This document shows, piece by piece, positions 1 to 42,863 of a DNA stretch of 42,863 bases; position 1 is the first letter of the stretch; each line of letters starts with the position of its first letter. Below the pieces are notes generated by a model, which saw nothing but the letters and a program-made list of their open reading frames with translations, was not told where the DNA came from and made no database searches. Source of the stretch: Candidatus Butyricicoccus avicola. GTDB taxonomy: Bacteria; Bacillota; Clostridia; Oscillospirales; Butyricicoccaceae. The stretch spans positions 1 to 42,863 of the forward strand of contig DWWZ01000010.1 in the NCBI GenBank assembly GCA_019119435.1. Reading direction: 5' to 3'. The position numbers and the translations under genes are program-made.

Positions 1-1167
1 AATATCCGCCTGAGCTGGATTACCGTCCCAGAGGTGACGGACAGCGTCGTCCAGTACCGTGTCAAGGGAACGACCGCCTGGAAGACCGTCAAAGGGACAT
101 CCTATGTCGACGCTGTGACCGAGGGATGGAAGGAACTGGCTACCCACCAGGCAGTTTTGAAGGATTTGCCGGCAGATGCCCAGATTGAGTACCGTGTCGG
201 AGACGGCAAGGACTTCATGAGCGAAATCCACACATTCAAGGCGCCGCAGGCCGAGGACGCTGATGCATTCTCGTTTATCTTTGTGGCAGACCCGCAGTCG
301 GTCACCCAGGAGGACTATATGTCGTTCAAAAAGTCGCTGGATTATGCGACGACGTTTGTCGAGCCAGAGTTCATCGTGTCGGGCGGAGATACCACCCAGG
401 ATGGCTACAAGGCAACCGAGTGGGAAAATTGCTTCGCCGTCATGGGGGACTACTACGCTTCCATCCCGACCATCACCGTCCCCGGCAACCATGAGATGAA
501 AGGCGACTGGGGCTTTGTCTCCTTTGCCCAGCGCTTTAACATGCCAGGCGGCAATTCCGGTACGGAATTTGACAACACTATCGGCTGCTTTGAGTATGGA
601 GACGCCTGCATAGTGGCGCTCAATACCGAAGTTACCCCGCCGGAGGACAAGGCGGAGATCATCCAGAAGCAGCTCAAGTGGGCCAAGTCCTGCTATGAAA
701 ATTCCGACAAGAAATGGCGCATTATGGTCGTTCATGCAGGCCCGTATACCTCGAACCACGATCCGCTGGAAGTGCGCGATCTGTTCATCAACGACAGCCC
801 GTACTCTGTCGACGCTCTGGGCGTGGACCTGTTCCTCAACGGCCATGACCACATCTATATCCGCTCGTGCGTCAAGGATGGGCAAAAGGCCGAAATCGGC
901 GAGGGCACGACTTATGTGACCGGCGGCACGGTCGGCAACAAGTATTACGCATACATCCCGGAGCGCAGCGATGACACGACGGTCGCCTACCATGACGACG
1001 AGGACCGCCAGACATTCTCTATCATCACGGTCTCTGAGGATGCCATTACCGGGCAGGCATATCAGTGTGTGGACGATGATACCGATCTCAAGGAAGAGAT
1101 GGAGACCTGGGACAACTGGGAGCTGTCCGACTCCTATACAATCTCGAGCACCAGGCGTGCGGCGTGA
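1..1167 (+). CDS. Purple acid phosphatase-like metallophosphoesterase (5' end outside window)
   Basis: The reading frame is open from base 1, so the listed ORF start (GTG at 34) is an internal Val codon and the gene is cut by the window edge. The first residues (NIRLSWIT...VQYRVKG) look like the fibronectin-III-like N-terminal domain of purple acid phosphatases. The calcineurin-like phosphoesterase domain follows, with metal and active-site motifs FVADPQ, SGGDTTQD, VPGNHEM, VVHAGPY and LNGHDHIY. The first motif has Gln where many relatives have His. Such proteins usually hydrolyse phosphomonoesters and are often exported, but the N-terminus that would show a signal peptide is missing. The C-terminus (SSTRRAA) has no membrane anchor or sorting signal. 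A terminator follows. Substrate unknown. Confidence 0.9.
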   Translation, partial: NIRLSWITVPEVTDSVVQYRVKGTTAWKTVKGTSYVDAVTEGWKELATHQAVLKDLPADAQIEYRVGDGKDFMSEIHTFKAPQAEDADAFSFIFVADPQSVTQEDYMSFKKSLDYATTFVEPEFIVSGGDTTQDGYKATEWENCFAVMGDYYASIPTITVPGNHEMKGDWGFVSFAQRFNMPGGNSGTEFDNTIGCFEYGDACIVALNTEVTPPEDKAEIIQKQLKWAKSCYENSDKKWRIMVVHAGPYTSNHDPLEVRDLFINDSPYSVDALGVDLFLNGHDHIYIRSCVKDGQKAEIGEGTTYVTGGTVGNKYYAYIPERSDDTTVAYHDDEDRQTFSIITVSEDAITGQAYQCVDDDTDLKEEMETWDNWELSDSYTISSTRRAA

Positions 1168-1182
1168 CCACACACACAAACT

Positions 1183-1199
1183 AAATATCTAGGATATTG
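1183..1199. repeat. AT-rich inverted repeat, copy 1
   Basis: AAATATCTAGGATATTG contains the palindrome AATATC-TAG-GATATT. A close relative with a longer centre lies at 1845-1867, so two related elements flank spoVAC. Role unknown; chance is possible in AT-rich spacers. Confidence 0.35.
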
Positions 1200-1227
1200 T
1201 TCCTTTTTCATCCTCTTATTCAAAATG

Positions 1228-1258
1228 CGGCAGGCCATATGGCTTGCCGTATTTTTTT
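1228..1258 (+). terminator. Rho-independent terminator after the phosphoesterase gene
   Basis: Hairpin CGGCAGGCCATATGGCTTGCCG followed by TATTTTTTT. It lies about 60 bases after the phosphoesterase stop and ends that unit before the convergent spoVAC gene. Confidence 0.85.
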
Positions 1259-1319
1259 GCGATCAGCAGGGCGGATACCTGATATCTGCAAGCAGGGACA
1301 AAAGCGGCCCGCAGCCGTG

Positions 1320-1757
1320 TCAGGGAAGCAGATATAGGACCAGGCCATATAAGATGCTGGCCGAGATGCCATAGACTAGGACAGGTCCGGCGATGGCGAA
1401 CAGCTTTGCGCCCAGGCCCAGGATGAGCCCTTCGGACTTGAATTCCATGGCAGGGGACACGATGGAGTTGGCAAAGCCGGTGATGGGGACAAGCGTGCCC
1501 GCGCCGGCCTTTTTTGCCAGCTTGTCATAGAGGTGCAGGCCGGTCAGCAGCGCGCCCAGAAATACCATGGTGATGGCGGTCGCGGCAGAAACCCCAGATT
1601 CGTCCAGGCCACGGCCCTTGTAGAAATCGGACACCAGCTGCCCCACCGTACAGATCAGCCCGCCGATGACGAATGCCCAGAGCATGTCGGCCGGCAAATG
1701 GGACGGCGGCGCGGCCCGGTCCAGCATCTTTGCATATTCTTCTTTGGTTAGCTTCAT
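1320..1757 (-). CDS. spoVAC: Stage V sporulation protein AC (SpoVAC), lone copy
   Basis: 145 aa, the family's usual size. SpoVA proteins form the channel that moves dipicolinic acid across the inner spore membrane. SpoVAC features are visible: an N-terminal LTKEEY, a first membrane helix with GGLICTVGQL, the ALLTGLHLYDKLAKKAGAGTLVP stretch around residues 70-95, GFANSIVSPAMEFKSEG, and further hydrophobic helices to the C-terminus. I chose ATG 1757 over the listed GTG 1766 because AAAGGAA sits about 9 bases before the ATG but directly abuts the GTG. spoVAC is normally followed by spoVAD and spoVAE. Here neither is present and the next gene downstream is convergent. A strong sigma-G-type promoter precedes it, so forespore expression is predicted. 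Confidence 0.93.
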   Translation of the reverse strand: MKLTKEEYAKMLDRAAPPSHLPADMLWAFVIGGLICTVGQLVSDFYKGRGLDESGVSAATAITMVFLGALLTGLHLYDKLAKKAGAGTLVPITGFANSIVSPAMEFKSEGLILGLGAKLFAIAGPVLVYGISASILYGLVLYLLP

Positions 1758-1803
1758 GGGAAGCACTTCCTTTCCGCAATGTTGGCAGGAGGGATCTTTG
1801 CCA

Positions 1804-1834
1804 TAGTATGGGCTATACGGGAAAAACTTATTCT
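1804..1834 (-). promoter_or_regulatory. Sigma-G-type (forespore) promoter of spoVAC
   Basis: Minus strand: AGAATA (1834-1829), an 18-base spacer, then CATACTA (1810-1804). This matches the Bacillus/Clostridium sigma-G consensus (-35 gHATR, -10 cATWmTA, spacer 17-18) almost perfectly and lies about 50 bases upstream of the spoVAC start. Confidence 0.75.
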
Positions 1835-1844
1835 GACCCTATAA

Positions 1845-1867
1845 AAATATCTAAAATTGGATATTTG
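1845..1867. repeat. AT-rich inverted repeat, copy 2
   Basis: AAATATCTAAAATTGGATATTTG: arms AAATATC and GATATTT around an 8-base centre. It has the same outer sequence as the element at 1183-1199 plus five extra central bases. It lies between the spoVAC and ECF S-component promoters, so it could be an operator or a small dispersed repeat. Confidence 0.35.
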
Positions 1868-1933
1868 AAAAAGGTCAGACGCCTGCTAAACTGTTGTACA
1901 GCAAGGAACCACAGATCAAGGGAGGTATTCACC

Positions 1934-2521
1934 ATGACAGAGAAAAAGAGAGGCATTACGACGTATGACATTGTCGCAATTGCGCTGATGGCGGCATTTG
2001 TATTTGTTGCGACCTACTTTTTTAAGATCGATTTGCCAACCATCGGTGGCAAAGTGAGCATCAAGCTGGGCAATGGCATTTGTATCCTGGCGGCGCTGCT
2101 GCTGGGCGGATGGCGCGGGGCGCTGTCGGCGGCCATCGGCTGCACGCTGTTTGACCTGCTCGACCCGGTATACGCCAAGGAAGCGTGGGTCACTTTCATC
2201 CGCTACTTCATCATGGCTGGCCTGTGCGGCACCATCGCGCACTGGCATGGCGCGCAGGGCGCACACTTCCGCCGGAATGTCGTGGCGGCCGTGATCGGCG
2301 CCTACAGCTATTCGGCCATGTACATCGGCAGCAAGGTCTTAGAGCAGTTGCTGCTCGGCTCCTCGTCCCTGCGCAATGCAGTCATTGCCTGCACCACCAA
2401 TATCACTGCCTCGCTCATCAACGCGACCGCCGGCGTGATCGTTGCCCTGGTGCTGGCGCCCGTCCTGCGCCGTGCGCTCGCGCAGACGACCTTTGGCCAA
2501 CACGTCTATAACCACTCTTAA
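1934..2521 (+). CDS. ECF transporter S component (substrate-binding membrane subunit)
   Basis: 195 aa, starting at ATG 1934 after GGGAGG with good spacing. The longer listed ORF (from 1673) runs through the spoVAC promoter and is not the gene. The protein is a hydrophobic bundle of about six helices, with DIVAIALMAAFVFVATYFF at the N-terminus, a short IGGKVSIKLGNG loop, and the ILAALLLGGWRGALSAAIGCTLFDLL stretch typical of energy-coupling-factor S components. These bind a vitamin or other micronutrient and work with a shared EcfA-EcfA'-EcfT module, which is not in this window. No riboswitch was recognised upstream, so the substrate cannot be named. A terminator follows, so it is monocistronic. 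Confidence 0.85.
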   Translation: MTEKKRGITTYDIVAIALMAAFVFVATYFFKIDLPTIGGKVSIKLGNGICILAALLLGGWRGALSAAIGCTLFDLLDPVYAKEAWVTFIRYFIMAGLCGTIAHWHGAQGAHFRRNVVAAVIGAYSYSAMYIGSKVLEQLLLGSSSLRNAVIACTTNITASLINATAGVIVALVLAPVLRRALAQTTFGQHVYNHS

Positions 2522-2566
2522 ATGCAATTGCTATCATGCCCCGGCCGCTGAAAAGGCTGGGGAGAA

Positions 2567-2599
2567 GCAAGCCCGCAGGCACAGCCTGCGGGCTTTTTG
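2567..2599 (+). terminator. Terminator after the ECF S component
   Basis: AAGCCCGCAGGC-ACA... pairs with GCCTGCGGGCTT, followed by TTTTGT. Perfect 12-bp stem with a very short loop. Confidence 0.9.
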
Positions 2600-2710
2600 T
2601 CTGCTTAAGGATAGACAGATCGCTGCGAAATGGGACAGAAAAAATGCAATATGTGCACAAAATCGGTCAGGTATAACACAAATGTATGGAAAACGATAAA
2701 AAATAGGTAT

Positions 2711-2739
2711 TTTACATTTTACCATGCTACCATTACAAT
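2711..2739 (+). promoter_or_regulatory. Housekeeping promoter of the flavodoxin pair
   Basis: TTTACA (2711-2716), 17-base spacer, TACAAT (2734-2739); each hexamer is 5/6 to the sigma-A consensus. It leaves an untranslated leader of about 75 bases in which GCAGG...CCTGC can pair. No known riboswitch was recognised in the leader. Confidence 0.6.
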
Positions 2740-2822
2740 GAAATTGCAGGTGAAATGATTCCTCCTGCAAAGATGCGGGACATGCGGGAATCTGCCGCAG
2801 GCCATAGAGAAAGGAGCCAGCC

Positions 2823-3518
2823 ATGCAAAAATCTTGGAAAGCGGCCTGCGTGCTGCTGATAACGGCACTGGCCGGTTTTGCCTTTGCCGCCTGCCAGCCA
2901 CAGGAGACCGAACCGCCCGCCGCGCAGCCCGAACAGGACCGAGCACTCGTCGCGTATTTTTCGCTGTGGGACAACGCCGGACAGCCGGGGTACGCCGATG
3001 CACAGACTTCCGCGAGTGTGGTGGTGCATAACGGGCAGTCGGTGGGCACGACTGGCTATATCGCCCGGCTGATCGGGGAGATGACAGATGGGGAGCTGTA
3101 TCCCATCCGTACCGAGCAGACCTATCCGGCGGACCGGCAGTCGGTTGAGATCTACAACCGGCAGAGCAGCGCGCGCCCGGCACTGGCCGGAGAGCCTCTG
3201 GACGTGGAGACGTACGATGTGGTCTATCTGGGATATCCGATTTGGAATGACCAAATTCCGGGCGCGGTCTACAGCTTTTTGGAACGCTATGACCTGTCAG
3301 GCAAAACCATTGTGCCATTTTGTACCTATGAGGAGGGCACAACAGACAGCACCTACGCCGCGATCGCCGCAGCGGAGCCGGAGGCAGAGGTCATACAGAG
3401 CGGGTTTTTCATCCTGCCAGAGGAGATGCCTGAGGCGCGGGCTTATCTCTCAGTATGGCTGGAAGGGCTGTATACACTGGAGGCGCAGCCGCTGGGATCG
3501 GGGCAGGTCCAGGGCTGA
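2823..3518 (+). CDS. Flavodoxin-fold lipoprotein (Flavodoxin_4 type)
   Basis: 231 aa. The N-terminus is a lipoprotein signal: KAACVLLITALAGFAFAAC with a lipobox-like FAAC, so residue ~24 Cys would be lipidated and the protein held on the outer face of the membrane. The rest is a flavodoxin-like domain: ALVAYFSLWDN (first strand and FMN phosphate-loop region), TYDVVYLGYPIWNDQIPGAV (aromatic loop over the isoalloxazine ring), and GKTIVPFCTYEEG. Exported flavodoxins of this group are thought to carry electrons at the cell surface in anaerobes; the partner is unknown. It is followed 39 bases later by a paralogue behind its own AAGGAGG site, so the two form an operon. ATG 2823 was chosen because AAAGGAGCC precedes it. 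Confidence 0.85.
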   Translation: MQKSWKAACVLLITALAGFAFAACQPQETEPPAAQPEQDRALVAYFSLWDNAGQPGYADAQTSASVVVHNGQSVGTTGYIARLIGEMTDGELYPIRTEQTYPADRQSVEIYNRQSSARPALAGEPLDVETYDVVYLGYPIWNDQIPGAVYSFLERYDLSGKTIVPFCTYEEGTTDSTYAAIAAAEPEAEVIQSGFFILPEEMPEARAYLSVWLEGLYTLEAQPLGSGQVQG

Positions 3519-3557
3519 GAGGAGAAAGATTGACAGCAGACAAGGAGGATAAGACAG

Positions 3558-4232
3558 ATGAAACACAACGGCAATAAGCGGGCAATCCATATTTCCCTGA
3601 AACTGAGTCTGTCCCTTGGATTTTCCACGGGCAAAAAGCGGCAGGAGCGCGAGGTCGACTTAGCGCTGCCGCGGGAGTTGCCGCCGGAGCAGGAGAGCGG
3701 GGAACCGCCGCAGGCGGCACAGGAATTGCCGCAGGAGCAGGACGCGGCGCAGCCGCCGCGTGCGGCGCTCGTTGCCTATTTCTCGCGGATGCAGGAAGCA
3801 CCGGAGGACGAGTATGTGCCAGACCCGGTGACCGCATTGGCCCAGTGGATTGCTGCGCTGACAGGCGGGGACATCCATGCCATCTATGCCGAGGAAGTGT
3901 CCCTGGACAAGGAGCAGGGCCGCACGGTGCTTGCCGAGCCGGCTGTGCCCATGGAGCAGTATGATGTGGTCTTTCTGGGTTATCCGGAATGGTGGGACAG
4001 CTGCCCGGCCGAGGTGCGCAGCTTTTTACAGACGCATGACGTTTCTGACAAGCAGATTGCACCGTTCTGCGTGACCAACGGGGCGTTTGCCGGCGGCGCG
4101 GATGCGCTGCGGGAGATCCGTCCGGACGCACAGGTGGGCGAGGCGCTGTGCCTGACGGCCGAAGCGGTATCCGGCCAGACCGAGCAGGCACAGGATGCGC
4201 TGCGGGCCTGGCTGGGGCGGCTGGGATACTGA
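3558..4232 (+). CDS. Flavodoxin-fold protein, paralogue without lipoprotein signal
   Basis: 224 aa, second gene of the pair. Residues ~70-224 are a flavodoxin-like domain with ALVAYFSRM, YDVVFLGYPEWWDSCPAEV and KQIAPFCVTNGAF, clearly related to the upstream protein. Instead of a signal peptide and lipobox it has a short basic/hydrophobic start (KRAIHISLKLSLSLGFS) and a low-complexity Pro/Glu/Gln-rich linker (residues ~36-68) before the domain. The location is therefore uncertain: cytoplasmic, or tethered in some other way. The 'sRMQEAPEDEYV' stretch replaces the usual Ser/Thr-rich FMN phosphate loop, so FMN binding may be weakened. AAGGAGG precedes the start. A terminator follows the stop by 8 bases. 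Confidence 0.8.
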   Translation: MKHNGNKRAIHISLKLSLSLGFSTGKKRQEREVDLALPRELPPEQESGEPPQAAQELPQEQDAAQPPRAALVAYFSRMQEAPEDEYVPDPVTALAQWIAALTGGDIHAIYAEEVSLDKEQGRTVLAEPAVPMEQYDVVFLGYPEWWDSCPAEVRSFLQTHDVSDKQIAPFCVTNGAFAGGADALREIRPDAQVGEALCLTAEAVSGQTEQAQDALRAWLGRLGY

Positions 4233-4240
4233 ACACAGTA

Positions 4241-4278
4241 AAGGGCCGAAGGCTTGTGAAAAGCCCGCGGCCCTTTTT
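4241..4278 (+). terminator. Terminator after the flavodoxin pair
   Basis: AAGGGCCG...CGGCCCTTTTT with an inner GGCTT/AAGCC stem. It lies in the gap between two convergent units. Confidence 0.85.
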
Positions 4279-4334
4279 CCGTATGCGATGGCCCGGCGCG
4301 GCGTGCCGCCTCGGCCTATCCGGTGTATTGTGGT

Positions 4335-5534
4335 TTAGTTGGTGTAGTTATCGAAATAGCCTTGGATATAGACGATGGGCGTGCCCTTGTCGCCCGAGCC
4401 CGAGGTCAGGTCGGCCAGCGAGCCGATCAGGTCGGTCAGACGGCGCGGCGTGGTGCCCTGGGTCACCATGGTGCCCTTGAGGCTCTGCGCCTTTTCGTCC
4501 TTTTCGTGGATGTAGCCCTTGATGGCCTGCTTGAGCGCGTCGCCCTTGAGGTCGGCGAAATCATTGTCCGCCAGATACTTGAGCTTGACCTCGTTGGGGG
4601 TACCCTCGAGGCCGGGGGTGTATGCCGGGGAGACGACCGGGTCGGCCAGCTCCCAGATCTTGCCGACCGGGTCCTTGAACGCGCCGTCGCCATAGATCAT
4701 GACTTCGACCTGCTTGCCGGTCCGTTCCCGCATCATTTGCTGGATGCGGGCAACCATCTCGTCACAGTGGATGGGGAACAGCTTGACGGTCTCCTCGGTC
4801 GCCTTGTTGGAGCCCAGAAGGCCAAAGCGGTCGTTGTAGCCCGAGCCGTCGATGCTCGCGGTCATGATATCGTCCAGCGTGCACACGACCTCGGCGCCTG
4901 CCTTTTGCAGGATACGCTTGGTGCGCGCCCGGGTGTGGATATCGCAGGCCAAGACGGTTTTTGTGTAGTCCAGGATGGCACGCGGGTTGTTGGCAAAGAT
5001 GATCTCTGCCTCAGCGCCGGCCTGTTCGATGATCTGCTGATAATAGGAGACGTAATCTACGCCGGTAAAGACATGGGTCCGGTTGCCAAAATGCGCACGG
5101 TACTGCGCAAGGCTGAGCACATCGCTCCAGGGGTTGACGCCCTGTTCATCTACAAGATCGGGGTCGATCAGATGGTTGCCGACCTCATCGGACGGATAGC
5201 TGAGCATGAGCACGACCTTTTTGCAGCCCATGGCGATGCCCTTGAGGCAGATGGCAAAGCGGTTGCGGCTGAGAATGGGGAAAATTACACCCACGGTGCC
5301 GCCGCCGAGCTTGGCGCGGACATCGGCCGCGATGTCCTGCACGCGCGCATAGTTGCCCTGGGCGCGCGCCACGACGGCCTCGGTCACGGCGATGACGTCG
5401 CGGTCCTCCACGGAGAACGGCGCGCTCTGGGCGGCGGCCATGACCGAATCAACCACGATCTGCGCAAGGTCGTCTCCTGCACGGATGATAGGGGCACGGA
5501 TGCCGCGTGATACTGTACCGATCATTCTTTCCAT
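4335..5534 (-). CDS. CofE-like protein (coenzyme F420-0:L-glutamate ligase family)
   Basis: 399 aa, longer than archaeal CofE (about 250 aa). It resembles the Firmicutes branch annotated as F420-0:gamma-glutamyl ligase: IGTVSRGIRAPIIRAGDDLAQIVVDSV at the N-terminus, SVEDRDVIAVTEAVVARAQG, a central DGSGYNDRFGLLGSNKATEE stretch, and GDGAFKDPVGKIWELADPVV. True CofE adds glutamates to F420-0. No other F420 gene is in this window and most Clostridia lack F420, so the real substrate is unknown. An N-acyl-glutamyl or other amide-ligase role is one possibility (inference). It is divergent from a DUF362 ferredoxin protein, with a promoter for each in the 235-base gap. Start ATG 5534 follows AGAGGA. 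Confidence 0.75.
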   Translation of the reverse strand: MERMIGTVSRGIRAPIIRAGDDLAQIVVDSVMAAAQSAPFSVEDRDVIAVTEAVVARAQGNYARVQDIAADVRAKLGGGTVGVIFPILSRNRFAICLKGIAMGCKKVVLMLSYPSDEVGNHLIDPDLVDEQGVNPWSDVLSLAQYRAHFGNRTHVFTGVDYVSYYQQIIEQAGAEAEIIFANNPRAILDYTKTVLACDIHTRARTKRILQKAGAEVVCTLDDIMTASIDGSGYNDRFGLLGSNKATEETVKLFPIHCDEMVARIQQMMRERTGKQVEVMIYGDGAFKDPVGKIWELADPVVSPAYTPGLEGTPNEVKLKYLADNDFADLKGDALKQAIKGYIHEKDEKAQSLKGTMVTQGTTPRRLTDLIGSLADLTSGSGDKGTPIVYIQGYFDNYTN

Positions 5535-5584
5535 AGTGTTGTCCTCTTTTTCGTATAATGCAGAAAATGTAGATTTCTGTTCCT

Positions 5585-5613
5585 ATTATACCGGTTTTTC
5601 GCCGCCGGGGCAA
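5585..5613 (-). promoter_or_regulatory. Promoter of the CofE-like gene
   Basis: Minus strand TTGCCC (5613-5608), 17-base spacer, TATAAT (5590-5585). The -10 is perfect and the -35 is 4/6. Confidence 0.5.
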
Positions 5614-5643
5614 CCGGGAAAGAGAAAAAATCCCGGCGGCCGA

Positions 5644-5672
5644 TTGTCAGGGGCAAAAAGGGCTGATATACT
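5644..5672 (+). promoter_or_regulatory. Promoter of the DUF362 ferredoxin gene
   Basis: TTGTCA (5644-5649), 17-base spacer, TATACT (5667-5672); 5/6 match in both hexamers. Confidence 0.55.
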
Positions 5673-5769
5673 AAAAGAAAGGCCCGGCGAAAGAGAGCGC
5701 GTATGCGCCGGGTGCAAAAAGAGAATTGATACTGTCTTTTTAGACCAGAACGAGAGAGGAATTTTTTTT

Positions 5770-6888
5770 ATGGAGCCTGCAAAGGTATATTTTGCGGATT
5801 TCCGCACGACCCTGACCGAAAATCTGCAGCAGAAGCTGTGGCGCCTTCTAGATAAGGCCGGCATGGGCACAATCGATTTTGACAAGAAGTACGCTGCGAT
5901 CAAGCTGCATTTTGGCGAGCCGGGCAATCTGGCTTTCCTGCGCCCCAACTGGGCCAAGACTGTGGCCGATTACGTCAAGGCGCACGGCGGCAAGCCGTTC
6001 CTGACCGACTGCAACACGCTCTATGTGGGCGGGCGCAAGAATGCACTCGATCACATGGATTCGGCTTACTTAAATGGCTTTTCGCCCTTTTCGACCGGCT
6101 GCCATGTGATCATTGCGGACGGACTCAAGGGGACGGACGAGACCTATGTGCCGGTCGAGGGCGGCGAGTACATTAAGGAGGCCAAGATTGGCACGGCCAT
6201 CATGGACGCCGATGTCCTGATCTCGCTGACCCATTTCAAGGGCCATGAGAACACCGGCTTTGGCGGCGCACTCAAGAACATCGGCATGGGCTGCGGCTCG
6301 CGCGCGGGCAAGATGGAGATGCACAACGCGGGCAAGCCGCGCGTCCATCAGAAGCGCTGCGTGGGCTGCGCGATGTGCACGCGCGTATGCGCGCATGGGG
6401 CGATCACCGTCCAGGGCCGCAAGGCCAGCATTGACCATACCAAGTGCGTCGGCTGCGGCCGCTGCATCGGCATGTGCCCGCATGACGCCATCGCCTGCGA
6501 TTACGACGAGTCCAACATCGTCCTCAACCGCAAGATCGCCGAGTACACCAAGGCGGTCGTGGACGGCCGTCCATGCTTCCATATCGCACTTGTCATCGAC
6601 GTGTCGCCCAACTGCGACTGCCACGCCGAGAACGATGTGCCGATCGTGCCGAACGTTGGCATGTTCGCCTCGTTCGACCCGGTCGCGCTCGACCAGGCCT
6701 GTGCGGACGCGGTCAACCAGATGCCGGCGAACCCGCACTCGGCGCTCTTTGACCACGATGCACCAAAGGCGGAGGACGCGCATGACCACTTCCACGCCGC
6801 CCATCCGGAGACCAACTGGCAGAGCGCGCTCGAACACGGCGAGAAGATCGGCATCGGTACGCGTCAGTACACGCTCATCCGCATTTAA
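5770..6888 (+). CDS. DUF362 domain protein with two [4Fe-4S] clusters
   Basis: 372 aa from ATG 5770, with GAGAGGA about 9 bases upstream. The longer listed ORF (5353) is read-through of non-coding sequence. Residues 1-190 are DUF362 (KLHFGEPGN, FLTDCNTLYVGGRKNA, DVLISLTHFKGHENTGFGGALKNIGMGCGSR). Residues ~195-245 are a 2x[4Fe-4S] ferredoxin module (CVGCAMCTRVCAHG and CVGCGRCIGMCPHD), inserted before the rest of DUF362 (NCDCHAENDVPIVPNVGMFAS, SFDPVALDQACAD). DUF362 proteins are cytoplasmic iron-sulfur proteins of unknown reaction, common in anaerobes, and probably involved in electron transfer. The degraded GNAT gene starts 17 bases downstream. The C-terminal region is rich in His and Asp (DHDAPKAEDAHDHFHAAH), which may bind metal. 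Confidence 0.9.
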   Translation: MEPAKVYFADFRTTLTENLQQKLWRLLDKAGMGTIDFDKKYAAIKLHFGEPGNLAFLRPNWAKTVADYVKAHGGKPFLTDCNTLYVGGRKNALDHMDSAYLNGFSPFSTGCHVIIADGLKGTDETYVPVEGGEYIKEAKIGTAIMDADVLISLTHFKGHENTGFGGALKNIGMGCGSRAGKMEMHNAGKPRVHQKRCVGCAMCTRVCAHGAITVQGRKASIDHTKCVGCGRCIGMCPHDAIACDYDESNIVLNRKIAEYTKAVVDGRPCFHIALVIDVSPNCDCHAENDVPIVPNVGMFASFDPVALDQACADAVNQMPANPHSALFDHDAPKAEDAHDHFHAAHPETNWQSALEHGEKIGIGTRQYTLIRI

Positions 6889-6904
6889 CCGGACGGATTT
6901 TCAG

Positions 6905-7419
6905 ATGCGGCAGACGCTCTTCATCCGGCCCGCCCGGGCGGATGAATTCCCCGCAGTACGCGCGTTTTACCACCATCTGACCGATGCCATGCGGGATGCG
7001 GCCTTTCCGCCAGGCTGGGAGAAGGATATCTATCCTGCGCCCGCATTCCTGCGGCAGGCCATAGCCAGCCGGGGCCTTTTTCTGGGCCTAGCCGCCGGGC
7101 AGATCGCCGCGTGCATGGTGCTCGACCGCACGGGCAACCCGGACTACGATAAGGCCTGCTGGCCGACGGCACGCGCGCCTGGGGAATACCTCGTGATCCA
7201 TGCACTGGGCGTACGCCCAGACCTTGCGGGCCAGGGCCTTGCAGGACAGATGGTCCGGAAAGCAATTGCCTGCGCGCGGTGCGGCTGGACGTCCTGGCGG
7301 GCAACATACCGGCCGAGCGGCTGTATGTCGGGCAAGGGTTCCGCTATGTCGATACGGTCGAGATGTTTTACGCGGACACCGGACGGACCGCCTTTCGGCT
7401 GTACGAATATGCCCTATAG
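6905..7419 (+). pseudogene. GNAT-family N-acetyltransferase, frameshifted
   Basis: From ATG 6905 the frame encodes a GNAT protein through the acetyl-CoA-binding motif (VIHALGVRPDLAGQGLAGQMVRKAIACA; Q/RxxGxG/A type). At about 7274-7279 the homology jumps to the -1 frame, which gives VRLDVLAGNIPAERLYVGQGFRYVDTVEMFY...LYEYAL and stops at TAG 7419. The last part is the usual GNAT 'N-xxA-xxLY-xxxGF' C-terminal motif, so both halves belong to one gene. About four or five residues expected between the halves also seem to be missing, which suggests a short deletion that is not a multiple of three. Either a real pseudogene or a sequence error. It has only a weak Shine-Dalgarno site and probably depended on coupling to the DUF362 gene. 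Substrate unknown. Confidence 0.8.
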
Positions 7420-7435
7420 CAGTATCAAAATGATA

Positions 7436-7484
7436 GAAAAAGCGGACGTCTTTCGATCTCTGGTCGAAAGACGTCCGCTTTTTT
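7436..7484. terminator. Strong bidirectional terminator between GNAT and hypE
   Basis: A perfect 16-bp stem AGCGGACGTCTTTCGA / TCGAAAGACGTCCGCT is flanked by A4 on the left and T7 on the right. It can serve the plus-strand GNAT unit and, less ideally, the minus-strand hyp operon. Confidence 0.9.
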
Positions 7485-7495
7485 GTCTCCAAGGC

Positions 7496-8503
7496 TCAGC
7501 AGATGCGCGGCAGCTGCAAGCCGGACAGCTTGGACAGGATGCGCTTGCCGCCAATGGCGGTCTTGAGCAGCACATGGCCGGGCATTTCACCGGTGACCGT
7601 ACCGATCCGCGCCGCCTGTTCGCCGCCCGGTGTCCGGCGGATGGCGGCCAAAACAGCATCGGCGCAGGCAGGGTCGCAGACGGCCAGCATGCGCCCCTCA
7701 CAGGCACAGTAGAGCGGGTCCAGGCCCAAAAGGTCGCAGGCCGACTGCACGGCGGGATCAATGGGCAGCGCACCCTCGTCCAGTGTGATGGAAAAAGGCG
7801 TTCCCTCGGTGAACTCGTTCAGCGTGGTGGCCACGCCGCCCCGGGTCGGATCGCGCAGTATACGGATGCCGGACGGGGCGGCATTCCGTGCCGCGGACGC
7901 AATCTCGTGCAGCGGCCGGCAGTCCGATTGCAATGGGCCGCCTGCTTCCAGAAGGCCGGCACGGGCCAGCATGACCGCTGCACCGTGGCAGCCAATGCTG
8001 CCGCTGACGAGCACGGCGTCGCCCGGCTGGAAGCCCTGCCTGCCGGGCAGCACCGCGCGCTGGAACCCGATGCCGGCGGTGTTGATGTAAATGCCGTCGC
8101 CCTTGCCGGACTCGACGACCTTGGTGTCGCCGGTCACGATGGACACGCCGGCCGCTTTGGTCTGGTCGGCAATGGAGCGCACGATGCGCTTGAGGTCGGA
8201 CAACAGGAAGCCTTCCTCTAGGATGAGGGCAAGGCTGAGATAGCGCGGTTCGCCGCCCGCCATACACAGGTCGTTGACCGTGCCGCAGACGGCCAGCTTG
8301 CCGATGTCCCCGCCGGGGAATTCCCACGGAGAGACCACAAAGCTGTCGGTCGAAAAGATCAACTTGGGTCCGCCGGCGAGGACCGCGCCGTCTCCCAGTT
8401 CAGCGAGCGCAGGATTGTCAAAAGCGGGAAGTAGGATGGACTGGATGAGGTCGGCGGTCTTTTGCCCGCCGCTGCCATAGTCCAGTGTGATTTGCTCGTC
8501 CAT
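7496..8503 (-). CDS. hypE: HypE, hydrogenase maturation carbamoyl dehydratase
   Basis: 335 aa, standard length. HypE takes the carbamoyl group from HypF on its C-terminal Cys and dehydrates it with ATP to a thiocyanate, the source of the CN ligands of the NiFe site. Visible features: the AIR-synthase-like N-terminus (LDYGSGGQKTADLI, FSTDSFVVSPWEFPGGDIGKLAVCGTVNDL), the ATP-site TGDTKVVE, the C-terminal AIR_C domain with RDPTRGGVAT, and the obligatory C-terminal PRIC with Cys as last residue. Last gene of hypABFCDE, 6 bases after hypD. Cytoplasmic. Confidence 0.97.
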   Translation of the reverse strand: MDEQITLDYGSGGQKTADLIQSILLPAFDNPALAELGDGAVLAGGPKLIFSTDSFVVSPWEFPGGDIGKLAVCGTVNDLCMAGGEPRYLSLALILEEGFLLSDLKRIVRSIADQTKAAGVSIVTGDTKVVESGKGDGIYINTAGIGFQRAVLPGRQGFQPGDAVLVSGSIGCHGAAVMLARAGLLEAGGPLQSDCRPLHEIASAARNAAPSGIRILRDPTRGGVATTLNEFTEGTPFSITLDEGALPIDPAVQSACDLLGLDPLYCACEGRMLAVCDPACADAVLAAIRRTPGGEQAARIGTVTGEMPGHVLLKTAIGGKRILSKLSGLQLPRIC

Positions 8504-8509
8504 GGATCG

Positions 8510-9637
8510 TCACCTCTCTATGTTTGCTTGCGGCCCAGGCGCTTTGGCGCCGTATTGATACCAGGCTGCGCACGCGCCCTCCCCGGATACCATGCACGGG
8601 CCAACCGGGTCCTGCGGGGTGCAGGCCCGGCCAAACAGGGGACAGGCGGATGGATGCAGCACACCGCGGATGACCTGGGCGCAGCGGCAGCCGGGCGGCT
8701 CGACGTCCGGCCCTGGGCGCAGGCCGAACTTCTGGGCAGCGTCCCAGCGCGCATACGCTGGCCGGATGGCGTAGCCGCTTGCCGGGATGTGACCGAGGCC
8801 GCGCCAATCGGATGGCGCCGGGGAAAATACCTGCTCGATGAGGGATTTTGCCGCGGGATTGCCGTCCGGCTGCACCAGCCGCGTGTACTCGTTTTGAAGC
8901 GCAGGCCGGCCCTGGGCAAGCATCTGCGCCAGCATCAGCACCGAATAGAGCAGGTCGGCCGGCTCAAAGCCGCTGACGACGCCGGGCAGCCGGTAGTCGT
9001 CCGGCAGGAAGGAAAATGCGTTTGCGCCCAGGATGGCTGCGACGTGGCCGGGGCACAGGAACCCGTCCACGGCAAAGTCGTCGGCCTCGATGAGCGCGCG
9101 CAGGGCCGGCTCGGTCTGCTTGAGCAGGCATAAGACCGAAAAATTTGGTATGCCGCGTGCGGCGGCCTCCAGGATGCAGGCGGCTGTGCCGGGGGCAGTG
9201 GTCTCAAACCCCACGCCCAGAAAGATGACCTCGGTCTCGGGGTGCGCCGCCGCCGCTTCCAGCGCATCCATGGGGGAATATACCGACAGCACATGGCCCC
9301 CGGATGCGCGCCGCCGCAGCAAACTGTCACCCCGGGCGGAGCCCGGGACGCGCAGGAGATCGCCGTAACTTGCGACCAGAATGCCGGGCTGCTGCGACAG
9401 GGACAAGATGCAGTCGATCACCTGCGCGGGCGTCACGCAGACCGGGCAGCCCGGGCCAGAGAGCAGGGTCACGGACGGGGGCAGGAGGCTCCTGAGCCCG
9501 CTGCGGGCAATGGCCATGGTGTGCGTGCCGCAGATTTCCATCAGGCGGATGGGACCGGACCGGTCGGTATACACCCGGATCTTGTCCAAAAGCGCGGGCA
9601 CATCGCCGGGATTTTTAAAGTAACTGTCATAGAGCAT
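8510..9637 (-). CDS. hypD: HypD, hydrogenase Fe(CN)2CO assembly iron-sulfur protein
   Basis: 375 aa, normal length. HypD with HypC is the scaffold on which the Fe(CN)2CO unit is built. Motifs: MEICGTHTMAIARSGL, LLSGPGCPVCVTP (conserved Cys pair), GVGFETTAPGTA, CPGHVAAILG, and the C-terminal Cys-rich [4Fe-4S] region (CRCAQVIRGVLHPSACPLFGRAC...CMVSGEGACAAWY). The start at ATG 9637 overlaps the 3' end of hypC by 11 bases, which points to translational coupling. Confidence 0.97.
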   Translation of the reverse strand: MLYDSYFKNPGDVPALLDKIRVYTDRSGPIRLMEICGTHTMAIARSGLRSLLPPSVTLLSGPGCPVCVTPAQVIDCILSLSQQPGILVASYGDLLRVPGSARGDSLLRRRASGGHVLSVYSPMDALEAAAAHPETEVIFLGVGFETTAPGTAACILEAAARGIPNFSVLCLLKQTEPALRALIEADDFAVDGFLCPGHVAAILGANAFSFLPDDYRLPGVVSGFEPADLLYSVLMLAQMLAQGRPALQNEYTRLVQPDGNPAAKSLIEQVFSPAPSDWRGLGHIPASGYAIRPAYARWDAAQKFGLRPGPDVEPPGCRCAQVIRGVLHPSACPLFGRACTPQDPVGPCMVSGEGACAAWYQYGAKAPGPQANIER

Positions 9638-9845
9638 GGCGAAGCTCCTCTAAAAGTGCGATGTTTTCCTGCGCCTCGGCGTCGGACAGTTTTTGGATGG
9701 CAAACCCGGCATGTACCATGACATAATCCCCGGGTTTTGCGTCCGGTACGAAGTCGATGCGGACGGTCTGGCGCAGGCCGCCGGCCTCGCACCGGGCAGA
9801 GGTCCCGGTGATCTCAGAGATCTGCATAGGCATTGCTAGGCACAT
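9627..9845 (-). CDS. hypC: HypC/HybG/HupF family hydrogenase chaperone
   Basis: 72 aa. It starts with the defining MCLAMP, in which Cys2 (after Met removal) holds the Fe unit and contacts the large-subunit precursor. The centre GDYVMVHAGFAIQKL is also typical. It carries the Fe(CN)2CO unit from HypD to EchE. Its start lies inside the end of hypF (32-base overlap) and its end inside hypD. Confidence 0.96.
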   Translation of the reverse strand: MCLAMPMQISEITGTSARCEAGGLRQTVRIDFVPDAKPGDYVMVHAGFAIQKLSDAEAQENIALLEELRHAL

Positions 9846-12162
9846 GGTTCATACTCCTTTTTTTGCGGGCAATGGCAAGCTGGCCAAGGCATAGGCCCTC
9901 GTCGTTTGTCGAGACCCGGTGATGCGTATAGACGGAAAAACCGTTTTGCTCCAGCAGGGCGGTGACGCCGGCGAGCAGAAAGCGGTTCTGAAAGACGCCG
10001 CCGGACAGGACGACCGGCAGGCGATCTGGGTTGAGTGTCTGGCACTGGTCCAGCGCCAGGCAGCACAGCGTTGCCAGAAAGCGCAGCGCGATGCGGCCGC
10101 TGTCCTGTCCGGCGGCAAGGTCGTCCAAGATGGCGGCGATGAGCGGGCGCGTGTCGAACACGCGCACCGCCTCCTGGGGATAAAATGTGAGCGGATAGGC
10201 GAGCGCGGCGCACGGGATGCCCAGCGCCTCCGGTGTTTCCACTGGCGAGAGCGCCTCCAAAAGTGCCGCGCCTTCGCCCTCATAGTCGGTCACGGCGCGG
10301 CCGGTCAGCAGCGCGCAGACGCCGTCAAACAGCCGGCCGATGCTGCTCGCCGCCGGGCAGAGCTGCGGCGCGGAACAAAGCAGACGCGAGAACCTCTGCC
10401 GCGCAGGGGCGGGCAGAGGGACCGCCTCCATACGCGCCGGCGCTGCGTCCTGGACCAAGGCCAGGGCAATGCGGCCGATCTCGCGGATGGCGCGGTCGCC
10501 GCCCGGCAGCCGGACAGCGCGGACCGAGCCTGCCCGCACGAAGTGCGTGAGGTCGCCCCGCAGGAACTCCCCGCCCCAGATGGTTCGGTCGAGGCCGAGG
10601 CCGGTGCCGTCCCAGATGATGCCGAAACAGTGCGCATCCAGCCCATTGTCCGCCATGCAGGAGGCCATATGCGCCCAGTGGTGCTGTACCTGTAGGAGCG
10701 GGACCCCCTGCGCCCGGGCGCGTCGGACGGCTTCCTGGCTGGATAGATAGTCGGGATGCAGGTCACACACATAGAGCGAGGGCTGGGCGCGGAACAGGCG
10801 GGCATAGGTATCCATGGCCTGGGTGTAATGTGCAAAGGTCTCGGCGTTTTTGAGGTCGCCGATGTAGGGGCTGATGAAGGCCTGCTGTCCCTTTCCCAGG
10901 GCGAAGGAGGCCTTTTGCTCGGCGCCCATGGCAAGAATGCCATCGGCATCGGCCTCCAGTGCAAGCGGGCGCGGGGCATAGCCCCGGCTGCGGCGCAGGA
11001 AATAGGGCGCGCCGCGCCAGACCGCGATCAGGGAGTCGTCACAGCGGTTTTGGATGGGCCGGTCATGCAGCAGAAAGCCGTCGGCCACACCGTCCAGCGC
11101 GTCCAGCGCCGCCTGGTTTTCGGTCAGGACCGGGCAACCGGATAGGTTGCCGCTGGTCATGACTAAGGTGTCCGGGCCGCCATATGTGCCGTCGATAAGC
11201 AGGGTGTGCAGCGGAGAATAGGGCAGCATGACGCCCAGGCGTGCGCTGAAGCTGAGCGCGGCGAAGGCCGTGCGGTCACACTTTTGCAGCAGCACAATGG
11301 GCCGGGCCGGGCTTTGCAGAAGGCGGATCTCATCCGGGTCAGGCCGGCAGATGGCATGCACGGCGTCCAGGGAGCGGCACATAACCGCGAGGGGCTTGTC
11401 CGCACGGCGTTTTTTGCGCCGCAGCCGCTGCACAGCCCGGGTATTTTTGGCATCACAGGCCAGATGGATGCCGCCGACCCCCTTGACCGCGAGGATGCCG
11501 CCGCCTGCGAGCAGCGACTGGGCCAGGCGGAAGGCGCCGTCCCCACGCACCGTGCTGCCGTCCCGCCCGGCAAAAAAGACCTGCGGCCCGCAGGCCGGGC
11601 AGCAGTCTGGCTGGGCGTGATAACGCCGGTCGCGGATGTCACGATATTCGCGCGCACAGGCCGGGCACATGGAAAAGGACTGCATCGTCGTCCGGTTCCG
11701 GTCGTAGGGCAGCGCACGGATGATGGTATAGCGGGGGCCGCAGTTCGTGCAATTGATGAAGGGATAGCGGTATCTGCGGTCAGAGGGTGTATAGAGTTCG
11801 GCTTCGCAGTCCGCGCACATGGCGATATCGGGCGAAACCAGCGTGGAGCCCGCATCTAAGCTGCTCTCGAGGATGGTAAACTCATGCGGAAGCCCTTCAG
11901 GCGGCGGCGCGCACGCCTGCACCTCGACCGACTGTACGGCCGCCATGGGCGGCGGCGAGGACGAGAGCGTGTCCAAAAAGCGCGTCAACGCCTCCTGCGG
12001 CCCGGATAACAGCCCTTCCAGGCCGGAGGAGGTGTTGCGCACCCAGCCGCAGATCCCGTTTTGCACAGCTAGGCGGTGCAGAAACGGGCGGAAGCCCACG
12101 CCCTGGACAATGCCCGTGACCGTCAGCCGGACACAGGATGTTCCCTTGCCCGGGTGTGTCAT
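9814..12162 (-). CDS. hypF: HypF, carbamoyltransferase of hydrogenase maturation
   Basis: 782 aa, full length. HypF makes the carbamoyl group from carbamoyl phosphate and ATP and passes it to HypE. Domains in order: acylphosphatase-like (residues ~8-95, VTGIVQGVGFRPFLHRLA), two zinc fingers (~110-190, CADCEAELY...CTNCGPRY and CPACAREY...CCPACGP), a YrdC-like domain (~200-385, GGILAVKGVGGIHLACDA, SARLGVMLPYSPLHTLL, TSGNLSG), and a Kae1-like domain (~400-770, VQHHWAHMASCMAD, GIIWDGTGLGLD, LSGGVFQN). The start overlaps the hypB stop as ATGA. This operon places hypF between hypB and hypC, with all six hyp genes in one unit. Confidence 0.97.
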   Translation of the reverse strand: MTHPGKGTSCVRLTVTGIVQGVGFRPFLHRLAVQNGICGWVRNTSSGLEGLLSGPQEALTRFLDTLSSSPPPMAAVQSVEVQACAPPPEGLPHEFTILESSLDAGSTLVSPDIAMCADCEAELYTPSDRRYRYPFINCTNCGPRYTIIRALPYDRNRTTMQSFSMCPACAREYRDIRDRRYHAQPDCCPACGPQVFFAGRDGSTVRGDGAFRLAQSLLAGGGILAVKGVGGIHLACDAKNTRAVQRLRRKKRRADKPLAVMCRSLDAVHAICRPDPDEIRLLQSPARPIVLLQKCDRTAFAALSFSARLGVMLPYSPLHTLLIDGTYGGPDTLVMTSGNLSGCPVLTENQAALDALDGVADGFLLHDRPIQNRCDDSLIAVWRGAPYFLRRSRGYAPRPLALEADADGILAMGAEQKASFALGKGQQAFISPYIGDLKNAETFAHYTQAMDTYARLFRAQPSLYVCDLHPDYLSSQEAVRRARAQGVPLLQVQHHWAHMASCMADNGLDAHCFGIIWDGTGLGLDRTIWGGEFLRGDLTHFVRAGSVRAVRLPGGDRAIREIGRIALALVQDAAPARMEAVPLPAPARQRFSRLLCSAPQLCPAASSIGRLFDGVCALLTGRAVTDYEGEGAALLEALSPVETPEALGIPCAALAYPLTFYPQEAVRVFDTRPLIAAILDDLAAGQDSGRIALRFLATLCCLALDQCQTLNPDRLPVVLSGGVFQNRFLLAGVTALLEQNGFSVYTHHRVSTNDEGLCLGQLAIARKKRSMNHVPSNAYADL

Positions 12163-12815
12163 CGCGCCGCACGTGCGATGTGGCCGGATAGGAAATCCGC
12201 AAGCGCGTCTATCCCGTCGCCCGTCCGGCTGCTGACACGGAAGAGGGGCGCTGACGGATTGACCGCCTCGTAGTTGGCGCAGACGCGGGCCTCATCAAAA
12301 TCGAAGTAGGGCAGCATGTCATATTTATTCAGCACCAGGCAGTCGGTATCGGTGAACATGAGCGGGTATTTTTCCACCTTGTCATCGCCCTCGGGAATGC
12401 TCAGGAGGGTCATGCGCAGCGATTCGCCGATGCGGAACTCGGCCGGGCACACAAGGTTGCCGATGTTTTCCACAAAGATGACGTCGAGCCGATCGAGCGG
12501 CAGCGCGGGCAGGATCTTCTGGATGCTCATGGCCTCGATATGGCAGGCACCGTCGGTGTTGAGCTGCACGGTGGGGACGCCCAGCGCAGCGATGCGCTCG
12601 GCGTCCACCTGCCCGGCGATATCGCCCTCGATAACGCCCACCCGGAAGTTCGCCTTCAGGCGTTGGATGAGTGCGGTGATGAGGCTGGTCTTGCCCGCGC
12701 CCGGGCTGCCCATGACGTTTATCATACAGATATGCTGGCCGGCCAGCGTCTGCTTGACCGCATCGCTTACGTCCTCATTCCAATCCATGACCTGGTGCAG
12801 TACTTGGATCTCCAT
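12159..12815 (-). CDS. hypB: HypB, GTPase for nickel insertion
   Basis: 218 aa SIMIBI-class GTPase. It has the P-loop GSPGAGKTSLI (residues ~36-46), the switch GDIAGQVDAERI, the metal-site region ENIGNLVCPAEF and the base-recognition NKYD. With HypA it delivers Ni to the large subunit after iron insertion. There is no His-rich nickel-storage segment and no N-terminal CxxCGC high-affinity nickel site, so this is the short form without metal storage. Start ATG 12815 follows GGAGG and overlaps the hypA 3' end by 41 bases. Confidence 0.96.
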   Translation of the reverse strand: MEIQVLHQVMDWNEDVSDAVKQTLAGQHICMINVMGSPGAGKTSLITALIQRLKANFRVGVIEGDIAGQVDAERIAALGVPTVQLNTDGACHIEAMSIQKILPALPLDRLDVIFVENIGNLVCPAEFRIGESLRMTLLSIPEGDDKVEKYPLMFTDTDCLVLNKYDMLPYFDFDEARVCANYEAVNPSAPLFRVSSRTGDGIDALADFLSGHIARAAR

Positions 12816-13158
12816 TGCTGTCTACCTCCATGCTTTTGATATAGAATTCCTTGCCGGACAACAGCTTGAGCCGCAGGCTCCCGCAGTAGGGGCACTGCAA
12901 ATGGTGGGGCGTAATCTCGCCCTGCCGCCCGCAGTCCCGGCACAGGACCTGGACCGGAAGAAACTCGGCTGTGATCTGTGCCCCTTCGGCGATTGTCCCC
13001 TCAGAGAGCATGTCCAGGTAGACCTGGATGCAGTCCGGGACGATCCCGCGCAGCCGTCCGATACACAGATGAATTTTTCGGATCTTGCCAGCGCCCGCCG
13101 CCTGCGCGCGCTGGATACAGTCGGCAAGCAGGTGCTCGGTGATGCTGAGTTCGTGCAT
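12775..13158 (-). CDS. hypA: HypA, nickel metallochaperone
   Basis: 127 aa. The start is set at ATG 13158 (MHELSITEHLL), because Met-His2 is the Ni ligand pair of HypA and GGGAGG precedes it. The listed ORF adds 21 false residues. The zinc site is CRDCGR...CPYCGS (two CxxC pairs about 15 residues apart). The tail after the zinc site (GKEFYIKSMEVDSNGDPSTAPGHGLE) is longer than usual because the gene runs into hypB. First gene of the hyp operon, divergent from echA; a shared 254-base gap would allow joint control. Confidence 0.95.
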   Translation of the reverse strand: MHELSITEHLLADCIQRAQAAGAGKIRKIHLCIGRLRGIVPDCIQVYLDMLSEGTIAEGAQITAEFLPVQVLCRDCGRQGEITPHHLQCPYCGSLRLKLLSGKEFYIKSMEVDSNGDPSTAPGHGLE

Positions 13159-13318
13159 AAAAAAAACCTCCCCGCCCATCGCCCGGCCCGCATGGGGCCG
13201 CAAAGCGTGGAGCACGATCATTCAACAACCTACATTTTAGCATATTTTCTGCGGGATGGGGTAGAGAAACTTCAATGCTACAAAATATGTGAAAATTTCT
13301 CCGGGGTACTTGTAAAAT

Positions 13319-13347
13319 TTGCACAAAAGGATTATAACAAATATAAT
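13319..13347 (+). promoter_or_regulatory. Probable promoter of the ech operon
   Basis: TTGCAC (13319-13324), 17-base spacer, TATAAT (13342-13347), about 65 bases before echA. The -10 is perfect and the -35 weak, which would fit an activated promoter. No clear minus-strand promoter was identified for hypA in the same gap; TAAAAT near 13231-13236 is a possible -10 only. Confidence 0.45.
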
Positions 13348-13412
13348 AGGTTATTTCTTCTTTATCAGCATGCGCTGTGACAATATGGGAAAAGTGATTG
13401 GAAGGAGGATTC

Positions 13413-15305
13413 ATGGAAATGATACCATTACTGATCGGGATACCGGCCGTACTCGCGGTGTTATTTCAGGTTATCCGAAACGAAAAAGCGAGGGGCTACG
13501 TGGTCTATGCAGGCGCGGGTGTCCTGATGCTCACGACGGTCATTTTCATCTGGCGATGGATCGCGGACGGTGCGCAAACCTGGACATTTTACCCACAGAC
13601 CGAACTGATCGACCACCTGATGACGGTGGGCGACATCGTGCTCATGTGCCTGATTATCTACCTGAGCGTTAAATACAAGAAGATACTGCCCATCCTGCTG
13701 ACCGTCTCCCAGACGGCGCTGCTGCTTTATACGGAGTTTACAGCCGAAGTGGTGGAAGGCCCGCACATGATGGTGGATTGGCTGACCATTTTGATGTGCA
13801 TCATCATCGCCTTCATCGGCGGCTTCATCTGCATCTATACAGTCGGCTATATGAAGGGCTATCACGCGCACCACACCGATGTGCAGGACCGGCAGCCGTT
13901 CTTCTTTTCCATGCTGTTCTTGTTCCTCGCGGCCATGTTCGGCCTGGTCCTGTCGCAGAATCTTATCTGGATCTACTTCTTCTGGGAGATCACGAGCGTG
14001 ATTTCCTTCCTGATGATCGGTTACACCCGCACGCCGGAGGCCGTGGGGAACAGCTTCTGTGCCCTGTGGATGAACCTCCTGGGCGGCCTGGGCTTCGCCG
14101 TGGCCATTGCGCTCATGGCGCAGATCTATGGCACGGTGCAATTGACCGATGTCGTACAGATCGGCGCGCTGCTGCCGCTCATGTGCCTGGCGCTTGCCGG
14201 CATGACCAAGTCGGCCCAGCTCCCCTTTTCCACCTGGCTTTTGGGCGCGATGGTCGCGCCGACGCCGTCCAGCGCGCTCCTGCACAGCGCCACTATGGTC
14301 AAGGCCGGCGTCTATCTGCTCATCCGCATCTCGCCGGCCCTTGCCGGCAACCTGGTCGGCATCATCGTCTCCAGCATCGGCGGTTTTACCTTCATCATGG
14401 CCAGTATGATGGCAATTGCGCAGCACGACGCCAAAAAGGTGCTGGCCTTCTCGACCATCTCCAACCTCGGCCTGATCGTCGGCTGCGCCGGCATCGGCGC
14501 GGAGGAGACGGTCTGGGCGGCGATCTTCCTGATGATCTTCCACTCGGTCAGCAAATCTATGCTGTTCCAGTCGGTCGGCGCAGCCGAGAATACGCTGGGC
14601 TCACGTGATATCGAGGACATGCACGGCCTCATCATCCGCGCACCCAAGCTGGCGTACATCATGGGCATCGGCATCGCCGGCATGTATCTGGCCCCCTTTG
14701 GCATGCTGATCTCCAAATGGGTCGCGCTCAAAGCCTTCGTCGATTCCGGCAACTTTGTGCTCGTGCTGTTCATCGCCTATGGCAGCGCCACGACTATGTT
14801 TTACTGGACCAAGTGGCTGGCAAAGCTGCTCTGTTACCACATCCCGCGCCAGAAGACACAGGACCTGACGCACAGAGATGAGTACGTCTCCATGTCGTTC
14901 CACGCGGTCAGTATGCTGCTGCTGTGTCTGCTGCTGCCCCTCGTGGCGGTCGGCGTGGTCAACCCGATCGTGCGCAACCTGTTCGGCAACTCGACCGACG
15001 TGCTGTCCATGAGCGTTCTGACGACCATGGCGATCATGCTGGTCTCGATCTTCATCGTGCCGGTCGTCATGTTCTTCATCAGCCGGCGGTCGCATACCGA
15101 GCTGGTACCGATCTATATGAACGGCATCAACGAGGGGGACAACCGGTTCTTCCGCAATAGCTACGATGAACAGGAACACCTCTACCTGAGCAACTGGTAT
15201 CTCAGGCGGGAATTTGGCCGCGGCCATCTCCGTGTTCCCTCCATCATTCTCGCGGCGGCGGTGTTGGTCCTGGGCTTCTGTCTGGTAATAGGAGGCGTGT
15301 CATGA
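13413..15305 (+). CDS. echA: EchA-like antiporter subunit of membrane-bound hydrogenase
   Basis: 630 aa, very hydrophobic, about 14-16 membrane helices; NuoL/MrpA/Proton_antipo_M family. It is the ion-pumping arm of an energy-converting hydrogenase. Key stretches: LIWIYFFWEITSVISFLMIGYTR, MTKSAQLPFSTWLLGAMVAPTPSSALLHSATMVKAGVYL with the conserved Lys and His of the transport channel, and HDAKKVLAFSTISNLGLIV. Start at ATG 13413 directly behind GGAGG; the in-frame ATG 13419 is an alternative with more usual spacing. The listed TTG 13398 lies upstream of the ribosome site. It overlaps echB as ATGA. Which ion (H+ or Na+) is moved cannot be told from sequence. Confidence 0.93.
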   Translation: MEMIPLLIGIPAVLAVLFQVIRNEKARGYVVYAGAGVLMLTTVIFIWRWIADGAQTWTFYPQTELIDHLMTVGDIVLMCLIIYLSVKYKKILPILLTVSQTALLLYTEFTAEVVEGPHMMVDWLTILMCIIIAFIGGFICIYTVGYMKGYHAHHTDVQDRQPFFFSMLFLFLAAMFGLVLSQNLIWIYFFWEITSVISFLMIGYTRTPEAVGNSFCALWMNLLGGLGFAVAIALMAQIYGTVQLTDVVQIGALLPLMCLALAGMTKSAQLPFSTWLLGAMVAPTPSSALLHSATMVKAGVYLLIRISPALAGNLVGIIVSSIGGFTFIMASMMAIAQHDAKKVLAFSTISNLGLIVGCAGIGAEETVWAAIFLMIFHSVSKSMLFQSVGAAENTLGSRDIEDMHGLIIRAPKLAYIMGIGIAGMYLAPFGMLISKWVALKAFVDSGNFVLVLFIAYGSATTMFYWTKWLAKLLCYHIPRQKTQDLTHRDEYVSMSFHAVSMLLLCLLLPLVAVGVVNPIVRNLFGNSTDVLSMSVLTTMAIMLVSIFIVPVVMFFISRRSHTELVPIYMNGINEGDNRFFRNSYDEQEHLYLSNWYLRREFGRGHLRVPSIILAAAVLVLGFCLVIGGVS

Positions 15306-16165
15306 AGAGTATCGTTTTTGTTGCGGCCTATCTGGTATTTGCGCCCTTCCTGGGCGGGCTTCTGGACGGCGTGGACCGCATCATCAGCGCGCGCATGCAG
15401 CGCAGGAAGGGCCCGGTCCTGTTACAGCCGTTCTATGACATTGGCAAACTGCTCTCCAAAGAGCAGATTGCCGTCAACAAGGTGCAGCTCCTGCTCAACC
15501 TGAGCTATCTGGTCATCCTGATGATCGCAGGCAGCCTGCTGTTTGGGGGCGCAGACCTGCTGATGGTGCTCTTTATCCTGAGTACAGCTGACATGTTCCT
15601 GATTATGGCGGCCTCGAGCGACTCCTCCCCCTACGCCAACATGGGCGCCAACCGTGAGATGCTGCAAATGATGGCCTACGAGCCGCTGACGCTGCTCGTC
15701 GCGGTCGGGTTCTATCTGACAACCGGCTCGTTCCATGTGTCCGACATTGTAGCGGCGGACGTCAGCGCCGTTGTTTGGATGCCCGGCCTGCTGGTGGGCT
15801 TCATGTTCACGGCCGCTATCAAATTCCGCAAATCTCCCTTTGACCTGTCCACCAGCCACCATGCGCACCAGGAGATGGTCAAGGGCCTGACGACCGAGAT
15901 GTCGGGTACGACCCTGGCCATTATGAATATCGCCGAATACTATGAGATGGTCCTGCTGCTGGGCATCTGCTGCCTGTTCTTTGTCAACAGCACCTGGTGG
16001 AGCTGGATCGTCGCGGTCGTGCTGTGCGGCGTGATCTTCTTCCTCGAGACGCTGTGGGACAATGTCAGCGCGCGCGTCAAGTGGAAGAACGTGTTGTATA
16101 GCTGCTGGGCTGTGACGCTGGTGGCTGGCGGCGTGAACATCCTGTTTTTGATGCTGGACAAGTAG
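15302..16165 (+). CDS. echB: EchB-like membrane subunit (NuoH homologue)
   Basis: 287 aa with about eight membrane helices. It is the NuoH/HycD/EchB family subunit that links the soluble hydrogenase arm to the ion pump. The conserved loops RRKGPVLLQPFYDIGKLLSKEQ, SPYANMGANREMLQMMAYEPL and FRKSPFDLSTSHHAHQEMVKGLTTEMSG, with their acidic and basic residues near the quinone-site equivalent, are clear. The start is coupled to the echA stop (ATGA). echC follows after 16 bases behind GGGAGG. Confidence 0.95.
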   Translation: MKSIVFVAAYLVFAPFLGGLLDGVDRIISARMQRRKGPVLLQPFYDIGKLLSKEQIAVNKVQLLLNLSYLVILMIAGSLLFGGADLLMVLFILSTADMFLIMAASSDSSPYANMGANREMLQMMAYEPLTLLVAVGFYLTTGSFHVSDIVAADVSAVVWMPGLLVGFMFTAAIKFRKSPFDLSTSHHAHQEMVKGLTTEMSGTTLAIMNIAEYYEMVLLLGICCLFFVNSTWWSWIVAVVLCGVIFFLETLWDNVSARVKWKNVLYSCWAVTLVAGGVNILFLMLDK

Positions 16166-16181
16166 AGGGAGGTAGCGGACT

Positions 16182-16619
16182 ATGAACAAAGTATCCAAAT
16201 CGCCGTGGCTGCTCCACTATGACGCCAGCAGCTGCAACGGGTGTGACATCGAGGTGCTGGACTGCCTGACGCCCAAATATGACATCGAACGGTTCGGCAT
16301 CATCAATACGGGCGACCCGTTCCAGGCAGATATCCTGCTCATTACAGGCGGGGTCAACAGCCAGACAGCTCCGGTCGTCAAGCAGATTTACAGCCAGATG
16401 GCCGAGCCCAAGGTGGTTGTGGCGGTCGGCATCTGCGCATGCACGGGCGGCGTATTTAAAGAGTGTTATAATATCAAGGGCGGGATCGATACGGTCATCC
16501 CGGTGGACGTCTATGTGCCCGGCTGTGCCGCGCGCCCGGAGTCCATCATTGACGGCGTCGTCCGGGCGCTCCAGGTGCTCGACGACAAGCAGGCCGCCTT
16601 GAAAAATAAGGAGAGGTGA
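16182..16619 (+). CDS. echC: EchC, small subunit of group 4 NiFe hydrogenase (NuoB homologue)
   Basis: 145 aa. It holds the single proximal [4Fe-4S] cluster next to the NiFe site. Cys ligands are visible in DASSCNGCDIEVLDC, GICACTGGVF and VPGCAARPES. No Tat signal is present, as expected for group 4 enzymes that face the cytoplasm. It ends at TGA 16617-16619, just before the echD start. Confidence 0.95.
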   Translation: MNKVSKSPWLLHYDASSCNGCDIEVLDCLTPKYDIERFGIINTGDPFQADILLITGGVNSQTAPVVKQIYSQMAEPKVVVAVGICACTGGVFKECYNIKGGIDTVIPVDVYVPGCAARPESIIDGVVRALQVLDDKQAALKNKER

Positions 16620-16624
16620 CAGCG

Positions 16625-16972
16625 ATGGATAACCGGAGCGAGATCCGGAAGATCACGATGGCTGAGTTCTTTTCGGCGGTCGTACACATGAAGACCGAGG
16701 GCTGGCGGCTGGCCCAGATCTGTGCGAACAGTGTCCCGCAGGGATATGAGATGAGCTATTCCTTCTGCAAGGGATACCAGATGGTGACGCTCCGCCTGGA
16801 GGTTGGGCCGGACGAAGAGGTGGCGAGCATTACGCAGATCTATCCCTGCGCGTTCTTGCAGGAAAATGAGGCCAAAGAACTGTTCGGCGTGCAGATCACC
16901 AAGATACAGCCCGATTACCGGGATAAGCTGTACCGGATTGAGGAGAGCACGCCGTTCCGCAAAAAGGAGTAA
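16625..16972 (+). CDS. echD: EchD-like subunit (NuoC homologue)
   Basis: 115 aa, starting at ATG 16625, eight bases after GGAGAGG. The GTG at 16616 in the ORF track overlaps that ribosome site. The NuoC signature is seen as IYPCAFLQENEAKELFGVQI. It is a small cytoplasmic structural subunit bridging the small and large subunits. It lacks the long C-terminal part of respiratory NuoC, as is usual for EchD. Confidence 0.93.
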   Translation: MDNRSEIRKITMAEFFSAVVHMKTEGWRLAQICANSVPQGYEMSYSFCKGYQMVTLRLEVGPDEEVASITQIYPCAFLQENEAKELFGVQITKIQPDYRDKLYRIEESTPFRKKE

Positions 16973-16980
16973 GAGGGAAC

Positions 16981-18060
16981 ATGTCAACGAGAAGTATTGT
17001 ACCGTTTGGCCCGCAGCATCCTGTCCTGCCGGAGCCGGTGCATCTGGATCTGGTGCTGGAGGATGAGATGGTGGTCGATGCGGTCCCGAGCATCGGATAT
17101 ATCCACAGGGGCCTGGAAAAGCTGGTCGACAAGCGGGACTTTAAACAATATGTATACATCGCCGAGCGCGTGTGCGGTATTTGCAGCTGCGGGCACGGGC
17201 TGGGCTACTGCCAGGCGGTGGAGCAGGTCATGGGCATTGAGGTGCCCGACCGGGCACGCTATCTGCGCACAATCTGGATGGAGATGAGCCGCGTACACAG
17301 CCATCTGCTATGGCTCGGCCTGTTGGCGGACGCCATGGGGTTTGAAAGCCTGTTTATGGAGAGTTGGCGCCTGCGCGAAAAAATATTGGATCTATTTGAT
17401 GAGACGACCGGCGGCCGCATTATCCACTCGGTCAACCAGGTGGGCGGCGTGCAGAAGGACATGGATCAGGGCATGCTGGACGATATCCTGCGTGTGACCC
17501 GTGATCTGGAAAAGGACATGAAGCCGGTCATCGATACCTTTTTGCAGGACTATACCGTACAGAGCCGCCTCAAAGGGGTCGGCGTGCTCAGCAAGGAGGA
17601 CGCCATCGGCCTTGGCGCGGTCGGGCCGATGCTGCGTGCGAGCGGGGTTTCCTATGACGCGCGCCTTTTGGGCTATGCGGCCTACGGCGAACTGAGCGTA
17701 GAGCCTGTCCTCTCCACAGAGGGGGATTCCTACGGGCGCTGTGCGGTACGCCTTCAGGAGATCCTCCAGTCCTTTGCCCTCATCCGCGAGGCCATTGGCA
17801 AGATCCCCGCCGGGCCGGTCAGCGCGCCGGTCAAGGGCAACCCGGACGGCGAATACTTTTTCCGCATCGAACAGCCCAGAGGTGAGGCGATCTATTATGT
17901 CAAGTGCAACGGCACCAAGAATTTGGAACGCTTCCGCCTGCGCACACCGACGACGAGCAATATCCCGCCGATGGTGCAATTACTCAAGGGCAGCCAGCTG
18001 GCCGATGTGCCGCTCCTAATCTTGACCATTGACCCCTGTGTCAGCTGCACCGAGCGGTAA
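16981..18060 (+). CDS. echE: EchE, catalytic large subunit of group 4 NiFe hydrogenase
   Basis: 359 aa, NuoD homologue carrying the NiFe site. The two Cys motifs that bind the metals are present: ERVCGICSCGHG (CxxCxxxH near residue 65, with an extra Cys in the middle) and the C-terminal DPCVSCTER. The protein stops exactly at the Arg after the second motif. There is thus no C-terminal peptide to remove, as known for EchE and CooH types, and no HycI-like protease gene is present. The active enzyme oxidises reduced ferredoxin (through EchF and EchC) and reduces protons to H2, or runs in reverse. Confidence 0.96.
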   Translation: MSTRSIVPFGPQHPVLPEPVHLDLVLEDEMVVDAVPSIGYIHRGLEKLVDKRDFKQYVYIAERVCGICSCGHGLGYCQAVEQVMGIEVPDRARYLRTIWMEMSRVHSHLLWLGLLADAMGFESLFMESWRLREKILDLFDETTGGRIIHSVNQVGGVQKDMDQGMLDDILRVTRDLEKDMKPVIDTFLQDYTVQSRLKGVGVLSKEDAIGLGAVGPMLRASGVSYDARLLGYAAYGELSVEPVLSTEGDSYGRCAVRLQEILQSFALIREAIGKIPAGPVSAPVKGNPDGEYFFRIEQPRGEAIYYVKCNGTKNLERFRLRTPTTSNIPPMVQLLKGSQLADVPLLILTIDPCVSCTER

Positions 18061-18082
18061 GCGGCGGAATGGAGTGGAAATC

Positions 18083-18637
18083 ATGGATAAGACGAGAATG
18101 TTTACCTTTGCCGGCCGGGTGCTCAAAAATCTGTTTCACAAGCCGGCCACGGTCCAGTATCCGTTCCAGCCGGCCAACTACCCGGAACGGATGCGCGGGC
18201 ACGTTGTGATTCGGATCGAGGACTGTATCAGCTGTGGCCTGTGCATGCGCGCCTGCCCATCCGGGGCGATCGCGGTCGACCGCCAGGCGGGGACCTGGAA
18301 GATCGCGCGGTTTGACTGCGTGCAGTGTGGAAGCTGCGTGTTGGCCTGCCCGAAGAAGTGCCTGCACATGGAGAAAGGGTACACAGCGCCCGACATACAA
18401 AAGAAGACCGAGACCTTCACAAAGCCTGCCGCACAGGCCGCGCCGGCAGCCGGCGGCGGCAAACCGGCTGCCGATGCCGACAAGTGCGTATACTGTACGC
18501 TGTGCGCAAAGAAATGTCCACAGCAGGCCATCACGGTCGACCGCGCGGCCAAGATCTGGAAGCTGGACGCAGAGAAGTGCGTGGGCTGTGGGATCTGCGC
18601 GGGTGCGTGCCCTAAAAAGGCGATCGAGATGAAATAA
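18083..18637 (+). CDS. echF: EchF-like polyferredoxin with four [4Fe-4S] motifs
   Basis: 184 aa from ATG 18083; the listed GTG/ATG-like 18029 start lies inside echE. Residues ~1-100 match EchF/NuoI: a short N-terminal FAGRVLKNLFHKPATVQYPF, then CISCGLCMRACPSG and CVQCGSCVLACPKK. After a flexible Ala/Pro/Gly/Lys linker (~residues 113-132) comes a second pair, CVYCTLCAKKCPQQ and CVGCGICAGACPKK. Usual EchF has only two clusters. The extra module looks like a fused 2x[4Fe-4S] ferredoxin and would lengthen the wire toward a soluble donor. Last gene of the ech operon, closed by a strong terminator. Confidence 0.93.
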   Translation: MDKTRMFTFAGRVLKNLFHKPATVQYPFQPANYPERMRGHVVIRIEDCISCGLCMRACPSGAIAVDRQAGTWKIARFDCVQCGSCVLACPKKCLHMEKGYTAPDIQKKTETFTKPAAQAAPAAGGGKPAADADKCVYCTLCAKKCPQQAITVDRAAKIWKLDAEKCVGCGICAGACPKKAIEMK

Positions 18638-18644
18638 TGCGTGC

Positions 18645-18686
18645 AAAAAACCGTACCAGACGCATGCGTCTGGTACGGTTTTTTTG
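18645..18686 (+). terminator. Terminator of the ech operon
   Basis: AAAAAACCGTACCAGACGCATGCGTCTGGTACGGTTTTTTT, a continuous palindrome directly after echF. Confidence 0.93.
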
Positions 18687-18710
18687 TGCTGGGCCGGGAA
18701 TATACGCAAT

Positions 18711-18743
18711 AAAAAAGGAACGCCTTTCGGCGTTCCTAAAAAA
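18711..18743 (-). terminator. Terminator of the GPH transporter gene
   Basis: Minus strand reads AGGAACGCCGAAAGGCGTTCCTTTTTT. The A6/T6 flanks would let it work both ways. Confidence 0.88.
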
Positions 18744-18773
18744 TGCGGGATGCGAGGGGACTGCGGGGATTGA

Positions 18774-20162
18774 TTACAGTTCGCCGCACATCTCACGCGC
18801 AGCAAGCTCCTGCATGATCGACGGGTACTTCTTGTCCAGCTGGTACAGCAGGCCGACGATCAGGACGGTACCCCAGATGAGGATGGGGGAGAATTTATAG
18901 ATATTGGCAATGGCAGTGATGGCCGATTCGGGCTGCACCACGTTCTGGGCCGTCGAGCTGATATAGCCGAAGGCCGACATGATGCTGGTCATGCAGGCGC
19001 TCGCAACGCCCGAACCGATCTTGGTGCCGACCGAACCGCCGGCAAAGATAAAGCTTTCCTGGCGCAGGTGGGTCTTCCACTGGCCGAACTCGACTACGTC
19101 GCCGATCATGCCGAAGACGAAGGCGTTGAGCGGCGCCTCGCCGATCGCGCGGATGACCGTCGTGATCAGGCACCATGTAAAGCTGGTCGGGTTAAGCAGG
19201 AACAGGGCATGGCCGCCAAGCGCGATGACCGAGCCGATGACGACCAGGTTGCGCTTGCCCAGGCGGTCGCGCACCAGCGGGCACAGGAAGATAACAAAGA
19301 CGATGACCAGGGTCTCGACCAGGTACAGGGTGCTGTACATCCAGTCATCGTTGTGGAAGACATACTTGCAGTAGTAGGGCAGGATGGTGCCGATGACCGT
19401 CTGGCTGACGTTCTGGAACATCCAGAGGATCAGGACCGCCCAGAAATACTGGTTGGTCGCGATGGCCTTGAGGGTGCGGCCGACCGGTACGTGCTGGTTT
19501 TCCTGCTTCTTGACCGCCTCGATCTCGACGGTCTCCTTGCAGCGCACAAAGCAGAACAGCAGCATGGCAAACGCGAGTATCGCCCAAAGGCCCATGCACT
19601 TGACCCAGGCCATCTGGTCGTCGCCAAAGACCTTGACGAGCGGCAGGGTGAAGGTGACGGCAATGATCTTGCCAAACTGGGCCATGCCCACGCGGAAGAC
19701 CGAGAGGATATCGCGCTCATGCGAATCACGGGTCATCATGGCCGAGAGCGAGCCGTAAGGCAGGTTGACCGCCGTGTAGCACACGGTCGTGCAGAAGTTG
19801 TAGGTCACAAAGATATAGAGTGCCTGCAGGAATCCGTCTGTGTGGGGGACGGTGAAGAGCAGGACAGCAGAAAGCGCAAAGGGGATCGCCATCCACAAAA
19901 GCCAGGGACGGGATTGGCCGTATTTGGATTTTGTCCGCGCGACGATGAAGCCCATGACGACATCGGAAAAACCGTCAAATACACGCGAGATAAGCATAAC
20001 TGTACCGACTGTCACGGCAGATACGCCGACATAATCGGTGTAGAAGAAAATCAGCAGCGCGCTGATCATGCCGAATACAATGTTGCATGCTACGTCACCG
20101 CCGCCATAGGCGACACGGGTCAGAAATGGGATGCGTCCGGCAGTTTCGGTTTCTTTTTTCAT
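18774..20162 (-). CDS. GPH-family sugar:cation symporter (MelB-like)
   Basis: 462 aa with about 12 membrane helices; glycoside-pentoside-hexuronide family of the major facilitator superfamily. Typical stretches: RVAYGGGDVACNIVFGMISALLIFFYTDYVG at the N-terminus, SRVFDGFSDVVMGFIVARTKSKYGQSRPWLLW (the Asp residues belong to the cation site in MelB and the RxxxxGxxRPW loop is diagnostic), and VNLPYGSLSAMMTRDSHERDILSVFR. Substrate is probably a glycoside or hexuronide; no glycosidase is next to it, so it cannot be named. ATG 20162 follows GTGAGGA. A promoter and a candidate operator lie upstream. Confidence 0.92.
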   Translation of the reverse strand: MKKETETAGRIPFLTRVAYGGGDVACNIVFGMISALLIFFYTDYVGVSAVTVGTVMLISRVFDGFSDVVMGFIVARTKSKYGQSRPWLLWMAIPFALSAVLLFTVPHTDGFLQALYIFVTYNFCTTVCYTAVNLPYGSLSAMMTRDSHERDILSVFRVGMAQFGKIIAVTFTLPLVKVFGDDQMAWVKCMGLWAILAFAMLLFCFVRCKETVEIEAVKKQENQHVPVGRTLKAIATNQYFWAVLILWMFQNVSQTVIGTILPYYCKYVFHNDDWMYSTLYLVETLVIVFVIFLCPLVRDRLGKRNLVVIGSVIALGGHALFLLNPTSFTWCLITTVIRAIGEAPLNAFVFGMIGDVVEFGQWKTHLRQESFIFAGGSVGTKIGSGVASACMTSIMSAFGYISSTAQNVVQPESAITAIANIYKFSPILIWGTVLIVGLLYQLDKKYPSIMQELAAREMCGEL

Positions 20163-20227
20163 TGGTCCTCACTTTCCGCGCAGCGGAATCTGCGTCCCGC
20201 CGTCCGCAAAGGCGCGGCAGACAGCCA

Positions 20228-20242
20228 GTTGTGCTGCACAAC
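20228..20242. promoter_or_regulatory. Candidate operator palindrome for the GPH transporter
   Basis: GTTGTGC-T-GCACAAC, a perfect 7+1+7 palindrome just downstream of the proposed -10 of the transporter promoter, where a repressor would block it. Similar TTGTGC half-sites are used by several sugar regulators, but the regulator here is not in the window. Confidence 0.5.
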
Positions 20243-20255
20243 AAATCTAGGCGAT

Positions 20256-20285
20256 AGTATAGCAGGAAAATGTGTGCATACACAA
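20256..20285 (-). promoter_or_regulatory. Promoter of the GPH transporter
   Basis: Minus strand TTGTGT (20285-20280), 18-base spacer, TATACT (20261-20256). The -35 and spacer also hold an imperfect palindrome, TGTGTGCATACACA (20271-20284). Confidence 0.4.
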
Positions 20286-20299
20286 TGGTGCATCTGAAC

Positions 20300-20640
20300 A
20301 ATATAGACATAATAAGATACAGATTATTGTGCAAAATGCGCATAACGCAAAAAATACTGCAAAAATTTAAGTTCAGAATAAAAAAGAAATATAGAGAAAT
20401 AAATGCGAAATTTTCAAAATAAATATGCGAAAAATGCTGATATTTTTTAAAAATATGCAAAAAATTTAAAAAATAAGAAAATAAGGAGATAAAATGATTC
20501 CGAACAAAAATAAAAAGAATAAATTTATTTAAGAAATATTTTATGGACAAAATACACGAATAAATTTAAAAAGAAAAGTTATGTAAAAGCATAAAATATA
20601 AATAAAATGCCGAATAAAAAAATTAAATTTTATGGTGCAA
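20300..20640. other. AT-rich intergenic island
   Basis: About 340 bases of mostly A and T with many A-tracts, in a window that is otherwise near 60% GC. It lies between two divergent genes. Apart from a 12-codon ORF (20494-20532) with a good ribosome site, I see no gene. The minus-strand ORF listed here is only lysine/phenylalanine-rich translation of A/T runs. It could be a remnant of acquired DNA or a curved/UP-element region. Confidence 0.7.
20494..20532 (+). CDS. Possible 12-residue peptide ORF in the AT-rich island
   Basis: ATG followed by codons for MIPNKNKKNKFI and TAA, with AAGGAG five bases upstream. The ribosome site is good but such a site can arise by chance in A-rich DNA. No relatives known to me. 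Very uncertain. Confidence 0.15.
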   Translation: MIPNKNKKNKFI

Positions 20641-20662
20641 ATAGCCTGAAATGCGCGGCGAC

Positions 20663-20692
20663 TTTACGGTATTCACACAGATATGTTATAAT
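20663..20692 (+). promoter_or_regulatory. Promoter of the GGDEF-EAL gene
   Basis: TTTACG (20663-20668), 18-base spacer, TATAAT (20687-20692), at the edge of the AT-rich island. Leader of about 125 bases. Confidence 0.5.
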
Positions 20693-20824
20693 ATCAATAA
20701 ATCCAAATCGCAGGAAAACGGATACTTTGCAAGGGAACTGTGCTGCTTGGGCCGCCTGACCCGTTCGCAACCCGATCTGAACGGAACTGCGCGGCGGAAA
20801 TCGCAGCACACGGAGGCAAAAAAT

Positions 20825-23113
20825 ATGAATGAAGAGAGAATGCGCAAGCGGCTCGTGCGCATGACCATCGTCATGGTGGTGGTCAGCTTCCTGCTGCTCG
20901 CGTGCGCGGGTGTGATTATTGGTTCCATCTGGAACGCGCAGAGAAGTTCTTATGAGGCGCAGCTGCAGGCCACGGTGACCGAGCACAAACTCAGCCTCGG
21001 CCGTGAGATGTCCTCCAATATCCGCACGCTGCAAACCTTGTCAGCTTTTATCGAAAATACGCCGGATTTGACCTTCCAGGACCTGGCAGAAGGCCTGCCC
21101 AGCTCACAGAGCGCCGCGAATTTTATCCGGATGGGCTATTATGCAGTTGAGGGCGAGGGCATCCGTGTCACCTTTGGCGGTGAACTGGAGCTGGACGTAC
21201 CCTATGAGAGCCTAAATCCTGCCATCCAGCAGGCCATCGCGCAGGCGTGGCAGGGGCAGGCCTCCATCTCGGAAGTGTATTTCAGCGAGGACTTTGACGA
21301 AAATACGGTGGGCTATGCCGTTCCGGTCTATGACAAGGCGGGGCAGACTGTGGGTGCGCTCATTGGCCTGGAAACGCTGGACACCTTCCAGCAGCTATTG
21401 GAGACGACCACCGAACTGGACACCCGGCTGGATCTGAGCTGGATCAATGAGGAAGGCGAGTTCTTGGCCTGGTCGGGCGGGCAGGTCGGTGAACAGTCTA
21501 ACCTGTTCACGGCGGACTTCCTATCCGAGGCGGATATTGCTGCGGCACAGCAGGCCATGCAGGCCGATCAGACCTACCGCTGTGACATCACGTTATATGG
21601 ACAGAAATACCCGTTTTATTTTGATCCCATTGGGGAGCATCACTGGTACCTCGTATGCCTCGATTGGTCGCAGGGCATGGACAGCCCGGTCTATCCGTTC
21701 CTGGTCGTGACCGGACTGGGCCTCGGCGCAATCGTCCTGCTGTGCATCCTGCTCATTGCGTATGGCTACCACACCCTGCACCGCAACAGCCGGGAACTTA
21801 TCCGGCTGGCCTACTATGACCGGCTGACCGGCTGCTACAACCTGGAGCGATTTCAACAGGCCTGTACCGATACGCTTTCCCACGGGAGCGGTTACAGCAT
21901 TGTAGTGCTCAATATCCGGCGTTTTCAGTACATCAATGAGATCTTTGGGCGCAGCCAGGCCGACCGCTTGCTGTGCGATATCGCAGACATCCTACAGGAC
22001 AGCCTGCACCAGAACGAGTGCTGCAGCCGCTACATGGGCGACCAGTTTTATCTGCTGATGCAGGCCGTCGATCCGGACAGGCTGAAACAGCGGCTGCTCG
22101 GCATCATGGGGCGCATCAGCGGCATTTTCGAGCAGACAGGCCGAAACTATCCCATCGTCCTATATGCGGGCGCCGCGATCGGGACACCGTCCATGGCGGG
22201 GGAACAGGCAGCAAAGACGCTGCTGCATCAGGCTGAATTTGCGCTCAAGCATGTGCGGGACCGGCATGAAAATATGGTCGCTTTCTATAATGACGACATG
22301 CATGCCGCCGACGCCCAACAGAACAACATAGAAAGCAGCATGCGGTATGCACTGTCAACCGGGCAGTTCCAGATGTGGCTGCAACCCAAAATGGACCTGC
22401 AGACCGGAGTCCTGTGCGGCGCCGAGGCGCTTGTCCGCTGGGTCCGCCCGGATGGCGGGATGTTTTATCCAAATGAGTTCATCCCACTCTTTGAGCGCAA
22501 CGGCTTTTGCACCGAATTCGACCTCTACATGGTGGAGCGGGCCTGTGCCTGCCTGCGGGCGTGGATGGACGCGGGCATCCAACCGGTGCCGATCTCGGTC
22601 AACCAGTCCAAACTGCTCTTTTACCAGAGTGATTATGTGAATAAGCTGTGCGCGCTGACCGACCAGTACGGCGTGCCGCGCACCTTGATCGTGCTGGAGA
22701 TCCTGGAGGGTCTGGCGGCAGAAAACCTGGACGAGCTCAATAAGACCATCGAACAGCTGCGCGCATGCGGCTTCCGCCTGTCGCTCGACGATTTTGGCAG
22801 CGGATACTCCTCGCTGACCATCCTAGCACGGCTTTCCATCGACGAGGTCAAGCTGGATCGCAGTTTCCTGCTGGGGATGTCGCGGCAGGAGAGCGACGGC
22901 CAGCAAAAGCTGCTGCGCAACGTGGTGCGCCTGGCACGAGACCTCGGCCTGCGCACGGTCGTAGAGGGCATCGAGACCGCCGAGAACGCCGCCCTCGTGC
23001 GGTCGGTCGGGTGTGACGTCGGTCAGGGATACTATTACAGTCGCCCGATCAGCGTGGCAGATTTTGAGGCCAAATATTTTTCGGATAAACTGCCGCCAAA
23101 GGCCGACTTGTGA
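20825..23113 (+). CDS. Membrane GGDEF-EAL protein, probable c-di-GMP phosphodiesterase
   Basis: 762 aa from ATG 20825 (GGAGG upstream). Layout: membrane helix ~12-35, an extracytoplasmic sensor-like region ~36-288 (Cache-like), helix ~290-315, GGDEF domain ~325-490, EAL domain ~505-750. The GGDEF domain begins with YYDRLTGCYNLERF, but its signature is YMGDQF instead of GGDEF, so cyclase activity is unlikely. The EAL domain looks complete: GAEALVRW, SVNQSK, LEILEG, LDDFGSGYSS, VKLDRSF, VVEGIET and GQGYYYSRP hold the metal and catalytic residues. Prediction: it senses an external signal and breaks down c-di-GMP, possibly with the GGDEF part as a GTP-binding regulatory domain. Single-gene unit. 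Confidence 0.9.
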   Translation: MNEERMRKRLVRMTIVMVVVSFLLLACAGVIIGSIWNAQRSSYEAQLQATVTEHKLSLGREMSSNIRTLQTLSAFIENTPDLTFQDLAEGLPSSQSAANFIRMGYYAVEGEGIRVTFGGELELDVPYESLNPAIQQAIAQAWQGQASISEVYFSEDFDENTVGYAVPVYDKAGQTVGALIGLETLDTFQQLLETTTELDTRLDLSWINEEGEFLAWSGGQVGEQSNLFTADFLSEADIAAAQQAMQADQTYRCDITLYGQKYPFYFDPIGEHHWYLVCLDWSQGMDSPVYPFLVVTGLGLGAIVLLCILLIAYGYHTLHRNSRELIRLAYYDRLTGCYNLERFQQACTDTLSHGSGYSIVVLNIRRFQYINEIFGRSQADRLLCDIADILQDSLHQNECCSRYMGDQFYLLMQAVDPDRLKQRLLGIMGRISGIFEQTGRNYPIVLYAGAAIGTPSMAGEQAAKTLLHQAEFALKHVRDRHENMVAFYNDDMHAADAQQNNIESSMRYALSTGQFQMWLQPKMDLQTGVLCGAEALVRWVRPDGGMFYPNEFIPLFERNGFCTEFDLYMVERACACLRAWMDAGIQPVPISVNQSKLLFYQSDYVNKLCALTDQYGVPRTLIVLEILEGLAAENLDELNKTIEQLRACGFRLSLDDFGSGYSSLTILARLSIDEVKLDRSFLLGMSRQESDGQQKLLRNVVRLARDLGLRTVVEGIETAENAALVRSVGCDVGQGYYYSRPISVADFEAKYFSDKLPPKADL

Positions 23114-23163
23114 CCAGCCCTGCCGTGCCAGACAGACCAGCAAAAATTTGTGCAAAATTGCCT

Positions 23164-23191
23164 TTGCAAAATAGCAGGCAGCCGGTATAAT
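23164..23191 (+). promoter_or_regulatory. Promoter before the hairpin leader
   Basis: TTGCAA (23164-23169), 16-base spacer, TATAAT (23186-23191). Transcription would start just before the hairpin at 23200-23250. Confidence 0.45.
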
Positions 23192-23199
23192 GAATTATA

Positions 23200-23250
23200 G
23201 ACGTGTAGCATACACTGCGTAAATCCAGTTGTGTGCTGCACGTCTTTTTT
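23200..23250 (+). terminator. Leader hairpin with U-run (terminator or attenuator)
   Basis: GACGTGTAGCATACAC...GTGTGCTGCACGTC TTTTTT. It either ends the GGDEF-EAL transcript or, with the promoter just upstream, makes a small transcript of about 55 bases or attenuates the DUF2798 remnant. Confidence 0.6.
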
Positions 23251-23282
23251 CATAAGTTATGGCAAAACAGGAGGAATGTACA

Positions 23283-23400
23283 ATGCCAAAAGACAGGAAA
23301 CAGGGGATGGTTTTCGGGGTCATCATGTCATATGCGATGGCCTACGGCATGGAGATCTATAACATCGCCATCAAGGAAGGCATACCGTTGTTTCAAGTGA
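23283..23400 (+). pseudogene. Truncated DUF2798 family gene remnant
   Basis: ATG 23283 with AGGAGG upstream starts MPKDRKQGMVFGVIMSYAMAYGMEIYNIAIKEG, the first membrane helix and conserved YGMEIYN of DUF2798 proteins. After about 37 residues the homology stops; the frame then runs without sense through a terminator and into the 3' end of the opposite gene (to 23600). DUF2798 proteins normally continue to a second helix, which is missing here. Good start signals kept in front of a deleted body suggest a recent deletion. Function of the family is unknown. Confidence 0.65.
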
Positions 23401-23406
23401 GGGATA

Positions 23407-23441
23407 GGGCCTGCCCGCTTGTGGGCAGGCCCATTTTTTTG
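23407..23441 (+). terminator. Terminator after the DUF2798 remnant
   Basis: GGCCTGCCCGCTTGTGGGCAGGCC followed by CATTTTTTT. Confidence 0.9.
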
Positions 23442-23446
23442 GCCGT

Positions 23447-24691
23447 CTATGTGGGGCGGCGCAGGGCGGGGATGAGGGCGGAAAGCACAATTGCCACAAG
23501 CCCTGCCGAAAAGCCGTTGTTATATAGATTCATGCCGGCGACCGGGGAACTGGTGCACAGTACGACCGACGCATGCAGGAAACCGGCCAGCACGCCGTAA
23601 GGCCAGCCGAACCGGCCGCTGACCGGGGCGAGCGCCGTACAGAACAGGCCGGCAAGCTGTACGGCGCTGTCGGACAGCGACCAGTGCATGCAGACGCTGC
23701 CCAGCACCACGCCGCCCATCACAGGGAGCATGTTGCGCGCGTGCTTGCCATAGGCCGAGAAGCCCAAGATGGTCAGGATGGCACCCAAGGTTGGGCCGTT
23801 GAGGTCGCCGCCCGTGCACAACAGGAAGCCCAGGGCAATCACGCCGTTGGTGCCCATGTTGATGAGCGTCGGGGCGGGGCCGAACTGTACCAGGTAGTCG
23901 CTGGGGGCGCGGCCGCTGGTGCGCAGCAATGCGCGATACCCGCGCAGGGCGGCGCTGGGCGGCTGGCCGCACAGGAAGAGCCCGGCGAGCAGCAGGAGGG
24001 CGCATAGCCCGAAAGACAGCAGCAGCACGGGCAGCGGCCGCCCGGATGCCCAGCGGTACTGCACGGCCGGCGCCGCCCCGAGGGCATTCATGAGCGGGAC
24101 GATGAGAAAGGCGGCCAGGCCGCAGGCAAAGCCGGTGTTATACAGGTTCATGCCGCGCTGGAGCCGATAGGTGTAGGCGGCGAGGGCGGGCAGCAGGAAC
24201 CCGATGGCCGCACCGGCCAGGATGCCGGCGGGCAGGGTGCCCCAGCCGTTGTCCAGCACGAAATAGCTGACCACGGGCGCAAGGGCAGTCGCGGTCAAGC
24301 CGGCTGCGGCATAGCGGCCGAAAGGCTCACGCCGGTACCAGGCGTACAGACGCGCGCCCAGCAGGATGGGCCACAGGTTGAGGCCGTTTTTGCCGAAAAG
24401 GGCAAAACCTGACATCAGGCCCACGACGACCAGGGCGCTGCCGTCAAAGGGCGTATGGGCGTGCTGCAATGTGGCGATACTGATTGCGGCGACCAGCCCT
24501 GCATTCACTAGAGCCGGCCCAGGCCCGGCGACCAGCATATAGTCGGTGATCAGGGCGTCTTCGGTCAGCACGATCTGGGCCAGCCCGGGCCCGAGCTGGC
24601 CGGCCGGCGTGATTACAAATCCGGCTGCAGCGAGTAGGGCGCTATATGCCCACAGGAGGGGCAGCACAGGGGAGGTATTCGGCGGCGCCAT
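23447..24691 (-). CDS. DUF1576 membrane protein with internal duplication
   Basis: 414 aa with about ten to twelve membrane helices and no soluble domain. The two halves are related: GMNLYNTGFACGLAAFLIVP in the first half and GMNLYNNGFSAGLVAIVLSA at the C-terminus, as well as FDGSALVVVGLMSGFALFGKNGLNLWPILLG against NGPTLGAILTILGFSAYGKHARNMLPVMGG. This is the DUF1576 pattern; function unknown, perhaps a transporter given the inverted/duplicated design. ATG 24691 follows AAAGGAGG. It lies downstream of spoVT on the same strand (75-base gap holding a GC-rich hairpin), so it may be partly co-transcribed. Confidence 0.85.
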   Translation of the reverse strand: MAPPNTSPVLPLLWAYSALLAAAGFVITPAGQLGPGLAQIVLTEDALITDYMLVAGPGPALVNAGLVAAISIATLQHAHTPFDGSALVVVGLMSGFALFGKNGLNLWPILLGARLYAWYRREPFGRYAAAGLTATALAPVVSYFVLDNGWGTLPAGILAGAAIGFLLPALAAYTYRLQRGMNLYNTGFACGLAAFLIVPLMNALGAAPAVQYRWASGRPLPVLLLSFGLCALLLLAGLFLCGQPPSAALRGYRALLRTSGRAPSDYLVQFGPAPTLINMGTNGVIALGFLLCTGGDLNGPTLGAILTILGFSAYGKHARNMLPVMGGVVLGSVCMHWSLSDSAVQLAGLFCTALAPVSGRFGWPYGVLAGFLHASVVLCTSSPVAGMNLYNNGFSAGLVAIVLSALIPALRRPT

Positions 24692-24723
24692 GCAGCAAGG
24701 CCTCCTTTGGCGGCAGACAGAGC

Positions 24724-24759
24724 GCGCGGGCTGCCCACCGGCATGGAGGCAGCCCGCGC
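24724..24759 (-). terminator. GC-rich hairpin between spoVT and DUF1576 gene
   Basis: Perfect 12-bp stem GCGCGGGCTGCC / GGCAGCCCGCGC with a 12-base loop, but no real T-run after it on either strand. A weak terminator or RNA-processing hairpin. Confidence 0.4.
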
Positions 24760-24766
24760 AGGGCGG

Positions 24767-25306
24767 TTACATGGTCACGTGGCGCGCCAGGAAGCTGGCT
24801 GCGGTCTGACTGAGCTTGCTTTCGACCTCGGTCGCAACCGCGTCCGGCGCGTCGGACAGCAGGGCGACGCAGCCGGTCACATCGCCCTCCGAGATGATGG
24901 GCGCGGCGACAATGACATGATAGGGATCGTTTTCCGACACATGCAGGTCGGTATCCGAGCCGGTGTGCTCATAGATGTGGCGCTGCTCCATGAGCAGTTC
25001 CAGGTCGTTCGAGATGGATTTTTCAAAGATCTCCTTTTTTGCACCGCCGGCCGCTGCGATGACCGCGTCCCGGTCACAGATGGCGCAGGATAGCCCGGCT
25101 GTGCGCGAGAGCGCCTCGGCCAGCTCGCTGGCAAAGGTTCCAAGCTCGCCCATGGGGGAATATTTTTTAAAGATGACTTCTCCGTCCCGGTCGGTGTAGA
25201 TCTCCAGGGGATCGCCCTCGCGGATGCGCATGGTGCGGCGGATCTCCTTGGGGATTACGACGCGGCCGAGGTCATCAATGCGGCGCACGATGCCCGTAGC
25301 TTTCAT
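24767..25306 (-). CDS. spoVT: Stage V sporulation protein T (SpoVT), AbrB/GAF regulator
   Basis: 179 aa, standard length. Residues 1-50 are an AbrB swapped-hairpin DNA-binding domain (MKATGIVRRIDDLGRVVIPKEIRRTMRIREGDPLEIY); residues ~55-179 are the GAF-like domain of SpoVT. In Bacillus it is made in the forespore under sigma-G and modulates the sigma-G regulon. Start ATG 25306 follows GGGAGGAG. A sigma-G-like promoter is seen upstream. Confidence 0.95.
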   Translation of the reverse strand: MKATGIVRRIDDLGRVVIPKEIRRTMRIREGDPLEIYTDRDGEVIFKKYSPMGELGTFASELAEALSRTAGLSCAICDRDAVIAAAGGAKKEIFEKSISNDLELLMEQRHIYEHTGSDTDLHVSENDPYHVIVAAPIISEGDVTGCVALLSDAPDAVATEVESKLSQTAASFLARHVTM

Positions 25307-25354
25307 ATTCGTATCTCCTCCCAGAATCGGAATGTTCTTTCTTGATCATGCTGG

Positions 25355-25384
25355 TAGTATTTGCGCGAAGCTTGCAAATATGTA
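25355..25384 (-). promoter_or_regulatory. Possible sigma-G-type promoter of spoVT
   Basis: Minus strand TACATA (25384-25379), 17-base spacer, AATACTA (25361-25355). Weaker than the spoVAC promoter but of the same form and well placed. Confidence 0.4.
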
Positions 25385-25627
25385 ATGTGCGCGCGCCCCG
25401 CGCGGTGAGAAAAAACAGCACACAAGAAAAAAATTGGAAAGTGACGCACAATTGGCCGGATTCTGGAAAAATTTCGGATAAAGCACAAATTCGCCGAAAA
25501 AAGTTTGGAACCACAGAAAAACAGGCAAAAGCGCGCGCTGGGAAGATGTCAGATTGACGAAAAGCGTTAAACTTTTATTAGACAAAATTGTGAAAGCGAC
25601 GAAATGTATTAAAATACGAAAAAAAAT

Positions 25628-25656
25628 TATACATTTAGATTAAACAGGTGTATAAT
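25628..25656 (+). promoter_or_regulatory. Promoter of livK
   Basis: TATACA (25628-25633), 17-base spacer, TATAAT (25651-25656), about 80 bases before the livK start, in an AT-rich spacer. Confidence 0.5.
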
Positions 25657-25738
25657 ACAAGAAAGTTGTTCCATACGGACAGGTGTATGTCCGCTGGGGA
25701 CGACGGAACCCAAACAGCAAATGAGGGAGGAAACGAAA

Positions 25739-26917
25739 ATGAAAAAGGTACTGAGCCTGCTGCTGGCGGCGGCCATGTGCACAAGCGTGCTGGCTGGCTG
25801 CGGAAACAGCGCTGGCGACACGGCAGACACCAGCTCGGACAACGGCGCCGAGAGCACGGCGGCTGCATTTAAGATTGGCGGCACCGGCCCGCTGACCGGT
25901 GACGCGGCGATTTACGGCAATGCCGTCAAGAACGGCGCGCAGATCGCAGTGGATGAGATCAACGCCGAGGGCGGCATCCAGATCGAGTGGAACATGGAAG
26001 ACGACGAGAACGACCCCGAGAAGGCGGTCTCGGCCTACAATAACCTCAAGGACTGGGGCATGCAGTTGTCCCTGGGTTCGGTTACGAGCAAGCCCGGTGA
26101 GGCCACCGCAACCGAAAACTATGCAGACCGCATCTTCGCCCTGACCCCGTCGGCATCCTCGACCGCGGTCACCGAGGGCAAGGACAACGTCTTCCAGATG
26201 TGCTTTACCGACCCCAACCAGGGCACGGCTTCGGCAGACTATATTGCAGACAACCAGCTGGGCACCAAGATTGCCGTCATCTATAAGAACGACGACGTCT
26301 ACTCGTCCGGTATCTTCGAAAAGTTCCAGGCAGAGGCTGACGCCAAGGGCCTGAACATTGTGTCGGTCACCACCTTCACCTCTTCGAGCGCGACCGACTT
26401 CTCGGTCCAGCTGAGCGAGGCCAAGAGCGCTGGCGCAGACCTTGTCTTCCTGCCGATCTACTATCAGCCGGCTTCGCTGATCCTGCAGCAGGCCAAGAGC
26501 ATGGACTATGCGCCCAAGTTCTTCGGCGTTGACGGCATGGACGGCATTCTGACCCTGGAAGGCTTCGATACCTCCCTGGCAGAGGGCGTCATGCTGCTGA
26601 CCCCGTTCAACGCGGACGCAACCGACGAGAAGACCCAGAGCTTCGTCACCAAGTACAAGGAGCAGTTCGGCGAGACCCCGAACCAGTTCGCGGCGGACGC
26701 TTACGACTGCATCTATGCGTACAAGGCAGCCATTGAGGCCTCGGGCGCAACGCCTGACATGTCGGCCGAAGAGCTGTGCGATCTGATGATCCAGACCTTC
26801 CCGACCCTGACCTTTGACGGCCTGACCGGCGAGGGCGCGACCTGGGATGCAACGGGCGCGGTTTCCAAGGACCCGAAGGGCATGGTCATCGAAAACGGTG
26901 TATACGTCGGTATGTAA
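25739..26917 (+). CDS. livK: Branched-chain amino acid ABC transporter, substrate-binding lipoprotein
   Basis: 392 aa from ATG 25739 (GGGAGG upstream). Lipoprotein signal KKVLSLLLAAAMCTSVLAGC with LAGC lipobox; Ser/Asp-rich tether; then a Peripla_BP_6 type I binding fold (FKIGGTGPLTGDAAIYGNAVKNGAQIAVDEINAEGG, KIAVIYKNDDVYSSG, DAYDCIYAYKAAIEASG). It captures branched-chain amino acids or related amides outside the cell and gives them to LivHM. A terminator-like hairpin follows, then livH. Confidence 0.95.
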   Translation: MKKVLSLLLAAAMCTSVLAGCGNSAGDTADTSSDNGAESTAAAFKIGGTGPLTGDAAIYGNAVKNGAQIAVDEINAEGGIQIEWNMEDDENDPEKAVSAYNNLKDWGMQLSLGSVTSKPGEATATENYADRIFALTPSASSTAVTEGKDNVFQMCFTDPNQGTASADYIADNQLGTKIAVIYKNDDVYSSGIFEKFQAEADAKGLNIVSVTTFTSSSATDFSVQLSEAKSAGADLVFLPIYYQPASLILQQAKSMDYAPKFFGVDGMDGILTLEGFDTSLAEGVMLLTPFNADATDEKTQSFVTKYKEQFGETPNQFAADAYDCIYAYKAAIEASGATPDMSAEELCDLMIQTFPTLTFDGLTGEGATWDATGAVSKDPKGMVIENGVYVGM

Positions 26918-26940
26918 CGCCAAGTAAATTACACGAATCC

Positions 26941-26994
26941 GCAGGGGAGGCAGCCGGCAGCATACAAATGCCCGGCCCTCTCCTGCGCTTTTTT
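26941..26994 (+). terminator. Partial terminator between livK and livH
   Basis: GCAGGGGAG...CTCTCCTGC with an inner GCCGG/CCGGC pairing, then GCTTTTTTG. It probably lets some transcription through, giving more LivK than permease. Confidence 0.75.
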
Positions 26995-27089
26995 GTTCAA
27001 ACGGCCTATGGTGTGGGGCGACGGCTTGCACGTTCAAACCTCCGCCCTGCATCACCGGCTTTTTCGGTAGAAAGAATGAGGTGTATCGC

Positions 27090-27971
27090 ATGACCTTTTT
27101 ATCCTATCTGATCAATGGCATCAGCTTAGGCAGCGTCTACGCAATCATCGCGCTGGGCTATACGATGGTTTACGGTATCGCCAAGATGCTGAACTTTGCG
27201 CACGGCGACGTCATCATGGTAGGCGCATATATATCCTTTTGCTCGACAAGCTATCTTGGCTTGTCCCCGCTGCTTTCGGTCGTCCTGGCAGTCATCGTGT
27301 GTACCGTCCTCGGCATTGTCATCGAGGGCTTGGCATACAAGCCGCTGCGTCAGGCGCCTGCACTGGCCGTTCTGATTACGGCCATCGGCGTGTCCTATTT
27401 CCTGCAGAACGCGGCGCTGCTGATCTGGGGCTCCAGCTCCAAGACCTTCTCCTCTGTCGTCGGCGACTGGTCGGTCAAGCTGTTTGACGGCCAGCTCAAT
27501 ATCACCGGCGTCACCATCGTCACCGTCCTGGCCTGCGTCGTGATCATGGCAGGCTTGACCCTGTTCACCAACAAGACCAGGGTCGGCACCGCGATGCGTG
27601 CGGTCTCGGAGGACAAGGGCGCGGCCCAGCTCATGGGCATCAGCGTCAACCGGACCATTTCCATCACGTTTGCCATCGGTTCCGGCCTTGCGGCGATCGC
27701 GGGCGTCCTGCTGTGCTCGGCCTATCCCATGCTGATGCCGACAACCGGTTCGATGCCCGGCATCAAGGCGTTCACGGCGGCGGTCTTCGGCGGCATCGGC
27801 TCCATCCCGGGCGCAATGGTGGGCGGCATCCTGCTTGGTATCATCGAGATCTTTGCTAAGGCCTATATTTCCACCCAGCTGTCTGACGCCATCGTCTTTG
27901 CCGTCCTGATCATCGTCCTGCTCGTCAAGCCGGATGGCCTGCTGGGCAAGCATGTGAGCGAGAAAGTGTGA
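27090..27971 (+). CDS. livH: Branched-chain amino acid ABC permease LivH
   Basis: 293 aa from ATG 27090 (GAGG 8 bases upstream; the listed 27081 GTG overlaps the ribosome site). About eight membrane helices. LivH family signature: LINGISLGSVYAIIALGYTMVYGIAKMLNFAHGDVIMVGAY at the start and the EAA-like loop VSEDKGAAQLMGISVNRTISITFAIGSGLAAIAGV. Pairs with LivM. Confidence 0.95.
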   Translation: MTFLSYLINGISLGSVYAIIALGYTMVYGIAKMLNFAHGDVIMVGAYISFCSTSYLGLSPLLSVVLAVIVCTVLGIVIEGLAYKPLRQAPALAVLITAIGVSYFLQNAALLIWGSSSKTFSSVVGDWSVKLFDGQLNITGVTIVTVLACVVIMAGLTLFTNKTRVGTAMRAVSEDKGAAQLMGISVNRTISITFAIGSGLAAIAGVLLCSAYPMLMPTTGSMPGIKAFTAAVFGGIGSIPGAMVGGILLGIIEIFAKAYISTQLSDAIVFAVLIIVLLVKPDGLLGKHVSEKV

Positions 27972-27981
27972 GGTGAGCCTG

Positions 27982-29046
27982 ATGAAACAGTCCAAAAATA
28001 TGCTGGCAGGCCGGCGCGACAGCATTATCTCGTACGGCATTGTCATTATCGCGTTTGTCGCCGTCCAGCTCATGATCCTGACCGGCAATATCTCCTCGTC
28101 GCTCAAGGGCCAGCTCGTGCCGATCTGCGCCTATGTCGTCATGGCGGTCTCGCTCAACCTGACCGTTGGTATTCTGGGCGAGCTGTCGCTCGGCCATGCG
28201 GGCTTCATGTCGGTCGGCGCATTCGCCGGCATCGTCGCCACCACCAGCCTGGCTGACGCCATCCCGCTGGCGCCGCTGCGTCTGGCAGTCGCCATGGTCA
28301 TCGGCGCGATCTGCGCAGCCATCGCGGGCGTCATCGTCGGCGTGCCGGTTCTACGCCTCAAGGGCGACTATCTTGCCATTGTCACCCTAGCATTCGGAGA
28401 AATCATCAAAAATATCGTAAACGTCCTGTACATCGGCCTGGACGAGAACGGGCTGCATTTTTCGCTGGTCAACCAGACCTTCCAGCTCGCCGAGGGCGGC
28501 GAAATGATCATCAATGGCCCGATGGGCGTCAGCGGCGTTGAGAAGATCTCGTCGTTTACGTCGGGATTTGTACTCATCCTGATCACGCTGTTTGTCATCC
28601 TAAACCTGATTCACAGCCGGACCGGCCGTGCCATCATGTCGGTGCGCGACAACAAGATCGCGGCCGAGAGCATCGGCATTTCGGCCACCCGCTACAAGCT
28701 TTTGGCCTTTGTCATCTCGGCGGCCTTTGCGGGCATGGCGGGCACCCTGTACGCCATGAACTTCTCGACGGTTACGGCCACCAAGTTTGACTTCAACACC
28801 TCGATTCTCATCCTGGTCTTTGTCGTCCTGGGCGGCCTGGGCAATATCTGGGGCTCGATCATCGCGGCGGCCCTGCTCACCATCCTGCCCGAGGTGCTGC
28901 GCGCGGTCAACGACTACCGCATGCTGATCTATGCGATCCTGCTGATCGTTATGATGATCTTCAACAATTCCGGCATCAAGACGCGCCTTATGGAAAAGCG
29001 TGCGGCCCGCCGCGCGGCAAAGCAGGCAAGCAAGGAGGGCATTTGA
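27982..29046 (+). CDS. livM: Branched-chain amino acid ABC permease LivM
   Basis: 354 aa from ATG 27982, 10 bases after the livH stop and behind GAGGTGA. About nine membrane helices. Typical stretches: LNLTVGILGELSLGHAGFMSVGAFAG, RLKGDYLAIVTLAFGEIIKNI, and the ATPase-contact loop SVRDNKIAAESIGISATRYKLLAFVISAAFAGMAG. The C-terminus is basic (KRAARRAAKQASK). Confidence 0.95.
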   Translation: MKQSKNMLAGRRDSIISYGIVIIAFVAVQLMILTGNISSSLKGQLVPICAYVVMAVSLNLTVGILGELSLGHAGFMSVGAFAGIVATTSLADAIPLAPLRLAVAMVIGAICAAIAGVIVGVPVLRLKGDYLAIVTLAFGEIIKNIVNVLYIGLDENGLHFSLVNQTFQLAEGGEMIINGPMGVSGVEKISSFTSGFVLILITLFVILNLIHSRTGRAIMSVRDNKIAAESIGISATRYKLLAFVISAAFAGMAGTLYAMNFSTVTATKFDFNTSILILVFVVLGGLGNIWGSIIAAALLTILPEVLRAVNDYRMLIYAILLIVMMIFNNSGIKTRLMEKRAARRAAKQASKEGI

Positions 29047-29047
29047 T

Positions 29048-29806
29048 ATGGCAATGCTCGAAGTAATCAAGCTGGGCATCTCGTTTGGCGGCCTGCGCGC
29101 CGTGGACGACCTGTCCATGAAAATTGAAGAAGGCGCTCTGGTCGGCCTGATTGGCCCGAACGGCGCGGGCAAGACCACGGTCTTCAACATGTTGACCGGC
29201 GTATATCGCCCGACCGACGGCGGCATCCGTCTGGACAATCAGAACCTGATCGGCAAAAAGCCGCACGATATCTGCAAGTTGGGTGTGGCGCGTACGTTCC
29301 AGAACATCCGCCTGTTCCAAAAGCTGACCGTGCTGGACAACGTCAAGGTCGCCCTGCATAATCAGGTCACGTATAACCTGTTTGAGAGCATGGTGCACCT
29401 GGGCAGCTACCGCAAAAAGGAAAAGGAGATGGACCGCCGCGCGCTTGAGATCCTCAAGGTCTTTGACCTGGACCATGAGGCGGGCAATCTGGCGGCCAAC
29501 CTGCCGTACGGCAAGCAGCGCAAGCTGGAGATCGCCCGTGCGCTGGCGACCAACCCCAAGCTGCTGCTCCTGGACGAGCCGGCGGCCGGCATGAACCCCA
29601 ATGAGACCGGGGAGCTCATGGACACCATCCGCCTTGTGCGTGAGAAGTACGGCGTGACCATCCTGCTCATCGAGCATGACATGAAGCTCGTCCAGGGCAT
29701 CTGCGAATACCTGTATGTCCTGAATTTCGGCAAGCTGCTCGCCGAGGGCACGCCCAAGGAAGTGCTCAATGACCCGGCGGTCATCAAGGCATACCTGGGC
29801 GACTAA
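29048..29806 (+). CDS. livG: Branched-chain amino acid ABC ATPase LivG
   Basis: 252 aa from ATG 29048 behind AAGGAGGG; the listed 29000 start lies inside livM. Walker A GPNGAGKTT, signature region LPYGKQRKLEIARAL (the usual LivG variant of LSGGQ), Walker B LLLLDEPAAGMN, switch His in IEHDM. Powers LivHM together with LivF. Confidence 0.96.
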   Translation: MAMLEVIKLGISFGGLRAVDDLSMKIEEGALVGLIGPNGAGKTTVFNMLTGVYRPTDGGIRLDNQNLIGKKPHDICKLGVARTFQNIRLFQKLTVLDNVKVALHNQVTYNLFESMVHLGSYRKKEKEMDRRALEILKVFDLDHEAGNLAANLPYGKQRKLEIARALATNPKLLLLDEPAAGMNPNETGELMDTIRLVREKYGVTILLIEHDMKLVQGICEYLYVLNFGKLLAEGTPKEVLNDPAVIKAYLGD

Positions 29807-29821
29807 AGGAGGGCTTATTTC

Positions 29822-30532
29822 ATGGCAATGCTTACCGCAGAGAATCTGAATGTATATTACGGTATGATCCACGCGCTCAAAGACGTCTCGTTCCACGTGG
29901 ACGAGGGCGAGATCGTCGCGCTCATCGGCGCCAACGGCGCGGGCAAGACCACGACCCTGCATACCATCAGCGGCATGTTACAGGCGAAGTCGGGCTCGGT
30001 CCAGTTTGAGGGGCGCGAGATCGTCAAGATGCCCGGCCACCAGATCGTTTCGCTCGGCATGTCCCATGTCCCCGAGGGGCGCCGCGTGTTCGCCGGGCTT
30101 ACGGTTTACGAGAACCTCAAGATGGGCGCCTACACCCGCAAGGACAAGAACGAGATCGCAGAGACGCTTGAGATGGTCTATACGCGCTTCCCGCGCCTGA
30201 AAGAGCGCACCCGCCAGCTCGCCGGCACCCTGTCGGGCGGCGAGCAGCAGATGCTCGCCATGGGCCGCGCGCTCATGTCCCATCCCAAGATCCTGCTCAT
30301 GGACGAGCCGTCCATGGGCCTGTCGCCACTGTTTGTCAGCGAGATTTTCAAGATCATCGAGGACGTCAACAAGCAGGGCGTGACCATCCTGCTCGTGGAG
30401 CAGAACGCGAAAAAGGCGCTCTCTATCGCAAACCGCGCCTATGTCCTGGAGACCGGCAAGATCGTCAAGGAGGGCGCCGCGCGCGACCTGCTCAATGACG
30501 AGTCCATCAAGAAAGCCTATCTCGGCGAGTAA
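29822..30532 (+). CDS. livF: Branched-chain amino acid ABC ATPase LivF
   Basis: 236 aa. Walker A GANGAGKTT, signature LSGGEQQMLAMGRAL, Walker B ILLMDEPSMGLSP, switch region LLVEQNAKK (LivF has Gln-Asn in place of the usual His). Last clear gene of the liv operon, 15 bases after livG behind AGGAGGG. Confidence 0.96.
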   Translation: MAMLTAENLNVYYGMIHALKDVSFHVDEGEIVALIGANGAGKTTTLHTISGMLQAKSGSVQFEGREIVKMPGHQIVSLGMSHVPEGRRVFAGLTVYENLKMGAYTRKDKNEIAETLEMVYTRFPRLKERTRQLAGTLSGGEQQMLAMGRALMSHPKILLMDEPSMGLSPLFVSEIFKIIEDVNKQGVTILLVEQNAKKALSIANRAYVLETGKIVKEGAARDLLNDESIKKAYLGE

Positions 30533-30607
30533 AGCCTCTTGCGCGCGGGCCGCCGTCCTGTTACAATAAAAGAGACAAAGGACCATATCAAAGGGGGCTT
30601 GTCTTTT

Positions 30608-31243
30608 ATGGAAAAAACGATCATCACCATTGCGCGCCAGTATGGCAGCGGCGGACGTACGGTCGGCAAAATGCTGGCAAAGCGTCTGAATATCCCATAC
30701 TATGACCGGGAGATCATCCAACTGGCCGCGGAGGACAGCGGGATCAATGCCGCGCTGTTCCACGATGAGAAAAAACTGCACGGGCTGCGCGCCCTGCTCA
30801 AGGGCGGCTACCAGGGCAATAAGATCCTCTCGCCGGAGAGCGCGGGCTTCACCGGCGATGACAACCTGTTCAACTATCAGGCAAAGATCATCCGCGAGTT
30901 GGCGGAGGAGGGGTCCTGTGTGCTGATCGGCCGCTGCGCCGACCATATCTTGTCCGGCATGCCGGGCGTCGTCAGCGTGTTTGTCCATGCGCCCGCAGAC
31001 TTTTGTCTGCAGGAGGCCATGAAGGTCAACAGCCTGCCCGAGCGCGACGTGGAACGCCTTATCGCCAAAACCGATGATTACCGTGCGCGGTATTACAAAT
31101 ATTACACCGGGAAGGAATGGAAAGACGCCAAAAATTACGATCTGTCGCTCAACAGCGCAAAGCTCGGATTTGACGGCACAGTCGAGGCCATCCTGGCTTA
31201 CATCGAGGTGCGCCGGCGGTTTGATCCGGCGCTCAAAGGCTGA
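30608..31243 (+). CDS. Cytidylate kinase-like family protein
   Basis: 211 aa from ATG 30608 (AAAGGGGG upstream). Cytidylate_kin2 family: the P-loop-like TIARQYGSGGRTVGKMLAKRLNIPYYDREII is at residues ~5-40, with later GSCVLIGRCADHIL and a LID-like Arg/Lys-rich stretch (KTDDYRARYYKYYTGKEWKDAKNYDLSLNS). These proteins resemble CMP kinase but their true substrate is not settled. It could be read from the liv promoter, since no terminator is seen after livF. Confidence 0.85.
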   Translation: MEKTIITIARQYGSGGRTVGKMLAKRLNIPYYDREIIQLAAEDSGINAALFHDEKKLHGLRALLKGGYQGNKILSPESAGFTGDDNLFNYQAKIIRELAEEGSCVLIGRCADHILSGMPGVVSVFVHAPADFCLQEAMKVNSLPERDVERLIAKTDDYRARYYKYYTGKEWKDAKNYDLSLNSAKLGFDGTVEAILAYIEVRRRFDPALKG

Positions 31244-31280
31244 GGGACGGCCGTGCAGCGGCCGGGCCTTACCACGCATA

Positions 31281-31314
31281 ATAAAAAAACGCTCCCATGA
31301 GGGAGCGTTTTTTG
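31281..31314. terminator. Bidirectional terminator
   Basis: AAAAAAACGCTCCCATGAGGGAGCGTTTTTT between the convergent kinase-like and ZIP genes; A7 and T6 flanks let it serve both. Confidence 0.92.
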
Positions 31315-31337
31315 TTGTGCTTTGGCAAAGTGAGGGC

Positions 31338-32117
31338 TCATCCAAGCGCGACATCCAGGATCATCATCAGAACAAAACCGGCTGCGAACCCAATGGTGCC
31401 GAGATTGCTGTGCGTGCCCTCGGACGCCTCGGGGATCAGCTCTTCGACCACGACATAGATCATGGCGCCCGCGGCAAAGGACAGCAGATAGGGCAGGAGC
31501 GGCGTCAGCCAGGCCGCCAGCGCGATGGTGATCGCGCCCGCAATGGGCTCGACGATGCCGCTCAGGCTGCCGTAGACAAAGGCGCGTCGCCGGCTGATCT
31601 GCCCGCTGCTGCGCAGCGGCATGGAGATGATCGCGCCCTCAGGGAAATTTTGTAGCGCAATGCCCAGGGAAAGGGTGAATGCGCCCGCAAGCGTTAGATG
31701 CGTATTTTCGGCGAGCAGGCCGGCAAATACGACGCCGACTGCCATACCCTCAGGAATATTGTGGATGGTGACGGCCAGGATGAGCATGGTGCTCTTGCGC
31801 AGATGGCAGGCAGGACCTTCGGCGGCCGGACTGTCCAGATGGAGATGGGGGACCAGGTGGTCAAGCACGAGCAGGAAGGCGATGCCCGCCAGGAAGCCAA
31901 TTGCTGCGGGCAAAAATGCCAGCCGTCCCATGCCGGCGCACTGATCCATCGCAGGAATGATGAGCGACCAGATCGAGGCCGCGCTCATGACGCCCGAGGC
32001 GAAGCCCAGCAGGCATTTCTGCAGCAGCGGAGGGAAGGTATCGCGCAGGAAAAAGACGCAGGCAGCGCCGAGCACGGTCCCGGCAAATGGGACGAGCAGG
32101 CCAAGCAGGATTTCCAT
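31338..32117 (-). CDS. ZIP family divalent metal transporter
   Basis: 259 aa from ATG 32117 (AAAGGAGC upstream); the listed ORF adds 69 false residues. Eight membrane helices. The two metal-site helices are TIHNIPEGMAVGVVFAG and LGIALQNFPEGAIIS, with EELIPE near the C-terminus; a loop between helices 3 and 4 holds HLHLDSPA. Closest to the ZupT/GufA type; imports Zn, Fe or Mn into the cytoplasm. Regulation not evident. Confidence 0.93.
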   Translation of the reverse strand: MEILLGLLVPFAGTVLGAACVFFLRDTFPPLLQKCLLGFASGVMSAASIWSLIIPAMDQCAGMGRLAFLPAAIGFLAGIAFLLVLDHLVPHLHLDSPAAEGPACHLRKSTMLILAVTIHNIPEGMAVGVVFAGLLAENTHLTLAGAFTLSLGIALQNFPEGAIISMPLRSSGQISRRRAFVYGSLSGIVEPIAGAITIALAAWLTPLLPYLLSFAAGAMIYVVVEELIPEASEGTHSNLGTIGFAAGFVLMMILDVALG

Positions 32118-32210
32118 TTTAAGCTCCTTTCTGGGATGCAGGGGGGACATATCGCTTTCAACAGAGATGTTAACATGAACTAATCCCTGTGTCAACAGGA
32201 GGCTTCGTGA

Positions 32211-32245
32211 AAAATAAGGCCGGGGCGCGCAGCGCCCCGGCCTTA
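32211..32245 (-). terminator. Terminator of the citrate synthase gene
   Basis: Minus strand AAGGCCGGGGCGCTGCGCGCCCCGGCCTTATTTTTC: a 13-bp GC-rich stem with T-run. Confidence 0.85.
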
Positions 32246-32251
32246 TAGGAG

Positions 32252-32286
32252 GCTGCCAGCCGTGATTTTTGTGCGGCTGCCAGCCT
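32252..32286. repeat. Short direct repeat GGCTGCCAGCC
   Basis: GGCTGCCAGCC occurs twice about 23 bases apart downstream of the citrate synthase gene. Each copy is itself near-palindromic. No role known. Confidence 0.4.
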
Positions 32287-32323
32287 TCCCGCATTTTTTG
32301 CACAATGGCCGCGTACAATAACA

Positions 32324-33694
32324 TTATCCCCGCTTGCTGATCGGGACATAGGGAACGTTTTTGGACAGTGGCTTAAAGGCAGGGCGGATGATGCGGCCGC
32401 CGAATGCGACTTCCTCCATCCGGTGGGCGATCCAGCCGACGATGCGGGCGGTCGCAAAGAGCGGCGTGAACATCTCCTGCGGGATACCGAGCATTTTGTA
32501 GACCAGGCCGGAATACATATCGACATTGGCGCACATGACCTTGGTATCCGCACCGCGCGCCTCGGCAAACGCACCGGGTGTGAGTTTTTCAACCAGCTCG
32601 ATGAGATTGAACTCATCGAGGTAGCCCTTCTTCTCGGCCAGCGGACGGGCTGCCGACTTGAGCGCGACCGCACGCGGGTCGCTCAGGGTGTAGATGGCGT
32701 GCCCCATGCCGTAGATCAGGCCGCTGTGATCGCCGACCTCGCCTGCGAGGATGCGGAGCAGGTACTGATAGACCTCTTCCTGGTCGGTCCAGTCCGAGAC
32801 ATTGGCCTTGATGTCCTCAAACATCTGCACGACCTTGAGGTTAGCGCCGCCATGGCGCGGGCCCTTGAGCGAGCCGACCGCGGCGGCGATCGCCGAATAG
32901 GTATCAGTGCCCGAGGAGGAGACGACGCGGGTGGCAAAGGCGGAGTTGTTGCCGCCGCCGTGCTCGGCGTGGATGATGAGGCAGCGGTCAAGCAGCTTGG
33001 CCTCCTCATCGGTGCAGGTGCCGTCCGGCCGGATGAGGTGCAGGATGTTCTCGGCCGTGGACAGCTTGGGGTCGGGCACATGCAGATACATGGACTGGCC
33101 CTCAAAATAGCGGCGGCGCGCCTGATAAGCGTGCGAGATGATGACCGGGAATTTGGCCATCAGGCTGATGCCTTGGCGCAGGATGTTTTCGGGCGAGATG
33201 TCGTCCGGGTTGGGGTCGTAGGAGTACAGCGCGAGGGTCGCGCCTGCCAGCTTGTTCATGATATCCGGGCTGGGCGCGCGCATGATCATGTCCTCGGTGA
33301 AGTTGTCAGGCAGCGCGCGCGCCTCGCCGATCATATCGGTGAAGCGGGAGAGCTGGGCGCTCGTGGGGAGCTGGCCCGAGAGCAGCAGATAGCCGACCTC
33401 GCCGAAGCCAAAGCGGTCCTCGGACTCAAAGGCGTGCAGCAGGTCATAGATGTCGATGCCGCGATAGGTCAGCTTGCCCTCGATCGGTTCACGCTCGCCC
33501 TCGTTGAGCAGATAGCCATGGACATTGCCCAGACGGGTGATGCCGGCCAGTACGCCGGTGCCGTCGGCGTTGCGCAGGCCACGCTTAACATTGTATTTGG
33601 AAAAGGTTTCTTTTTTGATCTGGTGCAGCGGGCGAAGCTGCTCGCAGATCGTATGGATCATCTCCGGATCCATGTCCTTCATCTGGTTGACCAT
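32324..33694 (-). CDS. Citrate synthase
   Basis: 456 aa from ATG 33694 (AAGGGGAT upstream); the listed 540-aa ORF reaches into the divergent spoIID gene. Catalytic stretches: HAEHGGGNNSAFATRV, GSLKGPRHGGANLKVV (catalytic His), YGMGHAIYTLSDPRA (second His), and a later Asp/Arg region. It condenses oxaloacetate and acetyl-CoA in the cytoplasm. In anaerobes like this it mainly feeds glutamate synthesis through a partial citric acid cycle; no aconitase or isocitrate dehydrogenase is nearby. Confidence 0.95.
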   Translation of the reverse strand: MVNQMKDMDPEMIHTICEQLRPLHQIKKETFSKYNVKRGLRNADGTGVLAGITRLGNVHGYLLNEGEREPIEGKLTYRGIDIYDLLHAFESEDRFGFGEVGYLLLSGQLPTSAQLSRFTDMIGEARALPDNFTEDMIMRAPSPDIMNKLAGATLALYSYDPNPDDISPENILRQGISLMAKFPVIISHAYQARRRYFEGQSMYLHVPDPKLSTAENILHLIRPDGTCTDEEAKLLDRCLIIHAEHGGGNNSAFATRVVSSSGTDTYSAIAAAVGSLKGPRHGGANLKVVQMFEDIKANVSDWTDQEEVYQYLLRILAGEVGDHSGLIYGMGHAIYTLSDPRAVALKSAARPLAEKKGYLDEFNLIELVEKLTPGAFAEARGADTKVMCANVDMYSGLVYKMLGIPQEMFTPLFATARIVGWIAHRMEEVAFGGRIIRPAFKPLSKNVPYVPISKRG

Positions 33695-33731
33695 GGCATT
33701 ATCCCCTTTTTCTTTCAGTCTATATGCATCA

Positions 33732-33760
33732 ATATTACTATTATCCTGCAAATTTGTCAA
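33732..33760 (-). promoter_or_regulatory. Promoter of citrate synthase
   Basis: Minus strand TTGACA (33760-33755), 17-base spacer, TAATAT (33737-33732). Perfect -35. No clear sigma-E site was identified for spoIID on the other strand. Confidence 0.5.
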
Positions 33761-33799
33761 TCTGCGAACTGTAAAAATGCAAAGCCAGGAGGGAGAAAA

Positions 33800-34849
33800 A
33801 TGAGAAAAGTTCTGGTCATTGGCCTGCTTCTCACGGCCGTGATCTATCTGCTGCCGGTATTTTGTGGGTTTCTGGAGGACGACGCGCCGCTGCCCATCCC
33901 GCAGGAGAGCGTGGCGGCGGATGCAGAAATTGGGGAGAGCGCCCAACCGGAGGAGGCGGAACAGACGCCCGCAGGGACGCTCGCTGCCGCGCAGGAGATC
34001 ACGGTGCTGGTAGATGGGGAGGTGCGCGAGATGGACCTGGAGGAATATGTGGTGAGCGTGGTGGCCGGCGAGATCTCACCCGATTTCCCGCAGGAGGCCA
34101 TCCGTGCGCAGGCGGTTGCAGCCCGGACCTATGCCGTCTATAAGTGCCAGGCCGGGCGGCCGGCGCAGCATGAGCAGGCCGATGTGTGCGATGACCCGGC
34201 GCACTGCGCGGCATTTGTCGACCTCAAGACCGAGGCGGCGGCGCGCTGGGGGGAGGAGGCAGCGGCAGACGAGGACGTCATCCGCCAGGCTGTCCGGGAT
34301 ACGGCCGGGCAGGTGCTGACCTATGAGGGCGCCCCGATCATTGCGGTGTTCAGTGCGGCGGCCGGGGAAAAGACCGAGCGCGCGGCCGACGTCTGGGGCA
34401 GCGATATCCCATACTTACAGAGCGTGGACAGCCCGGGCGGCGAGGCCTGTCCCAAGTACCGGGCGGCGGTCGTGCTGACAGCCGATGAGATCCGTGCCCG
34501 CGCCGATGAGACGCTGCCGTCTGCCGACCTGTCCGGCGACCCAGCAAACTGGTTCAAGGCCTCCGAACGCAGTGCAGCAGGCGGGATCATCCAGATGAAG
34601 TTCGGCGGCGTCACGGTCAAGGGTATGACCATGCGTGCGCTGCTCGGCCTCAATTCCACGAACTTTACCGTTGCCATAGATGGCGATACGCTGACCTTTA
34701 CCACAACGGGCTATGGCCACGGCGTCGGGCTGAGCCAATGGGGCGCAAAGTATGCCGCGGAGCAGGGAGAAAGCTATGCCGAGATCCTGGCGCACTATTA
34801 TCCGGGCACCGAGCTTGCGCGCCTGACCGCGCAGGACGCGGACACCTGA
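33800..34849 (+). CDS. spoIID: Stage II sporulation protein D (SpoIID), septal peptidoglycan transglycosylase
   Basis: 349 aa from ATG 33800 behind GGAGGGAG; the listed 808-aa ORF is antisense read-through. One N-terminal membrane helix (residues ~4-24), an acidic linker, then the SpoIID/LytB domain: VVAGEISPDFPQEAIRAQAVAARTYAVYK with the catalytic Glu, CDDPAHCAAF (Cys pair), VFSAAAGEKTERAADVWG, and the C-terminal GYGHGVGLSQWGAKYAA. In Bacillus it acts in the mother cell during engulfment with SpoIIM and SpoIIP. The usual FHSxSGG segment is changed to FSAAAGE here. Followed by an M23 gene, the SpoIIQ-like partner. Confidence 0.93.
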   Translation: MRKVLVIGLLLTAVIYLLPVFCGFLEDDAPLPIPQESVAADAEIGESAQPEEAEQTPAGTLAAAQEITVLVDGEVREMDLEEYVVSVVAGEISPDFPQEAIRAQAVAARTYAVYKCQAGRPAQHEQADVCDDPAHCAAFVDLKTEAAARWGEEAAADEDVIRQAVRDTAGQVLTYEGAPIIAVFSAAAGEKTERAADVWGSDIPYLQSVDSPGGEACPKYRAAVVLTADEIRARADETLPSADLSGDPANWFKASERSAAGGIIQMKFGGVTVKGMTMRALLGLNSTNFTVAIDGDTLTFTTTGYGHGVGLSQWGAKYAAEQGESYAEILAHYYPGTELARLTAQDADT

Positions 34850-34925
34850 CCGCCGGATTTCCCGGCCGGACGGGGTATAAAGCGGGAAACAGCGGCCGAT
34901 ACTATCCCTGGAGGTGTTCAGAGTT

Positions 34926-35723
34926 ATGCGCAAACAGGGATATACCGGCCAGGCAAAAAAGGCCGACCGCGGCTTTTACGTGATTTTATCGATTTGCCTG
35001 GTGGTCATTGCAGTGTCCAGCTATGTACTCTTTTTTTCGACAGGCAAGGGCCAGGCCGACCCGTCGGACACGACCGTGTACCTGCCGTCCAGCGAGCAGG
35101 CCGTGCAGACACCGGTCTCGGTGCCCGACGTAGACGTGCCCGCAGAGCCGGCCGAACCAGCTGTACAGCCGGAACCCGAGCCCGAGCCGGAACCCGCCCC
35201 GCAGCAGGCCGACCAGCCGCAGCAGACCGCTGCCGAAGCCCCTGAGCCGATCTGGGTCCGCCCGGTAGACGGCGCAGTGCTCAAGGCGTTCTCGGGCGAC
35301 GCCCTGGTCAAGGATGAGACCATGGGAGACTGGCGCGTGCACACGGGCACAGACTATGCCGCAGAATCGGGCGCGCGGGTCTATGCGGTGTCGGACGGTA
35401 CGGTCACCCAGGCGGAGATGGACGCGCAGTACGGCGGCGTGGTGGTGTTGGAGCTCACGGACGGCAAGCAGGCGGTCTATCAGTGCTTGGATGAGGAGAT
35501 GAAGGTCAGCGCGGGCGACGCGGTGCGCGCGGGCGACGTGATCGGCACGGTCGGCACGCAGGGCTACGCCGAGGCGGGCCAGGATAGCCATCTGCATCTG
35601 GAACTGTACGCGGACGGGGCCGCCATTGACCCGGAGAGCGTCCTGGGCGGCGCGCAGCAGACGGCATCCGGGGAAACGCTGGATGTCAGCCTGCCGCAGG
35701 ATGGCATTTATGTGGAGGAATAA
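34926..35723 (+). CDS. M23 (LytM) metallopeptidase, SpoIIQ-like
   Basis: 265 aa from ATG 34926 (GGAGG 11 bases upstream). Membrane helix at ~20-40, then a Pro/Glu/Gln-rich linker (~75-118), then the M23 domain. Zinc ligands look intact: VHTGTDYAA (HxGxD) and SHLHLELY (HxH). Its place right after spoIID matches the clostridial spoIID-spoIIQ arrangement, where the forespore SpoIIQ and the mother-cell SpoIIIAH link the two membranes. Active-site retention suggests a working endopeptidase, as in Clostridioides difficile SpoIIQ. Another cell-wall role cannot be excluded. Confidence 0.85.
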   Translation: MRKQGYTGQAKKADRGFYVILSICLVVIAVSSYVLFFSTGKGQADPSDTTVYLPSSEQAVQTPVSVPDVDVPAEPAEPAVQPEPEPEPEPAPQQADQPQQTAAEAPEPIWVRPVDGAVLKAFSGDALVKDETMGDWRVHTGTDYAAESGARVYAVSDGTVTQAEMDAQYGGVVVLELTDGKQAVYQCLDEEMKVSAGDAVRAGDVIGTVGTQGYAEAGQDSHLHLELYADGAAIDPESVLGGAQQTASGETLDVSLPQDGIYVEE

Positions 35724-35737
35724 CCTTGGGATACACA

Positions 35738-35768
35738 CAAAAAAGCCAGGCAGGGCCTGGCTTTTTTG
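35738..35768. terminator. Bidirectional terminator
   Basis: AAAAAAGCCAGGCAGGGCCTGGCTTTTTTG between the convergent M23 and azlD genes. Confidence 0.9.
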
Positions 35769-35790
35769 TATATGAAGTTGAGATCCTGGG

Positions 35791-36117
35791 TCAGGCAAAG
35801 ATGGCCTGCACAAGGAACATATAGAGCGCGGTGCCGCCGCAAATGCTCAGCAGCATATTGTGCTTCCATTTGTGCAGCAGGACGACGAATAGGATGGCGA
35901 TGAGCTCGGGCAGCCCATGCAGCGCGGTGGGCAGGGCGTCCTTCAGGCAGTAGACCACCAGAAGGCCGATGACCGCGTAGGGCAGGACCGTGCCCAGGTA
36001 AGAGATAAAGCGCGGCGGCCTTTTCCCCTCCGGGAACAGCAGAAAGGGAAGGAAGCGGGTCAGCATCGTACCCAGGACGACCGCCGCGATGGTCACGACG
36101 CTCTGTACAGTTGTCAT
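35791..36117 (-). CDS. azlD: AzlD family branched-chain amino acid export subunit
   Basis: 108 aa with about four membrane helices; AzlD family signature [46 protein letters not shown]. The small partner of AzlC; its start overlaps the azlC stop (ATGA). Confidence 0.93.
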
Positions 36118-36818
36118 GAGCGAGCCTCCTCCTTTTCCTTGCGCGCAATTTTATGGCGGCCGAGCGAAAAGCACAGGACGATGAGCGCCATCGCCGGCAG
36201 CATGAAGCGATCCCCGCCAAAGAGGAGCAGGCAGACAAGCGAGCACACGATACCGGTCAGCGCCGGACGGTGGTCGTCGGCCTCCTCCCATTGGCCCACC
36301 AGCATGACCACAAAGAGGGCGGTCATCACAAATTCAATGCCGGTGGTGTCAAAGTGGATGACATAGCCGAGCAGCGCGCCCAGGGTGGCGCCGCTCACCC
36401 AATAGATATGGTTGAGCAGGGTGACAAAGAACATAAACCAGCCCCGGTCGATCTCGGGCGGCGGCGTCACTGCGCAGTTAATGGAAAAGGACTCATCGCA
36501 CATGCCGTAGATGAGATAAAATTTTTTCGGGCCGCAGTTTTTGTACTTATCCAGCATGGAGATGCCGTAAAATAGATGCCGCGCATTGACCATCAGCGCG
36601 AGCAAGAAGGCGGACAGCGGGTGGAAGGCCGATAAGAGCAGGTTGACCGTTACAAACTCCATGGAGCCTGCGAAGATGAACAGGCTCATAAACAGTGGAT
36701 AGACAAAGGGGAAGCCCTTGCTGTGCATCAGGAACCCATAGGACATGCCGAGAAAGAGAAAGCCGAAGCAGATCGGCAGCGTATAGGGCAGGGCGGCCTT
36801 GAAGGCCTGTTTTTTCAT
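36114..36818 (-). CDS. azlC: AzlC family branched-chain amino acid exporter
   Basis: 234 aa with about six to seven membrane helices. AzlC signature: [55 protein letters not shown] and [10 protein letters not shown]. With AzlD it exports branched-chain amino acids (and analogues), so it could balance the import by the liv operon 6-10 kb away. ATG 36818 lies behind AAGGGG. Confidence 0.94.
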
Positions 36819-36904
36819 GGTTATGCATCCCCTTTTTGGTTCAAAATGGGCAAAGTCGGCGCCAAGCGTCAGCTATTTTATTGTATCGCCGCAGGCAAAC
36901 ACTG

Positions 36905-37738
36905 TCAAGCGCCGGCGGCGTCGGACGCCGCAGAGAACAGATAGTGTTCGCACAGATCGGCGAACGCGCCCTCAGCTGCCGGGCAGCAGATATAGTCGGC
37001 GTGCGCCTTGGCGGAGTCCGTACCGTCACCCGGGCAGGCGGCAAGGCCGGCGGCGTCCAGAAGCTGGATGTCGTTCTCATTGTCGCCAATGGCCAGCGTG
37101 CGCGCTGGGTCCAGCCCCAGGCGCGCGCACAGGGTGCTAAGCGCCGCGCCCTTGTCGATGCCGCGCGCATAGCAGTCAATATAGTTGTCGTGGCTGCGAT
37201 GCCACTGATACCGCGGGTCCTGGTCGGCCGACAGGATGGGCATGGCGCGCGCGATGTCGTCCAGCGGGCCGTTTAGGACGATCTTGTTCATGGGCTTGTA
37301 AATGACCTGCTTGAGGTCGGGCACCTCCACCAGCGGATAGCGCAGCAGGCGGGCCTCGTTTTCGAGCAGGTCGGTGCGCCGGGAGACATACATCTTGCCG
37401 TCCATAGGCAGGACGAAGGGCAGGCCGAGCGGGGCGTAGCGGTCAAACAGCTCACATAGGGTATCGACCGACAGCATGCCGGTCATATCGTTTTCCTGGG
37501 TGCGCACATCATAGATGCCCGCGCCGCCCGAGTGGATGATATAGGAAAAGTACGGCCACAGACCCAGATGGTCAAGCGCCGGCGCGACTGCATCCAGTTC
37601 ACGGCCGGTGGCAATGGCGCAGGGGATGCCGCACACATGCAGCCTCTCCAGCATGGCGCGGTCGCGTGCGCAGATGTGCGCACGGTCATAGAAGAGCGTA
37701 CCGTCCAGGTCGGTTACGACGAGATCGAAGCAGGGCAT
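36905..37738 (-). CDS. Cof-type HAD-IIB phosphatase
   Basis: 277 aa. HAD motifs: VVTDLDGTLFY (motif I), AIATGRE (motif II), KGAALSTL (motif III Lys) and AIGDNENDIQLL (motif IV). The cap region lies in between (~80-190). Cytoplasmic phosphatase of small phosphorylated molecules, often sugar phosphates or flavin precursors; the exact substrate is not visible. ATG 37738 follows AGGAGG. Confidence 0.92.
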   Translation of the reverse strand: MPCFDLVVTDLDGTLFYDRAHICARDRAMLERLHVCGIPCAIATGRELDAVAPALDHLGLWPYFSYIIHSGGAGIYDVRTQENDMTGMLSVDTLCELFDRYAPLGLPFVLPMDGKMYVSRRTDLLENEARLLRYPLVEVPDLKQVIYKPMNKIVLNGPLDDIARAMPILSADQDPRYQWHRSHDNYIDCYARGIDKGAALSTLCARLGLDPARTLAIGDNENDIQLLDAAGLAACPGDGTDSAKAHADYICCPAAEGAFADLCEHYLFSAASDAAGA

Positions 37739-37927
37739 AAAAATAGCCTCCTGGTGAAAATTTGATTGTCTGCTTTTATGATACAGGCACGCAAAGGCAA
37801 AGTCAATCGCGCGAAATCAACAGAATTCCCAGAGAGTTTACAAATCTGCGTTGCATTTTGGACAGAATTCTGGTACCATCTAGAAAGAAGAAGCGAAGAA
37901 CAAAATTGTCAAAGAGAGGGTTTCAAT

Positions 37928-38413
37928 TTGGAAAGTTTATTTACCTGGCTGGAGGCTGCCGGTAAGGAAACCGCGCTGTTTCTGGTCTCTATGCTGCCGC
38001 TTGTGGAGCTGCGCGGTGCGGTCCCGCTGGGCATCGCCGCCGGTATGTCCTGGCTGGAGGTGCTTCCCATCTGCTACTTGGGCAATCTGCTGCCAATCCC
38101 GTTTCTGCTGCTGTTTGCCGAGCGCCTTTTGGATTGGCTTGCCCGCCAGCCGCTGTTTCGCAAGCCGGCAACTTGGTACCTTGGCAAGCTCAACAGCAAG
38201 AAGGGCGAGATCACCAAATATGCCAAGTGGGGCCTTTTTATCTTTGTAGCCATCCCGCTGCCAGGCACGGGCGCCTGGTCGGGGGCGGCGATTGCGGCGC
38301 TGCTCAAGATGCCGCCGATCCGTGCGTTTTTTTCTATTGCGGCGGGCGTCGTCGCCGCTGGGCTGATTATGGCCGTCGCCTCGTCGGGGGTTGTGACACT
38401 GTTCACGATGTAA
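37928..38413 (+). CDS. Small multidrug export protein family (DUF, Sm_multidrug_ex)
   Basis: 161 aa if started at TTG 37928, eight bases after GAGAGGG; this gives MESLFTWLEAAGKETALFLVSMLPLVELRGAVPLG, matching the family's normal N-terminus. The listed ORF (37766) adds 54 residues from the promoter region. Membrane protein with about four helices and the family motifs MLPLVELRGAVPLGIAAG, GNLLPIPFLLLF, and FVAIPLPGTGAWSGA. Named for one reported drug-export phenotype; true role unclear. Confidence 0.85.
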   Translation: MESLFTWLEAAGKETALFLVSMLPLVELRGAVPLGIAAGMSWLEVLPICYLGNLLPIPFLLLFAERLLDWLARQPLFRKPATWYLGKLNSKKGEITKYAKWGLFIFVAIPLPGTGAWSGAAIAALLKMPPIRAFFSIAAGVVAAGLIMAVASSGVVTLFTM

Positions 38414-38442
38414 CGGGATCTATATATCAAAATATCAAAAGG

Positions 38443-38472
38443 AAAAAGGAGCAGGGAAACCTGCTCCTTTTT
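38443..38472. terminator. Bidirectional terminator
   Basis: AAAAAGGAGCAGGGAAACCTGCTCCTTTTT between the convergent export-family gene and the unknown gene. Confidence 0.92.
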
Positions 38473-38481
38473 GAGAATCGG

Positions 38482-39111
38482 TCAGACTTTTCGCAAGACC
38501 AGGCGGCAGCCGTGCCGCCAAAACAGTGGGGTAATCCGGGTCATCAAACGCTCGGGTGTCACGTCGGCCGTAGCTTCAAGCTCAAGCATTGGGCGACCGG
38601 AAAGATAGTCCATCCGCAGCCGGCTGAGGCCGTGGGACAGGTACCAGAGGCATGCGCCATACGGCATTGCAGCCAGTTTGGACAACAGGATACGCTGCGG
38701 CACATAGCAGAGGACGTGGAAGGCGCTGTCCGGGTCAAACAGCATGGCGCTGAGCAGGTCAAGGGGAAGGCAGCTCCCCGGATACAACAGGAACGATGGG
38801 CTGCCGGCGTCGCGCACAACCAGGCCAAACGCTTCCGCGCAGCCAGCCAGAAGCGGTGCATCCGGGTGATCGGGCGTGGCGCACTGGAAATGGATGAGCA
38901 CCGGCCGGCCATCTGTCATCATGGACAGGATTTCCAAGATCATGGGGACGGCACGCTGCTGGGAGTCAGGGGCAAAAAATTGTTCGTACAAGTAAGGGCG
39001 CAGCGTGAACTGCTGCCGGCCCCTGGCGGCCTCGGCGAGCAGCACCCAGCAGGTACGAAACCGCGCACGCTGTGCTTCGGTCAGATTTTCGTCAATACAG
39101 TCGTTGCGCAT
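38482..39111 (-). CDS. Unrecognised 209-residue cytoplasmic protein
   Basis: 209 aa. GAGGAGGG precedes ATG 39111, the codon use is like its neighbours, and a terminator follows, so it is a real gene. No signal peptide or membrane helix is evident. It is mixed alpha/beta with several Cys (for example DVTPERLMTRITPLFWRHGCRLVLRKV at the end) and hydrophobic segments such as RPVLIHFQCATPDHPDAPLLAGCAEAFGLVV. A sensor or acetyltransferase-like fold is possible but I cannot name a family. Confidence 0.75.
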   Translation of the reverse strand: MRNDCIDENLTEAQRARFRTCWVLLAEAARGRQQFTLRPYLYEQFFAPDSQQRAVPMILEILSMMTDGRPVLIHFQCATPDHPDAPLLAGCAEAFGLVVRDAGSPSFLLYPGSCLPLDLLSAMLFDPDSAFHVLCYVPQRILLSKLAAMPYGACLWYLSHGLSRLRMDYLSGRPMLELEATADVTPERLMTRITPLFWRHGCRLVLRKV

Positions 39112-39240
39112 TGGGATTCCCTCCTCGTTGGCACAGATGTCTGGATAATTCCATTATAGGGGCTGTGCCGTGGAAAAGCAAGACAAAGGGGACCGCGCAG
39201 AAGAGCAGCCTGGACGATACAAAAAACATGGGCAAGTCCC

Positions 39241-39268
39241 TTGACAATTGGGAAATCCGGTGTATAAT
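39241..39268 (+). promoter_or_regulatory. Consensus promoter of tRNA-Ala
   Basis: TTGACA (39241-39246), 16-base spacer, TATAAT (39263-39268): both hexamers are perfect sigma-A consensus. Confidence 0.85.
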
Positions 39269-39310
39269 TAAATACTGTCGAGAGCAATTTTGGCAAAAAT
39301 TTTTATAGAT

Positions 39311-39386
39311 GGGCCTGTAGCTCAGTTGGGAGAGCGTTCGGTTCGCATCCGAGAGGTCAAGGGTTCGAATCCCTCCAGGTCCACCA
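39311..39386 (+). tRNA. tRNA-Ala, anticodon CGC
   Basis: 76 bases including encoded CCA. The acceptor stem GGGCCTG / CAGGTCC holds a G3-T70 pair, the classic alanine identity element. D-arm GCTC...GAGC, anticodon arm TTCGG-TTCGCAT-CCGAG with anticodon CGC (codon GCG), T-loop TTCGAAT, discriminator A. The T-stem AAGGG/CCCTC has an A-C mismatch at its base. The ORFs listed across this gene in both strands are tRNA artefacts. Confidence 0.93.
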
Positions 39387-39399
39387 CTTTCTGTAAAAT

Positions 39400-39427
39400 C
39401 CCCGCCTGTTTTCAGGCGGGGCTTTTT
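39400..39427 (+). terminator. Terminator after tRNA-Ala
   Basis: CCCCGCCTGTTTTCAGGCGGGGCTTTTT, 14 bases after the tRNA. Confidence 0.92.
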
Positions 39428-39763
39428 GTCGTTATGCGGCATTTGGCAGCAATCTATCCAGGAAACGGCGGAGCCGAAGGGGAGAGGCGGCTGAAAAGGC
39501 CGCATTCGATACAAAAAGAGGAATCGGATCCGTCCAAAGGTGGTCCCGGTCAACAAAAAATGTTTCTCTGCCCTGAATTTGGCGCCGGTCGATCGGATGT
39601 ATCTGTGCGAATGGGCCGGGTTTCCCTGCCAAAAAGGCCAGCAGCCTTTTCTATTCGGAAGAGAACCGGCGGGGCGCCCAGGTTTGTGGCCGGTCTTGAT
39701 TCTTTTTCCAGATATCGTTATAATTTGAGTCAGAGAAACCGGCAAGAAAGAAGGCCATCTGCC
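39428..39763. other. Gap of about 335 bases without a recognised gene
   Basis: Between the tRNA terminator and the esterase start. No convincing ORF, strong promoter or repeat; the listed ORFs here are short and have no family resemblance. A possible esterase promoter near 39700-39727 is weak. Confidence 0.5.
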
Positions 39764-40438
39764 ATGACGCAATGCACCATAGCGAAAAAAAGAGTCTCGG
39801 TCTATCCAAGTGCGGCCCCAAACAAGCCGGTCCTCTATCTGCACACGTATGCAGACGAGGGGGATGCGGCGTATCGGGCCATGCAACAGGCCGGCTGCCC
39901 GGATTTTACCCTGATTGCAATCAGCGGGTTGGACTGGAACCGGGATATGGCGCCGTGGGATATCCCGCCGGTGACGGGGCAGGGCATGCCCTGTACCGGG
40001 GGCGCGGACGCATACCTGCGGTGCCTGCTCCAAGAGATCCTGCCAGAAGCCGAGCGGGCCGTCCGGGGCCGGGTACCGTGGCGAGGGATCGCCGGCTATT
40101 CACTGGGCGGCCTGTTCGCACTCTATGCGCTCTGCCGCAGCGATTGCTTTGCACGTGCGGCCAGCATGTCGGGATCGCTCTGGTTCCCGAATTTTTCGGC
40201 CTATATCCAGGCACACGGCATGCAAAATCATCCGTCGCACGTATATTTTTCGCTGGGAAGCAAGGAGAGCAAGGCACGGAACCGATATTTGCGCACCGTC
40301 CGGCAGAACACCGAGGCGATTGAGGCGTTTTATCGCAGCCAAGGCGTGGATACGGCATTGGCGATCCACCCCGGCGGCCACAATCAAGACGTGCCCGCCC
40401 GCATTGCGGCGGGCCTGGCTTGGCTTTTGCAGCGATGA
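39764..40438 (+). CDS. Alpha/beta-hydrolase esterase
   Basis: 224 aa from ATG 39764, behind GAAAGAAGG; the listed 382-aa ORF wrongly includes the tRNA. Catalytic features: nucleophile elbow GYSLGG (Ser ~116), and GGHNQDV near the C-terminus for the His. The fold matches the esterase D / IroE-like group of serine hydrolases (for example SMSGSLWFPNF after the elbow, and YFSLGSKESKA). No signal peptide. It may act on acylated siderophores, S-formylglutathione-like or plant-derived esters; not decided by sequence. It precedes the radical SAM gene by 26 bases and is likely co-transcribed. Confidence 0.85.
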   Translation: MTQCTIAKKRVSVYPSAAPNKPVLYLHTYADEGDAAYRAMQQAGCPDFTLIAISGLDWNRDMAPWDIPPVTGQGMPCTGGADAYLRCLLQEILPEAERAVRGRVPWRGIAGYSLGGLFALYALCRSDCFARAASMSGSLWFPNFSAYIQAHGMQNHPSHVYFSLGSKESKARNRYLRTVRQNTEAIEAFYRSQGVDTALAIHPGGHNQDVPARIAAGLAWLLQR

Positions 40439-40464
40439 AGCGATGAGAAGAGAGGATAACGAAA

Positions 40465-41340
40465 ATGATCGTGCGCGATATTACAGTCAAAAGTGTGCTC
40501 ACAAAGTCAAACCTGCCGGTCGCTGACTATTCGGTCAATCCCTATGTCGGCTGCGCCCATGGATGTAAATATTGTTACGCCTCTTTTATGAAGCGGTTTT
40601 CTGGTCACCCAGAGCCGTGGGGGGAGTTCGTGGACGTCAAGCACTGGCCGGAAATCAAGAATCCCGGCCGGTACGCGGGCAAGGAACTGTTTTTGGGCTC
40701 GGTTACCGACCCGTACCAGCCCATCGAAGAAGCCTGCCGGCGTACACGGACGCTGCTCGAGCAAATGCAGGGCAGTGGGTGCACGGTCAGCATTGCGACC
40801 AAGTCTGACCTGATACTGCGGGACTTGGATCTCATCAAGACCTTTCCCAATGCCCGGGTATCCTGGTCGATCAATACGCTCGATGAGGGATTTCGGGCCG
40901 ATATGGACGAGGCTGTCAGCATCGAGCGGCGGTTGGACGCCATGAAGGCTTTCCATGATGCCGGCGTGCGCACGACCTGCTTTATCTCCCCGATTTTCCC
41001 GGGGATTACCGACGTACCCGCTATTATCCGGCGGGCCAAAGCACAGTGCAACTTGATTTGGCTGGAAAACCTGAACCTGCGCGGCGGCTACAAAAAGACA
41101 ATCTTAGACTATATTGCAGAAAAGCGCCCAGACCTTGTGCCGCTCTATCGGGCGATCTATCAGCAGAAAGACCGCAGTTATTGGAATATGCTGGACGCGC
41201 AGATGCAGGAATTTACCGCAGAGCAAGGCTTGCTCTATGTGCGTGACGACGACTCAATCCGCCGGCCGTTCGATGCGCCGCCGATTGTGGTCAATTACTT
41301 TTTTCACGAGCAGATCGTGCCGTCGGCCAAGAAAAAGTGA
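40465..41340 (+). CDS. SPL-family radical SAM protein
   Basis: 291 aa. The radical SAM cluster motif is CAHGCKYCYA (CxxxCxxC) at residues ~29-37, preceded by NPYVGCAHGC, as in the spore-photoproduct-lyase-like/Rv2578c group. Further features: ELFLGSVTDPYQPIEEA, VSIATKSDLILRDLDLI and SINTLDEGFRADMDEAVSIERRLDAM. It lacks the N-terminal domain of true spore photoproduct lyase, so DNA repair is not implied; the substrate is unknown. Its TGA stop is in the same frame as the downstream rarA. Confidence 0.9.
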   Translation: MIVRDITVKSVLTKSNLPVADYSVNPYVGCAHGCKYCYASFMKRFSGHPEPWGEFVDVKHWPEIKNPGRYAGKELFLGSVTDPYQPIEEACRRTRTLLEQMQGSGCTVSIATKSDLILRDLDLIKTFPNARVSWSINTLDEGFRADMDEAVSIERRLDAMKAFHDAGVRTTCFISPIFPGITDVPAIIRRAKAQCNLIWLENLNLRGGYKKTILDYIAEKRPDLVPLYRAIYQQKDRSYWNMLDAQMQEFTAEQGLLYVRDDDSIRRPFDAPPIVVNYFFHEQIVPSAKKK

Positions 41341-41373
41341 GCAGCGCGTTTCTTTAGATCGGAGGGACAGGAA

Positions 41374-42705
41374 ACGGAACAGCAGACTTTTTTTTCACAG
41401 CAAAACGCCGCGCCGCTTGCGGCCCGCCTGCGGCCGCAGACGCTGGATGAATTTGTCGGGCAGACCCATCTTTTGGGTGAGGGAAAGATCCTGCGCCGCC
41501 TGATCGAGAGCGACCAGATCTCGTCCATGATCTTTTGGGGGCCGCCGGGCGTCGGGAAGACCACGCTGGCGCGGGTGATCGCAAACCGCACAAAGGCCAC
41601 GTTTATCGATTTTTCGGCGGTGACCAGCGGGATCAAGGAGATCCGCGCCGTCATGCGTGAGGCGGAGGACAACAGCCGATTTGGGGAAAAGACCATCGTC
41701 TTTGTCGATGAGATCCACCGCTTTAACAAGGCACAGCAGGATGCCTTCCTGCCGTTTGTGGAAAAGGGCAGCATCATCCTTATCGGCGCGACGACCGAAA
41801 ATCCGTCCTTTGAGGTCAACGGGGCGCTCTTGTCCCGCTGCAAGGTGTTTGTCCTGCAAGGCCTCAAGCCGGAGGAGCTGACCCAGCTGCTTGCGCGCGC
41901 CCTGAGCGACCCGCGCGGCTTTGGCGATCTCAAGGTGGAGATGGCGCCTGATATGCTGGAGGCAATCGCAAATTTTGCAAACGGCGATGCCCGTGTCGCC
42001 CTGTCCACGCTGGAGATGGTCGTGCTCAACGGGGATGCACAGGACGACCATATCACGGTGACAGCCGAGACGCTCATGCAGTGCATCTCCAAAAAGTCGC
42101 TGCTCTATGACAAGACCGGTGAGGAGCACTATAACCTGATCTCTGCGCTGCACAAGTCCATGCGCAATTCCGACCCGGACGCCGCCGTGTATTGGCTGGC
42201 GCGCATGCTGGAAGCGGGAGAGGACCCGCTCTATATCGCGCGGCGCGTGACCCGGTTTGCCAGCGAGGACATTGGCCTTGCCGACCCGCGCGCGCTGGAG
42301 CTGGCAGTCGCGGCCTATCAGGCCTGTCATTTGATCGGGATGCCCGAGTGTACGGTGCATCTGACCCAGGCCGTCGTATATATGTCTCTGGCGCCCAAGT
42401 CCAACGCCCTGTATAGGGCTTACGAACGGGCAAAGGCAGATGCGCTGGAGCACCTGGCCGAACCGGTACCTCTCGTCATCCGCAACGCACCTACCAGGCT
42501 GATGCGCGAGCTGGATTACGGCAAGGGCTATCAATACGCCCACGATGCCGCTGACAAGTTGACCAATATGCAATGCCTGCCCGACACGCTGGCTGGGCGA
42601 GAATACTATGTCCCTACTGAGCAGGGTGTCGAGGCCAAATACAAGGCGCGCCTGGAAAAAATCAAGGACTGGAAGGCCAGGCATAGAAAGCCGCAGGAAG
42701 ACTAA
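41374..42705 (+). CDS. rarA: RarA/MgsA-type AAA+ ATPase (replication-associated recombination protein A)
   Basis: 443 aa if started at ACG 41374. The conserved N-terminus (APLAARLRPQTLDEFVGQTHLLGEGKILRR) lies upstream of the listed TTG 41473 start, and no in-frame ATG, GTG or TTG exists between the previous TGA and that point. ACG 41374 sits eight bases after GGAGGG, exactly where a start is expected, and would give (M)EQQTFFSQQ. Domains: AAA+ with Walker A GPPGVGKTT, Walker B IVFVDEIHRF, sensor 1 GATTENPSF, Arg finger LLSRC, then the RarA C-terminal tetramerisation region (ALHKSMRNSDPDAAVYWLARMLEAGEDP, RRVTRFASEDIGLADP). Acts at stalled replication forks. Confidence 0.92.
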   Translation, partial: TEQQTFFSQQNAAPLAARLRPQTLDEFVGQTHLLGEGKILRRLIESDQISSMIFWGPPGVGKTTLARVIANRTKATFIDFSAVTSGIKEIRAVMREAEDNSRFGEKTIVFVDEIHRFNKAQQDAFLPFVEKGSIILIGATTENPSFEVNGALLSRCKVFVLQGLKPEELTQLLARALSDPRGFGDLKVEMAPDMLEAIANFANGDARVALSTLEMVVLNGDAQDDHITVTAETLMQCISKKSLLYDKTGEEHYNLISALHKSMRNSDPDAAVYWLARMLEAGEDPLYIARRVTRFASEDIGLADPRALELAVAAYQACHLIGMPECTVHLTQAVVYMSLAPKSNALYRAYERAKADALEHLAEPVPLVIRNAPTRLMRELDYGKGYQYAHDAADKLTNMQCLPDTLAGREYYVPTEQGVEAKYKARLEKIKDWKARHRKPQED

Positions 42706-42759
42706 TTGCGCGGCCACTGGGCATGGAGAGTGCGAAAAGAATATGGACGAGCCAGACAC

Positions 42760-42808
42760 ATAACAACATCCCCCTGAATCCTTACTGGACTCAGGGGGAT
42801 GTTGTTAT
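42760..42808. repeat. Long perfect hairpin downstream of rarA
   Basis: Arms ATAACAACATCCCCCTGA (42760-42777) and TCAGGGGGATGTTGTTAT (42791-42808) pair over 18 bp without mismatch. The stem goes on inside as ATCC/GGAC with one A-C mismatch, leaving the loop TTACT. There is no T-run, so it is unlike the other terminators here. It may be a terminator of a different kind, a small mobile repeat, or a processing site. Confidence 0.7.
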
Positions 42809-42863
42809 GGCCGGAAATGGATTTTTGTTTGTTCGCGCGAAAATAAAGATATTAAACCTGGTC

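Follow-up and report, generated by a model that had tools for sequence, protein, structure and literature searches.

Several described leader RNAs provide points of comparison for the element considered here. Guanidine-IV (the mepA motif) is a leader RNA located 5' of genes for MATE-type exporters. Its binding site lies partly in the stem of the 3' hairpin, a Rho-independent terminator, such that the ligand blocks terminator formation (PMC12186494, PMC11611296). Two hairpins linked through a pseudoknot make up this RNA, in an aptamer of 88 nt (PMC11611296, PMC9788692). Its variant, the Gd4v motif, is a terminator-linked leader found mostly in gut bacteria and sometimes 5' of MATE genes; it also comprises two hairpins and a pseudoknot, is represented by constructs of 95-105 nt, and is located mainly before a transaminase gene (PMC9788692). 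The ABC-leaders of Naville and Gautheret are premature-terminator attenuators, of which the examples shown form an antiterminator structure (PMC2965389).

Against this background, comparative analysis of the window (the whole 42,863-nt stretch of DNA under study) indicates that positions 23146-23253 probably belong to a conserved family of cis-regulatory leader RNAs outside Rfam 15, each of which would act as a regulated premature terminator, or attenuator. The feature expected of such a device, a terminator kept in evolution between promoter and start codon, is present.

Results

Architecture of the leader in the window

The components of the locus follow one another closely on the forward strand. 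The first is an imperfect palindrome, ATTTGTGCAAAAT (23146-23158), which lies 5' of the -35 box and is common to many promoter-linked copies of the element, as seen in an alignment of the window with the related loci L003 and L002 and in column counts over 43 copies; it could be a protein operator or an UP-like element. The promoter (23163-23191) consists of a -35 box TTTGCA (23163-23168), a 17-nt spacer and a -10 box TATAAT (23186-23191), with 10/12 matches, and transcription is predicted to start at about 23198-23200. The full match to the covariance models R1, R2 and R3 extends over 23195-23253. Within it, a stem-loop (23200-23244) is formed by a 15-bp lower stem with arms at 23200-23214 and 23230-23244 (GACGUGUAGCAUACA/UGUGUGCUGCACGUC), for which a fold of -29.2 kcal/mol is predicted (z = -6.9; 0/200 shuffles equally stable), and it carries a near-invariant loop, CGUAAAUCC (23218-23226; family consensus CGUAANUCC). 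A U6 tract (23245-23250) makes the hairpin a full Rho-independent terminator; a simple terminator scan did not list the hairpin at 23200-23250, presumably owing to the loop-length limit of the scan. A Shine-Dalgarno sequence AGGAGG (23269-23274) and an ATG start codon (23283) follow, and a second Rho-independent terminator, with an 11-pair stem and T7, is located at 23407-23440. The sequence-only reading that preceded this work had described a TATAAT at 23186, a hairpin with six Us at 23250, a good start site and a second terminator, all of which were recovered at these positions.

A dispersed family of leader elements

BLASTN with 23110-23450 as query matched two relatives (E 1e-5), covering the promoter and hairpin but not the gene, and in both of these a MATE transporter is among the downstream genes. 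The alignment of the window, L003 and L002 has in common TTTGTNCAAAANNGCCTTTGCA, the -10 box and CNGCGTAAATCCNGTTG. Seven more convincing copies, all in gut Clostridia (Lachnospiraceae, Ruthenibacterium, Pullichristensenella, Roseburia and others), came from a pattern scan; exact-pattern matches in genome contigs were mostly due to chance, and only those with a hairpin and U-tract were retained. Searches with covariance models place the element in at least 15/87 genomes of the family (strong matches, E <= 1e-5, model R1), at least 36/394 genomes of the order, in 24/168 genera (model R2), and at least 3/399 genomes drawn from the phylum, where it is rare, these counts being lower bounds with few candidates scored per genome in the large searches, and with the weaker R1 matches (E ~1e-4 to 1e-2), which include ordinary terminators, left out. 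Most copies derive from metagenome assemblies. Model R3, built on 55 copies with the window left out, detects the window element at 64.0 bits (E 3.8e-12); it gave no other convincing match in the window, and no second clear copy was found in the window's genome.

Some hairpins encountered in these searches are separate from the family. A strong symmetric terminator hairpin at 7436-7488 of the window gives a weak R1 match (24.9 bits) on both strands; it was rejected as a family copy, being without the conserved loop, and was judged an ordinary terminator. At about 6702-6745 of L080, in a Clostridia genome, an unrelated perfect hairpin with a T-run, GCGTAAATCCG..CGGATTTACGC, holds the loop word as stem sequence. 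Elsewhere in the window, large ORFs at 9814-18060 resemble, by eye, HypF and an energy-converting hydrogenase or complex I-like cluster.

At the curated threshold of Rfam 15, whose coverage of guanidine-IV is uncertain, cmscan matched no family to the element, either in the window or at 12 related loci; with a permissive E-value threshold, applied to the window and 24 related loci, there was again no convincing match to it. We found no paper describing the motif; an unnamed prior prediction may be present among the 3,161 gut RNA candidates in the supplements of PMC8040213.

Conservation of helix, loop and spacing

Over 55 relatives, standard pairs occupy 91.9% of pair cells and 11/16 pairs are altered on both sides. 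Compensatory cells number 123, compared with 39.2 +/- 5.9 after shuffling (0/500), and the covariation score is 0.461, compared with 0.219 after shuffling (0/500) and at most 0.155 with the arms slid, counts that are somewhat favoured by alignments fitted to the structure by the model. On this comparative evidence the conserved hairpin is an RNA helix. Its 5' arm (CGUGURGC) is better conserved than the 3' arm. In the 43 promoter-linked copies, the N of the loop CGUAANUCC is A (23), U (10) or G (8), with two single-base variants in addition; it is U in all MFS copies and G in CarD copies. Copies located between genes have CGUAA or CAUAA in the loop, followed by A/G-UCC.

The spacing of the element is also constrained. 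The distance from the -10 hexamer to the stem is 8 nt in 28/43 promoter-linked copies, the value also found in the window, and 6-10 nt in 42/43, so that a start site of the usual kind would fall on the first bases of the stem; the RNA would then begin with the hairpin, and no upstream space is left for an antiterminator helix. At least five U occur in a span of eight after the stem in 53/53 copies, and 7 or 8 in 42. The predicted start codon, assigned automatically in each case, lies no more than 43 nt (9-43) beyond the U-tract in 33/43 promoter-linked copies, an interval too short to hold a second promoter. The next 100 nt downstream offered no partner for the loop, the mean longest complement being 5.4 as against 5.1 for shuffled loops. 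Pairing of AAAUCC in the loop with GGAUUU at the ribosome site of L086 was rejected, being absent from other copies; no partner was found in the tmRNA upstream in L003; and a leader peptide across the loop was rejected since, by eye, its frame is not kept between copies.

Genes behind the leader

By inspection, the 43 promoter-linked copies directly precede MATE genes in 16 cases and a gene for a 79-residue protein, often then followed by MATE, in 12, with rubrerythrin (4), MFS (3), CarD (2), an ABC exporter (1), cysK (1) and unassigned genes (2) among the other classes, and DUF2798 in the window and L146 (2/43; L192 is a third case); HMM checks cover one MATE (TIGR00797, over cut-off) and examples of rubrerythrin, MFS, CarD, ABC and Cytidylate_kin2, and the remaining assignments rest on sequence likeness. 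Promoterless copies occur between operon genes, mostly right before MATE (L037, L057, L108, L139, L002, L135 and others), and a promoterless hairpin of the same class lies between rubrerythrin and Cytidylate_kin2 genes at L136:2249-2308. A Cytidylate_kin2-type kinase is also found near the leader in L108. The leader of L142 contains two tandem copies.

The 79-residue protein, MKRIKAACICQTLHF...PVGDYL, has an invariant CxC and is encoded between leader and MATE (L086:3940-4176, L037:2204-2446, L057:2693-2926, L108:5656-5892). It corresponds to no Pfam or NCBIfam family. A beta-alpha-beta-beta fold is predicted for it in a low-information model (pLDDT 78), for which there was no PDB match at E <= 0.001, and no relatives of known kind were found.

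A truncated DUF2798 gene in the window

In the window the leader is followed by a DUF2798-family stub of 34 codons, MPKDRKQGMVFGVIMSYAMAYGMEIYNIAIKEGI (23283-23384), recognised by homology to intact orthologues; its open frame continues without homology to 23600. An intact orthologue (L146, 170 residues) aligned by tblastn to 23283-23390 over residues 1-36, with 69% identity (E 3.2e-10). This was the sole match in the 80%-complete genome, in which no second DUF2798 copy was found. Against eight intact orthologues, 24-25/34 residues are identical as far as codon 34 and 1-3/26, mostly 1/26, over the next 26, whence the sharp end of homology after codon 34. The deletion of the gene body suspected from the sequence alone is thereby borne out, as is a short remnant, although homology covers 34 residues rather than the 37 originally counted; most of the sequences are metagenome-assembled, and the truncation may be an assembly error. 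Comparison with full DUF2798 genes places the left end of the deletion after codon 34. It did not place the right end: the 25-nt tail aligns consistently with no part of intact DUF2798. The window encodes no full-length DUF2798 protein of ~170 residues, only the 34 homologous codons. The Pfam DUF2798 model (PF11391) matches neither the stub nor the intact L146 orthologue, and the name therefore rests on homology, the L146 protein being 34-43% identical to genes that include Pfam-positive DUF2798. The T-run of the second terminator is present on the + strand only, and this terminator thus probably marks the old 3' end of the lost DUF2798 gene. A mini-peptide could be made from the stub. Since the gene has lost all after codon 34, the window leader probably now drives only this stub and a ~50-nt RNA.

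A leader of the window type also precedes intact DUF2798 genes in L146/L191 and L192, and hence predates the deletion. Intact DUF2798 genes in the family have at least four distinct terminator-like leader types, the window's included, the other three being unrelated to it. The second, conserved in one genus (L194-L200), lies ~75-190 nt 5' of DUF2798 and has the form CCGUGUAGCACA...GGUUNNCGCAAAGCGUGUAAUAUCC..GGAUAUUAUGCGCUUUU, with no Rfam match over it in the representatives L196 and L199. The third, AAUGGUAGUNG...ACGAAAGUUU...UUUUUUU, occurs in several genera (L203, L205-L213, L216, L218), ~50-120 nt 5' of DUF2798 and at the promoter itself; Rfam gave no convincing match to it, and a search of 300 other genomes of the phylum did not find the exact pattern. 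The fourth (L201, L202) lies ~50-110 nt 5' of DUF2798 and reads CGGUAGAAAUAAGUC...GGCGUAGUCUAUGUG.AUAGGCUGCGCCUUUUCUUUU.

Discussion

The mechanism we favour for this leader is one of regulated premature termination. By default, RNA polymerase would halt at the U-tract and free an RNA of ~50 nt; binding of a signal, either a small molecule or an RNA-binding protein, to the loop would leave the stem unable to close or act, and polymerase would then continue into the efflux or stress gene. A single hairpin would in this way serve as both sensor and terminator, a dual role that it should have because there is no upstream room for an antiterminator and none was found downstream. The A/T-rich conserved palindrome 5' of the promoter hints at a DNA-binding protein that adds to this control or takes its place. 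The locus had been proposed from sequence alone to be a possible small-RNA locus left by a deletion. A ~50-nt RNA is indeed likely if the hairpin terminates; creation of the locus by the deletion is not supported, as the promoter-hairpin unit stands before intact genes in many relatives and is therefore a pre-existing leader, of which the short RNA would be the attenuated transcript.

A narrower version of this proposal, which we offer tentatively and with considerable doubt, is that gut Clostridia have in this element a riboswitch-like class of very small size, in which a ~45-nt 5'-terminal terminator hairpin, its apical loop CGUAANUCC being itself the aptamer, would switch on MATE, MFS and ABC exporters together with rubrerythrin upon encounter with a toxic compound or stress metabolite, whether the element stands alone, in tandem or between the genes of an operon. 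Under such an arrangement, specificity may be adjusted through the variable base of the loop. The downstream gene classes point to no one obvious ligand.

Alternatively, the hairpin could operate after transcription, a protein or RNase binding it at the 5' terminus and setting mRNA stability or translation, with the U-tract of minor importance. Its placement in promoter-linked copies at the extreme 5' end, the site of known 5' stabilisers, shortly 5' of the ribosome site, is compatible with such a role, and the intercistronic copies could serve as processing sites. However, every one of the 53 copies has a U-tract after the stem, which would be needless for a stabiliser, and the loop shows no conserved pairing to the region of the ribosome site (5.4 vs 5.1 shuffled). 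We regard this explanation as unlikely.

Less likely still is a trans-acting small RNA, in which the terminated ~50-nt transcript would use the conserved loop as a seed in the regulation of other mRNAs, which extends the sequence-only reading to the family as a whole. The window unit does have its own promoter and terminator, and its near-invariant loop is exposed. Yet nearly all copies are cis-linked, over a short distance, to few gene classes, and some are intercistronic and promoterless; rather than an independent small-RNA gene, the comparison reveals a fixed 5' leader, 33/43 promoter-linked copies having the start codon 9-43 nt after the U-tract. Moreover, one loop position varies (A, U or G, with U before MFS and G before CarD), which fits a cis-acting sensor better than a trans-acting seed.

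We consider it very improbable that the transcribed palindrome is a repressor site at the DNA level, with the hairpin incidental. Palindromes just 3' of promoters are typical operators, and a second palindrome lies 5' of the -35 box, but changes in the stem sequence are compensatory, arm length varies, the best-conserved part is the non-palindromic loop, and promoterless copies occur. Scarcely credible, finally, is the case that the sequence-only reading had named against itself, a hairpin that is a mere terminator of the upstream gene. That gene is of the GGDEF/EAL type, and the promoter match would then be due to chance. The hairpin lies 87 nt past the GGDEF/EAL stop and could catch read-through, but a promoter stands between that gene and the hairpin, and the hairpin, its loop and its distance from the -10 box are kept together with the downstream gene classes.

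If premature termination at a sensing hairpin is indeed how the leader works, dozens of uncultured gut Clostridia would use one RNA signal for exporters and oxygen-defence genes, through a simple design in which one hairpin is sensor and terminator. An export or stress role would also be suggested for DUF2798 proteins and for the 79-residue protein encoded beside MATE. The tiny size of the element, its self-contained form and its link to defined promoters would permit a direct search for the ligand or protein that it responds to.

Comparison with known leader systems

LoaP is an antiterminator of Firmicutes, in which a leader hairpin is tied to processive antitermination. No LoaP over the curated cut-off was found in 44 genomes, 22 of them element-bearing, and a LoaP-dependent leader was rejected as a trans-factor system on this ground; sub-threshold matches occur also in 13/14 control genomes and therefore look like ordinary NusG. 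With the premature-terminator attenuators the window-type leader shares a terminator between promoter and gene, and the use of one element before several transporter genes; unlike the ABC-leaders, it leaves no room for an antiterminator. Membership in guanidine-IV or Gd4v was rejected, since the two hairpins and pseudoknot that characterise both were looked for and are lacking. Like Gd4v, the window-type leader is terminator-linked, comes from gut bacteria and has MATE among its targets; it differs in the absence of two hairpins, a pseudoknot and a transaminase gene. From guanidine-IV it departs in being a single ~45-nt hairpin from the predicted transcription start, with a loop that has no downstream partner, and in a gene set that includes rubrerythrin, CarD and DUF2798, with no sugE/emrE seen. 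Like guanidine-IV, it possesses a terminator hairpin, the stem being followed by a U-tract in 53/53 copies, and most copies precede MATE, a feature not specific to guanidine-IV. Guanidine-IV is the nearest working parallel to the mechanism proposed here.
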